A stretch of 64,000 nucleotides of DNA, taken from Halobacteriovorax marinus. Its GTDB lineage: Bacteria; Bdellovibrionota; Bacteriovoracia; Bacteriovoracales; Bacteriovoracaceae. The stretch lies in contig MAAO01000006.1 of assembly GCA_002163155.1 (NCBI GenBank), forward strand, positions 372,001 to 436,000, given 5' to 3'. A model generated the notes under the pieces. The model saw only the letters and a list, made by a program, of their open reading frames with translations. It was not told the origin of the DNA and did not search any database. The stretch's first letter is position 1. Every line of letters starts with the position of its first letter. This document shows positions 1-64,000 of this stretch, piece after piece. A program made the translations under genes and the position numbers.

Positions 1-1728
1 AATGAGCAAATGAGCGCTATTCAAAAAGAACTTGGGCAAAAAGAAGATGGTAAGTCTGACATCAATGAGATGGAAGAGAAACTTGCTAAGAAAGTTATGC
101 CTGATGATGCTAAAGACAAAACTCTCAAAGAAATTAAGAAGCTTAAATCAATGTCTCCAATGTCTGCAGAAGCTGCAGTCGTAAGGAACTACATTGATTG
201 GATGACTAATCTTCCTTGGGGAGAGTATTCAACAGATGATAATTCTGTAAGTAAAGCTTGGGAAGTTCTTGATGAACACCACTATGGTATGAAAGATGTA
301 AAAGAAAGAATAGTTGAATATCTTTCGGTTAGGTCTCTTGTTAAAGATGAAGGAAAGGGAACAATTCTTTGTCTTGCAGGTCCTCCAGGTGTTGGTAAAA
401 CTTCAATTGCTAAATCTTTGGCAGAATCACTTGATAGAAAGTTTGTAAGAATTTCTTTAGGTGGTGTTAGAGATGAATCAGAAATTCGTGGACATAGAAG
501 AACCTATGTTGGAGCGATGCCAGGTAAGATTATTTCTGCTCTTAAGAAAGCTGGAACTAGTAATCCAGTGATCCTTTTAGATGAAATTGATAAAATGAGT
601 TCTGATATGAGAGGAGATCCAGCTGCAGCGATGCTTGAAGTTTTGGATCCTGAACAAAATAAGAACTTTGCAGATCATTATATTGAGTGTGAGTACGATC
701 TTTCTAAAGTTATGTTTATTATGACTGCAAATGATCTAGGTCAAATTCCAGGACCTCTAAGAGATAGAATGGAAATCATTCATGTCTCTGGATATACTCC
801 ACAAGAAAAGCTTCAAATTGGTAAGAGATACCTTTTCAAGAAAGCTATCAAGAATAATGGACTAGCAAATTATGAAGTAAACATGAGCGATAATGCAGTT
901 ATTGAAATTGTTCGTGGATACACCAGAGAAGCAGGTGTTAGAGAGTTTGAAAGACTTTTAAATACTGTTTGTAGAAAAATTGCCACTGATGTTGTTGCTA
1001 AGGAACATAAAGAAGGGAAGAAGTTCTCAGTAAGTCCTAAGCAATTATCTAAATACCTTGGACCTAAGAGATTTGATCGTACGTCGATTGAAGATGAACC
1101 ACAAGTTGGTTTAGTTAACGGCTTGGCATGGACTTCTGTTGGTGGAGAGATGTTAAATATTGAAGTTGTAACTCTTCCTGGTAAAGGCGTAGTTAAGGTC
1201 ACAGGTAAACTAGGTGAAGTTATGCAAGAGTCTGCTCAAGCTGCACTTAGTTATGTTAGATCAATTAGTGGAAGGCTAGGAATAGATGCTACGTGGTATG
1301 AGAAAAATGATATTCATATTCATGTACCTGAAGGGGCGACTCCAAAAGATGGTCCTTCTGCCGGTGTGACTATGGTTACGGCACTAACTTCAGCGATTAC
1401 AGGAATTCCTGTTCTACAAGATGTTGCGATGACTGGAGAAGTCACAATTAGAGGACGTGTTCTTCCAATTGGCGGACTTAAAGAAAAGTTATTAGCGGCA
1501 AAGCAAGCTGGAATTGTAACAGTTATCATTCCTATAAAGAATGAAAAGGATCTTCCAGATATTCCTGCGGAAGTGAAAAGTGGTTTAACTATTATTCCAT
1601 GTTTTCATGTTGATAATGTGCTCAAAAATGCTCTTCAGTTACAAAATCCTGAACAGTTTATGCAGCATGTAGCAACACCGCTTAAAGTTATCGATTCAGA
1701 AGTTGCAACGATGGAAGTTGCGAATTAG
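1..1728 (+). CDS. lon: ATP-dependent protease Lon, C-terminal part (5' end outside window)
   Basis: ATP-dependent serine protease that unfolds and degrades damaged and regulatory proteins in the cytoplasm. The frame is open from base 1 (Asn-Glu-Gln before the first Met at 10), so this is a fragment; roughly the first 240 residues of a normal Lon (about 780-800) lie upstream. Counting from the Met at 10, the Walker A motif GPPGVGKT is at 124-131, Walker B ILLDEID at about 187-193, and the Lon protease domain carries the catalytic Ser in PKDGPSAG (S449) and Lys in GLKEKLLAA (K492). Their spacing of 43 matches E. coli S679/K722. A strong hairpin terminator follows. Identity is certain; only the N-terminal substrate-binding domain is unseen. 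Confidence 0.97.
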   Translation, partial: NEQMSAIQKELGQKEDGKSDINEMEEKLAKKVMPDDAKDKTLKEIKKLKSMSPMSAEAAVVRNYIDWMTNLPWGEYSTDDNSVSKAWEVLDEHHYGMKDVKERIVEYLSVRSLVKDEGKGTILCLAGPPGVGKTSIAKSLAESLDRKFVRISLGGVRDESEIRGHRRTYVGAMPGKIISALKKAGTSNPVILLDEIDKMSSDMRGDPAAAMLEVLDPEQNKNFADHYIECEYDLSKVMFIMTANDLGQIPGPLRDRMEIIHVSGYTPQEKLQIGKRYLFKKAIKNNGLANYEVNMSDNAVIEIVRGYTREAGVREFERLLNTVCRKIATDVVAKEHKEGKKFSVSPKQLSKYLGPKRFDRTSIEDEPQVGLVNGLAWTSVGGEMLNIEVVTLPGKGVVKVTGKLGEVMQESAQAALSYVRSISGRLGIDATWYEKNDIHIHVPEGATPKDGPSAGVTMVTALTSAITGIPVLQDVAMTGEVTIRGRVLPIGGLKEKLLAAKQAGIVTVIIPIKNEKDLPDIPAEVKSGLTIIPCFHVDNVLKNALQLQNPEQFMQHVATPLKVIDSEVATMEVAN

Positions 1729-1773
1729 TTTGGCATAAAAATTATATATTTTTTGCTTGATGGTATTGGGGTG

Positions 1774-1805
1774 AAAAGGGAGACTTAGTCTCCCTTTTCT
1801 ATTTT
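1774..1805 (+). terminator. Rho-independent terminator after lon
   Basis: Perfect 11-bp stem AAAAGGGAGAC / GTCTCCCTTTT with a TTA loop (arms 1774-1784 and 1788-1798), followed by CTATTTT. It separates lon from the glyoxalase-family gene. Confidence 0.85.
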
Positions 1806-1817
1806 GGAGAACTATAC

Positions 1818-2237
1818 ATGAAATTCCTACACTCAATGATCAGAGTTAAAGATCTTGAAAAATCCCTAGAATTCTATGTTGGTAAGTTAGGTCTAAAAGA
1901 AATGAGAAGAAGTGAATATCCTCAGGGGAAATTTACACTTATATATTTGGCGACCGGACCTGGTGAAAGCGAAATAGAACTTACTTACAATTGGGATCAA
2001 AAAGAAAAATATTCAAACGGTAAGAACTTTGGTCACTTCGCATTTGCTGTGGATGACATAAATGACTTCTGTGCTCAGCTTTTAAAAAACGATGTCGTTA
2101 TACTAAGACCGCCAAGGGATGGCTATATGGCCTTTATAAAATGCCCTGATGGCATTTCAATAGAGCTCCTACAAAGTGGTGGGGCAATAACTCCAGTTGA
2201 ACCTTTCATTTCCATGGAAAATACAGGTGACTGGTAA
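1818..2237 (+). CDS. gloA: Glyoxalase I / VOC-family protein (lactoylglutathione lyase-like)
   Basis: A 139-residue single vicinal-oxygen-chelate protein. It shows the glyoxalase I pattern: N-terminal HSMIRVKDLEKSLEFY, then FGHFAFAVDD and a C-terminal GISIELLQ. The four expected metal ligands are visible as H5, E54, H73 and E116. Glyoxalase I isomerises the hemithioacetal of methylglyoxal and glutathione to S-lactoylglutathione in the cytoplasm. Start ATG at 1818 is preceded by GGAG at 1806-1809. Length fits bacterial GloA (about 130-140). The MBL-fold hydrolase at 37177 could supply the second step, but it is far away and unlinked. A different VOC substrate cannot be excluded by eye. Confidence 0.8.
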   Translation: MKFLHSMIRVKDLEKSLEFYVGKLGLKEMRRSEYPQGKFTLIYLATGPGESEIELTYNWDQKEKYSNGKNFGHFAFAVDDINDFCAQLLKNDVVILRPPRDGYMAFIKCPDGISIELLQSGGAITPVEPFISMENTGDW

Positions 2238-2275
2238 ATAGATGAACTTGAGTTAAAAAAAAAAGAAAAAATTAA

Positions 2276-2304
2276 TTGACAAAAAAAATCATGAACTATA
2301 TTCT
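2276..2304 (+). promoter_or_regulatory. Sigma-70-type promoter of tRNA-Val
   Basis: TTGACA (2276-2281), a 17-bp A-rich spacer, then TATTCT (2299-2304) followed by a GC-rich discriminator AGGCCT. The tRNA begins 27 bases downstream of the -10 element. Consensus -35 and ideal spacing make this one of the clearest promoters in the window. Confidence 0.75.
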
Positions 2305-2330
2305 AGGCCTCCAAACAGCAAAACAGATCT

Positions 2331-2405
2331 GGGCGTGTAGCTCAGTGGGAGAGCGCTGCCCTTACAAGGCAGATGTCGCAGGTTCAATCCCTGCCACGCC
2401 CACCA
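2331..2405 (+). tRNA. tRNA-Val (anticodon UAC)
   Basis: Folds as a full 75-nt cloverleaf with encoded CCA. Acceptor GGGCGTG/CACGCCC, D stem GCTC/GAGC, anticodon stem CTGCC/GGCAG with loop CTTACAA (anticodon TAC), T stem GCAGG/CCTGC with loop TTCAATC. It has its own promoter and terminator and so is a monocistronic tRNA unit. Confidence 0.97.
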
Positions 2406-2417
2406 GATTTTTTATAT

Positions 2418-2450
2418 AAAAGCCCTTCTTTCGAGAAGGGCTTTTTTTTT
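2418..2450 (+). terminator. Rho-independent terminator after tRNA-Val
   Basis: Stem AAAAGCCCTTCT / AGAAGGGCTTTT (2418-2429 and 2434-2445) with a stable TTCG tetraloop and a run of nine T. About 200 bases of AT-rich sequence with no gene follow before cheA. Confidence 0.93.
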
Positions 2451-2653
2451 GTCTTTTTTGTTTCTCAAGTTTTCTTTAAGTTTACATTCAGGATAATTTT
2501 CAATAACCATTGTTTTATTGACACTAACTATCTGTTTTTACAGTCATAAAAATTTAATCTTAAGACTAAATTAGTCATTAATTATTCTTGGGAAATGTCG
2601 AAAAGTAATAGAATAGAAGAACATCGATGTTCAACTGAAGTGTGAGATTGTGA

Positions 2654-4819
2654 ATGGAAGATTTTGAAAAAGAGCTAAAAGAAGATTTTCTCGAAGAGTC
2701 TCTACAATTATTAGAGGATACCGAGCAATCTTTCTTGGCGCTAGAGAACGATAAAGAAAGTTCTGAGTTATTAGATCAAATTTTTCGACTTGCCCACAAC
2801 TTAAAGGGAACTTCTAGAGCTGTTGGCTTTGGGGAAGTTGCCGAGTTTACTCATGAGATGGAAAATCTCATTCTAAAAGTAAAAACAGGAGAACTTCCTG
2901 TCTCTGATGGCATTGTTTCGTTACTACTAGAATGCAATGATCACATCACTCATATGATTCAAACATTAAAAGACGACATGGCGGAAACATTTGAAAGTGA
3001 GGCCATAGTTGTAAAAATTCAGGGAGCTCTAGGTGGAGAGTTAAATGGAGATCAGTCGACTGCTGCAGTATCTGAAAGTGTAGAAGAAGTGCAGGAGGAT
3101 GTTCCTAGTGAAGAGGTTGTAGCTGAGTCTGGTGCTTGGGAAGATGATGACCAAGAAGCTATCGATGAAGATAGTCTCGTTGCTGGATTTGAGCAGGAGA
3201 TTATTGAAGAAAAAGAAGTGGTACAAGTAGACTCACCTGAAGTTTCTTCAGCTGAGCCTGAAATTTCTGCAGCAGCTCTCGAGGCCTTAAGAGAATTAGG
3301 CGGAGATCTGGATGAGAGTGTGTTAAATGAGCTGTCAGAAGGTGTTGTTAAAGAGGCCGAGGTAGAAGAAGAACCTGAAATTTCTGCAGCAGCAGTAGAA
3401 GCTCTAAAAGAGCTTGGAACTTGTGATGAAGGCTTAATTTCAGACCTCCAAAAAAATACTAAAAAAGAAGATTTAAAGTTTAACAATGTAGAAAAAAGGA
3501 ATGAGGAAAATGTCACGCCTATTCCTGTGGTTAGAGGAGATGGGTCGCCTGTTTCTGTTACTAAGGCCGCTCCAGCTCCCGTGGCTAAGAAGGCAGCAAC
3601 TAAAAAAACGGGTGAAGATGAAAGTATAAGAGTGTCCTTGGCAAGAGTTGAAAAATTAAACAATGTGGTAGGAGAATTAGTTATTCTTCAAACAGTTTTA
3701 GATCAACAAAGATTTTCATCAGTTCAGGATGACCTTACTAATAAATCAATTTCACAATTGGGTAAGCTCTCTAAAGAAATTCAAGAAATTTCAATGTCAC
3801 TTAGAATGGTTCCTGTAAAATCAACACTACAAAAAATGAGTAGGATTGTGAGAGATACTTCGAAGGCCCTTGATAAAGATGTAAAATTAACTCTATTTGG
3901 TGAAGAAACAGAAATTGATAAAACAGTACTAGAGCATTTATCAGATCCTCTCGTACATATCGTTAGAAATGCTGTTGATCATGGTTTAGAAAACACTGTA
4001 GATAGAGTAAAGGCTGGAAAGAGTGAAGTTGGTAATGTCACAATTCGTGCTCTTCATGAAGGAAATAATCTCGTTATAGAGATTTCTGATGATGGTGGAG
4101 GTATCCCCGCTGATATCATTAGAGGTAAGGCGATAGAGAAAGGAATACTGAATCCAAATGAACAAATCTCAGATGAAGAGGTTATACAACTTATTTTCCA
4201 TCCAGGGTTTTCAACTAAAGATCAAGTTACAGAAGTTTCTGGTCGCGGAGTTGGAATGGATGTCGTGAAAACCAATATTGAAAAACTCTCTGGTGAAGTT
4301 AAAGTTAAAACAGAAAGAGGCAAGGGAAGTGTGTTTAAAGTTGTCCTTCCTCTCACTATGGCCATTATTGATGGAATGGTGATTAGAGTAGGTGGAGAAA
4401 AATTCATTATCCCTCTAAATCAGGTCCATGAATCATTAAAGCCAAATGAGGAAATTGTTCATGAAGTTACAGGTTGGGGAAAATGTTTAAACTTAAGAGG
4501 ACAAGTTCTCCCTCTATTTAACATAGGATCAACGCTGTCTGTAAAAACTGATGAAGGGGTTGAAACAGATAAAATTGCCATAATTATACAATCTACAGAA
4601 ATTCCATTTGCTATTCTTGTTGATGATATTTTACATCAACAACAAGTAGTTATTAAGAATCTGGGGAATGAAATTAAAAATACAAAAGGTTTTATGGGAA
4701 GTTCAATTTTGGGAGATGGAAAACCATCTTTTATTTTAGACTTGAATGAGCTTTATAGTGGTAAAATGAAGAAGAGTAGTTCAAATATTAAAGATAATTT
4801 AATAGGTAGGGTAGCGTAA
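2654..4819 (+). CDS. cheA: Chemotaxis histidine kinase CheA
   Basis: CheA autophosphorylates and passes phosphate to CheY/CheB receivers in complex with CheW and MCPs. The 721 residues show an N-terminal HPt (P1) domain with phospho-acceptor H48 in LAHNLKGTSR. An acidic linker of about 200 residues (105-315) follows, where a P2 domain would sit; it holds two copies of EISAAALEALRELG-like sequence (about 202 and 242). Then come the P3 dimerisation region, a P4 kinase with N box HIVRNAVDHG (about 434-445), G1 DDGGGIP (about 479) and G2 GRGVGMDVV (about 530), and a C-terminal P5 CheW-like domain. The stop overlaps the cheW start by one base (TAATG), implying translational coupling. The role is certain; the linker is atypical. 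Confidence 0.96.
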   Translation: MEDFEKELKEDFLEESLQLLEDTEQSFLALENDKESSELLDQIFRLAHNLKGTSRAVGFGEVAEFTHEMENLILKVKTGELPVSDGIVSLLLECNDHITHMIQTLKDDMAETFESEAIVVKIQGALGGELNGDQSTAAVSESVEEVQEDVPSEEVVAESGAWEDDDQEAIDEDSLVAGFEQEIIEEKEVVQVDSPEVSSAEPEISAAALEALRELGGDLDESVLNELSEGVVKEAEVEEEPEISAAAVEALKELGTCDEGLISDLQKNTKKEDLKFNNVEKRNEENVTPIPVVRGDGSPVSVTKAAPAPVAKKAATKKTGEDESIRVSLARVEKLNNVVGELVILQTVLDQQRFSSVQDDLTNKSISQLGKLSKEIQEISMSLRMVPVKSTLQKMSRIVRDTSKALDKDVKLTLFGEETEIDKTVLEHLSDPLVHIVRNAVDHGLENTVDRVKAGKSEVGNVTIRALHEGNNLVIEISDDGGGIPADIIRGKAIEKGILNPNEQISDEEVIQLIFHPGFSTKDQVTEVSGRGVGMDVVKTNIEKLSGEVKVKTERGKGSVFKVVLPLTMAIIDGMVIRVGGEKFIIPLNQVHESLKPNEEIVHEVTGWGKCLNLRGQVLPLFNIGSTLSVKTDEGVETDKIAIIIQSTEIPFAILVDDILHQQQVVIKNLGNEIKNTKGFMGSSILGDGKPSFILDLNELYSGKMKKSSSNIKDNLIGRVA

Positions 4820-5325
4820 TGACTGATGAAAATAATAATCAAAATTTAGCAATTGTAGCTGACGAAAATTCTGAATTGCAAAGATTTCTTGAATTTAGTT
4901 TAGGTGAAGAAGATTATGCCATTCCATTACTCTCTGTTCGCGAAGTGATCTCTGTTCCTGAGACGACTCCGATTCCAAAAGCGCCAAGTCACTTCTTGGG
5001 AATCATGAATTTAAGGGGACAAGTTATATCTGTAGTGGATATGAGAACAAAGTTAAAAATAAAAGCTCTAGAAAACAATTCAGAAGAAAGTGTTATTATT
5101 GTAGATATTGATGGAATGAATTTAGGAATTGTTGTGGACTCTATTAATAAGGTTTTAGCTTTTTCTTTAAATGAAATAAATGATGTTCCAGAAATTGAAA
5201 CACAAGTTAATGCTGAATATATTTATGGTGTCTATAGAAAGGAAGACTCTTTAACAGTCCTCTTGAATGTAGCAAAAGTCTTAGATATTGCTGACGTCAA
5301 TACACTCAAGAAGAAAGCAGCTTGA
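4819..5325 (+). CDS. cheW: Chemotaxis adaptor CheW
   Basis: A 168-residue CheW-domain protein that couples CheA to methyl-accepting receptors. Typical features are EFSLGEEDYAIPLLSVREVI, the PKAPSHFLGIMNLRGQVI core and NLGIVVDSINKV. Its ATG overlaps the cheA stop codon (TAATG), so the two are co-translated. A terminator 30 bases downstream closes the cheA-cheW unit, separating it from the receptor and adaptation genes that follow. Confidence 0.95.
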   Translation: MTDENNNQNLAIVADENSELQRFLEFSLGEEDYAIPLLSVREVISVPETTPIPKAPSHFLGIMNLRGQVISVVDMRTKLKIKALENNSEESVIIVDIDGMNLGIVVDSINKVLAFSLNEINDVPEIETQVNAEYIYGVYRKEDSLTVLLNVAKVLDIADVNTLKKKAA

Positions 5326-5354
5326 TAATAAATTAAATTTAAGTTTTATCTTTG

Positions 5355-5378
5355 CCACCCATTCGGGTGGTTTTTTTT
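5355..5378 (+). terminator. Rho-independent terminator after cheW
   Basis: Stem CCACCC / GGGTGG (5355-5360 and 5365-5370), loop ATTC, followed by eight T. The stretch 5379-5613 downstream contains no gene; it must hold the promoter of the next operon, but no convincing -35/-10 pair was recognised. Confidence 0.88.
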
Positions 5379-5619
5379 GTAATCTATTAAGGTGCTCTAG
5401 GCGCAGTATGAACATTACGTAGATAATCATGCACATAATATTAAAATTTATTTACATTTCCTTGTAATCCTAAAACAATTATAAGTTACTATTTTTTAAA
5501 CGAATTATTCAAACTGGAATGATGGTAAATCTTTGTAAAATTAAGTGTTTATTGAGGTAAATATTCTAAATAAAACTGAAAATAATACCGAAGGTGTAGG
5601 TATAAAAAGGAGAATGAAT

Positions 5620-6066
5620 ATGAAGAAAATCGCGTTGCTCGCAATGAGCGTATGTTCACTAACAATGACTTCTTCCATGGCGGGAGATTGTTCAAAAGCA
5701 CAAGCAAAAGAGACTGTTGATAAGATGTGCGCAATCGTTACAGCCAAAGGTAAAGCTGGTCTTGGAGAGATTGCTAAATATCGTTATTGCGGATCCAATT
5801 ATGTTTGGATTCAAGATAAAGAGATTAAGATGGTTCTACATCCAATTAAGAGAAGACTGAAAGGAAAGGATCTTACAAAGAATGAAGACGAAAATGGTAA
5901 GAAGCTCTTTGTAGCATTTGAAAAAACAGCTAGAGGAACAAGTGGTGGTTGGGTTGACTACGTTTGGGCCAAGCCTGGAGCAGAGAAAGCCACTCCAAAA
6001 ATTTCTTACGTAAAAGTATGTGATGGTGGATTAGGCTGGATCGTTGGTTCTGGTATTTGGAAGTAG
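5620..6066 (+). CDS. Secreted stand-alone Cache-domain protein
   Basis: A 148-residue exported protein. It starts with a signal peptide (MKKIALLAMSVCSLTMTSSMAG) followed by a small Cache-like sensor fold. The tail with VLHPIKRRLKGKDL, FEKTARGTSGGWVDYVW, KISYVKV and GWIVGSGIW is the classic end of the single-Cache (sCache_2) ligand-binding domain found in MCPs and histidine kinases. There is no transmembrane helix after the signal peptide and no signalling domain, so it should be free in the periplasm. ATG 5620 is preferred because GGAG at 5609-5612 is 7 nt away; the ATG at 5614 is too close and the GTG at 5545 would bury the signal peptide. Four cysteines remain in the mature part. It lies 26 bases before an MCP, suggesting a periplasmic partner for that receptor. 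Confidence 0.75.
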   Translation: MKKIALLAMSVCSLTMTSSMAGDCSKAQAKETVDKMCAIVTAKGKAGLGEIAKYRYCGSNYVWIQDKEIKMVLHPIKRRLKGKDLTKNEDENGKKLFVAFEKTARGTSGGWVDYVWAKPGAEKATPKISYVKVCDGGLGWIVGSGIWK

Positions 6067-6092
6067 ATTAATTTTTTTACAAGTAGGATAGT

Positions 6093-8342
6093 GTGAATAA
6101 AAATATTAAGCAGACTAGTTTTCAGTTTAAAATACTATTTGTCATCATTTCTGTGGCATTTGTGTGTATTACTCTTGTCGCAGGAGTGTCGTACTTTAAA
6201 TCTAGAGAGGCTCTTCAGCATCAATCAGTAAATCAGTTTTCGAGTATGGGCGAAATGATGAAAAATCGTCTTTCGGCATTTCAATCCCAAACGAGGACAT
6301 TTGCTACGAGACTTGGAAAAGATCGTTTGATTGAAGGACTATTTCTAGCTTATGAAGGAGCATTCTTCGGAGCTAGTTTATTTCCAGGTGAAGATATTAA
6401 TATTTACACTACTCACTATCAAAACTTAGAGTCTATTTATGGGAAGCGAACTGAAAAAATGGCTAAGGATTTTTCCTTAAGCGATGTTTTTCTCGTTTCC
6501 CTAGACTCTCAAGTCTTAATGACTGCAAGGCCTGATAAGAATAATTTCTTCCTTGGAAGAAACTTATTAAATGGCGTCTATAAGAAGTCTCTTTTAACTA
6601 AGTGTTTCAACTCTGCTCTCACTGATACTAAAGGGGAGTTATTCTTTAGTGGCTATGAGTATAATGAAGTTAGTAAGAAGCCAGAGGCTTATTACTGTGT
6701 AAAGCAATTTGCAGAGTTTGATCACTTATCAGAAGGCATTAAAAAGGGTGAAGACATGGGAATTGTCATCACTAGAATTAATATTGATCAATTAAATAGT
6801 ATGGTTACGCAAAGAGAGGGAATGGGAGAAACTGGTCAAGCCTATATTGTTGGTGGTGATCATCTTCTGAGGACCGATTTCTTTGTGAATAAAGAAGAAT
6901 TTAATACTATAAATTCCTTAAAAACGAAAAAGAAACTTATAACGAAATCAATTGATTTTGCTCTTGAGAAGAAATCAGGAACACATTTTATAATAGATCC
7001 AAATGGCGAAGAGGTTTTAAGTTACTATTCTCCAATTACTATGTTTGGTCATACTTGGGCCTTAGTAGCTGAAATTCAGACTACAGAAATGTTCGCACCA
7101 GTACGATCCATGATGATTTTTGTCTCCATGTTAGCCGGAGTAGCATTACTGATTATTGTATTTGCAGGAATGTTTATAACCAAGAAATTAGTTCAACCTA
7201 TTACTGATGCTAATAATATTTTAGGAAGTGTCGCTAATGAAGTGACAGATAACGCTGATAAAATGAAATCAAACTCAGAGGGACTAAGTGATGGAGCAAC
7301 TCAAATTGCTGCTGCTATTCAAGAAACTGTAACAACCTTGGATGAACTGTCTTCTATGGTAAATAAAAACCTTGAGAACGTTGAGCTTTCAAGTCAGAAA
7401 TCAGAAGAGTCAAAAGAAGTCGCCGAAAGAGGAAAAATTGCTGTTACTAGTATGATTGGAGCCATGGGAGAAATTAATACTTCGAATGGTGAAATTGTAG
7501 ATGAAATGAATAACATTAGTAATAAAATGAATGAAATTATTGATGTCATTAATGAAATTGGAACCAAAACTAATATAATCAACGATATTGTTTTTCAAAC
7601 AAAATTACTCTCATTTAACGCTTCAGTTGAAGCTGCGAGAGCAGGGGAACACGGTAAAGGTTTTGCTGTCGTTGCTGAAGAAGTCGGTTCTCTTGCAACT
7701 GCTAGTGGAAAAGCTGCTACTGAGATTAGTGAGATGCTTGATGAAAGTGTTAAAAAAGTGGAATCCATTGTATCTGACACGAAAGTTAAGATAGATACTC
7801 TATCTACAGTCGGACAGGAAAAAGTTTCAGTGGGAACAAAAACAGCTCACGAGTGTGAAGAGGTTTTAGACCAAATACTTGTTAATGTTGTAGAGGTTAA
7901 TGAAAAAGTCTCTGAAATTACAAATGCTTCAAACGAACAGGCGACTGGAATTAAAGAAGTTTCCAAGGCCATGAGTCAGTTAGACGAAATGACACATAAT
8001 ACTTCAACTATATCTGCAGAAGCACTTAACTCTTCAGAGGTCTTAAATTCTGAGGCGACTAAACTATCAGAGGTCGTTGAGAACTTAAATATCTTAGTCC
8101 GAGGTGGCGTTGCTCAAAATATGAATGACCTTCATGAGATTAAGGTAGATGTTTCTTCAAAGGTTGACCGAGACCTTGAGTCAAAGAAAAAAAAGAAGCA
8201 GAAGAAGAAGGCTACACCAACCAAAATTAAACTAGTTGATACAACTGAATCTTCCTCAGGTAAGAATGTTGCAACTAAGAAGGCTTCAGGCTCTGGAATT
8301 GTTGTTCCAAATCGTGATGATGATCGCTTTGAAGATATCTAA
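6093..8342 (+). CDS. Methyl-accepting chemotaxis protein, large periplasmic sensor
   Basis: A 749-residue chemoreceptor. TM1 is at about 13-35, then a large periplasmic double-Cache-type region (about 40-335), TM2 at about 340-365, and a cytoplasmic helical signalling domain. The conserved hairpin tip reads NDIVFQTKLLSFNASVEAAR and GKGFAVVAEEVGSLA (about residues 490-530). The segment after TM2 is short and shows no clear HAMP. The C-terminus is a basic Lys-rich tail (KKKKKQKKK) rather than a CheR/CheB-docking pentapeptide. Start is GTG at 6093; an ATG in frame is not close by. It is followed 22 bases later by the CheR fusion, so receptor and methyltransferase are probably co-expressed. Confidence 0.92.
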   Translation: MNKNIKQTSFQFKILFVIISVAFVCITLVAGVSYFKSREALQHQSVNQFSSMGEMMKNRLSAFQSQTRTFATRLGKDRLIEGLFLAYEGAFFGASLFPGEDINIYTTHYQNLESIYGKRTEKMAKDFSLSDVFLVSLDSQVLMTARPDKNNFFLGRNLLNGVYKKSLLTKCFNSALTDTKGELFFSGYEYNEVSKKPEAYYCVKQFAEFDHLSEGIKKGEDMGIVITRINIDQLNSMVTQREGMGETGQAYIVGGDHLLRTDFFVNKEEFNTINSLKTKKKLITKSIDFALEKKSGTHFIIDPNGEEVLSYYSPITMFGHTWALVAEIQTTEMFAPVRSMMIFVSMLAGVALLIIVFAGMFITKKLVQPITDANNILGSVANEVTDNADKMKSNSEGLSDGATQIAAAIQETVTTLDELSSMVNKNLENVELSSQKSEESKEVAERGKIAVTSMIGAMGEINTSNGEIVDEMNNISNKMNEIIDVINEIGTKTNIINDIVFQTKLLSFNASVEAARAGEHGKGFAVVAEEVGSLATASGKAATEISEMLDESVKKVESIVSDTKVKIDTLSTVGQEKVSVGTKTAHECEEVLDQILVNVVEVNEKVSEITNASNEQATGIKEVSKAMSQLDEMTHNTSTISAEALNSSEVLNSEATKLSEVVENLNILVRGGVAQNMNDLHEIKVDVSSKVDRDLESKKKKKQKKKATPTKIKLVDTTESSSGKNVATKKASGSGIVVPNRDDDRFEDI

Positions 8343-8364
8343 ATAATTAATAAGGAAGATTGTG

Positions 8365-10221
8365 ATGGGCGTTGCAAAATTAGATGAAGATTCTTATTTA
8401 AAAGTTGTTGAGAAAGTTAGTAAAATTGTTGCTAAAATTTCTGGTAATGTTCTTGGTGAAAAACAAGTTCTAATGGTTCAAACTCGCATAAAGAAGAGAA
8501 TGAGCGAACTTGGAATTAAGACTCCCGATGAGTATATAGGGTTTATAGATATGCACCGAGAACAAGAATCAAATGTTCTCGTTTCTCTTTTAACAACTCA
8601 TCACACTTTCTTCTTTAGAGAGTTTACTCACTTTGAACATTTAAAAGAAAACCTTCCGCGTATTATTTCAGATGTTAAAGCAAGAGGAGGGAATACAGTC
8701 TCTATTTGGTCTGCAGCCTGTAGTCGTGGACAAGAGGTTTATTCTCTTTCTATGTTTTTGAATTTCTACCTTCCAAAAATTGATCCTTCGATGAAATTTG
8801 AAATTCTTGGAAGTGACATCGATCCTGAATCTGTAAAAATTGCTAAAAATGGCGTTTATCATAGAAGAGAAATTAAATCTGTTCCAATGAATTACCTCGC
8901 TGATAACTGGGCCAGAGGAACTGCTGAAATTTCAGACTACGTAAAAGCTAAGAAATCGATAAAGGAGAATTGTTCCTTTGATGTTTATAATCTCTTAGAG
9001 TTTCAAAATCATATGGGAAGTAAGAAATTTGATGTTATCTTTTGCCGAAATGTATTTATTTATTTTGAGAGCTATCAGATTGAAGACATTACAAAGAACT
9101 TCTTTAAGCATCTGCATAAGACAGGAATGTTATATTCAGGGATATCTGAATCTCTTTCAGGGTTAAAGCTAGATTTAGAAAATGTTGGACCATCGGTATA
9201 TGCTCATAAAGTTGAAGTTGAAGTTGAAAAAGTTGTTGAAAAAGCTAAAACGCCAGTTGTTCCTGTTCTTGCTAAGCCGATTACCCCAGCTATGCCTGCT
9301 AAGTTAAGAGTTTTCTGTGTTGATGATTCATCAAGTATTTTGACTTTATTAAAGAAAGTTTTCAGTGAAGATGATCAGTTTGAAGTCGTAGGAACTGCAG
9401 TAAATGGTATAGATGCAAAAGAGCAGCTCAAAAACCTTAAGGGTAAAGTAGACGTTTTAACTTTAGATATACACATGCCAGAGATGGATGGAGTCACTTA
9501 TTTAGAAACATATCATAATGATGAACACCCTCCAGTTGTCGTGATTTCTTCTGCATCTAGAGATGATTCTGAAGCTGCAATGAAATGTATTAGAGCTGGT
9601 GCCGCTGACTTTATCGAGAAGCCCGCTTTAAATAACTTGATGGAGCGCGGAGAGGAAATAAAAACCAAGCTAAGAGTTGCCTATATCGATAAGAATATTG
9701 TTCACAAGCATGTAACATCCATAGATAAGGCATTTGAAAAAGAAATTGTTATTGAGCAACCTGAAAGTAAGTTTAAAATTATCGTTTCTTCTTTGAGTGA
9801 TCAAAAGAAAGTTGTGAAATTCTTTCACGAATTACATGGTAAACAACCTCCTACACTGATGTTGTTTGAAGGGCAGGATAATCTCTTGCTTGCTATTCAA
9901 GATGAGTTGGCCGATAAGATTAGATATCCGGTTGAAATTGTCGATTCTGTCGATAAGAAATTTGAAACTGGAATTGTTTATCTTGCCGACTTTAAGAAAG
10001 TTTTTAAAGAAGCGCATAAACATCATCACGATTCAAAGACTTCAGTTATGGTTTTTGGTCAGTGTTCAAAGCACGGTGGCGATCAATTGCTAGAGTGGGG
10101 AGAAGCTCAGTTATTACTGGAAGATGTGGGGGTAAATTCTTCACTCTGTGAAGTCGCAACTGATATTGTTCCAACAACTAGTTTTGCATATATGTCTTCA
10201 GAGTTTTTAAGTAGGAAGTAA
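8365..10221 (+). CDS. cheR: CheR methyltransferase fused to a receiver and a degenerate CheB-like domain
   Basis: The first ~290 residues are a CheR MCP glutamate methyltransferase: helical N-domain, then the SAM fold with SIWSAACSRGQEVYSLSM, EILGSDIDPESV and VIFCRNVFIYF. After a Glu/Lys/Pro linker, a CheY-type receiver starts at about 314 (VFCVDDSS, phospho-acceptor D368 in LDIHMPEMDG, Lys in IEKPA). The last ~150 residues (468-618) read like CheB methylesterase but are broken: KIIVSSLSDQKKVVKFFHEL aligns with the GSSTGGT region, and the catalytic His position is Glu. ATG 8365 is chosen over GTG 8362 because AAGGAAG (8352-8358) is 6 nt away. The stop overlaps the next gene by one base (TAATG). 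Confidence 0.9.
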   Translation: MGVAKLDEDSYLKVVEKVSKIVAKISGNVLGEKQVLMVQTRIKKRMSELGIKTPDEYIGFIDMHREQESNVLVSLLTTHHTFFFREFTHFEHLKENLPRIISDVKARGGNTVSIWSAACSRGQEVYSLSMFLNFYLPKIDPSMKFEILGSDIDPESVKIAKNGVYHRREIKSVPMNYLADNWARGTAEISDYVKAKKSIKENCSFDVYNLLEFQNHMGSKKFDVIFCRNVFIYFESYQIEDITKNFFKHLHKTGMLYSGISESLSGLKLDLENVGPSVYAHKVEVEVEKVVEKAKTPVVPVLAKPITPAMPAKLRVFCVDDSSSILTLLKKVFSEDDQFEVVGTAVNGIDAKEQLKNLKGKVDVLTLDIHMPEMDGVTYLETYHNDEHPPVVVISSASRDDSEAAMKCIRAGAADFIEKPALNNLMERGEEIKTKLRVAYIDKNIVHKHVTSIDKAFEKEIVIEQPESKFKIIVSSLSDQKKVVKFFHELHGKQPPTLMLFEGQDNLLLAIQDELADKIRYPVEIVDSVDKKFETGIVYLADFKKVFKEAHKHHHDSKTSVMVFGQCSKHGGDQLLEWGEAQLLLEDVGVNSSLCEVATDIVPTTSFAYMSSEFLSRK

Positions 10222-11636
10222 TGGCAAAAATAAAATTCTTTAGTGGGAAAATTCAAGAAGAGTATTATTTCAAAGTTGGAAATGAATGTTTTATATCTAT
10301 TCAAGATAAGAGTGGGCACTCCTGTGCAACTTTAATGAACTCAATAGATCTTAAAACGGGGAAACTTAATGTTTTTCTTAAAAATGCAGCTTCAGAATTA
10401 AAAACAACACTAAGCCATCTCACTTTAAAAGTTATCGGAGCCGTTAGTTTCATTAATACAATTAAAGAGATCGTAAGGGATGTGAAATTTCTGGATAATA
10501 AATATGTCGAAAGGCATGGAATGTTTGAAATTCTCTACTTGCCAAATGATGGTGTTCTCAGAGTTTCGAAAATTTCCAAAGATGAGGAAAAGAAAAGTGG
10601 TGAAGTGAAGGTTTTAATAGTAGATGACTCTAAGACTATTCGTTCATTACTCACAAAAGTTCTTTCTAGTTCTAGTCGAATAAACGTTGTGGCCACGGCT
10701 GAAAAGCCTAGCGAAGTTGCAGCTCTTATTGAAAAATTTAGACCCGATGTCATAACATTAGATATTCATATGCCTGAAATGAATGGTGTTGAATTACTAA
10801 AACTAATCCAACCTAAATATAACCTTCCTACTATTATGATCACCTCTGTTAGCCTTGAAGAGGGACCGCTTGTTCTTGAAGCTCTTGAAAGTGGTGCATT
10901 TGATTATATCCAAAAGCCTAGTATGGAGGAGCTTTCTGAGGTAGCCCCTATATTGATTGAGAAAGTTCTAGAGGCCTCTAAGTTTGAATGCGCAAAGAGT
11001 ATAGGAACGAAGAGTGTAAGTAGATCAAGTCATAATTTTAATGAAGATTGCATGGTCGTTATAGGTTCTTCTACTGGAGGAACAAATGCCCTAAAAGATA
11101 TTCTCTGTGGATTGCCAAGAGTCATTCCTCCAATTCTCATCGTGCAGCACATTCCTGCTGTCTTCTCTAAGGCCTTTGCTGAGCGACTCGATGGACTTTG
11201 CCCTTTTAGTGTAAAGGAGGCGGAACACGGTGAAGAAGTTTGCGCTAATACTGTTTATATAGCTCCTGGTGGGCAACAAATGAAAATTTTCGTAAAGGGT
11301 TCAAAGAAGTTTATAGAAATTAATGACGACAAGCCTGTGAATAGATTTAAGCCATCGGTTGATTATATGTTTAAATCAATTGAAGCTTTAACGAGTAAAG
11401 AAAGTATAATAGGGGTTATCCTTACTGGTATGGGAAGGGATGGAGCAAGTGGTATTACTAACCTTAAAAAGCTAGGTGCTCTCACTATTGCCCAAAACGA
11501 AGAAAGTTGCGTCGTATTTGGAATGCCCAGAGAGGCGATTGCCATGGGGGGAGCGACAGAAGTTGTTCATAAGGACCAGATCGCTGAAAAAATGGTAGAA
11601 CTTTCATCTCGATTTCAGAAAATGAAAGTCAGTTAG
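10221..11636 (+). CDS. cheB: CheB protein-glutamate methylesterase with N-terminal CheD-like extension
   Basis: CheB removes receptor methyl groups for adaptation. The receiver begins at about 130 (VLIVDDSKTIRSLL; phospho-Asp near 180 in LDIHMPEMNG). The methylesterase domain has the triad Ser in IGSSTGGT (about 283), His in QHIP 26 residues later, and Asp in LTGMGRDG (about 407). Residues 1-115 are extra. They resemble a CheD deamidase in outline: VGNECFISIQDKSGHSCATL is like the CheD GSCV...G..H..LP block, and KVIGAVSF and NKYVERHGM also match. The usual His appears as Cys. It is coupled to the CheR fusion by TAATG. CheB identity is certain; the CheD relation is an inference. Confidence 0.93.
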   Translation: MAKIKFFSGKIQEEYYFKVGNECFISIQDKSGHSCATLMNSIDLKTGKLNVFLKNAASELKTTLSHLTLKVIGAVSFINTIKEIVRDVKFLDNKYVERHGMFEILYLPNDGVLRVSKISKDEEKKSGEVKVLIVDDSKTIRSLLTKVLSSSSRINVVATAEKPSEVAALIEKFRPDVITLDIHMPEMNGVELLKLIQPKYNLPTIMITSVSLEEGPLVLEALESGAFDYIQKPSMEELSEVAPILIEKVLEASKFECAKSIGTKSVSRSSHNFNEDCMVVIGSSTGGTNALKDILCGLPRVIPPILIVQHIPAVFSKAFAERLDGLCPFSVKEAEHGEEVCANTVYIAPGGQQMKIFVKGSKKFIEINDDKPVNRFKPSVDYMFKSIEALTSKESIIGVILTGMGRDGASGITNLKKLGALTIAQNEESCVVFGMPREAIAMGGATEVVHKDQIAEKMVELSSRFQKMKVS

Positions 11637-12850
11637 TCAATCAATCCTAAGTTGACCCAAATTGGGAAATGATCTGAAGCTTCTTTTAATTCTAAATAAT
11701 CTTTTGAAAATGTAGCATAACAAGTTCTTCCTTGTTTCCTATCAAAGTAAGAACGAATATCTCTTCCTTCCTTTTTCTCTAAGCATCCTAGTTCTCTTCG
11801 ACCTTCTTTAGGGTGGTATATGCCAGCACTTCTTATCTTAAAGTGTCTGCTAAAGGCAATATAGTCTAATTGAAGTTGGAGTTTTCTTGGAGCAAATGAT
11901 CCACTTTCGTTGGTGTGTCCAATTTCAGCAAGAGAAGAATCAAGCCAAAAGGTAACTTTCTTTTCAAGAGATCTTAATACTTCACTTCCAGGATTTTTAG
12001 TATTTGAAAGTTCTGTATTCCAGTCTCCAATAGCTATGAATAAGTCTTTTGAAGTCAGTGGAGTAATATTGGTTTTTCCAACCTTGATATTGGTTGATCC
12101 TGTGAGATACCATTCTAAAAAACGTAACTGATCAGCATTTCGTTCATAATTAGGAGATTTCTTATTTCCAAAATGAAAAGCCGGAACAGTATGCAGAAGA
12201 ATAATATGAAATTTAATACTATCTTTTTCTACTAAGATATCTGTGAAGTTCTTATCAAAGAGCTCCATTTTATTTGTTAGTTTTTTCCCACTGGCATCAG
12301 TGAAGCGAGTTATTTTGGCTTTTGGATTAAATTGTTTCCACTTAAGTTCATTAATCGTTTTAACATTTAGAATTTTTAGTTTGTTACTTATTAGGGCCCC
12401 TGTTGAGTACTGAGCTGGAAAAATTCCAAAGTTGACAGGGTCAGCGAACTTTCGGCTATTCTTTGCGGAAAAATTTGAATGATAAGTTCCATTCTTTCTT
12501 TTGCGGGCATTCTTTCCCGTATTTGCAGGTCTTAGAACTGAGCTTATGTCTTTTCTACCTAACTTGAGAGCTAAAGTATCTAGATTCTTTCCTTCTGTTT
12601 GAAAGTTATCATTTGGTATGTTGGGGAGGTCGTATTGTATTTCATTAATTGAAAGGATATCGGAATCGAACCGATTGAGTATTGCTCTAACAGAAGCAAG
12701 TTGCTTAGATTCAGAGTTTAACTTTACGGTGTTTAGTTCTTTAATATTGTAGTGAACAATTTTTAAGAACGATTTTTCAGGATTCAGTTTTTTTGGAGTT
12801 AAAGCACAAGATGAGAGTAGGATTAGCAATAATAAAAGAGTGTATTTCAT
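11633..12850 (-). CDS. Endonuclease/exonuclease/phosphatase-family lipoprotein
   Basis: A 405-residue predicted lipoprotein: a hydrophobic leader ends in the lipobox LLSSC (Cys15). The mature protein has the EEP (DNase I-like) fold signatures NEIQYD near residue 80, a central GDWNTEL, and a terminal SDHFPIWVNL. In this fold these supply metal- and phosphate-binding Asn/Glu/Asp/His. It may cleave nucleic acid or phosphoesters outside the inner membrane; a role in prey DNA digestion is only a guess. It converges with cheB, with tails overlapping by 4 bases. A second, non-lipidated EEP protein sits at 38586. Confidence 0.8.
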   Translation of the reverse strand: MKYTLLLLLILLSSCALTPKKLNPEKSFLKIVHYNIKELNTVKLNSESKQLASVRAILNRFDSDILSINEIQYDLPNIPNDNFQTEGKNLDTLALKLGRKDISSVLRPANTGKNARKRKNGTYHSNFSAKNSRKFADPVNFGIFPAQYSTGALISNKLKILNVKTINELKWKQFNPKAKITRFTDASGKKLTNKMELFDKNFTDILVEKDSIKFHIILLHTVPAFHFGNKKSPNYERNADQLRFLEWYLTGSTNIKVGKTNITPLTSKDLFIAIGDWNTELSNTKNPGSEVLRSLEKKVTFWLDSSLAEIGHTNESGSFAPRKLQLQLDYIAFSRHFKIRSAGIYHPKEGRRELGCLEKKEGRDIRSYFDRKQGRTCYATFSKDYLELKEASDHFPIWVNLGLID

Positions 12851-12860
12851 AGTACTTCCA

Positions 12861-12887
12861 AATAAAAAGGTCCGTGTTACGGACCTT
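12861..12887 (-). terminator. Rho-independent terminator after folE2
   Basis: Stem AAGGTCCGT / ACGGACCTT (12867-12875 and 12879-12887) with a 3-nt loop. Read on the minus strand it is followed by TTTTTATT. It lies directly after the folE2 stop and before the EEP lipoprotein gene. Confidence 0.85.
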
Positions 12888-12894
12888 ATATCAT

Positions 12895-13815
12895 TTATTT
12901 AGAAATATAAGCAACAGCATTATGGCTATGCAGTGATTCGAAATGCTCAACCTTGGCACTCCAATGAATAATTGATTCTTCTTGGTTTAGGACTGTCGAA
13001 ATTCTTCTTGATGCGTGCTCTACAAACATTGGGTTTTCACCGTTCAAGATAGCGAAAGCTTGCTCGTCTATTCTTTTAACTAAACTCTGAGTCTCAGTTG
13101 GAATCGCCTTCCTCATAAGTTCAATGAGTCTGTTTATTGAAACAGGTTTTTCGACATTGTATTTAATTGTCACAATAGCATTAGATCTTTGGCTATGAGC
13201 CGTAGCTATCCCATTTCCTTCTGTGATCTCATTATTAGCATGGCTTTGCTCATATTGCTTGGCCATAGAAAGAGAACATGGGCAAGTCGAAGAATACTCA
13301 TAATTGATTGTCAGTGACATATCTATTTGACCGTCTTTGTTTTCATGACCTTCAAGTGAGCATTCGTAGTATTGCCAACCCCAGTTGTTAGACTTAAGAG
13401 ACTTTTGCTTAATTGGATATCGAAAATTAAGCTTTAAGAAAGACTCAGGGATAAGCTCTTCTGAGTTGTTATCTCTTAGGTCTGCTCTATATCTTCTAAG
13501 AATTGATTTAAAGAATTTACTGTCAATATCACCTTGCTCTGACTCTTCCTGTAAAATAGTACAGAAGCGACTCATGTTGACACCGTTTTTATCAGCATCG
13601 CAAAAGACAAACATTGAAGCTTCACAATCATGGCTCATGATTGTTCCATCTGAGTGTAAAAATCTAAGAGGAATTCGAAATCTCTCAATTCCAACTTTTG
13701 GAATAGCTATTCCAAATTCATTTGAAAGCTTTTGAAAGTCATTTAAACCAGTGGAGTCTTTGACTTCACAGTTCATTATATCTGAGTGATTACTTCGAAG
13801 AGTAGTTAAGTTCAT
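12895..13815 (-). CDS. folE2: GTP cyclohydrolase IB (FolE2)
   Basis: FolE2 converts GTP to 7,8-dihydroneopterin triphosphate, the first step of folate (and queuosine/pterin) synthesis, and replaces FolE in some bacteria. The 306-residue protein has the family's IPKVGIERFRIPL start, GVNMSRF (like the usual GxHMSR), SSTCPCSLSMA with C178/C180, and the C-terminal ISTVLN and NPMFVEHASR regions. Length matches the family (about 260-310). It is monocistronic with a terminator downstream. No other pterin gene is nearby. Confidence 0.9.
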   Translation of the reverse strand: MNLTTLRSNHSDIMNCEVKDSTGLNDFQKLSNEFGIAIPKVGIERFRIPLRFLHSDGTIMSHDCEASMFVFCDADKNGVNMSRFCTILQEESEQGDIDSKFFKSILRRYRADLRDNNSEELIPESFLKLNFRYPIKQKSLKSNNWGWQYYECSLEGHENKDGQIDMSLTINYEYSSTCPCSLSMAKQYEQSHANNEITEGNGIATAHSQRSNAIVTIKYNVEKPVSINRLIELMRKAIPTETQSLVKRIDEQAFAILNGENPMFVEHASRRISTVLNQEESIIHWSAKVEHFESLHSHNAVAYISK

Positions 13816-14078
13816 TACTGTTCCTTAGCGTATATAGGCCAAAAAAGTACCTATCTTTTAACGCTTTAGCAAATTATATCAAATCTGTTTTCGAAAATGT
13901 TTAGACAATGTTGAATTGTCGTACTTTCAGTAGGTTACATATAATAAACAATATATTATTTACAGTTGTCTAGGTGTTGCTCTTGATCGTCTAACTCTAA
14001 GAGAATCGTTCAAGCTAAAACTCCTCACTTCTTTATTCATCTACACCGATAGATTATTAGGAATAATTGGAGGGCGAT

Positions 14079-14294
14079 ATGTCAGAGAGAGATAGTAATT
14101 ATGAATTTGAATGTTTAGAAAAGTACTATGGTAATTTCGATGAGGTAACAAAGACTATTGAGGATTGCCCAAGTTGTGGCAAAAAGTTGATTATTACTCA
14201 TTGGGCTGACGCCTCAAATTTAGTTATGGAGGAGTCTGCTAAATGTGTAGAGTGTGACTTTGGTCAAAGAAAAACTCTACACGCTATGAACTAA
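14079..14294 (+). CDS. Small zinc-ribbon protein of unknown function
   Basis: A 71-residue acidic protein with two CxxC pairs (DCPSCGKK and KCVECDFG) about 30 residues apart, which should bind one zinc as a ribbon. It is otherwise unrecognised. ATG 14079 is preceded by GGAGGG (14069-14074) at ideal spacing, so the upstream TTG at 14067 is rejected. Its tail overlaps the convergent cdd gene by 4 bases. About 260 bases upstream (13816-14078) hold no gene. Confidence 0.65.
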   Translation: MSERDSNYEFECLEKYYGNFDEVTKTIEDCPSCGKKLIITHWADASNLVMEESAKCVECDFGQRKTLHAMN

Positions 14295-14695
14295 CAATCT
14301 AAAGTATTAAAAGGCATAGGAAGTAATTCTCCAAATGTTACAGTCTTCTTTATGGACTCTGTGTCAGCAAGATGAATAGGTACATCTGCCTTAGCAAATT
14401 CACTCAGAACTTGCAGACAAAGGGCGCAGGGCACTGTTACAGGTTTTGTGTCACAAACAACTACAACAAATTCTACTTCAATCTTTCCTGTATTTGCTAC
14501 TGCTGAAAGTATTGCATTTCTCTCGGCGCAGACAGTTGCTCCAAAACTAGCATTTTCAACATTACATCCTGGAAAGATTTGGTCATGACCTTTTATTTTC
14601 AAAGCCGCTCCTACTTGAAATTTTGAATAGGGGGCATGAGCGTTACTTCTTGCCGCTAGAGCAACCTTGAAGGCTTCATTTACAATTAAATTCAT
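14291..14695 (-). CDS. cdd: Cytidine deaminase
   Basis: Deaminates cytidine/deoxycytidine to uridine in pyrimidine salvage. The 134-residue protein has the small homotetrameric Cdd layout: HAPYSKFQVGAAL at the N-terminus, CNVENASFGATVCAERNA with zinc ligand C56 and catalytic E58, and PCALC with zinc ligands C90 and C93. The start at 14695 is chosen because AAGGAAG lies just upstream; an in-frame ATG at 14710 would overlap pyrC. It directly follows pyrC (stop 2 bases upstream of this ATG), so pyrimidine synthesis and salvage genes form one operon. Confidence 0.93.
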   Translation of the reverse strand: MNLIVNEAFKVALAARSNAHAPYSKFQVGAALKIKGHDQIFPGCNVENASFGATVCAERNAILSAVANTGKIEVEFVVVVCDTKPVTVPCALCLQVLSEFAKADVPIHLADTESIKKTVTFGELLPMPFNTLDC

Positions 14696-14696
14696 T

Positions 14697-16022
14697 TTAC
14701 TTCCTTGCATTTACTTTTACAGGCTGTCCGTAGTTTCCTTCTAGGACTTGTCCATGTTCAACTACGATATTTCCCATAACTATAGTGTAGTTAAGTTCCC
14801 CATGATACTTCATTCCGTCAAAAGGGGTCCAGCCACACTTAGAGGCCATATCAATATTTTTGATTTCAACTTCTTTTTTCAAGTCGACTATTGTTATATC
14901 TGCATCGAAGCCATTTTTTAAGTGACCTTTGTTTAAACCATAGAGCTTTGAGGGATTAAAACATAAGTATTTTGCGACTTCTTCAATGGTTAAGTTTCCT
15001 TGGTCTACGTGATGTAAGAGTACTGGAAAAATAGTTTGTACTCCGGGCATTCCACTAGGTGAGTTTGGGTAACCTCTATCTTTCTCTTCTTTACTATGGG
15101 GAGCGTGATCTGAACCAATTACATCTACAACATTTTCTCTTAGTCCTTTCCATAGGCCATCAGTATTATCTTTGGTTCTAATGGGAGGATTCATTTGAGC
15201 GTATGTGCCTAGTTGATCGTAACAATCAGGTGCAAAAAGAGTTAAATGTTGAGGAGTGACTTCGATAGTACAATGATCTTTGTTCTCTGCGAGAAACTCC
15301 ATTTCTGCTTTAGAAGTTATATGTAGAACGTGAACTTTTCTTCCACAGTCTTTAGCAATTCCCACAACTCGTTTTGTGGAACTTAGAGCTGTTTCAACGT
15401 TTCTCCATTCTGCGTGAGCATGGGCAGTTGTAGCCGCATCACGAATATCTTTTCTTTTAACAAGCATCTCTTCATTTTCAGAGTGAAGAGCTATTATGCC
15501 ACTTGTTCCGCTAAAAATTTCTTTAAGTTTGTCTTCTTCAAAAAGAAGTAGATTACCTGTAGAGCTTCCAAGAAATATTTTTATTCCACAACAGCCTTCA
15601 AGATCTTTCACTTTTTTTAACTCGACAATATTTTCGGCCGTTCCACCCATGAAAAATCCAAAATTTGCGAGGGACTTTTCTTTAGCCAATCTGACTTTCT
15701 CAGCAATCGCTAGGTCTGTCGTTGTGGCCGGGTTGGTATTGGGCATTTCAAGGAATGTTGTCACTCCTCCCAAAACCGCCGCCCTTGAGCCAGAGGCAAG
15801 GTCCTCTTTGTGAGTGAGTCCAGGCTCTCTAAAATGAACCTGAGTATCAATAATTCCGGGGAAGATATGTTTGCCTGTAGCATCAATTTCTTTATTAAAT
15901 TGAATTTGAGAAATATCATCAATGAGAGTTATTTTCCCATCTTTAACCCCTAAATCTTGCTCAATTACGCCTGATTCAAGTACGCATTTCCCGCCGCGGA
16001 TAATTAGATCAAATTTTTCCAT
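14697..16022 (-). CDS. pyrC: Dihydroorotase, class I
   Basis: Cyclises carbamoyl aspartate to dihydroorotate in de novo pyrimidine synthesis. The 441-residue amidohydrolase shows FPGIIDTQVHFREPGLTHKED, the carboxylated Lys region GIKIFLGSSTG, VLHITSKAE and GSDHAPHSKEEK. The usual metal-binding HxH at the first strand is QVH here (Q61-V62-H63). The same DxQVHFREPG form is known to me in a Bacteroidetes-type DHOase subfamily, so this looks like lineage variation and not decay. It is upstream of cdd in the same operon. An allantoinase/hydantoinase role is less likely given the neighbour. Confidence 0.85.
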   Translation of the reverse strand: MEKFDLIIRGGKCVLESGVIEQDLGVKDGKITLIDDISQIQFNKEIDATGKHIFPGIIDTQVHFREPGLTHKEDLASGSRAAVLGGVTTFLEMPNTNPATTTDLAIAEKVRLAKEKSLANFGFFMGGTAENIVELKKVKDLEGCCGIKIFLGSSTGNLLLFEEDKLKEIFSGTSGIIALHSENEEMLVKRKDIRDAATTAHAHAEWRNVETALSSTKRVVGIAKDCGRKVHVLHITSKAEMEFLAENKDHCTIEVTPQHLTLFAPDCYDQLGTYAQMNPPIRTKDNTDGLWKGLRENVVDVIGSDHAPHSKEEKDRGYPNSPSGMPGVQTIFPVLLHHVDQGNLTIEEVAKYLCFNPSKLYGLNKGHLKNGFDADITIVDLKKEVEIKNIDMASKCGWTPFDGMKYHGELNYTIVMGNIVVEHGQVLEGNYGQPVKVNARK

Positions 16023-16121
16023 AGTTCTTAGGTCCTTAATCGTTTAAAATTCAACTTATAGTACAATGACTACTTGAAAATAGAAAATGCTGTGCTAAAA
16101 AAGTGATTAACGGAGAAAACT

Positions 16122-17585
16122 ATGCCAATCAAGTTATATAACACGCTGAGCAATACGAAGGAAAACTTTGTCCCTATTGAAGAGGGAAAGGTAAGACTCT
16201 ACTTATGTGGTCCAACTGTCTACGATTTACTACACATTGGAAATTTTCGTGGAGCCATCTTTTTTAACTTAGTTAGAAATTGGTTTGAATTAAGTGGTAA
16301 CGAAGTAACATATGTTTACAACTATACAGATGTCGATGACAAAATAATTAAAAAAGCTAATGAAGAAGGCGTCGATGCTACAGTGATCTCTGAGAGATTT
16401 ATTGCTGAATTTGAAAAAGATTTCAACCGTCTTGGTTTGAAGAAACATACACACAATCCAAAAGTTACAGAATTTATGGATGAAATTATAAGCTATGTTG
16501 AAACCTTAGTTAAAAACGATAAAGCCTATGTAATTGATGGTGAGGTTTTCTTCTCTATTGATAACTTTCCTGAATACGGAAAACTATCTAATAAGAATTT
16601 AGATGATTTACAAGCAGGTCAAAGAGTTGAAGTTGATTCAAGAAAGAGAAATCCATACGATTTCGTTCTTTGGAAACCGTCTAAAGAAGGTGAGCCTCAT
16701 TGGACTTCTCCTTGGGGAGAGGGAAGACCTGGCTGGCATATCGAATGTTCTGCAATGATTAAATCTATTCTCGGAAATACTATTGATATTCATGGAGGAG
16801 GAATTGATTTAATTTTTCCTCACCATGAAAATGAAATTGCTCAAGGTGAAGGATGTAATTGCGAAAAGTACTGTAACTACTGGATGCATAATGAATTTAT
16901 CAATATGAAAGATGAGAAAATGTCTAAGTCAATTGGTAACGTTATTACTGGTCGCTCATTCATGGATCAATATCACCCTGAAATTTTAAAATTCCTTATG
17001 TTTTCTGCCCATTATAGAAGTGTGCTCAATATGAGCGATGATAAAATTCACCAATCTATTTCAGGCCTTAGGAGAGTTTATGATGCTCTCTCTCATGCTT
17101 TAGTGATTGAGAATACTTTTAATGAAAGTGAAAATGGAAAAGTGAATAAGACTTTTGCTCAGCTTCTCAAAACATCTGATGCTAAGATTAAAAAAGCGTT
17201 AGATGATGATTTTAATACAGGTGAGACAGTTGCCGCTATATTTGAAGTAGTCCGTGCTTTCAACGCACTCAACCTTCTTAAGAAGCAGAAAGATCCAAAC
17301 TCTCTGCCTACCACAAAGGCTTTTAAAGAATGGATTTTAAAGTACGGTGATATGTTAGCGCTCTTCAAAGAAGAGCCTACGAGCTTCCTTGCTGATATTG
17401 ATCAAATCATGATTAAAGAAAAGAATATAGATATCGCTATTGTTGAAGCTCTAATTAAATCAAGAGAAGAAGCGAGAGCTAATAAAGATTGGGCCGCTGC
17501 TGATGTTGCAAGAGATGAGTTACATGCAATGGGAATTGATTTTCAAGAGACATCGGATGGTGTGAAATGGAATGTAAAGGTTTAG
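16122..17585 (+). CDS. cysS: Cysteinyl-tRNA synthetase
   Basis: Charges tRNA-Cys. The 487-residue class I synthetase has the zinc ligand C29 in YLCGPTVYD, the HIGN signature at 38-41, WHIECSAM and GGGIDLIFPHHENE with further zinc ligands, and KMSKS at about 266-270. Length is normal for CysS (about 460-490). The weak SD GGAGAA at 16111-16116 precedes ATG 16122. priA begins 3 bases after its stop, so both are likely co-transcribed. Confidence 0.97.
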   Translation: MPIKLYNTLSNTKENFVPIEEGKVRLYLCGPTVYDLLHIGNFRGAIFFNLVRNWFELSGNEVTYVYNYTDVDDKIIKKANEEGVDATVISERFIAEFEKDFNRLGLKKHTHNPKVTEFMDEIISYVETLVKNDKAYVIDGEVFFSIDNFPEYGKLSNKNLDDLQAGQRVEVDSRKRNPYDFVLWKPSKEGEPHWTSPWGEGRPGWHIECSAMIKSILGNTIDIHGGGIDLIFPHHENEIAQGEGCNCEKYCNYWMHNEFINMKDEKMSKSIGNVITGRSFMDQYHPEILKFLMFSAHYRSVLNMSDDKIHQSISGLRRVYDALSHALVIENTFNESENGKVNKTFAQLLKTSDAKIKKALDDDFNTGETVAAIFEVVRAFNALNLLKKQKDPNSLPTTKAFKEWILKYGDMLALFKEEPTSFLADIDQIMIKEKNIDIAIVEALIKSREEARANKDWAAADVARDELHAMGIDFQETSDGVKWNVKV

Positions 17586-17588
17586 AGC

Positions 17589-19622
17589 TTGTTGAAAACT
17601 TATTGTAAAGTTGCCGTAAAATATCCAGGTCCTGAAGGAATACTGACTTATCAGTGTCCTGAAGATTTTTCTATTAAAAGAGGGGACCTAGTTGATGTTC
17701 CCCTTGGTAGAAGAAAAGCTAAGGGCTGTGTTGTTCAGTCGGGATTAACTGAAATTGATGTCAAGGACGATCTTGCAAAGTACACACTCAAGCCTGTGGT
17801 TTCAAAAGAGGATGATCTCTTTTGTCTGACTGAAAAAGAACTCTCTCTTTATGAGTGGATGTCTCGTTATTATCACTACAATTTAGGAATGACGATATTA
17901 GAGTGTCTTCCAAAAATACTAAAGAGACCTAGGGCGGTCGATTTTATTAAAGGTGAGGGAGAATCTATACCTCATACTTTAAATCCTGATCAACAATACA
18001 CTTTTGATGAAATTTCAAATAAACTAAATGCTGGTTTTGAAAGATTTTATATACATGGAGTTACGGGTTCTGGAAAAACGCTTATTTACTTAAACCTCAT
18101 GAAAAAAACTTTAAGTGAAGGTAAGTCAGTACTCTTTCTTCTTCCTGAAATAAACCTAACTCCACAGTTTACTCAAACTTTTTCTAAGTTTTTAGAGTGT
18201 CCTGTTCTTCCTTATCATAGTGGTGTTAGCAACTCTGAGAAGAATGCTATTTGGAAAGAACTCAAAGAGAATTCAAACCCTGTGGTTGTCATGGGAGTTC
18301 GAAGTTCTGTTTTCCTACCTATCGATAACTTAGGCCTTGTCATTGTTGATGAGGAACACGATCAATCTTTTAAACAGAGTGATCGCTGTCCCTATAACGG
18401 AAGAGATACTGCCACGAAAAAGGCACAGCTTTCAAACTGTCCGATCGTTCTTGGTTCAGCTACTCCTACAGTTGAAAATTTCTTCACTTTTAGAGAAGGG
18501 AATAAGAGTTCAAATTACTTCACTCTTGAAAAAAGGGCCTCCGGTGGATTTCCAAAGATTGAACTCATTGATTGCCGTGAGGGCAAAGAGAAAGGTCCGA
18601 GAAAGAAATTTGAAGAGAATGACTTATGGCCCATTCATCCGAAAGCTTTAGAGCAAATAAAAGAAAAGTTAAGTCTTGGTGAACAGGTTCTCGTTTTTGT
18701 AAATAGACTTGGCTTTGCTAATCATATTCAGTGCCGAGGGTGTGGATACAAATTTGAAGATCCAAATACTAATACAGCACTAAGGTACTTTAAAAGCCGC
18801 AATATCCTCTCCAGTGCCCATAGTGACTATGAAATCCCCATGCCTGAAATATGTCCAGATTGTGGAAACATGAGTTTATTGCAAAAGGGTTTTGGAACAG
18901 AGAAAATTCAAGATGTACTACAGCATCATCTTCCCGAATATAATATTGAGCGTTTTGATCGAGATGAAATTAAGAATGTGAAACAATTAGAAGATAAGCT
19001 GGATAGATTTCATAAAAAAGAAATTGATCTCTTTGTGGGAACGCAAATGCTTTCTAAGGGTCATAACTTTGAAAGAGTTAACCTTGTTCTGGTAATGGGT
19101 GTTGATTCCATAATGAACTTCCCTGACTTTAGAGCGATAGAAAAGGCTTATCAACTTATCACTCAGATCAATGGTAGGGCCGGAAGATTTTCTACTGATG
19201 CTAAAGTGCTTATTCAAACTCTTGCTCCTGGAAATAAAGTTTTTGAATATATTCAAAATCACTCATTTAGTGAATTCTATGAAGAAGAGCTGATTATTCG
19301 CGATATCTCTAGATTTCCTCCTTTTGGAAAAATGGCAGCAATCTACTTTCACTCTAGATTTAGAGAAAGGTTAATGACTAATGTTATTTCTGTTGGGGAA
19401 ACTCTTAAGAGTGTTATTCAAAAAAATAATTTAGAAGTAGATATTCTGGGACCAAGTCCTGCTATGATTGAGAAAAGGGCAAATCAATTCACTTGGTATA
19501 TTGCTTTAAAATCAAATGATACGAATCAGCTACACAAAGTTCTAAGCTTCTTTGAAAACTCTTATAACAGAGGTCAATCAATCACATATAAAATTGATGT
19601 GGACCCTTATCAGATCTATTAA
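17589..19622 (+). CDS. priA: Primosomal helicase PriA (with reduced zinc-binding region)
   Basis: 3'-5' helicase that restarts collapsed replication forks. The 677-residue protein has the N-terminal DNA-binding domain, Walker A GVTGSGKTLIY (about 157), VDEEHDQSFK (about 254), and helicase motifs such as GSATPTVENF, FVNRLGFAN, GTQMLSKGHNF and INGRAGR. Canonical PriA has eight zinc-binding cysteines; here only CRGC (about 382) and CPDC (about 421) remain, and the two middle CxxC pairs are replaced by unrelated sequence. The start is probably TTG 17589 with AAAGG upstream, 3 bases after cysS. The gene is otherwise intact. Confidence 0.93.
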   Translation: MLKTYCKVAVKYPGPEGILTYQCPEDFSIKRGDLVDVPLGRRKAKGCVVQSGLTEIDVKDDLAKYTLKPVVSKEDDLFCLTEKELSLYEWMSRYYHYNLGMTILECLPKILKRPRAVDFIKGEGESIPHTLNPDQQYTFDEISNKLNAGFERFYIHGVTGSGKTLIYLNLMKKTLSEGKSVLFLLPEINLTPQFTQTFSKFLECPVLPYHSGVSNSEKNAIWKELKENSNPVVVMGVRSSVFLPIDNLGLVIVDEEHDQSFKQSDRCPYNGRDTATKKAQLSNCPIVLGSATPTVENFFTFREGNKSSNYFTLEKRASGGFPKIELIDCREGKEKGPRKKFEENDLWPIHPKALEQIKEKLSLGEQVLVFVNRLGFANHIQCRGCGYKFEDPNTNTALRYFKSRNILSSAHSDYEIPMPEICPDCGNMSLLQKGFGTEKIQDVLQHHLPEYNIERFDRDEIKNVKQLEDKLDRFHKKEIDLFVGTQMLSKGHNFERVNLVLVMGVDSIMNFPDFRAIEKAYQLITQINGRAGRFSTDAKVLIQTLAPGNKVFEYIQNHSFSEFYEEELIIRDISRFPPFGKMAAIYFHSRFRERLMTNVISVGETLKSVIQKNNLEVDILGPSPAMIEKRANQFTWYIALKSNDTNQLHKVLSFFENSYNRGQSITYKIDVDPYQIY

Positions 19623-19632
19623 ATATTTTTTT

Positions 19633-21036
19633 TTAATTAGTATCAATGAATGTTCTAAGGAGACGATCTACTTTTTTAAGAGATTTCTTTCGCCATCCCC
19701 TGGCTTCATTTATTAATTCCTTAAAATTACCTTTTGAAGATTCATCAAGTGCTTTTCGCTTTTCAGTATTGGAATGGTTTACACTAAAGCTATACCATTC
19801 ATTTTTCTTTGTTCTAATGTAGCCTGCTATATTATTTATGAAATCAAGAGAGCCGGTCTTGGCCATGACATGCATATTGTATCCAGGATCATTGAGTCTA
19901 TTTCTTATCCAACCAGATTGACCGGATATGGAGAGAAAGGATTGAAGAGAATGTCCTTTCCAAGTCTTATAGAAAGAGTTCTTAAGGTAACTTGCCATGA
20001 GATCTGTTGTAATGAAGTTCTTGCTCGAAAGACCAGATGCATTTATTATTTGAATTTTACTCGTCGCTTTTGACTGTTTTTTTATAAAGCTTGCAACTTT
20101 CTTCGCACATTGTTTTTGGTTAAGAGGTCGTACGCCATCAGCTTCACACGCTTTGATAGTAATGGCCTCCGCTAACAAATTATTGGAGTATTCCATAGTC
20201 ATTGAAATGAGCTTCCAAAGGGGAAGGCTTCTATTTTCAAAAATGATATGAACATTCTTCGGGGTTGTGCTCTTTTGGATTTTTTCAATATTAATATTTA
20301 ATGACTTTAGGTGATACCTAAAAAGTTTAGTGGTCCAAAGACCTGCATTTCTTATTGGAATATCTTGTCTCTTTGAAAAAGTTGCAGATTTATTAATCCA
20401 CCAACTTTCCTTATTTTTAATTTTTCTCCATTTAAATTTTTGAGTTGGAAAGAAGTCATTGTGTGCTTGCTCAATTGAAATAGGGAGATCTTCTATTATA
20501 GAGACAAAGTCTTTTCGTTTTTTCCAGAGAGAGTGTCGATTGAACTCACTATTTAAGGGACCAAATGAAGGGTTATATGTTTGATCACCTAAACCTAACT
20601 CTGAAATTTTTTGATGTTCAGGGTAAGAACTTACGTCGTAAATTAAAGAGCCATTTATTTTTTTTATACCTAACGTTTTTACCGCAAGTGCCATATTAAA
20701 GATTTGAGAATGATTTAAGTAAGGATCAGAGCCTCCTACGATGTAGAGGTTACCTTCTAAAATATTATTTTTAATAACTCCAGAGTAATAAACTTTTGTT
20801 TTAAAAATGAAGTCTGGTCCAAGTTTTTCCAAGGCATATGTCATACTGAAAATTTTTAAAACTGAAGCAGGTATATGTAGAGTGAATTGATTCTTTGCAA
20901 AGGTCTTTTCTTCATCTAGTTTCTTAAAACTCCAAGCAACAAATTCTTCTTTGCTAGTTTTAAAAGGCAGCTTATTGTTAGCAAAAGAGTTTAAGGTAAA
21001 TAATAAAGTTAGACTAACCTTTAGGAACTGGATCAT
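19633..21036 (-). CDS. dacB: D-alanyl-D-alanine carboxypeptidase/endopeptidase, PBP4 (S13) family
   Basis: A 467-residue exported penicillin-binding protein acting on peptidoglycan peptides in the periplasm. A signal peptide (to about residue 20) is followed by the active-site tetrad SVLK (S58-K61) in IPASVLKIF. The SxN motif is SNN in YSNNLLAEA and the KTG motif is in [10 protein letters not shown]. This is the S13/PBP4 order and length. Start ATG 21036 is preferred over GTG 21042 because of GAGGTGG just upstream. It overlaps yidD by 23 bases. In predators such enzymes may also act on prey walls, but nothing in this sequence shows that. Confidence 0.85.
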
Positions 21037-21229
21037 AACCACCTCTATGAAATGGGTGACATTTCATGATTCTAATAAAGCTAAAGTATAACGCTTTATA
21101 GAGAGGTAGGGTAGTTAATGCTTCATGGGCATAATGTGAACAAGTAGGATGAAAGCGGCACTTTGGACCTAGTATTGGCGATATGGCCATTTGGTAGAAT
21201 CTTATAAGCAGTTGTAGCATCTTTCTCAT
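21014..21229 (-). CDS. yidD: Membrane protein insertion efficiency factor YidD
   Basis: A 71-residue protein with the full YidD signature: [30 protein letters not shown] and [14 protein letters not shown]. It helps YidC-dependent membrane insertion at the inner membrane face. Conserved cysteines are present. It overlaps the PBP4-type gene downstream. The usual neighbours (rnpA, yidC) are absent, so it has been separated from its common cluster. Confidence 0.93.
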
Positions 21230-21250
21230 AAGGGCTTATAACACTAGTAA

Positions 21251-21286
21251 AGAAAAAAAGGCCATGACTCTTTCAGGTCATGACCT
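21251..21286 (-). terminator. Rho-independent terminator after the 21293-21718 gene
   Basis: Stem AGGCCATGAC / GTCATGACCT (21259-21268 and 21277-21286, one G-T pair) with an 8-nt loop. On the minus strand it is followed by a T-rich run (complement of AGAAAAAA). Confidence 0.85.
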
Positions 21287-21292
21287 AAGTGC

Positions 21293-21718
21293 TTAAATAC
21301 TGACAGTTCTAATATTTCCTAGATCTTCATTTAAAGTCATTTGTTGTTTTTCTACATCTTTCATCAGCGTAATGAACTTCTTTCTATTGGCATTCCAGGT
21401 AATGGATTTATACTCTTCAAGCTTCTCAAATTGAGTAATGGCAGAATTAAAATCTTTTACCATTTTTATAAATTTATCTTTTAAGACTTCTGTCGCCAGA
21501 TGCTTGGAGCTAATAATTTTATCTTTTAGAAACTGAAGTCTCTGGTGGGTAAGGACAATTTTTAAACTTTGATCTTCAAGAAAGTAACCTCTCATGGCCT
21601 GTATCTCTTCGTTAAGTTGACCAGTAGGTTCAGTATGGGTGGCAGGTTTAAATGCAATGACTAGTGCCATGATGAGTATAGGTTTAATAACTAATAGTGC
21701 CATTAACTTGTTTTTCAT
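21293..21718 (-). CDS. Membrane-anchored or secreted helical protein, unknown
   Basis: 141 residues: an N-terminal hydrophobic segment (about 6-24), then a predicted helical, charged region to the end. No cysteine or known catalytic motif was seen. The first segment could be an uncleaved anchor or signal peptide. SD AAGGAG (minus strand) lies just before the ATG. It is followed by its own terminator, so it is a single-gene unit. No function can be assigned. Confidence 0.6.
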   Translation of the reverse strand: MKNKLMALLVIKPILIMALVIAFKPATHTEPTGQLNEEIQAMRGYFLEDQSLKIVLTHQRLQFLKDKIISSKHLATEVLKDKFIKMVKDFNSAITQFEKLEEYKSITWNANRKKFITLMKDVEKQQMTLNEDLGNIRTVSI

Positions 21719-21828
21719 AAGAACTCCTTTCTTTTTCTAGCTCCTCTTGAGCTGTCTTTTAGAAAGCAAGGTGTATGCCAAAGTTAAGTAGTTAGAAAGA
21801 CATGGTTGGTAGGGGACAAAGTGGCAAT

Positions 21829-22404
21829 TTATTTCTTAAAACTCAATTTAAAGCCTACTTCTGACACCATTTTATTGTAATTGAACTCTAAATGACACTG
21901 GTCGCCAAAACGGTTTAGTGATTCAAGTAGAGCAGAGGTGTGGTTGTCTATTGGCTTTATTTCGTTTGGGGCAATTAGAGAGTAATCACCGTTGAATTTA
22001 ATGAATATATAGTTTGTATTTTGATGAATATGAACTTTATGAGAGTCTGTTTTTATGGCCAAGAGGAGAATGATCTTTAAAAATGTGAAGAGTTTCCTCT
22101 CAGAAGATTTTATAATGAAATCCATTTCTCCAATGAGTTTGAAGTCTATATCTGATCCCTGCATAAGTTGATCAAGCTTATCTTCAATGAAGCTCCTAAA
22201 GACGATATCTTCATCTACTTGAGAATATTTAAACATTCTCACAGAAATATTGTCTAATTTGTCTTTCATTTGATTGATAAAAGGCATAAAAGAAGACTCT
22301 TCTTCTCTTTTAATAACTTCGTCTTCCATATTATTAAGAATTAGTTTTAGCTCAGACATTTCATTATTTAAAACATTTGCTAATTCAATAAGTTCTTTAG
22401 TCAT
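21829..22404 (-). CDS. Unknown cytoplasmic helical protein
   Basis: 191 residues without signal peptide or membrane segment. The first ~70 residues look like a long helical hairpin; the rest has alternating strands and helices. In outline this resembles a histidine kinase dimerisation domain plus a stripped ATPase fold (as in Spo0B/ChpT), but no His box, N box or G box is visible, so this is only a weak suggestion. SD AAGGAATAGG-like sequence precedes ATG 22404. It is divergent from nth. Confidence 0.5.
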   Translation of the reverse strand: MTKELIELANVLNNEMSELKLILNNMEDEVIKREEESSFMPFINQMKDKLDNISVRMFKYSQVDEDIVFRSFIEDKLDQLMQGSDIDFKLIGEMDFIIKSSERKLFTFLKIILLLAIKTDSHKVHIHQNTNYIFIKFNGDYSLIAPNEIKPIDNHTSALLESLNRFGDQCHLEFNYNKMVSEVGFKLSFKK

Positions 22405-22517
22405 TCCTATTCCTTTTCTTAATCATCTGATTTTATTGAATATTTTTCTAGGGGGAAAAGTTGACGAGAAGTCTTGTAAAACTAGGAAAACTAGGAGGAT
22501 TTTGGTAATTTAGCTCT

Positions 22518-23174
22518 ATGAAAACAAAGAAAGAACGATCAGCTTACATCGATCAACGGCTAGAGGAGCTATTTCCTGAAACTCCAGTCCCGCTCGATCA
22601 TACAGACGCCTACACTCTACTAATAGCCGTGCTGCTATCTGCTCAATGCACAGATATTAGGGTGAACAAAATAACTCCGGCCCTTTTCAAAAAAGCGAAT
22701 AACCCTACGGAAATGGTCAAGCTATCAGTCTCTGAGATTGAAGATATAGTCAGACCTTGTGGACTTGCTCCAAGAAAAGCTAAGGCGATTCACCGTTTGA
22801 GTGAAATGATTTTGGAGAGCCATGGTGGTGAGGTTCCAGATAACTTTGAGGATCTAGAAAACTTACCAGGAGTAGGTCATAAGACTGCAGGGGTTGTTAT
22901 GGCGCAAGCTTTTGGAGTTCCCGCATTTCCAGTTGATACTCATATTCATAGATTAGCTCAGCAATGGGGCCTAACAAATGGTAAAAATGTAGTACAAACT
23001 GAAAAGGATCTTAAACGATGTTTTCCAGAAGACAGGTGGAACAAGCTTCATTTGCAAATTATCTTCTTTGGGAGAGAATATTGTACGGCGAGGCAGTGTG
23101 ACGGGCTTCAGTGTGAATTGTGTCAGACATGTTTTCCAGATCGTAAGAGATGTAAAGTATACAAGAAGGCGTAG
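22518..23174 (+). CDS. nth: Endonuclease III (DNA glycosylase/AP lyase)
   Basis: Removes oxidised pyrimidines and nicks AP sites in base-excision repair. The 218 residues show the family order: LLSAQCTDIRVNKITP, the helix-hairpin-helix LPGVGHKTAGVV with catalytic Lys, and PVDTHIHRLAQQWGL with catalytic Asp. The C-terminal cysteine cluster, which normally binds [4Fe-4S] as C-x6-C-x2-C-x5-C, has unusual spacing: six cysteines between about 190 and 212, with the central C-x2-C kept. No good SD is seen directly before ATG 22518; AGGAGG lies 17 bases upstream. Confidence 0.92.
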   Translation: MKTKKERSAYIDQRLEELFPETPVPLDHTDAYTLLIAVLLSAQCTDIRVNKITPALFKKANNPTEMVKLSVSEIEDIVRPCGLAPRKAKAIHRLSEMILESHGGEVPDNFEDLENLPGVGHKTAGVVMAQAFGVPAFPVDTHIHRLAQQWGLTNGKNVVQTEKDLKRCFPEDRWNKLHLQIIFFGREYCTARQCDGLQCELCQTCFPDRKRCKVYKKA

Positions 23175-23176
23175 GT

Positions 23177-23869
23177 ATGAATTCAGAAAATTTTGAAGGT
23201 TTAGATACAATTATTTCAAAAGGTGGGGATGATATCGCCATAGTGGTGCTACATGGATATGGAGCAAACAATCAGGACTTTGTTCCGTTTTCTAAAGTTG
23301 TCTTAAAAAGTAAAAATCCTACTTGGTATTTCTTTAATGGCATCTTGCCTACAATGATGGGACCTTATGAAACTGGTAGATGTTGGTTCCCTATAGATAT
23401 GGAAGGTTTAGAAAAATCTTTAAACTCAGGATCTTTTACAAAGTTTTTTACTTCTTCAGTTCCCGATGGCCTTATTGATGCCAGCTCAAAAGTAACAAAG
23501 GCATTAGAATCTATTAGAGGAAAATTTGACAAGGTTTACTTGGGAGGATTTTCACAAGGTTCTATGATTTGCGCCGATGTGGCTTTTCACAATTCTCACT
23601 TAGTAGATAAACTTTTTCTTCTTTCTTCTACTATGGTTTCAGATGAAAGATGGAATAAAACTTGTTTGAATAAACTTCCTTTTCCCATTTTTCAAAGTCA
23701 CGGAATACAGGATCCAGTCCTTCCTATTCAAGGTGCGATAAATTTAAAATCATTTTTGGAAAATACTGACAATGATCCAACCTATGTGGAATTTCCAGGG
23801 GCCCACGAAGTGCCGCTGGAAGTTGTAAATAAACTAGAATTATTTTTAAGAGAGAGCAATGAAGATTAG
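23177..23869 (+). CDS. Alpha/beta hydrolase, carboxylesterase/acyl-thioesterase type
   Basis: A 230-residue cytoplasmic serine hydrolase of the phospholipase/carboxylesterase (acyl-protein thioesterase-like) family. It shows VVLHGYGANNQDF for the oxyanion region, nucleophile S126 in GGFSQGSM, acid Asp in HGIQDPVLP and His in PGAHEVP. It starts 2 bases after nth and overlaps the next gene by 11 bases, forming nth-hydrolase-DUF2797. Substrate unknown. Confidence 0.82.
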   Translation: MNSENFEGLDTIISKGGDDIAIVVLHGYGANNQDFVPFSKVVLKSKNPTWYFFNGILPTMMGPYETGRCWFPIDMEGLEKSLNSGSFTKFFTSSVPDGLIDASSKVTKALESIRGKFDKVYLGGFSQGSMICADVAFHNSHLVDKLFLLSSTMVSDERWNKTCLNKLPFPIFQSHGIQDPVLPIQGAINLKSFLENTDNDPTYVEFPGAHEVPLEVVNKLELFLRESNED

Positions 23870-24656
23870 TGGCAATATTTTAAAGATGAAGTCGGCTCTT
23901 GAAGTGCCTGTTCAATATCACTTACCAATTGGAGATGAGCTTCTAGATATGAATGCTCTTATTGGAAAGAAAATTAAATTAAGTTTTGACGGTAGAATAA
24001 ATTGTATTTCAACCGGTGAGAAAATTTCTAAGAGCTATAATCAAGGTTATTCTTATAAGGCCTCTCAAACTCTTGCAGCTTGTGATTTATGTATTTTAAA
24101 GCCAGAGTTATGTCACTATGCTGATGGAACTTGCCGTGAGCCTGAGTGGGGCTTGAAGCATTGCTTCGTGCCACACATTGTTTACTTGTCTGTTTCAAGT
24201 CATTTGAAAATTGGAATTACCAGAGAAACTCAAATACCTACTCGTTGGATAGATCAAGGTGCCACATATGCTCTTCCTATCCTTAGAGTCACTGACCGAT
24301 TTACAAGTGGCCTTATTGAAAAAGAAATCGCTAAGACATTATCTGATAAAACTAATTGGCGAAAAATGCTCATGAATGAAGTTGATGAAATAAATCTGAT
24401 AGATGCGAGAGAAAATCTCTTTGAAGAATTTGCTGATCTTCTAGATGACTTTGATGCAGAAGATTTAGAGAGTGAAGTTGTGAGTATTGAATTTCCCGTG
24501 AACGAATATCCGGAAAAAGTTAAATCCCTCGGCTTTGATAAGAATCCTGAAATTGAAGGTGTCTTGAATGGAATCAAAGGTCAGTATTTAATTTTAGACT
24601 GTGGTGTTTTAAATTTAAGAAAACACCAAGGTTACTATATTACTATTGAATATTGA
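23859..24656 (+). CDS. DUF2797 family protein
   Basis: 265 residues matching the DUF2797 pattern: RINCISTGEKISKSYNQG, then a cysteine-rich stretch (ACDLCILKPELCHY, GTCREP, HCF), and the hallmark HLKIGITRE and IPTRWIDQGATYALPI. The Cys/His cluster suggests metal binding. The VYLSVSSHLKIGITR block resembles a GIY-YIG-like strand pattern, though this is speculative. Translationally linked to the hydrolase upstream by an 11-base overlap. Function unknown. Confidence 0.8.
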   Translation: MKISGNILKMKSALEVPVQYHLPIGDELLDMNALIGKKIKLSFDGRINCISTGEKISKSYNQGYSYKASQTLAACDLCILKPELCHYADGTCREPEWGLKHCFVPHIVYLSVSSHLKIGITRETQIPTRWIDQGATYALPILRVTDRFTSGLIEKEIAKTLSDKTNWRKMLMNEVDEINLIDARENLFEEFADLLDDFDAEDLESEVVSIEFPVNEYPEKVKSLGFDKNPEIEGVLNGIKGQYLILDCGVLNLRKHQGYYITIEY

Positions 24657-25100
24657 TTACATGGAATAGCTATAGAGAGGTCTATAGAGTTCCACAAATT
24701 CTGTAGGTGTATCAATTGTTCTGAAAAATATGAGTGGAATATTTATTTGAAAAATTTCACCACTTTGAATATCTCTTGCCCAGAAGTGTCCTCTTAAGTT
24801 TCCTGTCGAAGTTTGAATAGGACAATAAGATGTGTAGTTGTAACTATCATTAAATGGAATACAGGCCTGTTCTCCATTTACCTCATCACATTCAAGAGTG
24901 AACTCTTCTAAGCGACCATCTCTAATCGTGATCTCTTCCCCTAGTATTTGAATATCACTCTTATTTGAATTGATAATTTTAATAGAGTATTGAAAGACAT
25001 AGTCATTTTCTAGTGGAATAGACTTTTCTTCTAAGTACGTGGGAGTTATCTCCACTCTTATATCTCTTGTTGTTTCTATGTAAGTCGATTCTATTAACAT
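24657..25100 (-). CDS. apaG: ApaG-domain protein
   Basis: 147 residues with the ApaG (DUF525) beta-sandwich pattern: IRVEITPTYLEEKSIPLEND, FQYSIKIINSNKSDIQILG, a YTSYCPIQTSTGNLRGHFW strand pair, and a terminal FQINIPLIFF. ApaG proteins are small cytoplasmic proteins linked to diadenosine tetraphosphate/cobalt phenotypes in enterics; the biochemical role is unclear. Two extra cysteines (ECDEVNGEQAC) sit in a loop insertion. Tail abuts the DUF2797 gene with no gap. Confidence 0.75.
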   Translation of the reverse strand: MLIESTYIETTRDIRVEITPTYLEEKSIPLENDYVFQYSIKIINSNKSDIQILGEEITIRDGRLEEFTLECDEVNGEQACIPFNDSYNYTSYCPIQTSTGNLRGHFWARDIQSGEIFQINIPLIFFRTIDTPTEFVELYRPLYSYSM

Positions 25101-25218
25101 ATGCTCTTTCTCCTACTTAAATACTCCCATTAAGAGGGGTTCTCGTAAATTCAAGATTGTCTTAAGAAATAAGTGAAAAACTTTCCTATTAGGATAAATT
25201 GCCTTGTTTTTTAGTCAG

Positions 25219-25373
25219 GTTAAGAAAGTTAAGAAAATCGATGATGAGGGGCAAGTATAAGAAATTATGAGAAAGGAAAAGCTGAACTCGTTTATATTAC
25301 ATGTTTTTTATTTGATTTTAGTTAAGAAAAGTTAAGAACTTAAGGGTACCTTAAGGTGCTGAAAGTCTATAAA
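25219..25373 (+). promoter_or_regulatory. Repeat/palindrome control region before the 41-residue acidic protein
   Basis: This lies in the only stretch over 300 bases without a gene (25101-25426). It holds two tandem pairs of GTTAAGAA (25219-25237, period 9; 25321-25339, period 10). A perfect inverted repeat CTTAAGG-GTA-CCTTAAG follows at 25339-25355. A TATAAA at 25368-25373 could be a -10 box, and the palindrome would then sit over the -35 position, where no consensus -35 is found. This fits a regulated promoter, but the regulator is unknown. Confidence 0.45.
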
Positions 25374-25426
25374 TCATCATCAGGTGCTACCATTTATTTA
25401 ATAAACTTCTTCAGGGTGGAGTTGAA

Positions 25427-25552
25427 ATGAATACAGGAATAATAAATTTAGAAGAGCTTTGCGGTGAAATGGAAGATGAGTTCGATTCTATGGCAGAGAG
25501 AAAATTAGAGAAGTATATTATTCAAATGGATAATGACGAGGATGAAGAGTAG
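25427..25552 (+). CDS. Small acidic protein, 41 residues
   Basis: A short reading frame starting MNTGIINLEELCGEMEDEF and ending in NDEDEE, strongly acidic, with one Cys. GGTGGAG (25415-25421) is placed 5 nt before ATG 25427. It has an elaborate upstream region (repeats, palindrome, TATAAA) and its stop abuts the stop of the convergent gene at 25553. The good SD and regulatory region argue that it is real. It could be an adaptor or inhibitor-type protein; no family recognised. Confidence 0.6.
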   Translation: MNTGIINLEELCGEMEDEFDSMAERKLEKYIIQMDNDEDEE

Positions 25553-26002
25553 TCACCATAATGGATTTTGTTCTAAATGGAACTTTTTCATATAGGTTTT
25601 TACTCTCATTAGAAACTTGCCTCTATCTGTTGTTTTAGTCCAATCATCAAAGCTCCATGTGCGGTTTGATGATACTAACAAAGAAGTGGGAAAAAAGGTT
25701 TTGTATTCTTTTTTCCCGCTTTTAGTTTGGATACTGGCAGTCTTTAATTCAAACTCAATCCCTTCAAAGTAACAAAGCCTTTCTACTTGTTCAGATGAAC
25801 TAAGTTCAATGACTTCTCCAAAAGACCTTTCTTCACTAGCAGAGACGAGTATGGAAAAGTCTTCACCAACAGCATAGACGGCCTTATAGTTTAAAATATG
25901 GCCCTCTATTGCGTGTGCTAAATAAGGAAATGTACTATTAAGAACAACTCTTAAGACATCTTTATCTAGCAAAGATCCATAGAGAAAGAATTGTGTAGAT
26001 AT
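25553..26002 (-). CDS. Gamma-glutamylcyclotransferase-like protein, probable AUA start
   Basis: About 149 residues of the AIG2/gamma-glutamylcyclotransferase fold. The family signature YGSL is found at 25973-25981 (minus), upstream of the first conventional start, TTG 25972. The remaining body has ERLCYFEG, with the Glu that acts as catalytic residue in this family, and a C-terminal WSFDDWTK. In frame between the YGSL and the stop at 26012-26014 there is no ATG, GTG or TTG; an ATA at 26002 would give (M)STQFFLYGSLL, matching usual N-termini. It overlaps the previous stop codon by one base. Either the start is non-canonical or the gene is 5'-damaged. Confidence 0.65.
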   Translation of the reverse strand: MSTQFFLYGSLLDKDVLRVVLNSTFPYLAHAIEGHILNYKAVYAVGEDFSILVSASEERSFGEVIELSSSEQVERLCYFEGIEFELKTASIQTKSGKKEYKTFFPTSLLVSSNRTWSFDDWTKTTDRGKFLMRVKTYMKKFHLEQNPLW

Positions 26003-26385
26003 TAGTCTTCTTCAGGTTTGATTTCAATCGTCATACGATATTTTTCAGCCTGCTCTTTTAGCAAGAGTAGAAGCTTCTTCTTATCTATAAGTAGATCAAT
26101 CACTGATACATGATAATCAATGGGGATGTGGCAACCATCTTCACAGGAAGTATCATTAGTGAATAATTCAACATATGCAATAGGATCTTGATTGTGGAAG
26201 TTAGAATACCATTTAAAGAAGTTTTCTACTTTCTCTCTGAAGATTTTGAATAATTCATCTTTATCAGTTTCTTCAAAATTAAAGAGAAACCTTCCAGAGT
26301 CCATTCGCTTGCCATTCACAACGAGGTGAACAACTCCTTTGGAGTTTACATTTAGGGTGTTATTTAAACATTTAGGACAGTACAT
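26002..26385 (-). CDS. Unknown protein with N-terminal CxxC zinc-ribbon-like motif
   Basis: 127 residues starting MYCPKCLNN, with a second pair at CEDGC (about residue 81). The two could complete a zinc site. The middle is rich in aromatic and acidic residues, and the C-terminus ends in acidic EIKPEED. No family recognised. Its TAA overlaps the likely AUA start of the cyclotransferase-like gene, suggesting they form an operon. Confidence 0.6.
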   Translation of the reverse strand: MYCPKCLNNTLNVNSKGVVHLVVNGKRMDSGRFLFNFEETDKDELFKIFREKVENFFKWYSNFHNQDPIAYVELFTNDTSCEDGCHIPIDYHVSVIDLLIDKKKLLLLLKEQAEKYRMTIEIKPEED

Positions 26386-26478
26386 AGGTTATATTTTAAA
26401 TCATAGATTAAATTTCTGAAAGTGAAAAAAACATTTTTTTAAGATATGATAGATAAAGCTAAAAAGAAGGAGTCATAA

Positions 26479-27327
26479 ATGATCAGGGATTATAAGTTTC
26501 TAAAGACCATAGATGGTAAAGAGTTACATCTTGAAATATCAGAGAAAGGAAAACCTAATTGGTTGGTTGTTACTCATGGGATTGGAGAACATTTGGAGAG
26601 GCACTCATACATGAGAGAGCTTCTAGGAGATAATTTTAATATTTTAAAATACGATATAAGAGGACATGGTAGAAGTCAGGGGAGTAAGCGTGGTTACGTT
26701 GAGGACTTTTCTCTTTTCTACAGAGATCTTGAAGAAGTGATTAATTTTTTAAAAACCTCATACAAGATGGAGAAATACTGCCTCTTTGGTCATTCCATGG
26801 GAGCCTTAATTACAGCAGGTTTTATGCAAAACCTTGCAAAGAAAGAAATGTATCCTGAAGCTGTATTTTTAAATGCTCCTCCTGCTGGATTTACTGGTGC
26901 TTTAGGGGAAGCAATGAATTTTTCTCCACTTTCAATTATAGGTAAACTTGCTTCACTTCCTTCATTGAAGTTAGGAGGGTTAGTTGATTTAGGCTTTCTC
27001 TCCCATGATCCTAGGGTGAAGGAAAATTACATAAATGATGAATATAATATCCTAAAACTTCATTCTAAACTCCTCTTTGAGATGATTAAGGCCTCTAAGG
27101 AAGTCTTCTCGAGACCACTGCGAATAACTTGTCCAACCTTTTGTTCATACGGTTCAGCGGATAAAGTTGTAAATGTAAAACAATTAGAACATTATCTGCA
27201 GATGATAGATAAGAGCTTAAAAGTTAAAGTGATTAAAGGTTCTTATCATGAAATTCATAATGAAATAGAGAAGTATAGGGCCCCTTATTTTGCATTTTTA
27301 AAGGAATCTTTAGAAAGTATTTTGTAA
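26479..27327 (+). CDS. Alpha/beta hydrolase, monoacylglycerol lipase/lysophospholipase-like
   Basis: 282 residues of the Hydrolase_4 type: THGIGEHLERH, YDIRGHGRSQGSKRG, nucleophile S106 in GHSMGAL, YGSADKVVN with the acid Asp, and GSYHEIHNE with the catalytic His. This order is typical of monoacylglycerol lipases and lysophospholipases. No signal peptide, so cytoplasmic. SD AAGGAG precedes ATG 26479. Lipid substrate is inferred from family. Confidence 0.82.
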   Translation: MIRDYKFLKTIDGKELHLEISEKGKPNWLVVTHGIGEHLERHSYMRELLGDNFNILKYDIRGHGRSQGSKRGYVEDFSLFYRDLEEVINFLKTSYKMEKYCLFGHSMGALITAGFMQNLAKKEMYPEAVFLNAPPAGFTGALGEAMNFSPLSIIGKLASLPSLKLGGLVDLGFLSHDPRVKENYINDEYNILKLHSKLLFEMIKASKEVFSRPLRITCPTFCSYGSADKVVNVKQLEHYLQMIDKSLKVKVIKGSYHEIHNEIEKYRAPYFAFLKESLESIL

Positions 27328-27356
27328 CAAATGCAGACCTTAGGTCACTTAGAAGT

Positions 27357-28055
27357 ATGAAGAATCTAGAACTAATAAGAGAAGTATTTCTATTCCCACA
27401 ATTTCAAAATCATAGTGGGATAGAGATTTATTACAAAAATATTAATGAATATTCTCTCGTCTTTAATACGGGCGAGGTTAGTACTGAAAATAGATCTTTG
27501 TTGAGTATTGCATTTGAAGGTGAAGAGGTTGGAAAAATCACCTTTAATAGTAGCTCTATTGAAAGCGAAAAAATAATTTCTGAAACAGCTGCCCATCTTT
27601 CTCCCCTTTTTAGATCCTCTCATATTGAAAGTGAATTCACTTATAACCTCTCTGTACTAGAGTGGCTTAAAGGAGCGAGGGAATTAATACCTGATATTGC
27701 TGATTGGATTGGTGTCTATTTTAAAACAGATTATCTCACTGGAGAAAAGAGTTCTGATTTAGTTCTAGGCCCTTTTTTTGGAGAGTCTACAAATCATGTG
27801 AGAATTCCCATTGAAAAAGGGCTCTGTGGTTTAGCGCTTAGAGAAGAGAGAGTTGTGAACGTAGAGGATGTACACGCCGACGATAGACATATTGCTTGTA
27901 GCTTAAAGACTAATTCTGAACTTATTATTCCTCTTTGCGATAAAAGAGGAGAGTTCGTTGCCGAATTGGATATAGATTCAAATCAAAGAGCGGCTTTTTC
28001 AAAAGATATTGAAGAGAAAATGAAGTTGTACTGTGAGAGTTTCCCTCTAAAGTGA
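27357..28055 (+). CDS. GAF-domain protein, free methionine-(R)-sulfoxide reductase-like
   Basis: 232 residues: an unrecognised N-terminal ~90 and a C-terminal GAF domain. The GAF part closely follows fRMsr: LGPFFGESTNHVRIPIEKGL, CGLALREERVVNVEDVHAD, RHIACSLKTNSELIIPL. Of the three fRMsr cysteines (E. coli C84, C94, C118), the latter two are kept (GLCG and HIAC) and the first is replaced. fRMsr reduces free Met-R-SO using thioredoxin. The N-terminal extension is unusual. Tail overlaps the convergent amidotransferase by 9 bases. Confidence 0.72.
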   Translation: MKNLELIREVFLFPQFQNHSGIEIYYKNINEYSLVFNTGEVSTENRSLLSIAFEGEEVGKITFNSSSIESEKIISETAAHLSPLFRSSHIESEFTYNLSVLEWLKGARELIPDIADWIGVYFKTDYLTGEKSSDLVLGPFFGESTNHVRIPIEKGLCGLALREERVVNVEDVHADDRHIACSLKTNSELIIPLCDKRGEFVAELDIDSNQRAAFSKDIEEKMKLYCESFPLK

Positions 28056-28709
28056 ATCGACCATTTCGATAAACTTCCTAATAATTGAAAGACCATTTTC
28101 ATAGGACCTTTTTTCTTTTGAGTCTGTTAAGTAATTCTTGGGAATTCCCTTATTTACAAAAAAATCCGAAGCTTCTGGGTGACCTTGAAAGCTCATAAAG
28201 GGAAGAGTTTTGTGTGACAGAGCGTCGTACTTACAATCGTTAGATGTTCCTAGGTGAATAAAGTCCTCAGGAATTTCTTTTACTTCAAAACGATGAAGAA
28301 CAAAAACTTCATAACTCTCATCTTTCTTAAAACCAAATTTATCTTCGAGGATTTTAAATTCTCTCGTTCCTTGTAGAGGTTGCATATCTTCTTTAATAGG
28401 TCCTACTTTCCCACCAAAAGCATCTACCATTAATTGATGTCCAAAGCATATTCCTAGGACTGGAACACCACGAAGAAGTTCTTCTTTCATCAAATCAGCA
28501 AGTTCTTTATGCCATGCTAGTTTTTCAAAGACATTTGAGTAACTTCCAAATATGATATGTGCGTCTGCCTTAGTTCTCTTAATACTTTCTACACCAAACA
28601 TAGAAGGTATATGAAAATGAAAAGGTCGTTCAAATTCATCAACTAGACGATTGAAGCAATTATTAGAAGCAATTTTTACAGCGCAATCTATAACAGAAAG
28701 AGTTTTCAT
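28047..28709 (-). CDS. Class I glutamine amidotransferase-like protein
   Basis: About 220 residues with nucleophile C88 in VLGICFGHQLMVDAFGG and the HPE dyad in FQGHPEASDF, the GATase class I triad. It resembles stand-alone GMP synthase-like amidotransferases that act on small metabolites; substrate unknown. ATG 28709 is chosen from AAGGA upstream. Its start codon overlaps the start of the divergent ogt gene (CATG at 28707-28710), so the two share almost no leader. Confidence 0.8.
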   Translation of the reverse strand: MKTLSVIDCAVKIASNNCFNRLVDEFERPFHFHIPSMFGVESIKRTKADAHIIFGSYSNVFEKLAWHKELADLMKEELLRGVPVLGICFGHQLMVDAFGGKVGPIKEDMQPLQGTREFKILEDKFGFKKDESYEVFVLHRFEVKEIPEDFIHLGTSNDCKYDALSHKTLPFMSFQGHPEASDFFVNKGIPKNYLTDSKEKRSYENGLSIIRKFIEMVDSL

Positions 28710-29163
28710 GGAAGCAGTCCTTAAAACCAAAATGGGCAAGTTTTACATTCAATTTTCAACTAAGGGTCTTAGTTTACTCTCATTTACTATTCCTCGTAAA
28801 TCATTTGTTGATGAGGGTCATAATCCCTTTGCAAGGAAAGTTTTAAAAGAGCTGGAGAGTTACTTTAATGGTGAACTTGAAGAATTTTCAATTGATTTAG
28901 ATTTAAATGGAACACCTTTTCAAAAGAAAGTTTGGAAGAGGTTAGAGAAAATACCATACGGTAAAACAAAGTCATATGGTGATATTGCCCATGAATTGAA
29001 GTTGAATAAAGGGGCAAGGGCCATAGGTGGAGCCAATAATAAGAATCCAGTCCCCATTATCATTCCTTGTCATAGAGTTATTCAAGCTGATGGGAAATTG
29101 GGAGGTTACGCTGGAGGAGTGGTGCTTAAGAAGAAATTGCTCAAGGTTGAAGGACTAAACTAA
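28708..29163 (+). CDS. ogt: Methylated-DNA-protein cysteine methyltransferase
   Basis: A suicide repair protein that transfers alkyl groups from O6-alkylguanine to its own cysteine. The 151 residues have GTPFQKKVWKRLEKIPYGKT, SYGDIAHEL, ARAIGGANNKNP and the active site IPCHRVI (C121), followed by GGYAGG. There is no Ada-type N-terminal domain. ATG 28708 keeps the usual first strand (VLKTKMGKFYI); an alternative ATG is at 28732. The SD is weak for either. Confidence 0.92.
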   Translation: MEAVLKTKMGKFYIQFSTKGLSLLSFTIPRKSFVDEGHNPFARKVLKELESYFNGELEEFSIDLDLNGTPFQKKVWKRLEKIPYGKTKSYGDIAHELKLNKGARAIGGANNKNPVPIIIPCHRVIQADGKLGGYAGGVVLKKKLLKVEGLN

Positions 29164-29303
29164 TATCATTTTTACAGGGTCCTTGTTATCTCTTTTTAAC
29201 GTGTTATAAACACGGCAAGAGAAAGGGAAAGTCGGACCTTTATATAAGTTCCAACTAGATAAAGAAGTTTCAGGGCAGAATTGCTCTGAAATCGCTTCTT
29301 TAT

Positions 29304-30689
29304 TTACCTTTTATAAAGAACTAAGACCTCAGAAGTTTCCCCAAAATTCTTACTCTCTAATAAATGACATGTATCCCATGGGCATTTAATTTTCCCATTT
29401 TGAAAATCAGTCCGTTTTAAAATACTCAGATATAATTTAAAACTTGAGCCCTCTAACTTATTTGTAACTTTAAATGGTTTTTCGACCAACCCGTAGGGCG
29501 CTGTATTTAAGTAAAGATGGAAGGGGTACTCTGTAAAGATACCCTGACTTGAAAGTTCCTCGTAATTATCAAACCATTTACTCGCAGTTGTCACTTGTTC
29601 TCTAATTACTATGGTTTTTCTTTCTATGGCATCTATATAGTAGGAATTTTTGATATGAAGAAAAGAGAAAATGATTAAGAGAGAGGATATCATTTCATCT
29701 CTTTTATCTTTATAAAGTAATGCTAGAGCATAGGCCATTGGAATGAGACCTGAAACGACTAGTCTGGGTTTATAGATACTATAGTCATAGAGAGAAAAAA
29801 TCATCATATGAATAATTGCAGTTAAGAGCATTAGAGCGGCAAGGAAGTTCTTATTTAAATAAGACCTAACCATTATGAGTAAACCTAAAATTAAAAAGAG
29901 ATATTTAAAAATGAATTTTGGCCTATAGAAATCATGATTAAAAGTAAGCAGAGAAATAAAGTTATTAAATACGTTTTCTAATTGTATGAATTTTGAACCC
30001 GAGAAATTATAAAGACTTTCCGTGAAGAACCAGGACACGAGAAGAAATGCGAGTAGAGAGGCTAACGCTAGAATCTCCGGTCGTGGAGCTTTTCTGTCTC
30101 TTAAGTCTAATAAAATATAAGGAAGTAAAAAGATTATATTAGTCTCTCTTGTTAGAACGAGTAGGATTGCACTAAGAGAGCTTAATTTAGAAAAGTTTAG
30201 AGATCTAAAAAGAAAGTACAGGCAAATGACAAGAGGTTGTAGGGCATCTGTAAAAGTCGTTTTCGCGATATGTAAATTAGGCCACAAGAAAATGAAAAAG
30301 CTAGTCGTGGCAAAGGCAAAAAATGTACTAGATTTAGTTCTCTTAAGTAGCGTGAATAAACACACTCCGCCAAGTGAGAAAAGTATTGCACCTTGAACTC
30401 TTAAGGCGAGTATACTTTTAAAAATCGACCAGTTCAGAAAGCTCAGTAGGTAATTGAATGGTGGATGACCATCAAAACCAATTCTTATAAAGTATTTGAA
30501 GATATCTTCAATACTCCAAGAAAGTATCTCTGGGGAGACTTGTAGAAATCGAACGTAATCCATTTCATCCCACATAATAGGGAAATTAAAAAGTCTCGTT
30601 CTAATGAGCAAAGGAAAGAAAAAGATAAGAGTTCCAAAAAGTACTTGAAGCCAGTTGTTTTTTAAAGTTTCAAGATACTTTCTATTCAT
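29304..30689 (-). CDS. GT-C fold membrane glycosyltransferase (ArnT/PMT-like)
   Basis: 461 residues with about ten or more hydrophobic segments. The first loop carries WDEMDY (D41-E42), the acidic catalytic pair of ArnT/oligosaccharyl-type GT-C enzymes, and then HPPFNYLL, another family hallmark. Such enzymes use polyprenyl-phosphate sugars on the periplasmic side of the inner membrane. It is the last gene of the six-gene minus-strand cluster, overlapping the nucleotidyltransferase by 4 bases. The acceptor (lipid A, glycan or protein) cannot be told from sequence. Confidence 0.78.
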   Translation of the reverse strand: MNRKYLETLKNNWLQVLFGTLIFFFPLLIRTRLFNFPIMWDEMDYVRFLQVSPEILSWSIEDIFKYFIRIGFDGHPPFNYLLSFLNWSIFKSILALRVQGAILFSLGGVCLFTLLKRTKSSTFFAFATTSFFIFLWPNLHIAKTTFTDALQPLVICLYFLFRSLNFSKLSSLSAILLVLTRETNIIFLLPYILLDLRDRKAPRPEILALASLLAFLLVSWFFTESLYNFSGSKFIQLENVFNNFISLLTFNHDFYRPKFIFKYLFLILGLLIMVRSYLNKNFLAALMLLTAIIHMMIFSLYDYSIYKPRLVVSGLIPMAYALALLYKDKRDEMISSLLIIFSFLHIKNSYYIDAIERKTIVIREQVTTASKWFDNYEELSSQGIFTEYPFHLYLNTAPYGLVEKPFKVTNKLEGSSFKLYLSILKRTDFQNGKIKCPWDTCHLLESKNFGETSEVLVLYKR

Positions 30690-31390
30690 TTTAAATACTC
30701 GCTATTTCTTGCGACTTCTTTTGGTGTGCCAAGTGAATAATACTCATTACAGAAGTAAGAGGTTACTTCCTCTCCCTTTTTAATGAGATGATTGAAGATT
30801 GGGGATATGTAATATTCACCCTTCGTTGTCATTTTATTTGTGATTATCGTTTGTCCACAGTCCTTTAAGAGTTGTGCCTTTGAAAAACAATAAGCTCCAG
30901 CTATGGCATTACTGGAGATCACTTCTTTTTCTTTAGTTTGAACAACTCTTCCATTTTCAATTTGGCAGTAACTATAACAAGGCTCTTTTGAATTAAAGTA
31001 AAGGAGTCCCGACTTAAAATTTTGCCACTTCTCTTGTAGGACTGTATTGAAAGTCTTTGAATCAAAGAAGAGATCGCAATCCAAAATGATTAAGGGTTTA
31101 TCTAAGTTCAACTCATCAATACTTTGCAGGCAAGTATCAAGAGCTCCTAGGGTTTTGTGCTTTAGGATTCTTATGGAGGCTTCGGGATGGGATTCGATGA
31201 GTTTCTGACTCACAAGGTATTTCATATCATCGGACTCTTTGATAATGAAAGTCAGAGAAAAATCTTTTATCTCTCCTAAAGATTTTAGTGCCCACTTATA
31301 AAGAGGAATTCCTTTGATCTCAATAAATGGCTTAAAACCATTGTTAAACCTTGTTCCATCTCCCGCCATGGGCATAAGGATTTGAATCAT
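30686..31390 (-). CDS. Nucleotidyltransferase (sugar- or alcohol-phosphate NTP transferase)
   Basis: 234 residues with the NTP-transferase Rossmann pattern: MPMAGDGTRFNNGFKPFIEI, the divergent GxGTRxxxxxxxKP nucleotide-binding loop, then LIILDCDLFF with the metal-binding Asp, and TKGEYYISP. It would activate a phosphorylated substrate as an NDP derivative. Placed next to an APH-fold kinase, it resembles LicA/LicC-like or capsule-modification pairs. Overlaps both neighbours by 4 bases. Confidence 0.8.
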   Translation of the reverse strand: MIQILMPMAGDGTRFNNGFKPFIEIKGIPLYKWALKSLGEIKDFSLTFIIKESDDMKYLVSQKLIESHPEASIRILKHKTLGALDTCLQSIDELNLDKPLIILDCDLFFDSKTFNTVLQEKWQNFKSGLLYFNSKEPCYSYCQIENGRVVQTKEKEVISSNAIAGAYCFSKAQLLKDCGQTIITNKMTTKGEYYISPIFNHLIKKGEEVTSYFCNEYYSLGTPKEVARNSEYLK

Positions 31391-32169
31391 AGATCAATCC
31401 TTTCTTTAGCTCTCTTAGTGTTCCACAATTGATTTGTATTCTTTAATCCAAGTTTTGAGCGAAAGAGCATATTTAAAACAAGGAGAGCTGTTTTTATATT
31501 CTTGGCATTCGAGGTTTGGTCACATTCTGTCCAGGATATGGGAAAGAATCTAATAGAGTATTTTGTATTCATGAAGTGGAGCAAGAGATTGACGTCAAAA
31601 GCTATGTGATTAGGCCAAATGTTAATTTCATTTAAGGGGAGAGCCTCAATTTTATAAACATTTAATCCTGAACCAATTTCAAAAACTCTTCTACCTGTAA
31701 AGAGAGAGAAAATGAGGTTAATAAATTGATTTCCAAATTCTCTGACTTTAGAGTAACCGATGAGCTTTGACTCTTTCATAAATCTTGCGCCAAAGACACA
31801 ATCAATCTGTGAGTTTTGAACTTCCTCAAGCTGAATAATTTTTAAAAGATCAGCGCTACTTGCTTGATCATCTCCATGTAAAACAGCGAGGTAATCACAT
31901 TGACTTAATTTTGCGGATTCTATTAGGCTTTTGAAAGAACCTCCAAGACCATAATTTTCTACATTCTTATAGAGAATGATTTTTTCTTGGATACTCTTGT
32001 CTAGAGATTTTATCGCAGTAGTAATTGCTTGTACGGTATTGTCTAAACTTGAATTATCAATAATGATAATGTTTGAAAGGTGATTCACAAGTTCTAAGGA
32101 TAATGAATTTAGAACTCTCTCTATTTGCTTTTCACAATTGTAACAGGGGATACCTAGAACGATGTTCAA
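31387..32169 (-). CDS. Family 2 glycosyltransferase, polyprenyl-phosphate sugar synthase-like
   Basis: 260 residues of GT-A fold: GIPCYNCEKQIERVLNSL, IIIDNSSLDNT, NYGLGGSF, and the DxD-type HGDDQAS. The C-terminal part GARFMKESKLIGYSKVREFG and IGSGLNVYKI resembles dolichol/undecaprenyl-phosphate mannose or glucose synthases. This would make the lipid-linked donor needed by the GT-C enzyme in the same operon. No C-terminal transmembrane helices are clear. Overlaps both neighbours by 4 bases. Confidence 0.82.
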   Translation of the reverse strand: MNIVLGIPCYNCEKQIERVLNSLSLELVNHLSNIIIIDNSSLDNTVQAITTAIKSLDKSIQEKIILYKNVENYGLGGSFKSLIESAKLSQCDYLAVLHGDDQASSADLLKIIQLEEVQNSQIDCVFGARFMKESKLIGYSKVREFGNQFINLIFSLFTGRRVFEIGSGLNVYKIEALPLNEINIWPNHIAFDVNLLLHFMNTKYSIRFFPISWTECDQTSNAKNIKTALLVLNMLFRSKLGLKNTNQLWNTKRAKERIDL

Positions 32170-33161
32170 AATGCTTTTACCTCTTGTAGAAACTCGTTAA
32201 ATCTAATAATTGTGAGATGAATAAAATGAGTCCATATAGGCTCTTCTTTATTTATAATATAAGGTAGTAGGCGAGAGAGGTGCATAGCCTCATGGAATTT
32301 TACTCTTAGAAGATCTTCCTTTGAGAAGGTGTCTTTTACATATCCTTCTAGAAAACTTAGGTAGTAAGATAATTTCTCTCTGATTTCATTATTTTCTTCT
32401 TCAGTATGAAGGTCCTTGTTAAAGAAGTATTCATATTCTGAATGAAGAGATTGAAAGAGCTTTCCAATATCTAGATGAATTGTCGCAAGAGTATTGTCAT
32501 TGTTAGGATCTAAAAAGATTAGGTGTTTTCTTTTATCGATAAGAATGTTTTCTAGAGTAAGATCTCCATGAACATTACACATCTCTAAATCTATGAATAA
32601 ACTTGAAACCTTCTCTTCTTCTAACTCTTGTATGATTTTCGGAAAACTTAAATACTCTTCTCCGTTTATAATTATATTTTTCTCTTCAAGAAATGCTATA
32701 ATTTCAGGTCTTTTATTTATACATTCATTAATTTTATGAACTAACTTTTCTTGAATATAACTTTGGTAGTTTTCTAGCTTTGTCTTTCTTCCAAGAGGAT
32801 GACAAAGTTTCGACATATTTTGAACGATCCCTTGGAAAGTCTTCATTCCTACAATAACATTTTCTCTAGCGAGAACTTCATAGCAATTTTCATACTTTTC
32901 ATAGAATTCCATGTCATAGCTAAAAGAGTTAGGAGTTTCGATATAGTCTAAAACTTTTGGAATAAAAGTATGATTTTGGTTTGCTAAAATCCATTCATAT
33001 TGTGCTTTTAGCTTTAATGGATTTAGTGAGGATTCTTTTCTAATAAGTATTGTATCTTTAACTTTTTCGCAAGTAATCTTCGCTCCAGATCTTCCGATAT
33101 GCTCAACTTGTGACTTCCCCTTTATTGAATTTTCTTGGGGTGTTTTGGCATTCTCTTCCAT
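32166..33161 (-). CDS. APH-fold phosphotransferase (choline/aminoglycoside kinase-like)
   Basis: 331 residues of the APH/choline-kinase fold. The catalytic loop NVHGDLTLENILID and the metal-binding FLDPNND are clear, with N-terminal IRKES as the likely ATP Lys region. It would phosphorylate a small molecule, supplying the neighbouring nucleotidyltransferase. Its ATG lies inside the radical SAM gene (59-base overlap); no later Met exists before residue ~73, so the long overlap appears real. Confidence 0.75.
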   Translation of the reverse strand: MEENAKTPQENSIKGKSQVEHIGRSGAKITCEKVKDTILIRKESSLNPLKLKAQYEWILANQNHTFIPKVLDYIETPNSFSYDMEFYEKYENCYEVLARENVIVGMKTFQGIVQNMSKLCHPLGRKTKLENYQSYIQEKLVHKINECINKRPEIIAFLEEKNIIINGEEYLSFPKIIQELEEEKVSSLFIDLEMCNVHGDLTLENILIDKRKHLIFLDPNNDNTLATIHLDIGKLFQSLHSEYEYFFNKDLHTEEENNEIREKLSYYLSFLEGYVKDTFSKEDLLRVKFHEAMHLSRLLPYIINKEEPIWTHFIHLTIIRFNEFLQEVKAF

Positions 33162-34095
33162 TAAAGATCTCTTCTAAAACTGGTGATAAGTGTTTATAGT
33201 CACAATTTTCACATTCTGGCTGAGCTTTGTCATTAGATAAACTTTTCCTGATCCGCTTATAATGTTCACTATTGTTAAAAAAGTCTTTAAATCCTGCATT
33301 CTCAACATTGAAAATAGGTTCCTGGCTGGTATTGATAATACATTGTCTAATATACCCATAAACATCAATGACTACTCCTGCGTATGGCCAAAAACAGTCT
33401 TTATAATTCCAATTTGGAATACCCTTTAGGTCATCTGTGTATTGCTTTAAGGTTTCAATAACTTCTTTACTAAATTGGTGAGAGTTCATTTCATCTTCAT
33501 TCCAATTTTGGGCCAAGTTAATACGAACCCCTGCAAGTCCATAATCTTCACTGAGTTGGTAAATTGCAGGTAGAGTGTGGTAATTTTTCTCAGTCAGGGT
33601 GAAATTTATGAAGAGCTTTTCTTTTCTTTCTTTTTCCTCTACCAAATCTTTAATTCGATTCAAAAACTTAAGCAGTTTATCCCATTTGGCTCCAAGTCTC
33701 GTCTCTTCGTAAATATCTTCAACACCGTCAATAGATAGATAGACTTGATCAACATACTTTAAAGAGTCAACGAAGGGGACTTTATCAACATTATATTGGC
33801 AATTTGTAGCAATAATAACAAAGGCATCTGGAAAATATCCTTTTAAAATATTACACATTTTAGAAAAATCAGGATGTAACATGGGCTCTGAGATACCCTC
33901 AATTTTGACCGTATTAATTTTACAATCTTTAAAAATCTTTATGCGTTCATCAAATTCTGAAACACTTAGATACTTATCTTCTCTAAGACCACTCGCGACT
34001 AAGTCTTCTCTATTGCAAGTTGTGCATTTTAAATTACAAGTTGAATTGGTTTCTATCATTAAATAAGTAATTTCAGAGAAAAAATCTGTGCTCAT
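33103..34095 (-). CDS. Radical SAM/SPASM protein
   Basis: 330 residues. The radical SAM cluster motif CNLKCTTC (C20, C24, C27) follows a short IETNSTC lead, with YLSIDGVED and KIEGISEPMLHPDF in the barrel. The C-terminal part carries additional cysteines (DCFWPY, RQCIIN, ECENCDYKH, ECQN) typical of a SPASM/twitch auxiliary-cluster domain. Many such enzymes modify peptides, but some act on sugars or amino-sugars. Placement between an aminotransferase and a kinase argues for a small-molecule or glycan substrate here. One base separates it from the aminotransferase. Confidence 0.8.
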   Translation of the reverse strand: MSTDFFSEITYLMIETNSTCNLKCTTCNREDLVASGLREDKYLSVSEFDERIKIFKDCKINTVKIEGISEPMLHPDFSKMCNILKGYFPDAFVIIATNCQYNVDKVPFVDSLKYVDQVYLSIDGVEDIYEETRLGAKWDKLLKFLNRIKDLVEEKERKEKLFINFTLTEKNYHTLPAIYQLSEDYGLAGVRINLAQNWNEDEMNSHQFSKEVIETLKQYTDDLKGIPNWNYKDCFWPYAGVVIDVYGYIRQCIINTSQEPIFNVENAGFKDFFNNSEHYKRIRKSLSNDKAQPECENCDYKHLSPVLEEIFNGRECQNTPRKFNKGEVTS

Positions 34096-34096
34096 C

Positions 34097-35206
34097 TTAT
34101 TTCATTCCTATGAGTTCAGCACATATGCGATCAATATCTTTAAGTTTCAATTCAGGATAACAGGGAGGACAAATATGAGCCTTAGAGAAAGTGTCTGACA
34201 CTTTATATTTATTCTGTTGAATAAATTTCTTAAGAGTAGGCTGCTTATGTAGAGGAATGTTGTAGACTCCACCAGTTAAGGATATCCCTTTTTCATTAAG
34301 AGTCTTTTCGATATCTGCTCTTTTAAATTTTGTTGGTGGAATTATCACTTGTTTGTAATAAGAACTGAGCATAAAATCATTGTCTGTTAAACAGGACCAT
34401 TCACTGTCTTTCAAATTTTCTTGATATCTTAAGGCAAGCTCTCTTCTCTTATTTATTCTCTGGTTAATTCTTTCTAACTCTAAAATCCCTAACGCCGCTT
34501 GGAACTCTGTTACTTTAAAATTTGAGCCTTCTCTAGTGTGGAGGATAGAGTTAGATTCATCTTTTCCAAATTGTCTTATGGAGAGTACTTTTTCGTATAG
34601 ATCTTGCTCATTGCAGATTAAGCTTCCTCCCTCTCCAGTGGTCATTACTTTTGTAGTGAAGTGACTAAAGCATCCAAAGGCGCCAAAATTTCCAGCACCC
34701 TGACCATTTAATTTTGCTCCGTGGGCATGGGCACAATCTTCTATTAAGGGAATTCCAAATTCGAGGCAAGTTTTTTGAAGTTCTAAAATGGTAGGGGAAA
34801 TATGCCCTGCTATATGAACTGTAATAACTGCAGCTACTTCCTTAGTTAAGGAACTTTTTAAGTTCTCTGGACAAAGAGAATAATACTCAGGTTCCACATC
34901 AATTATCTTAGGGATCCCGCCTGCATTAATAATTGCGGCTGCTGTAGCTATAAAAGTATTTGTTGGAAGTATGACTTCTTTTCCTCTTACGTCTACTGCT
35001 CGTAGGGCCGCTTCTAAAGAAGTCGTTCCTGAGGTGGTGGCCAAGGAAAATTTTGAACCACTAAATTTAGCAAATTCATTTTCAAACCTTTTAACGAATA
35101 CATGATTTGTGAGATAAGCCGTATCTAAGATTTCATCACAGAAGTTTCTAAACTTCTGTTTAAACTCTTCATCATATTTTAAATCAAAAATACCAATATC
35201 TTTCAT
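34097..35206 (-). CDS. DegT/DnrJ/EryC1-family PLP aminotransferase
   Basis: 369 residues of the sugar aminotransferase family. Features are ATTSGTTSLEAALRA for phosphate binding, PTNTFIATAAAIINAGG, IEDCAHAHGAKLNG, and the PLP Lys K186 in HFTTKVMTTGEGG. These enzymes transfer an amino group to keto-sugars in envelope glycan synthesis. It is the first gene of the cluster; the promoter must lie in 35207-35347, where nothing clear was found. The Val at K+1 (TTKVMTT, where TKN/TKP is usual) is slightly atypical. Confidence 0.85.
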   Translation of the reverse strand: MKDIGIFDLKYDEEFKQKFRNFCDEILDTAYLTNHVFVKRFENEFAKFSGSKFSLATTSGTTSLEAALRAVDVRGKEVILPTNTFIATAAAIINAGGIPKIIDVEPEYYSLCPENLKSSLTKEVAAVITVHIAGHISPTILELQKTCLEFGIPLIEDCAHAHGAKLNGQGAGNFGAFGCFSHFTTKVMTTGEGGSLICNEQDLYEKVLSIRQFGKDESNSILHTREGSNFKVTEFQAALGILELERINQRINKRRELALRYQENLKDSEWSCLTDNDFMLSSYYKQVIIPPTKFKRADIEKTLNEKGISLTGGVYNIPLHKQPTLKKFIQQNKYKVSDTFSKAHICPPCYPELKLKDIDRICAELIGMK

Positions 35207-35347
35207 GAGCGCCCTAGTAATGCGAAACCTTTTCCTTTTATTATAACTATTTTTAATAAAGGTGCCAGCTCAGGCTTAGAGAGCGTGGGAAAATATAGGG
35301 AAAAGTGGATTTTGAATTTTTTGTGTGTGGGGGGGAGTGAAATGTAG

Positions 35348-35383
35348 AGCAAATTCACTTTAAAAATTTAAAGTGAATTTGCT
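35348..35383. repeat. Long perfect inverted repeat between convergent-facing units
   Basis: Left arm 35348-35364 and right arm 35367-35383 are perfectly complementary over 17 bp (AGCAAATTCACTTTAAA / TTTAAAGTGAATTTGCT) with a 2-nt centre. No T-run follows on either strand, so it is not a standard intrinsic terminator. It lies just downstream of the PFNDEGP gene (minus) and could act as an mRNA 3' stabiliser or a Rho-assisted stop. Confidence 0.7.
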
Positions 35384-35392
35384 ATTGGGTGA

Positions 35393-35641
35393 TTATGTCT
35401 TGCCACCAGGTCCTTCGTCGTTAAACGGAGGCTTGGGAGCGGGAGAATCACCAATAATTGGTACTATAATTAATCGTTCATCTATTTCACTAGTTTCATC
35501 TGTTGGGCAATTTCTCTTGCACTCAGGGCCTTCGTCATTAAATGGGCGCTGCTTTCTTACTGAGTCAGTAAGTTGTGTTGAAGTTTGCGTTGTAGCAAAG
35601 ACAATTGAAGTAAGAACTGCTAATAAGCATAAAATTTTCAT
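35393..35641 (-). CDS. Small secreted protein with duplicated PFNDEGP motif
   Basis: 82 residues: a cleavable signal peptide (MKILCLLAVLTSIVFA) and a mature part of about 65 residues. It contains RPFNDEGPECKRNCP and, about 35 residues on at the C-terminus, PPFNDEGPGGKT. The SD GAGGGTGAT precedes ATG 35641 on the minus strand, supporting this strand over the overlapping plus-strand frame. Two cysteines sit next to the first motif. No family recognised. It could be a cell-surface peptide, a modified-peptide precursor or a short adhesin. Confidence 0.65.
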   Translation of the reverse strand: MKILCLLAVLTSIVFATTQTSTQLTDSVRKQRPFNDEGPECKRNCPTDETSEIDERLIIVPIIGDSPAPKPPFNDEGPGGKT

Positions 35642-35801
35642 ATCACCCTCTCTTTGAGAAATATCTAGTTACTTCACCTAACATACTGTTTTATTGACCA
35701 GTGTCAAAAAATAAAATCGCGGCCTAAACCCAATGATACGGTGTTTCAATACGTTAGAGATTTAATGTAAGATTTGGGGGGAAACTGACAGAATAAAAGA
35801 T

Positions 35802-35830
35802 GGAGTTGGTGTCAAAAGATAACCAACTCC
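35802..35830 (-). terminator. Terminator-like hairpin after the Ste24-type gene
   Basis: Stem GGAGTTGGT / ACCAACTCC (35802-35810 and 35822-35830) with an 11-nt loop. On the minus strand it is followed by ATCTTTTATT, a weak T-tract. Located 14 bases after the protease stop. Confidence 0.6.
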
Positions 35831-35843
35831 AGACGGATTATAT

Positions 35844-37097
35844 TTATTTAATCAATGATTCTAAATGTTGTACTCTAACAAGCGCCGGCGGGTGAGAGTG
35901 GTAGAACTTACTGTAACCAGGGTCGGGAGTGAGTGTGCTGGCATTGTGCTTATAAAGCTTAACCAGTGCAGTAATCAAGTCCTGAGCGTTAGCGTACTGA
36001 CTCGCAAATTCATCAGCTTCAAATTCATACTTTCTGGATGTCATAGCATTTAAGGGGATAAGTCCGTAAGTGTAAACTCCGGCCACCATCATAAAGAGCA
36101 GAAGTCCTGTATGAGTATTTTGAGCTTCAACTCCATGACCTAAGAAGAAAGGCGTCCAACTGGCCATGAAGCCCAGAACGGCAAAACCAACAAGGCTAAA
36201 GATAACAGACTTAATGAGCCCTTTTACGATATGTTTTCTCTTAAAGTGTCCAAGCTCATGGGCCAAAACAGCAGTAACTTCATCAGCAGTTAAATTCTTT
36301 ATTAATGTATCAAAGAAAACGATTCTCTTATTTTTTCCAAAACCTGTGAAGTAGGCATTTCCGTGGCTACTTCTTATGCTGGCATCCATTACGAAGAGAC
36401 CATTACTTTCAAAGCCAGTTTTAGCGAGAAGTACTTCTACTTTATCCTTAACTTCTCCCTCTTCTAGTTCTGAGAACTTATTAAAAAGAGGAGCTATGAA
36501 CCTTGGGTAGGCCCACATGATAGTAAACTGAACGATTGTTAAGAAGGCCCATGCGTACGCCCACCAATATTCTCCGAGGGCATTCATAATCCAAAGAATT
36601 CCATAGATAATGGGAAGTCCAATCAGTACTCCTAGGATTGTTCCTTTGACTAGGTCGAGAAGAAAAGTCTTTGGAGTTGTTTTGTTGAAACCAAATTTTT
36701 CTTCAAGTACAAAAGTTGAATAAATAGATTGAGGAAGTCCTAGAATAAAACTGATGATCATGTAGATTCCAAAAAAGGTTACACCTGTCATCATTTCACT
36801 TAGGTTTAAATTTTTTGCAAGATGATCTAGTGCTTCAACACCACCACCTATTGTCCAAATAAGTAAGAGAATAAGTTCTATAAAGTTAAAGAACTTTCCA
36901 ACACGAATTTTCTCAATTGTGTAGTCTGCTGCTTTCTTGTGTTCTTCAATAGTAATTTGGCTTTCAAATTTTTCAGGAACTTTATTTCTGTTGGCCAAGA
37001 TATGTTTTCTATTTCTATTATCTAAGTAGGCTTCTATCAAAGATTTGGTAAATAGAAAGAATAAGAAGGCCTTTGTTACGGCTTCACCTGTTTGCAT
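35844..37097 (-). CDS. M48-family integral membrane metalloprotease (Ste24/CaaX protease 1-like)
   Basis: 417 residues with several transmembrane segments (about 65-90, 100-125, 150-170, 175-200, 285-310, 320-345). The zinc site HELGH is in AVLAHELGHFKRKH and the third ligand Glu in YEFEADEFA. The N-terminal half matches the Ste24 N-domain and not HtpX, and the length fits Ste24 (about 410-450). Likely role is quality control of membrane proteins or cleavage near the membrane. A weak hairpin terminator follows. Confidence 0.88.
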   Translation of the reverse strand: MQTGEAVTKAFLFFLFTKSLIEAYLDNRNRKHILANRNKVPEKFESQITIEEHKKAADYTIEKIRVGKFFNFIELILLLIWTIGGGVEALDHLAKNLNLSEMMTGVTFFGIYMIISFILGLPQSIYSTFVLEEKFGFNKTTPKTFLLDLVKGTILGVLIGLPIIYGILWIMNALGEYWWAYAWAFLTIVQFTIMWAYPRFIAPLFNKFSELEEGEVKDKVEVLLAKTGFESNGLFVMDASIRSSHGNAYFTGFGKNKRIVFFDTLIKNLTADEVTAVLAHELGHFKRKHIVKGLIKSVIFSLVGFAVLGFMASWTPFFLGHGVEAQNTHTGLLLFMMVAGVYTYGLIPLNAMTSRKYEFEADEFASQYANAQDLITALVKLYKHNASTLTPDPGYSKFYHSHPPALVRVQHLESLIK

Positions 37098-37176
37098 ATG
37101 TTCCTCATTTTCTGGAGTTGGATTATTGGCAAATAATATCTATGATAATACTAATTTTTTAAAATAGGTGTCAAAA

Positions 37177-37947
37177 ATGCTCGTTCATCAAATTTATACA
37201 TTTAGCCCTCTTCGCAATTTTTCTTATTTAATAGAGCGCAAGGACAAGAAAGCCGTTTGTATTGACCCTTTTGATGCAAAGCAGTTAATCTCTTTCGCAA
37301 AAGCTAAGGGCCTAGAAATTGACCTGATCATCAATACTCATGAACATTTTGACCATATCTGTGGAAATGCGGGAATTGTCGAATATTATGGAGCAAAGGT
37401 AATGGCCCATTCTAACGCAAAGGGAAAGATTCCTGGAGTAGATAGTTTCCTAAAGCTTGGTGATGAAGTTGAAGTTTTGGATGGAAAGTTAAAAGTTATG
37501 GATACACCGGGTCACACTTTTGCTCACCTCTGTTTAAAATATGTCTATAAGAACAAAACCAATGCTGTATTTTCTGGAGATACTCTCTTCAGTGCAGGAG
37601 TCGGGAACTGTCATCGTGGTGGAGAAGCCAGTACTCTTTATAAGACTGTTAGTGAGCAATTTATGACCTTAGATGATGAAGTCATTCTCTATCCAGGGCA
37701 TGACTATATAGAAAATAACTTAGGCTTCACTCTCGATAGGGAACCTAGTAATACTTGTGCTTGTGAACTTTTAAAAGAAGCTAGAAGTAGCGATACAACG
37801 AAAATGAGAACAACGATGAAAATGGAGAGAAAGATTAACACTTTCCTTAGACTTAATAGTGAAGAGATTGTCACAGGCTTAAGTGGTGATGTAAGTTCAG
37901 AGGAACAAGTTTTTATTCGTTTACGTGAATTAAGAAATAATTGGTAA
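37177..37947 (+). CDS. Metallo-beta-lactamase-fold hydrolase (glyoxalase II-like)
   Basis: 256 residues with the binuclear metal motif THEHFDH (H55, H57, D59, H60), later GHTFAHLC, SGDTLFSAGVGNCHRGG and YPGHDYIENNL, following the glyoxalase II order. Glyoxalase II hydrolyses S-lactoylglutathione; persulfide dioxygenases and other thioesterases share the pattern. ATG 37177 is chosen because AGGTG is 6 nt upstream; the GTG at 37168 is within that SD. The bcp gene follows in the same direction, 17 bases away. Confidence 0.8.
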   Translation: MLVHQIYTFSPLRNFSYLIERKDKKAVCIDPFDAKQLISFAKAKGLEIDLIINTHEHFDHICGNAGIVEYYGAKVMAHSNAKGKIPGVDSFLKLGDEVEVLDGKLKVMDTPGHTFAHLCLKYVYKNKTNAVFSGDTLFSAGVGNCHRGGEASTLYKTVSEQFMTLDDEVILYPGHDYIENNLGFTLDREPSNTCACELLKEARSSDTTKMRTTMKMERKINTFLRLNSEEIVTGLSGDVSSEEQVFIRLRELRNNW

Positions 37948-37964
37948 TTATAAGGAGTATAGAT

Positions 37965-38438
37965 ATGAGTTTTCCAAAAGTAGGAAATTTAGCACCGGCA
38001 TTTACTATGGTAAATCAGGCAGGTGAAAAAGTTTCATTAAAAGATTTTAAAGGTAAGAAAAATGTAGTTCTTTATTTCTACCCAAAGGCGATGACTCCTG
38101 GTTGTACGGTGCAGGCCCAGGGCATAAGAGATCACAAGAAAGTTTTTGCTAAGTTAGATACAGTTGTTTTAGGAGTTTCTCCAGATGAAGAAAAGAGACT
38201 CGTTAAATTTATCGAAAGAGATAGTTTAAACTTTGATCTTCTTTCTGATCCTGAGCATAAAATTGCCGAAAAGTACGGTTGTTGGGGACTAAAGAAATTT
38301 ATGGGTAAAGAGTATATGGGAATTTTGAGAACGACTTTTGTTGTCGGAAAAGACGGTAGACTTAAAACTGTTCTAGATAAGTTCAAAACAAAATCTCACC
38401 ATGACGATGTTATGAATTGGCTTAAAGAAAATCTATAA
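37965..38438 (+). CDS. bcp: Peroxiredoxin of the Bcp/PrxQ type
   Basis: Reduces peroxides using thioredoxin. The 157-residue protein has YPKAMTPGCTVQAQGIRD with peroxidatic C47; the usual resolving Cys five residues later is Q52, so it is a 1-Cys form. The rest (GVSPDEEK, LLSDPEHKIAEKYG, RTTFVVGKDG) is normal. AAGGAG is 7 nt before ATG 37965. A terminator follows. Adjacent to an MBL hydrolase, together suggesting oxidant/electrophile detoxification. Confidence 0.93.
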   Translation: MSFPKVGNLAPAFTMVNQAGEKVSLKDFKGKKNVVLYFYPKAMTPGCTVQAQGIRDHKKVFAKLDTVVLGVSPDEEKRLVKFIERDSLNFDLLSDPEHKIAEKYGCWGLKKFMGKEYMGILRTTFVVGKDGRLKTVLDKFKTKSHHDDVMNWLKENL

Positions 38439-38450
38439 GCATTTGAATTT

Positions 38451-38483
38451 AGGGGACTTTTTTCTTAAGTCCTCTTCTTTTTT
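38451..38483 (+). terminator. Rho-independent terminator after bcp
   Basis: Stem AGGGGACTT / AAGTCCTCT (38451-38459 and 38467-38475, one G-T pair) followed by TCTTTTTT. Confidence 0.8.
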
Positions 38484-38585
38484 CACAAGAATCTTTTGTT
38501 TTCACAAATGAAATTATAAGAGAACTTAGCTAGCAGTAGTGTTATTTTTTTGTTAAAAAGAGGAAAATCTTTTAAGGAGAAAACT

Positions 38586-39683
38586 GTGAAAACTATTTTA
38601 ATTTCTTTAACTTTAATGCTTTGTCTTCCATGTTTTGGAAAATCTCTAGAGCTTATGGTTTACAACGTTGAGAACCTTTTCGATCTTAAACATGACGAGG
38701 GTAAAAATGATTGGACTTTTCTTCCTGAAGATACCAAAGGAAAGAAAGCTGCTTGTGCTGCTGTTAAATCAAGTTACAGAAAAAAAGAATGCTTTGATAC
38801 AAATTGGGGCAAAGATAATCTAGAAGTTAAATTAGAAAATATTGAAAAAATGGTTGTTCGAAATAATAAGCTTCCTGATATTTTAGCACTAGTTGAAATA
38901 GAAAATGAAAATGTTGTTAAGCAATTAGCTAAGGTTATTGGTTATAAGAGAACGGCAGTTTCAAATTCTCCTGATAGAAGAGGGATTGATCTTGCAGTCG
39001 TTTGGAACGAAAGTGATAACTTAAAATTCCTTTCCATGAAAGAGCATACGCTTGTGGGAGAATACTTTAAAGAAAGACCTAGCCGAAATATTTTAGAAGT
39101 TGAATTTCTTGTTGGTAAGAAAGAAAAGTTAACTGTCTTTGTAAATCACTGGCCTTCTCTTTCTAATCCAACAGAGGCTAGGTTAATTGCTGCCAATACT
39201 CTCGCTAAGAGAACTAAAGAAATTTTAAAGAAAAACCCTGCTCAAAATATTATGGCCGTAGGAGATTTCAATACAATTGATGAGAACTATCCTCATCCAT
39301 TTAAGTCTGTTCTTTATAAAGATGATCTATTCAAAGACTTACACTCAACTTTCAAAGATGATAGGTCAATTAGTTGGAATATTAAGAATCAAATGGCACC
39401 AGGATCATACTTCTATGGAAGAGGAATGACTTGGAATCTACTTGATAGAATTTTCTTCACAAAGAATTTGTTAAATGGTTCAGGAATGGATCTAAAAGTA
39501 GATTCTTATAAAATTCATTCACCATCTTTTGCGACAAAAACTTATGAATATAGAAAGAAGGGTCAATATCTTTACGGGTCAACTATAAAGGGAGCGCCTT
39601 TCAGATCTGAGCACAATTCGACTTCGAACTCTAGAGCAGGTTACTCTGATCACTTTCCTTTAATTGTAAAAATGAATTATTAG
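38586..39683 (+). CDS. Secreted endonuclease/exonuclease/phosphatase-family protein
   Basis: 365 residues starting with a signal peptide (VKTILISLTLMLCLPCFG). EEP motifs: MVYNVENLFD, LVEIENENV with a metal Glu, FVNHWPS, GDFNTID, and the terminal YSDHFPL. It probably acts as a nuclease or phosphoesterase in the periplasm or outside. GTG 38586 is chosen because AAGGAG is 6 nt upstream; an upstream TTG at 38550 would disrupt the signal peptide. It is the second EEP protein in the window, but this one is not lipidated. Confidence 0.82.
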   Translation: MKTILISLTLMLCLPCFGKSLELMVYNVENLFDLKHDEGKNDWTFLPEDTKGKKAACAAVKSSYRKKECFDTNWGKDNLEVKLENIEKMVVRNNKLPDILALVEIENENVVKQLAKVIGYKRTAVSNSPDRRGIDLAVVWNESDNLKFLSMKEHTLVGEYFKERPSRNILEVEFLVGKKEKLTVFVNHWPSLSNPTEARLIAANTLAKRTKEILKKNPAQNIMAVGDFNTIDENYPHPFKSVLYKDDLFKDLHSTFKDDRSISWNIKNQMAPGSYFYGRGMTWNLLDRIFFTKNLLNGSGMDLKVDSYKIHSPSFATKTYEYRKKGQYLYGSTIKGAPFRSEHNSTSNSRAGYSDHFPLIVKMNY

Positions 39684-39742
39684 TTGTCTTCCCCATCTCA
39701 ATCAGAGGTGGGGGATATATATATCTAGATAAGTTTCAAAAA

Positions 39743-40087
39743 TTAGTTAGGGTAAATACATTCAAAATCAATGAAGCGTACTTTTGATCCCATAAATGCT
39801 TTCATATTTCCGCCATACTTCTCATTTCTTTCTTCCGGCGCAAGAGTTTCTTCATTAACGATTCTATGTGGTGCTGGATGACAAGCAGAGCGCATTCTAG
39901 ATATGGCCTTATTTCTTCTCATCTTTGTTAATTGCTCAATCCCATAAGGGTTATAAACAACAGTACCACCCATATGTTTACCTTTTCTGGTGTTGATAAC
40001 TTCAAGCTCTGGCGCGATTCCCTTGGTCATGCTTCCACATCCGGAAATTATTGCCGCTAAAATTGTCAGTGAAATGATTTTCTTCAT
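39743..40087 (-). CDS. Small lipoprotein, unknown
   Basis: 114 residues with a short leader and lipobox IISGC (Cys17). The mature part has basic stretches (NTRKGKHMGG, KMRRNKAISRMR), a Cys/Pro patch (ACHPAPH) and a final Cys. No family recognised. Its start overlaps the end of the upstream 40084-40353 gene by 4 bases, so the two are co-translated. Confidence 0.65.
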   Translation of the reverse strand: MKKIISLTILAAIISGCGSMTKGIAPELEVINTRKGKHMGGTVVYNPYGIEQLTKMRRNKAISRMRSACHPAPHRIVNEETLAPEERNEKYGGNMKAFMGSKVRFIDFECIYPN

Positions 40088-40353
40088 TTTGAATCCTCTT
40101 TGATTTCATTGAGTAAAATTTCAAGATTGAATTTATCTTGCAATGTGTCTATTACATGCATAACTTCATCTTTAAGTCCTATATGCGCCTTTACTGTTAT
40201 ATCTCTGTAGCTTTCTTTCAAGGATTCTTCTAAAGTTGAGTAAAAGCATAGGCCTTCATTTGCTTCAAATTGAAAGTAAGTAAAGGCCGCTTCTTCCTTA
40301 GGCACTCTAATTATTAAGTGTAATATACGATTATTTTCAGCTTTGTAGTTCAT
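40084..40353 (-). CDS. Small cytoplasmic protein, possibly DUF4911-like
   Basis: 89 residues, no signal peptide. The pattern RILHLIIRVPKEEAAFTYFQFEANEGL and YRDITVKAHI resembles the DUF4911 (DUF-type ferredoxin-like) family, tentatively. ATG 40353 with GGTGG upstream is preferred over ATG 40380, which lacks an SD. Operon partner of the small lipoprotein. Role unknown. Confidence 0.55.
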   Translation of the reverse strand: MNYKAENNRILHLIIRVPKEEAAFTYFQFEANEGLCFYSTLEESLKESYRDITVKAHIGLKDEVMHVIDTLQDKFNLEILLNEIKEDSK

Positions 40354-40421
40354 TGCGTTGCCACCAATTTCTTTTTCCATTACTATATTATTAAGAGCTT
40401 ATATGTCATGGAGGACGAAAA

Positions 40422-41192
40422 GTGAAAAATAATTGGGCCAAATTCTCATTTAGAGGTTTCTCCTCGCGTACTCTACGCAATTTTATATATTTATCTTTAC
40501 TCTCTTCCCTTGTTTCTTGTTCTTGGATTAGTAACAAAAGAAGTTTATTTGGTGATGATGAAGAATCATCTGCCAATGAAAAGAGAAGTGCAACCCTCCA
40601 AACAGTTCCTAAAGCTCAGTATGATCAGCTAGAAAGAAAATATAATAATCTTTTAAAGACTGCGAAGTCTAAAAAAGTTGTAGCCGATTCTCCCATGAGT
40701 AACATCCCGCCAGAAGATATCGTAAATCAATTAAATAATGCAACACCAACTAATGACCTGGTGGAAACAGTTGATGTATTCGGACAAATGAATACCACTA
40801 AGAAAAAAAGTATTGATAAGCGAATGGCAATAGTCACTTCAAAATTAACTCCAAGTGAAATTGAAGAGCAAATTATAAAACTTGAAAGGGCAGTGGCCTT
40901 TATTTCAAAAAATAAATTCGATCAAGCCCTCACTTTATTGAAAGAACTAGAGAACTCTAATGTAAGGCAAATAAGTGTGAATGCAAAATTTCAGATAGGT
41001 GAGCTTCTCTTTATTCAACAAGAGTATGATCTTGCAATGCAAGTCTTCGAAGAGATTATTCATAAAGATGCTTTCTCTGGACTTGTGTTAAAAGTTTTAG
41101 GAAGACTCATTGTCTGTTCTGAAAAACTAAAACAAACTAAGAAGCAGCAAAGATATTACTCTGTACTACATGACTTTTTTGAGTCCGCTTAA
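40422..41192 (+). CDS. Lipoprotein with C-terminal TPR-like repeats
   Basis: 256 residues. The N-terminus has a basic stretch then SLLSSLVSC, a lipobox-like end (Cys34 region), so the mature protein is probably lipid-anchored. The middle is low-complexity and polar; the last ~100 residues (VAFISKNKFDQALTLLKEL, LFIQQEYDLAMQVFEEII) form two or three TPR helical pairs. Start GTG 40422 has GGAGG 7 nt upstream. Its stop overlaps the LysM gene by one base (TAATG), so the two are coupled and probably interact at the envelope. Confidence 0.7.
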   Translation: MKNNWAKFSFRGFSSRTLRNFIYLSLLSSLVSCSWISNKRSLFGDDEESSANEKRSATLQTVPKAQYDQLERKYNNLLKTAKSKKVVADSPMSNIPPEDIVNQLNNATPTNDLVETVDVFGQMNTTKKKSIDKRMAIVTSKLTPSEIEEQIIKLERAVAFISKNKFDQALTLLKELENSNVRQISVNAKFQIGELLFIQQEYDLAMQVFEEIIHKDAFSGLVLKVLGRLIVCSEKLKQTKKQQRYYSVLHDFFESA

Positions 41193-43363
41193 TGAGAAAA
41201 AATATTTTAAAAACATTAATTATTCTTCTAGTCTTATCAAACTCTGCGAGAGCACAGGATGTTGAGAATCTAGATTTAATGGATGCTAGAGATGCAACTA
41301 TTCTTATGGAAGAACTTGAAGCTCCTGACAAGTCTATTGATCTTTCGGATTTAGAAGAAGTTGATGATTTAGAGTCGCTTAAAGAAGATATTGGTGAAGT
41401 CCTCTTTGAAGAGGATAAGAAGAAAAATAAAACAACTTTATCAAAAGACGGTTCTCTTAAACCGATGGTAAAGGAAGAGGATGTTTTCTCAAGGGACGAA
41501 GACCCTGAAATTATCATCAAAGAAAATGTAACAATTCAAAATGATCCTGAACCAGTAAAAGAAAAAGATGCTAGTAAAGTGACGATCTTTGACGTTGGAG
41601 CAGAAGAGCAAAACCTTATTGAATTATCAAAGTATGTAGAATCTAAAATTCCTGATAAGGAGTGGGATGAAATCTCAATTGGTTCAAAACTTGATAGGTA
41701 CATTGTTCAAGAAGGGGACTGGTTATGGAAGATTTCACAAAATCTCTTTGGATCAGGTTTCTACTACTCTAAAATTTGGTCGCTAAACCCTCATATTACA
41801 AATCCACATGAAATTGAACCAGGAATGGTTCTCGCCTTTGATACAGGTTCATCAGACGATATGCCTAAAGTTGAAGTGAGTACTTTTGATGAAGCTTTAA
41901 GTACAAGTAATAAAAATGTTGGAGTTCAGACAAAACAACTCGACTTTTCTTCGTTTGGTGAGAACGTAGAGCCCTCATGGATAAAAGAAAGAAATAAACT
42001 TATAGCGAATGGGGCATTCTTTCAGTATGCCTCCATTGAAACTTATGAAGACCTATTTGAAATTGGAAATTTACAATTAAGAAAAGAATATAAGAAATAT
42101 GATCCACCAGTTCCTGATATTATAATTCAAGAGCCAGGTGATCAATATGATTCAACTGGATTTGATAAAACTTCAAGAATTACTTTCGATGTTAAGGAAG
42201 GTTTCTATTTAAATACTTTCATAACGACAAATGTTGTACAGGATTTAGGAGAGATTGAAGCTTCTAGGAAGGGAGCTATCTTTCTTCAAAAGTTTGATAA
42301 AATCTATGTCAATTTTGATAAATCTGTAAAAGTTAAACCAGGTGACAATTTTTCAATTTACTCTGCTGCAGGAAAAAGTTCACACGCTATTTCTGATAGA
42401 AAAGGGTTTAAGTATTATATTTCAGGACAAATAAAGGCCATAAGAAAAATTAATCACCTGTGGGAATGTGAAATATTTGATCTAACAGGTCTTGTTTCCA
42501 GAAAAGATAGAGTGACAGTTTACACTCCAAAAATTTCTAGAATCACTAAGACTTTTAATAAGAGGAATATTGAAGCTGCAATCATTGATACTTTTAAAGA
42601 TACAGTTAATGGAATTTCATTTGGTGATGTGGTTTATTTAGATCGTGGTCGAGCAGATGGTGTTGAGCTTGGAAATATTTTTGAATTGTATTCTTTTAAA
42701 GATTATGGAACAGAGAGAAAAATTACACCGGATCCAACTTATAAAATTGGAGAGGCCGTTGTAATCACTTTAACAGATAACTTTGCCACAGTGCTCATAT
42801 CAAATAGCTCGGTGAATATTCCTGTTGCTACCTTGGCCCTCTCAAAAACAGAGGAACAAGCTGCAAGAGTGAGTCTATTGTCCAGCAGGGCCAATATGAA
42901 AGATGTGAATGCTCTTGAGAAGAAAGCATTGGATGAGCTTGATGTAGAGCTTAACCTTGATGATATCTCAGAGGATCTACTCCAGGCCGCTGATAAAGTT
43001 CAGTTAACTGATGATGAGCTTGAAGAACTTGAGCGTCAGGAACGCGAGAAGTCAATTATCAAGGATCACGAAAAAGATCTACTTGAGCTAGAGCGTCTAG
43101 AATCTGAAATTGTTAGTGCTGAAGCGGCGCTCAATGAAGCTAGAGTTGATGAAGATAAATATCTTGAGCAACAGAATCTAGATAGAGTTGAAGGTGATAT
43201 AGGAAAAGAAGATCCTAACGCATTCGAGTCATTAAATGATATTGAAAATGAGATAGGACTCAAGTATATGGATGAGGATATTAATTCTAAAGAGAATCCA
43301 TATGGTCTTACCGAGTTTGATCTCGAAGAGATCGACGAGTTGTTAAATACTGACAAATTATAG
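41192..43363 (+). CDS. Secreted LysM-domain protein with acidic coiled-coil tail
   Basis: 723 residues. A signal peptide (to about 21, ARA-Q) is followed by an acidic region. One LysM domain lies at about 168-215 (YIVQEGDWLWKISQNLFG ... WSLNPHITNPHEIEPGMVL), which should bind peptidoglycan. Then comes a long beta-rich region of unknown fold (about 300-560) and a highly acidic, probably coiled-coil C-terminus (about 570-720) full of Glu, Asp and Leu. It is coupled to the TPR lipoprotein upstream and ends at a terminator. Likely an envelope scaffold; no enzymatic motif seen. Confidence 0.72.
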   Translation: MRKNILKTLIILLVLSNSARAQDVENLDLMDARDATILMEELEAPDKSIDLSDLEEVDDLESLKEDIGEVLFEEDKKKNKTTLSKDGSLKPMVKEEDVFSRDEDPEIIIKENVTIQNDPEPVKEKDASKVTIFDVGAEEQNLIELSKYVESKIPDKEWDEISIGSKLDRYIVQEGDWLWKISQNLFGSGFYYSKIWSLNPHITNPHEIEPGMVLAFDTGSSDDMPKVEVSTFDEALSTSNKNVGVQTKQLDFSSFGENVEPSWIKERNKLIANGAFFQYASIETYEDLFEIGNLQLRKEYKKYDPPVPDIIIQEPGDQYDSTGFDKTSRITFDVKEGFYLNTFITTNVVQDLGEIEASRKGAIFLQKFDKIYVNFDKSVKVKPGDNFSIYSAAGKSSHAISDRKGFKYYISGQIKAIRKINHLWECEIFDLTGLVSRKDRVTVYTPKISRITKTFNKRNIEAAIIDTFKDTVNGISFGDVVYLDRGRADGVELGNIFELYSFKDYGTERKITPDPTYKIGEAVVITLTDNFATVLISNSSVNIPVATLALSKTEEQAARVSLLSSRANMKDVNALEKKALDELDVELNLDDISEDLLQAADKVQLTDDELEELERQEREKSIIKDHEKDLLELERLESEIVSAEAALNEARVDEDKYLEQQNLDRVEGDIGKEDPNAFESLNDIENEIGLKYMDEDINSKENPYGLTEFDLEEIDELLNTDKL

Positions 43364-43404
43364 ATTTCTCTATAGAATGTAAAAAATAATGCAAATAGTT
43401 AATT

Positions 43405-43429
43405 AGGGTGAAGGTAACTTCACCCTTTT
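43405..43429 (+). terminator. Terminator between the LysM gene and topA
   Basis: Stem AGGGTGAAG / CTTCACCCT (43405-43413 and 43418-43426) with a GTAA loop and short TTTT. It covers the possible GTG start at 43408, favouring the ATG at 43450 for topA. Confidence 0.7.
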
Positions 43430-43449
43430 ACGTATCCAAGGAAATTCAC

Positions 43450-45993
43450 ATGGCCAGTTCAGAAGCTGTAGCAGAAGATAAGAAAACTGCTAAGAAAACA
43501 GCAAAAAAGACCGCCAAAAAAACTGCTAAAAAAACTGCTAAGAAAAAGGCAAAGAAAACAGCAAAGAAAACGGCAAAGAAAACGGCGAAGAAAACCACTG
43601 CTAAGAAGCAGACAAAGAAAGTAACCAAGAAGAAAACCGGAAAACGAAATCTAGGTGATTATAGCTTAGTGATCGTGGAGTCACCTTCCAAGGCCAAAAC
43701 AATTAAGAAGTATCTTGGTAAGGGTTATCAAGTTGTGGCCTCTAATGGGCACATCAAAGATCTTCCAAAGTCTAAACTTGGTGTTGATATCAAAGAAGAC
43801 TTTGCCATTGATCTTGTTCCTATCACGGGAAAGAAAGATAAAATCGAAAGAATTCAAGAATTAGCAAAAGATGCACAGATCATCTATCTCGCACCCGATA
43901 TGGATCGTGAGGGAGAGGCCATTGCTCATCACCTAGCGGAAGAGATTGGTAAGAAAAAGAAAATGTTTCGTGTCGTATTTAACGCCGTAACAAAAACTGC
44001 TGTAAATCATGCCATTGAAAACCCAACAGAGCTTAATAAGCATATGTATGAGGCTCAGCAAACAAGAAGAATCCTTGATAGACTTGTGGGTTATAAAATT
44101 TCACCAATCCTTTGGGATAAAATTCAAAGAGGGATCTCTGCTGGTAGAGTACAATCAGTGGCCCTAAGAGTTATTGTTGAAAGAGAAGATGAAGTTAACG
44201 CTTTTGTTCCCGAACAATGGTTCTCAATTCATGGAGTTTGTGAAAAAGAAACTCAGCAATTTGAAATTAAATATTACGGAGAGTCTGCTACTAAGAAGAC
44301 AGAACTCACTGAAATTGATTTTGTAAAAGAAATTTTAAAAGATGTTAAAGGGAAAAGTCTTTCTGTTGTTGATGTAAAAAAGAAAGAAAGAAAACAAAAC
44401 CCAACGCCTCCTTTTACAACGTCAAAGCTTCAACAGGAAGCTGCAAATAAGTTAGGTTACACGGCTAAAAGAACAATGATGACGGCTCAAAAATTGTATG
44501 AAGGGATCCAGCTTACTGAACATGGTATGCAGGGTCTTATTACATATATGAGAACCGATTCTGTTCGAGTAGCCCCAGAAGCGATGGACTCTTTAAGAGA
44601 ATTCATTGGTGAAAAATATGGAAAAGATTATCTCTCTGTAGATCCAATTGAATATAAGAAGAAAGGAAAGTCTAAGGTTCAAGATGCCCACGAGGCTATC
44701 CGTCCTACAAACTTAGCCTTTACTCCTGAGTCTGTCAGAGGTGATTTAGAGCCAGAGCAACAAAAACTCTATGAAATGATTTGGAATAAGTATATTTCTT
44801 CTCAAATGAGTCAGGCGATTATTGATCAAACGGCAATTTTAATGGAAAGAGAAGGGCATTTCTTTAAGGCCAATGGTTCAATAATTAAATTCCCAGGTTT
44901 TAGAACTGTTTATCTAGAAGCTGCAGCTGAGAAAAGATCTCGCAGAGGTGGAGACGAAGAGGAAGATGATAACAAGAGTGGTCTTCTTCCTGATATTGAA
45001 GTGGGAGAAACTTTCAATCCTATTGAAGGTCCTACTGAACTTGAACACTGGACTTCACCACCTCCAAGGTACAATGAAGCCTCACTTGTAAAATCTCTTG
45101 AAGAACATGGTATTGGTAGACCATCTACTTACGCTGCCATTATTTCAAATATTCAAGATAGAGGATACGTTGAAAAAATAGAGAATAGATTTTTCCCAAC
45201 GGAACTCGGTATAGTTGTATGTCGAATGCTGATAGAAAGTTTTCCTAACGTAATGGACATTAAATTCACTGCGGGAGTAGAAGAGCTCTTAGATCAGATT
45301 GAAGACGGTACTATTAAATATAAGAAAGTTCTTAGAAGCTTTTGGAAAGAATTTGAAGTCACTTTAGAAAAAGCCAAAGAGGAAATGAAAAACCTCAAGA
45401 AACAGCTTATTCCTACTGGTATTAATTGTCATAAGTGTGAAGACGGTGAATACCATATAAAGTGGGGAAGGAACGGTCAGTTCTTTGCTTGTTCAAACTA
45501 TCCCGATTGTAACTCAACTCAAGATTTTAAAAAGCGTATGGATGGAAGTTATGACATTCTACCTAAGAATTGGTTTCATGATGATTGCCCAACCTGCAAT
45601 AAAAGACTTGAAGTAAAAAAAGGGAAGTACGGAAGATTTGTTCGATGCGAGGATTATCCTCAGTGCGATACTACACTTCCTTATACGCTAGATATCGTAT
45701 GTCCTGAGTGTAAAAAAGGAAAATTTGCAGAAAAGAAGAGTCGTTATGGGAAAATTTTCTATGGTTGCTCAAGTTATCCTGACTGTGAAAATGCTTCTTG
45801 GACGAAACCCTATGTTCATGACTGTCCATCTTGTGGATACTCAATTATGGGATTCAAAATAACGAAACGAGATGGGAAACATCTTGAGTGTGCCAAGTGT
45901 AAATTTAAAGTAGAGTGGGAACAAACCCCTTATGGAAAAGAAGAACTTGAAAAACAGCGCCAAGAAGAAGAGGCCTTAAAAGGTGCCCAATAG
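43450..45993 (+). CDS. topA: DNA topoisomerase I with histone-H1-like N-terminal tail
   Basis: Relaxes negative supercoils. Residues about 8-65 are an unusual lysine-rich tail of (A/T)KKTAKK repeats. Then follow TOPRIM (LVIVESPSKAKTIKKYLG, PDMDREGEAIAHH) and the catalytic Tyr Y366 in TYMRTDSVR. Four C-terminal zinc fingers start with CHKC, CPTC, CPEC and CPSC. The core is normal in length. AAGGAA is 6 nt before ATG 43450. H1-like repeats in TopA are known at the C-terminus in actinobacteria; here they are at the N-terminus. Confidence 0.95.
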   Translation: MASSEAVAEDKKTAKKTAKKTAKKTAKKTAKKKAKKTAKKTAKKTAKKTTAKKQTKKVTKKKTGKRNLGDYSLVIVESPSKAKTIKKYLGKGYQVVASNGHIKDLPKSKLGVDIKEDFAIDLVPITGKKDKIERIQELAKDAQIIYLAPDMDREGEAIAHHLAEEIGKKKKMFRVVFNAVTKTAVNHAIENPTELNKHMYEAQQTRRILDRLVGYKISPILWDKIQRGISAGRVQSVALRVIVEREDEVNAFVPEQWFSIHGVCEKETQQFEIKYYGESATKKTELTEIDFVKEILKDVKGKSLSVVDVKKKERKQNPTPPFTTSKLQQEAANKLGYTAKRTMMTAQKLYEGIQLTEHGMQGLITYMRTDSVRVAPEAMDSLREFIGEKYGKDYLSVDPIEYKKKGKSKVQDAHEAIRPTNLAFTPESVRGDLEPEQQKLYEMIWNKYISSQMSQAIIDQTAILMEREGHFFKANGSIIKFPGFRTVYLEAAAEKRSRRGGDEEEDDNKSGLLPDIEVGETFNPIEGPTELEHWTSPPPRYNEASLVKSLEEHGIGRPSTYAAIISNIQDRGYVEKIENRFFPTELGIVVCRMLIESFPNVMDIKFTAGVEELLDQIEDGTIKYKKVLRSFWKEFEVTLEKAKEEMKNLKKQLIPTGINCHKCEDGEYHIKWGRNGQFFACSNYPDCNSTQDFKKRMDGSYDILPKNWFHDDCPTCNKRLEVKKGKYGRFVRCEDYPQCDTTLPYTLDIVCPECKKGKFAEKKSRYGKIFYGCSSYPDCENASWTKPYVHDCPSCGYSIMGFKITKRDGKHLECAKCKFKVEWEQTPYGKEELEKQRQEEEALKGAQ
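43484..43647 (+). repeat. Low-complexity Lys-codon repeat tract in topA
   Basis: About 12 near-tandem copies of a 12-base unit (AAA ACT GCT AAG type) encode the KKTA repeats of the TopA tail. Copies differ at third codon positions, showing selection on the protein and not recent slippage. Confidence 0.85.
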
Positions 45994-45994
45994 T

Positions 45995-46972
45995 ATGATG
46001 ACTATAAAGAAAGCGATAGATGTAACTCCTGGACCACGTACTAAGAGTGAATATTTGAAACTTTATTGCAAAGGTTTCTGTATGGGAACAGCTGATCTTA
46101 TTCCTGGTGTTTCAGGAGGAACGATTGCCTTTATTACTGGAATTTATGAAAATCTCCTAGATGCTATAACTTCGATCAATAAAGACTTCTTTGTTAAAGT
46201 TCTAACTTTAAAGTGGGCGGAAGCTCTAGCACAGGTTCACATTAGATTTCTTGTTCCACTGGCTTTTGGAATGATTACGGCTATTTTATCGCTAGCTCGT
46301 CTAATGCACTATCTGATTAATCACCAACCAATCCCGACATGGGCAGCATTCTTTGGGTTAATTGCAGCTTCTACAATTGTTATTTGGAAAGATATTGATA
46401 AGCCTTTTAAACCTCAGAATTTTTTCTTCATAGTTCTCGGCGCAGTTATTGCGTGGGTTCTAGTGAGTTTAATACCCGTCACAACTCCCTTTGAGTGGTG
46501 GTTTATTTACTTGTGTGGAGTTATTGGAATAACGGCGATGATTCTTCCGGGGCTTAGTGGTTCATTCTTACTGCTTATCTTAGGGAAGTACGAATATATT
46601 ACTGGAGCTATCAAGAACCCTTTTCTTGTTGAGAATATGGCCACGATTGGAATTTTCCTCTGTGGAACTATTTCAGGACTCTTAGGTTTTTCTAAAATTT
46701 TAAATTACTTTATGAAACATTACAGAGCTCAAACCATGTCTGTTCTAACTGGGATTCTCATCGGATCCATGAAAAAAGTTTGGCCTTGGAAGGAAGTTAT
46801 TGAAACTAGAATTGTCAGAGGAAAAGTAAAAGTTCTTCGTGATGCCAATGTCTTTCCATCGGAAATTGGAACTGAGACTTATATAGCTATTGCTCTTATC
46901 ATTCTAGGATTCATTTCTGTACTCTTAATGGAGAATTATGGATCCAAGAGACAGAGTGAAAAGGTTGCTTGA
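45995..46972 (+). CDS. DUF368 membrane protein (polyprenyl-phosphate transporter PopT-like)
   Basis: 325 residues, about eight transmembrane segments. The hallmark MGTADLIPGVSGGTIAFITGIYE is near the N-terminus, with a second GITAMILPGLSGSFLLLILGKYE repeat, the inverted-repeat signature of DUF368. This family has been linked to recycling undecaprenyl phosphate across the inner membrane. Start ATG 45995 follows the topA stop by one base, so the two are probably co-transcribed. A GTG at 45983 is an alternative. Confidence 0.88.
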   Translation: MMTIKKAIDVTPGPRTKSEYLKLYCKGFCMGTADLIPGVSGGTIAFITGIYENLLDAITSINKDFFVKVLTLKWAEALAQVHIRFLVPLAFGMITAILSLARLMHYLINHQPIPTWAAFFGLIAASTIVIWKDIDKPFKPQNFFFIVLGAVIAWVLVSLIPVTTPFEWWFIYLCGVIGITAMILPGLSGSFLLLILGKYEYITGAIKNPFLVENMATIGIFLCGTISGLLGFSKILNYFMKHYRAQTMSVLTGILIGSMKKVWPWKEVIETRIVRGKVKVLRDANVFPSEIGTETYIAIALIILGFISVLLMENYGSKRQSEKVA

Positions 46973-46998
46973 ACGAAACATATAGTTTAATCTAGTAT
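46969..46998 (+). promoter_or_regulatory. Putative promoter of tRNA-Arg
   Basis: TTGAAC (46969-46974), 18-bp spacer, TAGTAT (46993-46998), ending 9 bases before the tRNA. The -35 overlaps the last codon of the DUF368 gene. Weaker than the tRNA-Val promoter. Confidence 0.4.
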
Positions 46999-47007
46999 TC
47001 AGATAGT

Positions 47008-47084
47008 GGGGCGTTGGCTCAGCTGGATAGAGTAGGAGGCTTCGAACCTCTTGGTCGGGGGTTCGAGTCCCTCACGCCCCACCA
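47008..47084 (+). tRNA. tRNA-Arg (anticodon UCG)
   Basis: Full 77-nt cloverleaf with encoded CCA: acceptor GGGGCGT/ACGCCCC, D stem GCTC/GAGT, anticodon stem GGAGG/CCTCT with loop CTTCGAA (anticodon TCG), T stem GGGGG/CCCTC with loop TTCGAGT. A UCG anticodon in place of ACG (read as ICG) for CGN codons is the less common bacterial form. Confidence 0.95.
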
Positions 47085-47167
47085 TCATTTTTGTCGTAAA
47101 AATTAAGATATCTTCAAATTCATCTAATTCCATCCATTCATTTTAATTTGAACCGAAATGAAGTCAT

Positions 47168-49159
47168 ATGGAATTTAAAAAAACCTCTCAACTTTCATTT
47201 GAGTTATTGAAGTGGATTTTAATATGCTCAACCTTTTTCACGTTTCTAGGAACTGGGGTACAGCTTTATACTGATTACAGAGCTGGTCTTTCCACTATTG
47301 AGTCAACTCTGGATCAAATTGATCGAAGTTACGTTAGATCAATTTCTAATAGTTTATGGAATCTAGATGACGAACAAATTAAAATTCAAGTAAATGGAAT
47401 AATAAAATTAAAGGATATAGACTATATTAAAATTTCAGAAAAAAGAGAGGGAGGATTTCAGCTCTTTTCTGAATTAGGTGAAAAGCACACTAAAAATGTT
47501 ATTAATAAAGAATTTAATCTCTTATACACGAGTGATAATAAGAAAGTTCAAATTGGTGTTCTCCATGTGCAGGCTTCATTGTCAGGTTTATTTTCTCGAT
47601 TATTTGATAAAATATTAGTTATTCTAGTTACTCAAACCTTGAAGACATTTATCGTCTCTTTTTGCATCCTCTACATTATTCATATTCTTGTTTCTAAGAA
47701 AATAATGACTCTCGTTGAATTTGCTAAACAGCTGCGAGTTAAGAATTTAGATACACCAATCTTGTTCAAACGTGAGAAAGAAAAGATGGATGAAATTGAT
47801 GAATTAGCAAAATCAATGAATCAAATGAGAATTCATCTTAAAATGTCCATTGAGAAAATGAAAAAGAGTGAAGAAAATATTATTCAAGAAAGGGATTATA
47901 CAAAGGGCCTAATTAATGGAAGTCCTTATATCATTTGTGGCCTGACTCCCGCGGGGATCACTAACTTTGTAAATCCACTTGGTTTGACTCTCACTGGACT
48001 ATCTGAAAATCAAGTTGTTGGAGAGAATTTCTTTGAAATTTTAGGATCAGAAGATAGTCAGGATAAAGCAATAACTTTCTTTGAAGAAAGCCGTTATACA
48101 GAGTTAAAGGACTTTATCCTTCCAATAAAATTTCAAAATATGAAACGCATCGTTGTTTCTTGGTCAACTGTTCTAAGGAGAGATCAGGATGGACTTATCG
48201 TTGAGATAATAGGTTTTGGAGCAGATGTTACTGAAAAAGTTATAGCTGAGGAAGAGCTAAAGCGTTACCAGGAGCATTTAGAAGTTCTCGTTGAAAAACG
48301 TACAGAAGAAGTTGAAGAAAAGAACAAAGAATTGGAAGCAAATCTAAAAAAACTTAAGACGATGCAGGGGCGCATGATCGCTCAGGAGAAGCTTGCTTCT
48401 CTTGGGAGTTTGACTGCTGGAATCGCTCATGAATTAAATAATCCTCTAAATTTTATTATTAACTTTGCTTATGCAGGAAATGAGAATTGTAAGGAGCTTT
48501 TAGAGGAAGCTAAGAATGGTGGAATTAAAGATGAAAAAACTCAGAAAGAAGTGATTGAAGGACTGCAGGAGTTAAAACAATTTAATCACCTCATTCACCT
48601 TCATGGAAAAAAATCAGAAATGATTATAAAGTCGATGCTGGCACACTCTCGTACAAAAGAATCTGAAATGAGTTATCAAGACTTGAATGCATTAATTGAG
48701 GAAAATGTGAACTTTGCTTTTCACGCTTTGAGGTCAAAATTTAGAGGCTTCAATTCAAAGGTTAATTTAAAACTTAAGTCTGACCTCAGTAAAGTTAATG
48801 TGGCAAAAGGTGAAATTGATAGAGTTCTCTTAAATATGTTTACTAACGCTTTTTATTCAATGAATTTAAAAAAACAAGGAGGGGAGAGCGATTTTAGTCC
48901 AACATTAGATGTTCAGTCAGAGGAGCATACAGATTGTATTGTTATTAATATTCGTGACAATGGCATAGGTATCCCTGAGGAAAGAATGAAGGATGTTTTC
49001 GATCCCTTTTACACAACAAAACCAGCAGGCGAAGGGACAGGTTTAGGTCTTTCTCTTAGTTATGAAATTATAGTAGGAGTTCATCAAGGAGAGCTTGATC
49101 TTAAAAGCAAAGAGGGAGAATTTGCAGAATTTACCATTAAAATCCCAAAGGTAGCTTAG
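47168..49159 (+). CDS. Membrane sensor histidine kinase with PAS domain
   Basis: 663 residues. TM1 at about 13-35, a periplasmic region of about 115 residues, TM2 at about 150-176, HAMP, a PAS domain (about 245-360, ending VEIIGFGADVTEKV), and a coiled coil. The HisKA has phospho-acceptor H421 in LTAGIAHELNNPLNF. The HATPase has N box LLNMFTNAFYSM, G1 DNGIGIPEE and G2 GTGLGLSLSYEI. The output response regulator starts 4 bases downstream. Ligand unknown. Confidence 0.94.
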   Translation: MEFKKTSQLSFELLKWILICSTFFTFLGTGVQLYTDYRAGLSTIESTLDQIDRSYVRSISNSLWNLDDEQIKIQVNGIIKLKDIDYIKISEKREGGFQLFSELGEKHTKNVINKEFNLLYTSDNKKVQIGVLHVQASLSGLFSRLFDKILVILVTQTLKTFIVSFCILYIIHILVSKKIMTLVEFAKQLRVKNLDTPILFKREKEKMDEIDELAKSMNQMRIHLKMSIEKMKKSEENIIQERDYTKGLINGSPYIICGLTPAGITNFVNPLGLTLTGLSENQVVGENFFEILGSEDSQDKAITFFEESRYTELKDFILPIKFQNMKRIVVSWSTVLRRDQDGLIVEIIGFGADVTEKVIAEEELKRYQEHLEVLVEKRTEEVEEKNKELEANLKKLKTMQGRMIAQEKLASLGSLTAGIAHELNNPLNFIINFAYAGNENCKELLEEAKNGGIKDEKTQKEVIEGLQELKQFNHLIHLHGKKSEMIIKSMLAHSRTKESEMSYQDLNALIEENVNFAFHALRSKFRGFNSKVNLKLKSDLSKVNVAKGEIDRVLLNMFTNAFYSMNLKKQGGESDFSPTLDVQSEEHTDCIVINIRDNGIGIPEERMKDVFDPFYTTKPAGEGTGLGLSLSYEIIVGVHQGELDLKSKEGEFAEFTIKIPKVA

Positions 49160-49163
49160 AGTT

Positions 49164-50513
49164 ATGGAACAAAAAATATTAATCATCGATGATGAAAAAG
49201 AGATTTTAGATATAATTGAAATTATAATTGAATCGGAGTTTTCATTTGAAATTTTAAGGGCGGACAGCGGACGCACGGGAATAGAGATACTTAAAGAGAA
49301 TAGTGTCTCTTTAATCATTTCTGACTACTCAATGGATAGTGGAACAGGAGGAGAAATATTTTTGTTCAATAAAGATCATGAAAATGTTCCCTTTATCATG
49401 GTGTCGGGAGGGTTTCTTGAGGACTATAAAGAACTCGAAGACTTTCGAAAAACTAACCCTCTAAATACTTATATTCAAAAACCTATGGACGAAGATTTCT
49501 TTATTGAATCTATTAGAAAATCAATGAATGATGAGGCTGATCTCTTAAGCACTAGTGAATTTAGGAGATTGAAGATAGATCATGTATTAACTTTTTTAAA
49601 AACTAATAAAGACATATATATAAAACTCTCAGGAGAGAAATATTTAAAGATTGTTCATGCTGGAGAGTTGTTTGAAAAGAATCAGCTTATTAAGTATCAA
49701 GAAAAAGGAGAGGACTATGTTTACTTCAAAAAACCTGACTTCGAGAGTTTTGTTAAAGAAGTATTGAGCAAATTGAACAAGAGTATTCTTGGAAGTATAA
49801 ACCTCTCTGATACAGTCACTCTAGGTGCTATAGGATATGAGTTCGTACATTCGAGTTTAAGAGATATGGGACTTACTAATGATCATGTTGATTTTGTAAA
49901 TAGCTTAGTAGAAAAGAGCGTCTCAAGTTTAATGGAGAACAAAGAGGTGGAAATCCTCTTACAATCTTTTTTCCATGAAAAAGGCTATTTAGTTTCTCAC
50001 ACTATGACTGCGATTTATATTTCATTTCTAATCTGTCAAAAAGTTGAATATACTAATGAGACAAGTGTCGAGAAATTAGTCTTTGCGGCTATCGTACATG
50101 ATTTAGGGATTAGTGATAGTTCTCTTTCTCAAATAATAGATAGAGATAGTAAAGAGTTTGAAGCGTTAAGTGGACGTGATAAAAAAGATGTTTTAAATCA
50201 CATGTTTACATCAGTTAAGTTACTTGAAAATTTTAAATCTATTCCTAATGATGTGGAGAATATAATATTGGAGCATCATGAAAATACTAGCGGAACAGGT
50301 TTTCCAAGAAATATTGCGGCCAATAGAATTTCACCATTAAGTGCAATCTTTATTCTTTCTTTAAGAGTTTCCCACTTTCTCTATTTCAATAAATTGTCTA
50401 CTTCAGGGCAGATGTTTAAAAAAGATTTAGAGGAAAATTGTAATAAAGGGAATTTTAAAAAACCGCTCGCGGCGCTTCTCTCTTGTTTGGAAAAGGCTTT
50501 GAAGTCTAGTTGA
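49164..50513 (+). CDS. Response regulator with variant HD-GYP domain
   Basis: 449 residues: receiver (ILIIDDEKEI, phospho-acceptor D54 in ISDYSMD, Lys in IQKPMDE), an unrecognised middle (about 130-270), and an HD-GYP domain. The latter has SHTMTAIY, HD at 312-313 (VHDLGIS), a further His, HHE (371-373) and GTGFP where GYP is usual, and lacks the Lys of HDxGK. HD-GYP proteins hydrolyse cyclic di-GMP. The metal ligands look present; activity on c-di-GMP is inferred. It is paired with the PAS kinase, and its tail overlaps the convergent pentapeptide gene by 8 bases. Confidence 0.87.
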   Translation: MEQKILIIDDEKEILDIIEIIIESEFSFEILRADSGRTGIEILKENSVSLIISDYSMDSGTGGEIFLFNKDHENVPFIMVSGGFLEDYKELEDFRKTNPLNTYIQKPMDEDFFIESIRKSMNDEADLLSTSEFRRLKIDHVLTFLKTNKDIYIKLSGEKYLKIVHAGELFEKNQLIKYQEKGEDYVYFKKPDFESFVKEVLSKLNKSILGSINLSDTVTLGAIGYEFVHSSLRDMGLTNDHVDFVNSLVEKSVSSLMENKEVEILLQSFFHEKGYLVSHTMTAIYISFLICQKVEYTNETSVEKLVFAAIVHDLGISDSSLSQIIDRDSKEFEALSGRDKKDVLNHMFTSVKLLENFKSIPNDVENIILEHHENTSGTGFPRNIAANRISPLSAIFILSLRVSHFLYFNKLSTSGQMFKKDLEENCNKGNFKKPLAALLSCLEKALKSS

Positions 50514-51051
50514 TTCCGTTAAAGTTCATTCCTAGTTTTTTAGCATGTTCTTTAGTAAATGGAAGGCGAGTGTTGATATTAAAAATAGCGCTCTTTAAAT
50601 CACAGTTTTCAAAAGTAACATTTCTAAGATCTGAATTTGAAAAGTTCGCACCTTTTAAGTCACAATTTATAAAAGTCGTATGATTTAGTCTAGACCATCT
50701 AAAGTCTGTTTCTGTCGCTTTACAGTCTATTAATTTTGAATGGCTAAGATCAACAAATTGAAAATTTACTCTACTTAAGTTATCTTTATCAAATTTGTTT
50801 GACTTAAGATTAGACCATGCAAAAGAGGACATTTCTAAATTTGTATTTAGAAAGTGTGCTTTCTTTATATTGCACTTCTCAAGATTCGAACTCGCTAAGT
50901 GCGAATTTGAAACTTGAATATTGTCCATTTTAGAACTATTAAAAGTAGACTCTGATAAGTGACAGTTATTGATGCTTTTTAAACTCTCATAGTTCTCTAA
51001 TTTAAAAAAATCAATTTTCTTGTTTTTGATGCAGTGTTTCGTTATAGACAT
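50506..51051 (-). CDS. Pentapeptide-repeat protein
   Basis: 181 residues; about residues 25-165 are A(D/N)LxX-type repeats (NSKMDNIQVSNSHLASSNLE, SHSKLIDCK, FINCDLKGANFSNSDLRNV). They form a right-handed beta-helix. Such proteins are often DNA-gyrase-mimicking or scaffolding proteins; no further domain. No signal peptide, so cytoplasmic. Function not assignable. Confidence 0.85.
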   Translation of the reverse strand: MSITKHCIKNKKIDFFKLENYESLKSINNCHLSESTFNSSKMDNIQVSNSHLASSNLEKCNIKKAHFLNTNLEMSSFAWSNLKSNKFDKDNLSRVNFQFVDLSHSKLIDCKATETDFRWSRLNHTTFINCDLKGANFSNSDLRNVTFENCDLKSAIFNINTRLPFTKEHAKKLGMNFNGIN

Positions 51052-51149
51052 TCGTCAATCCTTCTGTGGAATGCAAAATTATCCTACAAATAAAATTTAA
51101 ATAGATCGAGCATTTTTCTTTAGAAAACGAATTTTTTTTAGAAAAAAAG

Positions 51150-52388
51150 CTAATAATAGGTTTTACAGCTTGTTTTTGGACCTGACGCACCCCATCTTTG
51201 GGCAATTTCATCATTGGGATGAGAGGATATTCTTGAGCTCATCTTTAGATCAAAGAAGTGCTTTAAGTTGAATCTTACTCTATTATCGTTTATCTGAAGA
51301 TCTATATGACACAATTCATTTAAGGCACTCTTGGCCTCTAAGCTTCTTTGTTTTCTTATTAGATAGTCTAGCGCCAACTGAATTTCTTGCGAGACTTTTG
51401 TAATGTGAGTTGATCGACGAATTTTCTTCCAGCCATAGAGTAGTCTCTTTATTCCATTTAGCAGTGATTGATCTCTAGAGGGTGTTGAATGTTCATCAAA
51501 TTCATCTCGGTTTAAACATCTATTTCCTAGCTCTTTTAGATAGAGAGCTGTGAATTCTACTTCTCTCTTTCTCATTTTCAGAGCTGAGCAAAGATTGCGA
51601 ACTCTTCTTCTTAGGTTTTCGTCCAGAGTATCCTCTCTAGTTTTTAACTCATCTATCACTCTTGGGAAGAAGTGATCTTTTCCAGATTCTTCTAGGATTT
51701 GATACTGCTCCAAAGAGTAGTCCTGTAACAATGTTACAGGAGTGGTCATATCAATTTCGTGGGGAATAAATCTTTTAAACCCCCAAGGTTTTGCTTCGAT
51801 TATGTGCAGAGGCATGCCTTCTCTTATATCTAATTCACGAGCTTTTACTGGAGTTGTTGAGCTGTAGAGGATGAGATGGCCTGTTGGCAAGATCTCTTTA
51901 ATCATAGAAGCATGACGAATAAACGTTCCGTTAATCTTCCATCTCGTAATATAAAAGTCTCCAGGTTTCAATTGATTTAGCTTCACAGGATAGGAGTTAA
52001 ATCGTGCGAGACCTTCAGTACCTATACTTTGACCAATATGATGAATGAAGGCCTTAACTCTTTCGAGCTCGTTCTCGATATTGTCAAACCTATCACTTTT
52101 ATTTGTGATGACATCATTATTGTGTTTAGAAGTTTTAAGTATGAAGGGTAAATTATTTTGAAACGAATAGATAACTCTCGCTGCAATGATAGCATCTGCA
52201 CAGTCACTCTCTATTCCAAAGTAGGGACTATTTATAGAAAAAAATATCATAGGATGATATTCTTCAGATAAAATCCAACTAGAGAAATCCTGTATGTCTT
52301 CTGGAGTCCATGAGCGGTTTGCTTTCCAGACTGAAGCGCTTGTCACAGAAGAGAAAATAAATAGGATTATAAAGGCAAGTGACTTCAT
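51150..52388 (-). CDS. Secreted protein with putative NlpC/P60- or papain-like Cys-His core
   Basis: 412 residues with a signal peptide (to about 18). C63 in ESDCADAIIAARVIY at the start of a helix, and H159 in FIRHASMIKEI, preceded by LKPGDFYI, resemble the Cys-His pair of NlpC/P60-CHAP amidases. The C-terminal 200 residues are charged and unrecognised. It is co-transcribed and overlaps by 4 bases with the L,D-transpeptidase gene upstream, supporting a role in peptidoglycan. The enzymatic assignment is inference. Confidence 0.6.
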   Translation of the reverse strand: MKSLAFIILFIFSSVTSASVWKANRSWTPEDIQDFSSWILSEEYHPMIFFSINSPYFGIESDCADAIIAARVIYSFQNNLPFILKTSKHNNDVITNKSDRFDNIENELERVKAFIHHIGQSIGTEGLARFNSYPVKLNQLKPGDFYITRWKINGTFIRHASMIKEILPTGHLILYSSTTPVKARELDIREGMPLHIIEAKPWGFKRFIPHEIDMTTPVTLLQDYSLEQYQILEESGKDHFFPRVIDELKTREDTLDENLRRRVRNLCSALKMRKREVEFTALYLKELGNRCLNRDEFDEHSTPSRDQSLLNGIKRLLYGWKKIRRSTHITKVSQEIQLALDYLIRKQRSLEAKSALNELCHIDLQINDNRVRFNLKHFFDLKMSSRISSHPNDEIAQRWGASGPKTSCKTYY

Positions 52389-52912
52389 GGATAGATGACT
52401 ACCTGAGCACCATTAGGTGTTAGTTTCCAAACTTCTTCTATGTCAGAGTTAGATAGGGCAATACACCCTCTGGTCCAATCCATAAAACTAAGCGCATAGT
52501 TCACCATGTCTGTTCCACTTTCAATTCCTAGAGAATTAAAAATATCAGAAATAGTTCCTAGGTGAGTAGGCATACCGTGAATGAAGATATTATCTCCAGG
52601 ATCAACTCCAAGTGCCCTTGATCTCTTTAAGTCTAATTTATTGGGGTAATTAATATGTAAACTTAAGCGATACTTACTTTTTGAGTTTCTCCAATCAACT
52701 TTATAGATGCCTTCTGGAGTTTTGTTGTCGCCACGTTTGATTTTTGTACCGAGGGGTGATCTTCCAAGCATGATATCGAATGTCTTAATGACTCTTCTTT
52801 TGTGATCGACTAACTCAAGAGTTCTCCTTCCTTTGTGGATATTGATTCTCGTCACCTGAGCTAGTGAGCTAAAAGAGAGCAGAAAAGTGATAATTAGGAT
52901 GATTGATTTCAT
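52385..52912 (-). CDS. L,D-transpeptidase (YkuD domain)
   Basis: 175 residues with a signal peptide (to about 18, LAQ). The YkuD catalytic motif is H112 in IFIHGMPTHLG and C150 in WTRGCIALSN. These enzymes form or exchange 3-3 cross-links or attach lipoproteins to peptidoglycan in the periplasm. In predators of this group many copies remodel prey and own walls (known for Bdellovibrio, inferred here). It overlaps the NlpC-like gene. Confidence 0.9.
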   Translation of the reverse strand: MKSIILIITFLLSFSSLAQVTRINIHKGRRTLELVDHKRRVIKTFDIMLGRSPLGTKIKRGDNKTPEGIYKVDWRNSKSKYRLSLHINYPNKLDLKRSRALGVDPGDNIFIHGMPTHLGTISDIFNSLGIESGTDMVNYALSFMDWTRGCIALSNSDIEEVWKLTPNGAQVVIYP

Positions 52913-53090
52913 AGCGTGTTTATAGCTAATATTTGAATTATTTTCAAGGCATAGGGTAGTTTTTCTAATGCATCACGCAGCCTGTGTAAGTCCTTATTAA
53001 TTGACGATCCCTGTAATAACTTCAAGAATGGTCTCTTTTTAAAATAAATATTATATGGTTAGTCGTATTTACATAACCTTAGGAGATTAT

Positions 53091-55055
53091 ATGAAGAAGT
53101 TATTGCTTCCTTTATTATCACTTTTTATCTTTGCTGACTCAGCATCAGCTGGTTTTTGGGACTTTTTAAAGCCCGCAGAAATTAACGAACGAATTCGTGA
53201 AGAAATCGCTGACTTAGATGTTCGATTCAACGTTGACCTAGTTGATGTAGATCTCTTTGAAGGTCTTGGAATCTCTTCAAGATATAGATATGAAGTCGAG
53301 CGTTCTTATATTGCAAATTTCCATACGCGTGTTGATAAATGGGAAATCAAAGTCGACTTAAGTCCAGGTGACATTATAAAGGATGCACTCGATCTTCCAA
53401 TCTATTTAAATATTGACCGTGACTCTAGTGTTTACTTTGTAAGACAATTTCCTACAAAAAAAGAAGCACTTTTGGCCAAGCCATACTTACTTCACAAATT
53501 GCCAGTAACAGCAGAACGGGCCTTAAAACATTTACAACCAGGTGACTTTGTAAGTATCCCTGCAAGTATGTCAGTGGCAATTGGTGCTTCTAGTGGTTTT
53601 CTAGATCGCATTGATGGATTGGATGCTGCTGCTAGAGTTTATGCTGTTATTAATGGTAAATTTCTTATTCATGTTTTTAGAATGAAAGACAATAAAGTGA
53701 GAGTAAAACTCATCGCTCAAAGATCAAACGCAAGAGGCGCAGATGCTTCAATTGAAGGTGATCTTGAAATTTTTGGTGTCTCAATACTTGATAGACAAGT
53801 TTCCAAAATATTTGACTTAGACTTTATCAGTGTGGGTATGAGTAAAGGTCATGGTTCTCAATTTATTATTGATTATGTATTTGATCTAAATGATGAGAAT
53901 GCCAAAAAAGCTTATAATCAAATCCTTTCATCTTCTTATAAATTTAAAGATCTTTCAATTTTTGGAGAGTTTCTTCGTGAGAGACAACTAGAAAATAGAC
54001 TTCTTTCTAGTTATGAATTGGCCGATAAAGTTTTTGAAGAAGATAGACATCTGGATATGAAGAGAGTTGAAAGAATCTTTAAAGGTGCAAATAATTATGA
54101 TTTTGATAGATCTAAATTAAAGTTAGGCTTAATTTTAGCCAGCTTTAAAAGAGAAGTTTCATATACTGAGAATGTTATTTCTTATGAAGATGAAGATGGA
54201 AAAGATAAATTCTTCTTTTACCCAATTTATACAAAGTACAAGAGATTAAAATTTGGAGTTTGGCCTTTTAAGTATAAGGAAAAATCTACTAAGTCATTCT
54301 TTGGATTAGTTCCAATTAAAACAAGAGATGATGAAGGTGAAATTTATTCTGATTATGGTTTCACTTATGAAGTAAAAGATAAGTTATTCCTTCAAACAGA
54401 ACAAGTGAAGTTTAAGCAACTTGTTAGAGATGCAATTCCAGAGACTCTATATAAAGGAATCAATTGGAATCAATTTGATGATGAAACAACTCACAGATCT
54501 GCTAGAGGTTTTGTTCAGGTTATTTTTAAAGCAGCAGCATTTGCTGATTTAAGTGAAATTTCTTTTGAAGACTTAAATGATAAACTTCAAAAGTTTTATA
54601 GAAATAGAAAGTACTTAGAAGCTGGAGTTATTCACGGATTTTGGTCAAGACTTTGGAGAACTATAACAATAGTTAAACTTTCTGAAAAAAGATCGCTCAA
54701 GAAAATTGCTAAGGAATTACATGTTGTTCTTACGGATAAGTCTTTATCTGGAAAACAGAGAATTAAGAATTTAATGGAATTAAGAGAACGCAGCTTATTT
54801 GAAAAGATAGGAATTGGTTTCTTAGTGAGCTTAATCAAACAAAGTGAATTAAAAGAGAAACTTTTTATCACCATGAGCTTACACGCTAAAGACGCTTCTG
54901 AAGTTACTCTTAAATTTGGAGATCAAGAATTTTCTGATCTTTACCATGAGCTACAATTCGCCCATGGGGCCATTAACGACAGATCTTGGGATCTTCGCAT
55001 GACTAATGATCAAGAGATCACAGAAGAAGAAATCTCTAGTGCTTTAGTTCGATAA
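53091..55055 (+). CDS. Large secreted protein, unknown
   Basis: 654 residues starting with a signal peptide (MKKLLLPLLSLFIFADSASA, cleavage before GFWDF). No membrane segment, Cys cluster or known domain was seen. The mature protein is rich in charged residues and long predicted strands and helices; an EDGKDKFFFYPIY-type segment occurs mid-way. AGGAG is 6 nt upstream of ATG 53091, so an earlier in-frame GTG-type start at 53055 is rejected. A strong terminator follows, so it is monocistronic. Confidence 0.75.
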   Translation: MKKLLLPLLSLFIFADSASAGFWDFLKPAEINERIREEIADLDVRFNVDLVDVDLFEGLGISSRYRYEVERSYIANFHTRVDKWEIKVDLSPGDIIKDALDLPIYLNIDRDSSVYFVRQFPTKKEALLAKPYLLHKLPVTAERALKHLQPGDFVSIPASMSVAIGASSGFLDRIDGLDAAARVYAVINGKFLIHVFRMKDNKVRVKLIAQRSNARGADASIEGDLEIFGVSILDRQVSKIFDLDFISVGMSKGHGSQFIIDYVFDLNDENAKKAYNQILSSSYKFKDLSIFGEFLRERQLENRLLSSYELADKVFEEDRHLDMKRVERIFKGANNYDFDRSKLKLGLILASFKREVSYTENVISYEDEDGKDKFFFYPIYTKYKRLKFGVWPFKYKEKSTKSFFGLVPIKTRDDEGEIYSDYGFTYEVKDKLFLQTEQVKFKQLVRDAIPETLYKGINWNQFDDETTHRSARGFVQVIFKAAAFADLSEISFEDLNDKLQKFYRNRKYLEAGVIHGFWSRLWRTITIVKLSEKRSLKKIAKELHVVLTDKSLSGKQRIKNLMELRERSLFEKIGIGFLVSLIKQSELKEKLFITMSLHAKDASEVTLKFGDQEFSDLYHELQFAHGAINDRSWDLRMTNDQEITEEEISSALVR

Positions 55056-55060
55056 TTATG

Positions 55061-55085
55061 AGGCCCTTAATAGGGCCTTTTTTTT
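55061..55085 (+). terminator. Rho-independent terminator
   Basis: Stem AGGCCCT / AGGGCCT (55061-55067 and 55072-55078) with a TAAT loop and seven to eight T. Ends the unit of the unknown secreted protein. Confidence 0.9.
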
Positions 55086-55124
55086 GCTCTTCAATCAAGC
55101 GTAATTCTTTGGTATCCTATCTAA

Positions 55125-55676
55125 GTGAAAATGCTAATAAAGATTACTTTTCTATTCTTATTGACCATCAATTCATACTCGACCACTCTCTATGGTGGTG
55201 GAGCATACTCGCTGGGAATAACTTCTGCAGAAAGTGATTTCTGGAATGGAGCAACAGGTTCGGGACCTCTCATTATCTTTGGTGCAAAATTTGAAAAACT
55301 GTCAATGGAGTTTCAATATAGGAAGTACACCTTAAATAACCTCCATACTAGTGCGCTAGGCGCTTACAATATTGATATTACGGATTCAATCTTTGCCTTG
55401 GGAATTAGGTATGATCTCTCTGAATTTGTTCACTATAATATGGGTCTAATTAAGCAGAGTATTTCTGTGAGTTACATAACTAGTTCATCCGCAAATCTTG
55501 ACTCCAGTGCTATAGCTGGAGATACGGTCAGTTTCTATGTTGGAGGAGGATTTCACGGACCTCTCTTTCTTAGTGGACTAGAATGGTTGGTTGATATCAA
55601 TTATCTGCATGAATCAATATCTTTTGGACTTTTTGCCTTCGATTTTGGAATAATTTACCATTTCTATTCATTTTAA
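55125..55676 (+). CDS. Small outer-membrane beta-barrel-like protein
   Basis: 183 residues, signal peptide (to about 19). Then alternating aromatic/Gly strands (LYGGGAYSLGI, LSMEFQYRKYTL, GIRYDLSEF, DTVSFYVGGGF, ISFGLFAFDFGIIYHFYSF) end in a C-terminal Phe. This is typical of an 8-stranded outer-membrane barrel assembled by BAM. Start GTG 55125 or ATG 55131; no clear SD. Function unknown. Confidence 0.65.
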   Translation: MKMLIKITFLFLLTINSYSTTLYGGGAYSLGITSAESDFWNGATGSGPLIIFGAKFEKLSMEFQYRKYTLNNLHTSALGAYNIDITDSIFALGIRYDLSEFVHYNMGLIKQSISVSYITSSSANLDSSAIAGDTVSFYVGGGFHGPLFLSGLEWLVDINYLHESISFGLFAFDFGIIYHFYSF

Positions 55677-55776
55677 CCTTCAGAGTACTTTAATTTTGAG
55701 TCTCGATTACCGATAAATTCAGTATAAATTATCTAAAGAACTGAATCTTTAGTGAATTTAAAGGTGGTCACTTTTC

Positions 55777-57645
55777 ATGGTTGAAAAGTTCAAACTTATT
55801 ATTTTGATTCTCTCAATCTCGATAGGTCTTGCTTCTTGTAAGAAAGCAGAAGAGTCGGTTGAGGTCACAGATCAAAGAAGATTTGAAACTCCTCCGGGAA
55901 GTACTACTCCAACTCCTCCAACTAATGCTGATATTTCATACACTAACTCGGTAGTCTATATGACTAAGGTTCAAGTCTTTGAAACTCAAACAAGTATCAT
56001 TTCTTTTGCCGCAAGAGATATTAATGGTGTGGCCATTGAAGAAGGTGGTTTAAATATAACGGTGAGCTTGCTCGGAGATGGAACGAGTAGTGGAACCTTT
56101 GGCGCTATTAATGATCATGGTAACGGTGTTTACGATGTCTTACTTACTGCAACGACATTTGGTTCACCAAATACGGTAGAGGTGAGAGTGGATGGGAATT
56201 TAATTTTCCAACTCTATCCATTTCAATATCAAGTTAGAAGTGGTGAGTATTATAGGGATTTAACTTTTAGTTCCGCAACTGATCAAGATGAATTTCAAAT
56301 TAAGTTAACTTTCAATTCTTCAAATATCGATTATTCAAAAATTGATGCAAATGGTGACGATATTCGTTTCTTTGATTCTAGTTTTGTAGAACAGGACTAT
56401 TGGATTGAAAAATGGGACACTCTCGGGGATTCTATTGTTTGGGTAAAAGTCCAAAATACTGCAGAAACTTCTATAATAATGTCTTATGGAAATGCCACCA
56501 TGGTAAGTGATTCAAATAAAGAAGAGGTGTTCAGCTATGATGTTGCGAAAGCTGTTTACTATGAGCTAAGCCAGTCAGCCTTAGGTACAAGTTCAAATAT
56601 ATCTTCATATATAAATAATAATGATGTCACTGTAAATACGACTGGTGGTTTCGTTACAGCGACCATTTCTCCAGTTGTGCCTGATACATTTGCAAATGTG
56701 CAAGTAGGTCCCATTACTGTTCTAGGGCCCATTTCTGGACGTTATCTTTCTAACTCTCTGGGAGTAGATTCTATTGCTCCGCTTTCATTTGCTTCAAAAA
56801 CGCTGTCCTATCCAAAGTCTCGTGCCTCCGATGTGTGGGATTTGTATAATCCCAATACAACGACCGCAACACTGAATTTATATAACTACGATAGCAATGG
56901 TGCTCTTTGGAATAGTTTTGGTTACACCATTGGCGCGGGACAAACGCTAAGAATAAATTATGATGTTTTAAAAATGGGTATTATTGAAAGTGATATTCCT
57001 ATCATTGGTTTATATCATGGTGGGGGAGTTTCAGATGCTACTCTTTTGATGCCTCCTTCAGCTGATACAATCGGCGCCATTGCTGCCACAGCAACTATTG
57101 GTATTTTAGAAGACTCAACCACGGGTACGGTGTACTTTTCTGATGGGACTTCTCAAGGGTTTTCCGGAAATAAAGGAGACACAATTGATTTCTCCAATGG
57201 TGGCAGTCAAAAACTCTCTATTGGTGCTAGAATCATTTCTAATCATAATATTACTGCTTATGGGCAAGCTGATAGTGACGGGTCTGACTCTGAGTCATTT
57301 TGGCCAGTGACTGAAATGGATGATGAGTATATTATTCCTACAGACTCTCAGTATATAACTGTCGTTTGTACTGAGACAGTTTCATTGATTGTCACTGATA
57401 CGGGCGGTAATAGTACAACGGGAACTTGTGTTCCTCCTGGAGGAAGTAATCCAGGTCATATAAGTTTTGGAGATAACTCAAGTAATCATTTTTCTCCTGG
57501 AACAAAAATTTCTGGGGATGCTCAATTCTATGTTTACTATGAGTATGAGAATGATGATGAAACAAATGTGACTTCATGGAAACAAGCGAGATCGTATTCA
57601 CCAACTGAAATTACTGTGACTGTTGGGACTGAACAGACGTGGTGA
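55777..57645 (+). CDS. Surface lipoprotein with DUF2341-like domain
   Basis: 622 residues with a lipobox (GLASC, Cys21). Residues about 45-145 look like an Ig/invasin-type domain (VFETQTSIISFAARDINGVA, VEVRVDGNLIF). Residues about 160-265 fit DUF2341 (YYRDLTFSSATDQDEFQIKL, IVWVKVQNTAETSIIMSYGN), a concanavalin-like fold often on surface adhesins. The remaining ~350 residues are Gly/Thr/Asp-rich beta repeats. It is convergent with the PilZ gene with no gap. A surface binding role is plausible. Confidence 0.7.
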   Translation: MVEKFKLIILILSISIGLASCKKAEESVEVTDQRRFETPPGSTTPTPPTNADISYTNSVVYMTKVQVFETQTSIISFAARDINGVAIEEGGLNITVSLLGDGTSSGTFGAINDHGNGVYDVLLTATTFGSPNTVEVRVDGNLIFQLYPFQYQVRSGEYYRDLTFSSATDQDEFQIKLTFNSSNIDYSKIDANGDDIRFFDSSFVEQDYWIEKWDTLGDSIVWVKVQNTAETSIIMSYGNATMVSDSNKEEVFSYDVAKAVYYELSQSALGTSSNISSYINNNDVTVNTTGGFVTATISPVVPDTFANVQVGPITVLGPISGRYLSNSLGVDSIAPLSFASKTLSYPKSRASDVWDLYNPNTTTATLNLYNYDSNGALWNSFGYTIGAGQTLRINYDVLKMGIIESDIPIIGLYHGGGVSDATLLMPPSADTIGAIAATATIGILEDSTTGTVYFSDGTSQGFSGNKGDTIDFSNGGSQKLSIGARIISNHNITAYGQADSDGSDSESFWPVTEMDDEYIIPTDSQYITVVCTETVSLIVTDTGGNSTTGTCVPPGGSNPGHISFGDNSSNHFSPGTKISGDAQFYVYYEYENDDETNVTSWKQARSYSPTEITVTVGTEQTW

Positions 57646-58329
57646 TTAAGTTGAAAACTTTATACCAACTTTAAAACAATTGTCGTCATCTTCCTGTTGT
57701 CTGATACTGACAACTTCTCCCACCATGGGCTTTGGGACTTCTTTATCATTAATACAAGTCACTTCAATCTCGTCGCCAATTTCAAACTCTGAAGGATCTT
57801 CTACTCCAAAACCCATTCCTCCTTGTGAGATGTCAAAGAGATCGAATACCTCAGCAGGAGAATATTCGCTATCTTGGAGAGTTCTCTTAAGAGTTACGAA
57901 TTGTTGAGACTTAGGTTGAACTCTCGGAGCTCCCCTGAGGTGTTTAAATTTCCCTTCATCTTCTTTCTCTACAAGCTCAACATTTTTTAAAAAATCTTTT
58001 GTAAGTTTATGAATACTTTTTGGAATGGGAACAATCATCATTTCTTTAGAGAGTTCTCTAGGTTTAAATTTAAAAGCTAGAGATTTTACTGAATCGTAGA
58101 AGAAATACTCTTCAATTTTTTCAAATTTATACCCCTTAGAGCTAAAAGGTGCGACGTAAATAATATTTTTAAGAAGGTCTACTTTCTTAACAACACCATA
58201 CTGAACGAGTCTCTTTCCGTTCTCAAGCTGTTTTTGCCAAAGCCAAAATTTTTCGCGTGTTTGATTTAAGACTCTGAAAAAAGAGTGAATTTCAAACTCA
58301 TCATTAATTTGATCATTTTTTTCTGACAC
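57646..58329 (-). CDS. PilZ-domain protein (c-di-GMP receptor candidate)
   Basis: 227 residues. The C-terminal ~110 residues are PilZ: RGAPRVQP supplies the RxxxR motif (GAPR start), FDISQGGMGFGVE the (D/N)xSxxG motif, followed by VGEVVSIRQQ and FKVGIKF. The N-terminal ~110 are an unrecognised, possibly YcgR-like region. PilZ proteins bind cyclic di-GMP and adjust motility or envelope processes. Both binding motifs are intact, so it may respond to the HD-GYP protein at 49164. No membrane segment. Confidence 0.85.
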   Translation of the reverse strand: MSEKNDQINDEFEIHSFFRVLNQTREKFWLWQKQLENGKRLVQYGVVKKVDLLKNIIYVAPFSSKGYKFEKIEEYFFYDSVKSLAFKFKPRELSKEMMIVPIPKSIHKLTKDFLKNVELVEKEDEGKFKHLRGAPRVQPKSQQFVTLKRTLQDSEYSPAEVFDLFDISQGGMGFGVEDPSEFEIGDEIEVTCINDKEVPKPMVGEVVSIRQQEDDDNCFKVGIKFST

Positions 58330-58407
58330 TGTTTTACCCCTAGAGCCTATTATCCCCCAAAAAGGAATTGAAGGCCATAAGGGAAATCTGAATAAATCAT
58401 ACTTTGT

Positions 58408-58917
58408 TTACGAGACTTTTCTACTTTCCTTAGATTCTACGCTAATTCTACTTAAATATTGATTCATTTCTCGAGGAATCTCTTGAAAGAAGTCATCATG
58501 TCTAAAGTGTATCTCGTTAAGTGTATTTCCATTCTTATTAGCTTCTGAAAAGGCTTTTTGAAGGTGGTATAACGGTCCAGCAATTCTGTGGGAAAAGAAA
58601 AGTCCAAAAGTACAAAGTGATATAGATAGGACTAGCGAACAGGCTATAAACACCATGGTCATATATTCCTGCTGTTCAAGTAGCAGGCGGAAAAATGGGT
58701 GATTACTTGGTAAGTTTAAGGTTTCACCATAAGTCATAAATTTATTAAAGAATACCCAGTTTGCTCCGTGCATAACACCTAGTGAAATGATTACTGTGGC
58801 GAAAATAAATCCCATGAATTTCTTTTGAAAAGTAGGGTTTATGAAAAATGTCCTTCCTTGGAAAAGAAAGCGATAAATTTTTGCTCTCTCCAGGTTTTTC
58901 GGTGTTTTATGAGTCAT
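58408..58917 (-). CDS. Two-helix membrane protein with HAMP domain and no output
   Basis: 169 residues: TM1 at about 30-50, a short periplasmic loop, TM2 at about 88-112, then a HAMP (HRIAGPLYHLQKAFSEA ... FFQEIPREMNQYL) ending in a short tail. There is no kinase, MCP or cyclase domain. ATG 58917 with GGGGGAAAT upstream is chosen over the ATG at 58947. It may relay a signal to a partner. The start overlaps slightly with the upstream gene region, consistent with one operon with the 58931 gene. Confidence 0.72.
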   Translation of the reverse strand: MTHKTPKNLERAKIYRFLFQGRTFFINPTFQKKFMGFIFATVIISLGVMHGANWVFFNKFMTYGETLNLPSNHPFFRLLLEQQEYMTMVFIACSLVLSISLCTFGLFFSHRIAGPLYHLQKAFSEANKNGNTLNEIHFRHDDFFQEIPREMNQYLSRISVESKESRKVS

Positions 58918-58930
58918 ATTTCCCCCGGTC

Positions 58931-59746
58931 TTAATATTGGTATCCATTTATAATTTCGTCGACTTCTTCTTCTGTGTAATCCATTTCAATGAGCTTATCC
59001 TCTAAGTCAATATTTTCATTCTCCGCTAAATATATCTGTTCTTTCACATCTTCTGGTAAATCTTCAAAAGATTTTAACTTAGGTGTTTGCTCTTCTTCTT
59101 CACCTTCCGTTTCGTTTAGATTGGCAAGATTTAGATTATGTTTTTCTAACCTTTCAAGAGTATTATCCTTACTCCTTAATTCTTCTTCGATAAGGTGTGT
59201 AGGAACATTTTTAAAATTTAAAATTTCTTCTTTAAAAACCTGACTTAAGGCCACCTCTTTCATCCTACTGATTTCTTCACTATTGAATCCGAAGTCTCCA
59301 ATCTTTGCGACCTTTCTAAAGTCGACGAGGTCAAAGTTTTCCCTAATAACTAAATAGTAAACGAACTCCAAGGTCCACAACTCAAGAGCGTTGTCTCTTT
59401 GACCAAGTTCTAGATTGGCATCTTGAAGTTGCTTTTGAAGTTCCCTTAGATGGTTTAGATTGTTTGAAGAGTCATAGAAGTCTTCTATAAAAGTCAATGT
59501 TAGAGATTCGTGTTGAAGGCTTAGTTTTGATTTTGTGGAAGCTATTGTTCTATCAGTCATTTGACTTGGAAGAGTAAGGTCATTCAGAGTATTAAGTAGA
59601 GCTATTGTTTTCTTCTTATCTTCTTGAAGAAATCCATGGGTTGTTGTGACTTTTTCTCTGAGCTTTACGTAAGAATAAAAAGAGTATCCTCTAAGACATA
59701 AGCAAAATAGGAAAAGACTAAATGTCGAGAGTGATAGTTTCTTCAT
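58931..59746 (-). CDS. Single-pass membrane protein with acidic C-terminus, unknown
   Basis: 271 residues: an N-terminal membrane helix (about 5-24), a long predicted coiled-coil region (about 30-220), and an acidic tail (EGEEEEQTPKLKSFEDLPED ... EEVDEIINGYQY). GGGGAATT just before ATG 59746 is a good SD; the upstream extension to 59815 is rejected. The helix orientation is unknown. Partner of the HAMP-only protein 14 bases downstream (58917). The stretch 59747-60004 contains no gene and nothing recognisable. Confidence 0.65.
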   Translation of the reverse strand: MKKLSLSTFSLFLFCLCLRGYSFYSYVKLREKVTTTHGFLQEDKKKTIALLNTLNDLTLPSQMTDRTIASTKSKLSLQHESLTLTFIEDFYDSSNNLNHLRELQKQLQDANLELGQRDNALELWTLEFVYYLVIRENFDLVDFRKVAKIGDFGFNSEEISRMKEVALSQVFKEEILNFKNVPTHLIEEELRSKDNTLERLEKHNLNLANLNETEGEEEEQTPKLKSFEDLPEDVKEQIYLAENENIDLEDKLIEMDYTEEEVDEIINGYQY

Positions 59747-60004
59747 AATTCCCCGGTAAGTAATTTCGCGCCAGTCTATTAATCTCCTAACTCCTAGACG
59801 CTCTATTAATGTCATATTAAAGGAATTGAGTTTGAGCTCAATATGGGAAATTCTAGATTAAGGTTTATTTAATAAAAGGGAGCTAAACTTTGAGAACTTA
59901 AGGGTTATTGATGAGAAATTATGGAAGGCGTGTGACTCAGATTGTGGTCACAACCTGAGCTCTTAGTGCAAATAAAGTGAGCAGTACACTCCCTAAAGGG
60001 GGAG

Positions 60005-61543
60005 CTACTCAGCTTCTTTTTCGAATTCAAATATAATTTCAACACGTTGAGATGAATCGCAGTCATATTCTCCGCATTGAGAAGGGCCGATGCTCGCTAG
60101 TTTTCGACCAACACTCAGTGGTTCTGAGAATGACTTTCCAGATATTACCATTTTGGACCTGATATCTAGCTTGTAAGGAAAGTCTCCAAAGTCTTCAGAG
60201 AAAATTTGATTAACTAGAGAGTTTGCACGCTCTAAACTAATGTACATATTGTAATTAAAGGCTTCCTTAGAAGCACTCACAGGGTCTACAAAAGTACCTT
60301 TGTAAAAAGGGGATGAGTGACCTATGAATTGTACTTTAAGTAACCTTTCTCTTAGTTTTGGGTTGGAAAAAATTTCATTTGAGTAAACCGAGATGACATT
60401 TTTTAGCTTTGCAAGCGCATCACCCGAAATCTCACTACTATCTGATTCAAATTGAAATCTTTCATCTAAAATTATTTTCATGTGTTGAGGGTCTATTTCT
60501 ACTAAGTGCCCTAATCCTTGTTGATTAAGTTTTTCTTGAATAGAAACATTTGCTTTTTCTACATCTTGCGGGACACTTGCGGGAAATCTTCCCCCTTTTG
60601 CTATACTAGGAGCCATAATTCTGTCTTCAAGATTATCAACCTTGGCCAGGGCTTCCCCATACTTTTCTTGTAATTGAGTGATTTGGTTATTGTATTCATA
60701 GCGAATGTTTTCTGCATAACTTTCCAGTTCTTGATTCTTCTTCACTTGCGCGGTGTAGTTTTTTTCTAATTTAGCGTAAGCCGTTTTGTACTGAATCAGT
60801 TCAGCTTGTGACTTTCTAAGGCCAGAAGCGAGACTAGAGTTTTCTTCTATGATCTGTTCATAGTTTTTTACCCCTTTAAACTTATTTTTAAACTGTGTGA
60901 TCGTTACACTATTTTGATGTAACTTATCTTGATACCTTCTAAGAGTTTCATGATGATGACTCTGCATTTTCATCATAGAGGGGTCAAAGCCTTCAGGCAA
61001 TCCACTATAAGTCTTAGATAATTTTTGTATTTTACCATTTAAAGTTTCTATTTTTTGACTAAGAATTGTATTTTGATTCTTTAGAAGCTTTTGTAGATAC
61101 TGAAGTCTTAAATCTTTTTCTACAATTTTGCCTTTTAGTTCAGAAACATATTGATCACTAGTTTCAATGTTATCGCTCAGTGTTCTTTTTTGCATTTCAG
61201 ATTGTATTCTTTCTTTAAAACTAAACTGATCGATTTTGTTTTTTAAAGTTTTTGTCAGCTTCATATATTCAAAAATTTGAAGATTTTTATCTTTTAAAAC
61301 TTTATCTATATTTTTTAGAACTGCATTTTTCTGATCTTGCGTAAGCATGATATCTTTCATTGTATTATCATGCGGAGAGAGGTCTTTGTTAAGCGTTTTA
61401 ATAGCATCTATTTGATTACTAAACTCTGCATAGAGGCCTTTTGTATTTGAAGTTGCGTACTGACTTTTAGCTAGAACTTGGTTAGGTGAGCAAGTCAAAA
61501 GAATTGTAAATAGCGATAGGCATGGAAATATTTTTTGGCTCAT
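60005..61543 (-). CDS. OmpA/MotB-like C-terminal domain protein with long coiled coil
   Basis: 512 residues: signal peptide (to about 25, VLA-K), extensive coiled coil (about 30-290, heptads rich in Leu/Lys/Gln), then an OmpA-like peptidoglycan-binding domain (VQFIGHSSPF, FNYNMYISLERANSLVNQIF and QRVEIIFEFE at the end). It may link the outer membrane or a motor to the wall, like MotB/OmpA/TolR-type proteins, but it lacks an inner-membrane helix other than the leader. An ordinary flagellar MotB is less likely. The SD AGGAAG precedes ATG 61543. Confidence 0.75.
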   Translation of the reverse strand: MSQKIFPCLSLFTILLTCSPNQVLAKSQYATSNTKGLYAEFSNQIDAIKTLNKDLSPHDNTMKDIMLTQDQKNAVLKNIDKVLKDKNLQIFEYMKLTKTLKNKIDQFSFKERIQSEMQKRTLSDNIETSDQYVSELKGKIVEKDLRLQYLQKLLKNQNTILSQKIETLNGKIQKLSKTYSGLPEGFDPSMMKMQSHHHETLRRYQDKLHQNSVTITQFKNKFKGVKNYEQIIEENSSLASGLRKSQAELIQYKTAYAKLEKNYTAQVKKNQELESYAENIRYEYNNQITQLQEKYGEALAKVDNLEDRIMAPSIAKGGRFPASVPQDVEKANVSIQEKLNQQGLGHLVEIDPQHMKIILDERFQFESDSSEISGDALAKLKNVISVYSNEIFSNPKLRERLLKVQFIGHSSPFYKGTFVDPVSASKEAFNYNMYISLERANSLVNQIFSEDFGDFPYKLDIRSKMVISGKSFSEPLSVGRKLASIGPSQCGEYDCDSSQRVEIIFEFEKEAE

Positions 61544-61654
61544 ATCTTCCTCAAAAGGTTATAATCTCAAGAGACTCATCGTGAAAATACAGAGAAAAGT
61601 TTAGCTTTTTTGTCAACTTTATCGAGTCTAAGTTGTATTTTAAGGAGGTTATAA

Positions 61655-61891
61655 TTGTTTTTTCTTGATATTGACTTAAGATCGTCAGTTATCTATCTGG
61701 TCCCTTTTAAGCAGGACAAGTCTGCTCCCTATTTAATCTCAGTTGCTCATAGGCATGTGGCAGATAATCTCTTAAGAAAGTTAAATGCAGGCCTTATTCC
61801 CATACCTCCCGATAGCAAATATTACCTCCTAAAAGAGGAAGTTCTTTTGAATAAATTAAGGTTGATAAACTATGAATACATTGTGCGGTGA
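61655..61891 (+). CDS. Small unknown protein with TTG start
   Basis: 78 residues starting MFFLDIDLRSSVIYLVPF, with HRHVADNLLRKLNAG mid-way. AAGGAGG (61642-61648) lies 6 nt before TTG 61655, an excellent SD, so this appears translated despite the weak start codon. Hydrophobic beta-strand-like N-terminus; no known family. Confidence 0.55.
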   Translation: MFFLDIDLRSSVIYLVPFKQDKSAPYLISVAHRHVADNLLRKLNAGLIPIPPDSKYYLLKEEVLLNKLRLINYEYIVR

Positions 61892-61985
61892 GCAGGTTCT
61901 CTAATCTTATAAACTCAATATTTAAAATTGTATTTTTATAGTCATTTCGGTTAGCATTCAGAGATAAATTTTAAAATGGATTGTT

Positions 61986-62930
61986 ATGCGTTTTATTCCT
62001 CTTAGTATTGTATTTCTCTCTCTATCAACTTTCGCTGCCCCTAAGTGGGTAAATTCACCAATGGAGTTTTGTCCTCCAACTGAGTTATGTGCAGTGGGTG
62101 AAGCAGCAGGTGCCTTGATTGCTGAAATGGCTGCGAGAGACTCTCTGGCCAAGATTTTTCAAACTAAAATTCAAAGTGATCAATCCGTAGTTACCACTTC
62201 AACATCTAAATCAGATCAACATGGTCTGTTAAGTGCTGGGGTAGATGAAGAAACATATCAAAGAATTAGAGAATTCGCCGAAGAAGTTATTCAAGGTGCT
62301 TATATTAAAGAAAGATATGAATCGAGTGAAGCTCATTTTGCTTTAGTGGCCCTACATAAATCTAAGGGAGCTAAAATCATTGAAGATAAAATGTCTGTGA
62401 TTGATGAAAATAATAGATCTCTTATTAAAGATGGAAGAAGAAGTTCTCTTAATCGTATAATAAAGAATTTGAAAGTTCGAGATGCATTACATGAAAGATA
62501 TAGAATCTTAAAGACGGGGACATTTTCTAGTCCTGTTTCACTTTCAAAAGTTCTAAGAAAGAAGAAAGAAAAGAGACTCCTTGGTGTCAAAGTTTCACTC
62601 AGAGTAAAAGAACTTAAAAAGGCTAAAGAAATTAAAAAGGCCGTAACGAAAAGTCTTCTTGATAACGATTTTATATTAAGTAAAGATCGTTCGACATTTG
62701 TTATAAAGGTGACTCTTGAAGAAGAAAGACAATATATGAAAGTAAAAGGTTTTGTTAAATTTAAATACCTCTTACAAGCGAAGAGTTATAACTCAAATAG
62801 TGAAGAAATTGGTGCGGTTAAATACGAAATTGCCCAAACAGGTAGAACGAAGGTTCAAGCCTATAATAATGCAATGCCAGGTTTAAAGAAATTTATAGAA
62901 GAACATTTTGATGAATTAAATATTGATTAA
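61986..62930 (+). CDS. Secreted LPP20-like protein
   Basis: 314 residues with signal peptide (MRFIPLSIVFLSLSTFAAP). The LPP20-type motif CAVGEAAGALIAEMAARDSLAK with FAEEVIQGAYIKE follows, then a helical/strand region to the end. LPP20-family proteins are outer-membrane or flagellum-associated in epsilonproteobacteria and Vibrio (FlgP). It precedes a second LPP20-like lipoprotein by 10 bases. Three-gene operon with the LpoB-like gene. Confidence 0.68.
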   Translation: MRFIPLSIVFLSLSTFAAPKWVNSPMEFCPPTELCAVGEAAGALIAEMAARDSLAKIFQTKIQSDQSVVTTSTSKSDQHGLLSAGVDEETYQRIREFAEEVIQGAYIKERYESSEAHFALVALHKSKGAKIIEDKMSVIDENNRSLIKDGRRSSLNRIIKNLKVRDALHERYRILKTGTFSSPVSLSKVLRKKKEKRLLGVKVSLRVKELKKAKEIKKAVTKSLLDNDFILSKDRSTFVIKVTLEEERQYMKVKGFVKFKYLLQAKSYNSNSEEIGAVKYEIAQTGRTKVQAYNNAMPGLKKFIEEHFDELNID

Positions 62931-62940
62931 AGGAGTAAAA

Positions 62941-63630
62941 ATGAAACAAATGACGTTATGTTTACTTACTCTTTCTCTGCTCGCTTCTTGTGGGTCTGCT
63001 GAGAAAGAACGTAAAGTAGAAGAAAGAGAAAACATTCAAATTAAGAGAGAGTATGTTGTTAAAGATGCTAGTTCTAATTACAGACCCGGTTGGATAGAAG
63101 ACCCTGAAGTTTGGGCGAGAGATAAGGGGAAGAATGTAAATACTTATAGATATTTTTCTTATGAAACAGAAGCTAAAGTTTCAAGAAATATTGCTTGTAA
63201 TATAGCTAAAGCGAATGTGAAGTCTGATATCGGTGGTGAAATTGCAACGTTTATTGATAAACAACTTGCCACTTCTACTGAAGGAAATGCTTCCATAGAT
63301 GAAAATAACCCTCAATTTAAACCACTAAGACAATTTGTTGAAAACACTCTCTCAGAAAAAATCCAGGCGCTAATTCATGGAGCTGCGATTGTAAAAACTT
63401 ACTGGGAAAAGAGAGATTATAAAGCAGAGCTTGGAGCTAAGAGAGATTTTAAAGCTTATACATGTGCTGTGTTTATAAGAGTTGATAGTAAGAGACTTGC
63501 TCGCGCAGTTGATGCCGCAGCGAACTTCGTTGCCAATAAGGCCGATGATGCTGAAACTAAGTCTAATGTTAAAAAAGCCCTTGATAATGCATCAGTCAAT
63601 TTTGCAAAAGCTAAGAAAGGCGAAATCTAA
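62941..63630 (+). CDS. LPP20-like lipoprotein
   Basis: 229 residues; lipobox LLASC (Cys17). The mature part has SSNYRPGWIEDPEVWARD, NIACNIAKANVKSDIGGEIA (LPP20-type helix) and a Cys in AYTCAVFIR. AAGGAG is 6 nt before ATG 62941, which starts the lipoprotein signal; the earlier ATT-type start at 62923 is rejected. Mid-operon between the LPP20-like and LpoB-like genes. The function is probably structural in the outer membrane. Confidence 0.72.
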   Translation: MKQMTLCLLTLSLLASCGSAEKERKVEERENIQIKREYVVKDASSNYRPGWIEDPEVWARDKGKNVNTYRYFSYETEAKVSRNIACNIAKANVKSDIGGEIATFIDKQLATSTEGNASIDENNPQFKPLRQFVENTLSEKIQALIHGAAIVKTYWEKRDYKAELGAKRDFKAYTCAVFIRVDSKRLARAVDAAANFVANKADDAETKSNVKKALDNASVNFAKAKKGEI

Positions 63631-63645
63631 ATTTTGGAGAATATA

Positions 63646-64000
63646 ATGAAGAAAACCATATCCCTATTAACGCTACTTCTTTTGATTACAAGTTGTGGAA
63701 GTTTTAAAGCGCAGAGAGTTGATTCAGATGAATCTGATGAAAAGGCCCTAGAGATTACTGATCAATGGGTTCAAAGAGATACAGAAAAAGTTGTTTCTGA
63801 AATACTTACAAAGATTTCATCGCACAAGGGCTTTAAAAGATACTTAATGAAGTCTGGAAAAACACCTACTGTATTTATTGGAGAAGTTAAGAATTTAACA
63901 GCTGAAGCTTATTTTCCAATAAATGATATTAATGATGAATTTCTTAACGAAATTTCTGCCAGTGGAGACTTCATATTGATTGATGCTTCTGCGAGAGAAA
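63646..64000 (+). CDS. LpoB-like lipoprotein (partial, runs off window)
   Basis: Starts ATG 63646 with GGAG upstream and is still open at base 64000 (118 codons seen). Lipobox ITSC (Cys17). The mature start is acidic; then WVQRDTEKVVSEILTKIS and TPTVFIGEVKNLTAEAYFPI, a penicillin-binding-protein activator LpoB (FlgO-like) pattern. LpoB activates PBP1b from the outer membrane; in Vibrio a related fold is FlgO. The end is outside the window. Confidence 0.7.
   Translation, partial: MKKTISLLTLLLLITSCGSFKAQRVDSDESDEKALEITDQWVQRDTEKVVSEILTKISSHKGFKRYLMKSGKTPTVFIGEVKNLTAEAYFPINDINDEFLNEISASGDFILIDASARE

Follow-up and report, generated by a model that had tools for sequence, protein, structure and literature searches.

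The chemotaxis operon described here, which lies in a 64-kb stretch of Halobacteriovorax marinus DNA (hereafter the window), encodes two multidomain proteins from adjacent genes: a CheR methyltransferase followed by a receiver (REC1) and a dead CheB, and a dead CheD followed by a receiver (REC2) and CheB. The second protein is a mirror image of the first, with a dead CheD beside a working CheB. The CheR-REC-pseudoCheB architecture occurs across the Bdellovibrionota.

Operon context and the CheR and receiver domains

The ORF list and Pfam matches of the window place the CheR-REC-pseudoCheB gene inside the operon, all genes being read from the forward strand. Domain searches identified cheA (2654..4819, +), cheW (4819..5325, +) and the operon chemoreceptor, a dCache-MCP (6093..8342, +), and these are followed by the CheR-REC-pseudoCheB gene (8365..10221, +), which specifies 618 aa from the ATG at 8365 and has an alternative start, GTG 8362, three bases upstream. 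The partner gene, pseudoCheD-REC-CheB, comes next (10221..11636, +; 471 aa). Between cheW and the MCP gene is a gene for a lone single-Cache protein (5545-6066); it has a signal-peptide-like start, is found also in locus L099, and may work with the receptor as a periplasmic sensor.

The preliminary description of this region had reported a normal CheR and an intact receiver with D368, and both are borne out. The CheR domain occupies residues 16-280 (8410..9204, +), with PF01739 matching residues 80-275 at 8e-46, and carries the SAM-binding and catalytic motifs expected of the family. Among 61 relatives, each position of the FFRE motif is retained in 60-61, while both Asp of GSDID are invariant, as is most of FCRN..IYF. 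REC1 (residues 315-426; 9307..9642, +) is matched by PF00072 over residues 316-426 at 7e-21, and D321, the phosphoacceptor D368 and S396 are identical in 61/61 relatives. It is a receiver of the CheB type, since the NCBIfam CheB model covers residues 313-447 of the fused protein (E 1e-29). Judged by residue conservation, both the CheR and the REC1 halves are intact, or 'alive'.

Compared with CheR of Salmonella (PF01739; 1af7/1bc5), the domain is alike in its catalytic and SAM-binding motifs and in a β-subdomain that aligns without gaps to this pentapeptide-binding enzyme, and differs in the REC-pseudoCheB that follows it at the C-terminal side; a gap appears when the same subdomain is aligned to Pseudomonas CheR1. 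CheR of E. coli binds an NWETF pentapeptide. In the operon studied here the MCP ends in RFEDI (8325..8339, +), a candidate CheR/CheB tether, and an RFED[ILV] ending is found in 1 of the 10 MCPs of the genome, namely the operon's own. The operon MCPs of the group share a conserved C-terminal D-x-R-F-E-D-[ILV], in some cases in variant form. The MCP of a second operon of this genome (C9), which encodes an intact CheR-REC-CheB fusion, ends in DEWEKI, and the remaining MCPs of the genome end otherwise. The endings -RFEDI and -DEWEKI (L173, L176), in which the last residue is non-aromatic, are candidate system-specific tether peptides. Both pentapeptide-dependent and pentapeptide-independent kinds of CheR have been described (PMC7698151). 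From the tail and the β-subdomain sequences we infer that CheR of this operon may be tethered through the -RFEDI tail of the receptor.

The C-terminal domain and the CheB active site

Sequence families name nothing in the remainder of the protein. Residues 427-618 have no match in Pfam or NCBIfam, the window protein is not matched by PF01339 (CheB), and this model matches 2 of 43 relatives of the domain at E values up to 1 (best 5.9e-5). A profile search of PDB sequences reached CheB only at E 0.4, yet in the right register, and the identification therefore rests on hhalign and on the fold. When 22 tail sequences were compared by hhalign with 23 intact CheB domains taken from related genomes, the match had a probability of 84.5 (E 7e-6), and with 43 tail relatives it was 94.4 (E 8.6e-8); the control comparison of the tail profile with CheD gave 0.1. 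An AlphaFold2 model of residues 445-618, made from an alignment of 43 sequences, had a pLDDT of 90.4, and in a Foldseek search with it ranks 1-8 were all CheB (e.g., 3sft at E 1.9e-6 and 1chd at E 9.3e-6). Superposition with VIA-align gave Z scores of 16.5, 15.9, 15.5 and 15.4 for the CheB structures 6ymz, 1chd, 1a2o and 3sft, against 10.6 for the next fold, and the match spans the CheB catalytic domain from its first to its last part. Conservation of the domain in many genera argues against a chance resemblance. The domain was delimited by hhalign, the AlphaFold2 fold and the alignment of relatives to residues 464-618 (9754..10218, +), and on the evidence of these models it is nearly certain that they have the fold of the CheB catalytic domain and are a catalytically dead copy of it. 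The preliminary description had followed the CheB fold over about residues 468-618, and had proposed structure prediction with superposition on CheB and a profile-profile comparison as checks; the hhalign and structure comparisons made here agree with it, CheB being the strongest match and the triad missing.

CheB methylesterases are recognized by a Ser-His-Asp triad (S164, H190 and D286), and the domain does not have it. S476, L477 and E502 were placed by the hhalign register and the GMGxDG loop by the order of strands in the AlphaFold2 model. The GSSTGG motif of CheB corresponds to S475-S476-L477-S478-D479 in the window protein, with S476 (9790..9792, +) at the position of Ser164. A serine at this position is not conserved, since the relatives vary (19 S, 10 G, 4 N, 3 T, 3 P and others among the 43), although the window protein itself has one. 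L477 lies at the position of Thr165, where 1/43 relatives has Thr, and E502 (9868..9870, +) at that of His190, where Glu (36/43) or Asp (4/43) is found in 40/43. The segment G565-QCS-K569 (10057..10071, +) replaces the GMGxDG loop and does not include the catalytic Asp, which is absent from this final loop in all 43 relatives. A hairpin segment of CheB is also deleted. The residue readings given earlier (loss of GG, His to Glu, and replacement of the GMGRDG Asp) hold, with the nuance that S476 is still a serine. Set beside the CheB methylesterase (PF01339; Salmonella CheB, 1a2o), the REC1-pseudoCheB part has the same receiver-linker-CheB order, the same fold (Z 15.5) and a conserved phosphoacceptor; it differs in lying behind a CheR, in lacking the triad and the hairpin, and in having no Pfam match for the dead domain of the window protein.

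These losses bear on the proposal, made in the preliminary description, that the dead CheB binds the methylation helices of receptors and so blocks the active CheB. The entire CheB fold is retained, and CheR tethering at the receptor would bring the dead domain near the substrate. However, the active-site and substrate-binding loops are rewritten as much as the triad is, and together with the deleted hairpin this makes substrate binding by the dead domain doubtful; a role as competitor appears quite unlikely.

Other residues of the domain are near-invariant: E502, D542, G565, E586, D587, D600, P603, T605, S606 and F607. The last of them form a D600-x-x-P603-x-T605-S606-F607 motif (10162..10185, +), and this D..P.TSF end is retained in most shortened versions of the pseudo-CheB. 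It could be imagined that the former active-site crater (E502, D542, E586-D587, D600, P603 and T605-S606-F607) has been rebuilt for a ligand, a metal ion or a basic residue of a partner, giving a new activity or a sensing function, because these residues are near-invariant whereas the triad is not. According to DSSP of the model, most of the conserved polar residues follow the C-termini of strands, which is the edge at which the CheB active site lies. Against this, an enrichment near strand C-ends of all top conserved residues is not significant (9/26, p 0.45), and PP, G565 and P603 look inherited from CheB, so that a new site of this kind is an unlikely explanation.

Partner protein, distribution and origin

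The partner begins with a pseudo-CheD domain (residues 1-128; 10221..10604, +), continues with REC2 (residues 131-238; 10611..10934, +) and ends with an intact CheB methylesterase domain (11055..11591, +; PF01339 at 3e-61) in which GSSTGG, QHIP and GMGRDG are all present. Residues 1-128 have no family match in Pfam or NCBIfam. Their hhalign comparison with CheD gave a probability of 54.7, and the control with CheB 0.5; the AlphaFold2 model had a pLDDT of 92.3; its sole Foldseek match under 0.001 was the CheD structure 2f9z_C (E 2.9e-4); and 2f9z_C was also the best match in VIA-align (Z 9.7), followed by NTAN1/YfiH, of the same superfold, at 8.0-8.5. The domain does not have the catalytic Cys and His by which a CheD deamidase is recognized: the Cys is present just in the window protein and its nearest relatives, and the GGxxH His loop falls in a gap. 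Fold and profile together indicate that it is a degenerate CheD. Elsewhere in the class, CheD-REC-CheB fusions occur in which CheD is intact and the LRVSK junction is the same (L084, L088, L090, L092 and L093). The partner thus resembles CheD (PF03975; Thermotoga 2f9z) and these fusions in fold (Z 9.7), in the place of the domain before REC-CheB and in the junction, and is unlike them in that the catalytic Cys is not conserved, the His loop is absent and Pfam does not match it.

Relatives of the fused protein were found in 59/129 genomes of the class at 1e-40 and in 146/369 genomes of the phylum at 1e-45, and both counts take in matches to plain CheR and to CheR-REC-CheB. When 84,980 species were scanned for the dead-tail pattern, 50 loci were returned, the patterns being strict enough that absence elsewhere is not implied. 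The names attached to these loci are Bacteriovoracaceae, Halobacteriovoraceae, Bdellovibrionales and Oligoflexia, besides a handful of MAGs whose names are vague. The survey of related genomes suggested in the preliminary description has therefore recovered the same architecture, conserved in many genera of the phylum. In three loci (L056 4219-6042, L077 1892-3752 and L147 3311-5118) CheA is divided between two successive ORFs, one for the N-terminal part and one for the rest, from either a split gene or a frameshift.

Thirteen loci encode CheR-REC-CheB proteins with intact catalytic motifs (L058-L067 and L165-L167); they share the architecture and the place in the operon with the dead-tail proteins and differ in that the motifs are intact. 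One is in the present genome (L063, 5626-7509, -, on G000:C9), in a separate operon that has no separate CheB. No second CheB occurs in the gene cluster of 12 of the 13, the exception being L166. The L166 cluster (2276-4204 and 315-2276) has two different CheB-containing proteins and a 643-aa ORF that matches both CheA and CheW. Since relatives with an intact triad exist, the dead domain is a CheB that was inactivated in a CheR-REC-CheB fusion formerly active in both ways. The dead-tail proteins cluster together on trees of CheR or of CheR and REC, with moderate support (76), which falls short of showing that they are monophyletic. A CheB-derived domain that lacks the triad is the derived state, so the simplest history is that a CheR-CheB with both activities lost the triad after another methylesterase had become its neighbour. 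The association of a dead CheB with a partner, and of a live CheB with none, represents about one evolutionary transition and so is not independent statistical evidence.

The partner gene lies directly after the dead-tail gene in 69 loci (among them L159, which is masked over its tail). Dead-tail genes without an adjacent partner are L033/L074, L110 and L134, and some others stop at a contig end. Two of these, L074 (6941-8863, the same as L033) and L134 (7648-9648), are orphans that lie outside any chemotaxis operon, and the genome of L074 holds an intact fusion (L058) in another operon.

Gene fusions, selection and possible roles

In the three least diverged pairs, dN/dS of the dead domain was 0.017-0.077 at dS values of 0.4-2.1, the larger of which are partly saturated. 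Purifying selection in pairs of low divergence indicates that the domain is not a decaying relic. A functionless leftover of the bifunctional fusion might be suspected from the loss of the domain in one clade, its shortening in others, and its rate of change, dN over 333 pairs being 1.8x that of CheR (the linker reaching 3.7x). With dN/dS of about 0.02-0.08 and near-invariant motifs across many genera of the phylum, this is very improbable. The domain is homologous to an enzyme, has lost the catalytic residues and is kept by selection, as a pseudoenzyme would be. Since selection keeps them, the dead parts of both proteins probably regulate or assemble the pair.

Assembly could be the main role, with the pseudo-CheB and pseudo-CheD docking the CheR and CheB proteins into a stoichiometric complex and phosphorylation control being secondary. 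The genes adjoin in nearly every locus, intact CheR-REC-CheB operons are generally without a second CheB, and in 12 loci the two genes are fused into one protein. Five of these fusions are long (1048-1179 aa), with both dead domains retained and a linker of at least 314 aa; seven are short (800-838 aa), with both dead domains gone and a linker of 35-69 aa; and none of the 12 retains just one. The long fusions originated at least twice. The short ones are CheR-REC-REC-CheB proteins from one family of the phylum (L149, L150, L151, L154, L157, L158 and L168) and fall in one clade with tail-less CheR-REC proteins. Their joint loss of both domains was considered as strong evidence for docking and was discounted, since a single deletion suffices and all cases are of one clade; the short fusions imply that the dead domains are dispensable once CheR and CheB are covalently joined, and mutual binding does not follow. 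Loci L160 and L161, in which the pseudo-CheB is shrunken and the partner lacks the pseudo-CheD, count against docking, as do the loci noted above where a pseudo-CheB is present without an adjacent partner. Divergence of the pseudo-CheB, with the common trend removed, gave partial r values of 0.70 with REC1, 0.68 with REC2 of the partner, 0.52 with CheR and -0.09 with the pseudo-CheD; these distance correlations are exploratory and easily confounded by shared ancestry, and the pseudo-CheD is near saturation. The negative value for the two dead domains lowers the standing of the docking explanation, which we regard as possible but somewhat doubtful, while the value for REC2 is compatible with the two proteins touching each other.

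In a clade with 99% SH-aLRT the dead domains are gone but REC1 is kept, either as CheR-REC-REC-CheB or as CheR-REC alone, which indicates that REC1 can serve without the pseudo-CheB and counts against the clamp described below. The same observation might be taken to mean that REC1, which is intact and retained where the pseudo-CheB is lost, acts as a sink that drains phosphate from CheA and that the pseudo-CheB is merely a structural cap. Such a role would leave the conservation of the pseudo-CheB motifs unexplained and is considered very unlikely.

The receiver of an ordinary CheB rests against the catalytic domain until it is phosphorylated by CheA, and is then released. Textbook adaptation has a constitutive, unregulated CheR, and only CheB answers to CheA. 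The REC-pseudoCheB half may keep the phospho-switch of CheB minus the catalysis, and could then act as a phosphorylation-controlled regulatory clamp on the CheR domain, through which the activity of CheA would tune methylation of the receptor in addition to its demethylation. The -RFEDI tail would hold CheR at the receptor of the operon, and the CheR protein and its pseudoCheD-REC-CheB partner would form one adaptation unit, with the partner supplying the active methylesterase. We put this clamp forward tentatively, at a little under an even chance. That phosphorylation of the receiver might control methylation had been suggested in the preliminary description; the idea is plausible in the light of the sequence comparisons, as all 61 relatives keep the phosphoacceptor Asp and the pseudo-CheB tracks its own REC most closely. 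A more elaborate possibility, about which we are decidedly more reserved, is a reciprocal pair of half-dead proteins, CheR-REC-dead CheB and REC-CheB-dead CheD, in which one CheA charges both receivers, the dead domains serve for allosteric docking, and the former CheB crater has been rebuilt as a conserved acidic site. If true, both methylation and demethylation would be under phosphorylation control in one complex, unlike the constitutive CheR of the textbook.

CheR and CheB are also joined in the CheB-CheR hybrid proteins that carry PAS or kinase domains. Like the fused protein of the window these combine the two in one polypeptide; they differ in their order, which here is CheR-REC-CheB, and here the CheB is dead and no kinase is joined. 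No description of a CheR-REC-CheB fusion or of a dead CheB was found in the open literature, and the nearest published analogues found are the CheR-TPR proteins. FrzF and WspC are such fusions, and in FrzF the added domain reportedly limits methylation (PMC3447774). They share with the present protein a CheR and a non-catalytic C-terminal domain, which in their case consists of TPR repeats and in the present case of a phosphorylatable receiver and a dead CheB.

The presence of a CheR with a whole, phosphorylatable dead CheB in a main chemotaxis operon of many predators suggests that methylation itself can be under feedback. The loci form an evolutionary series, from an intact fusion to a dead one accompanied by an active enzyme in another protein, to shortened forms, and to direct re-fusion without the dead domains. 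Thanks to this series, the role of the pseudoenzyme can be tested by deleting domains in predators that grow in culture, such as Bacteriovorax and Halobacteriovorax.
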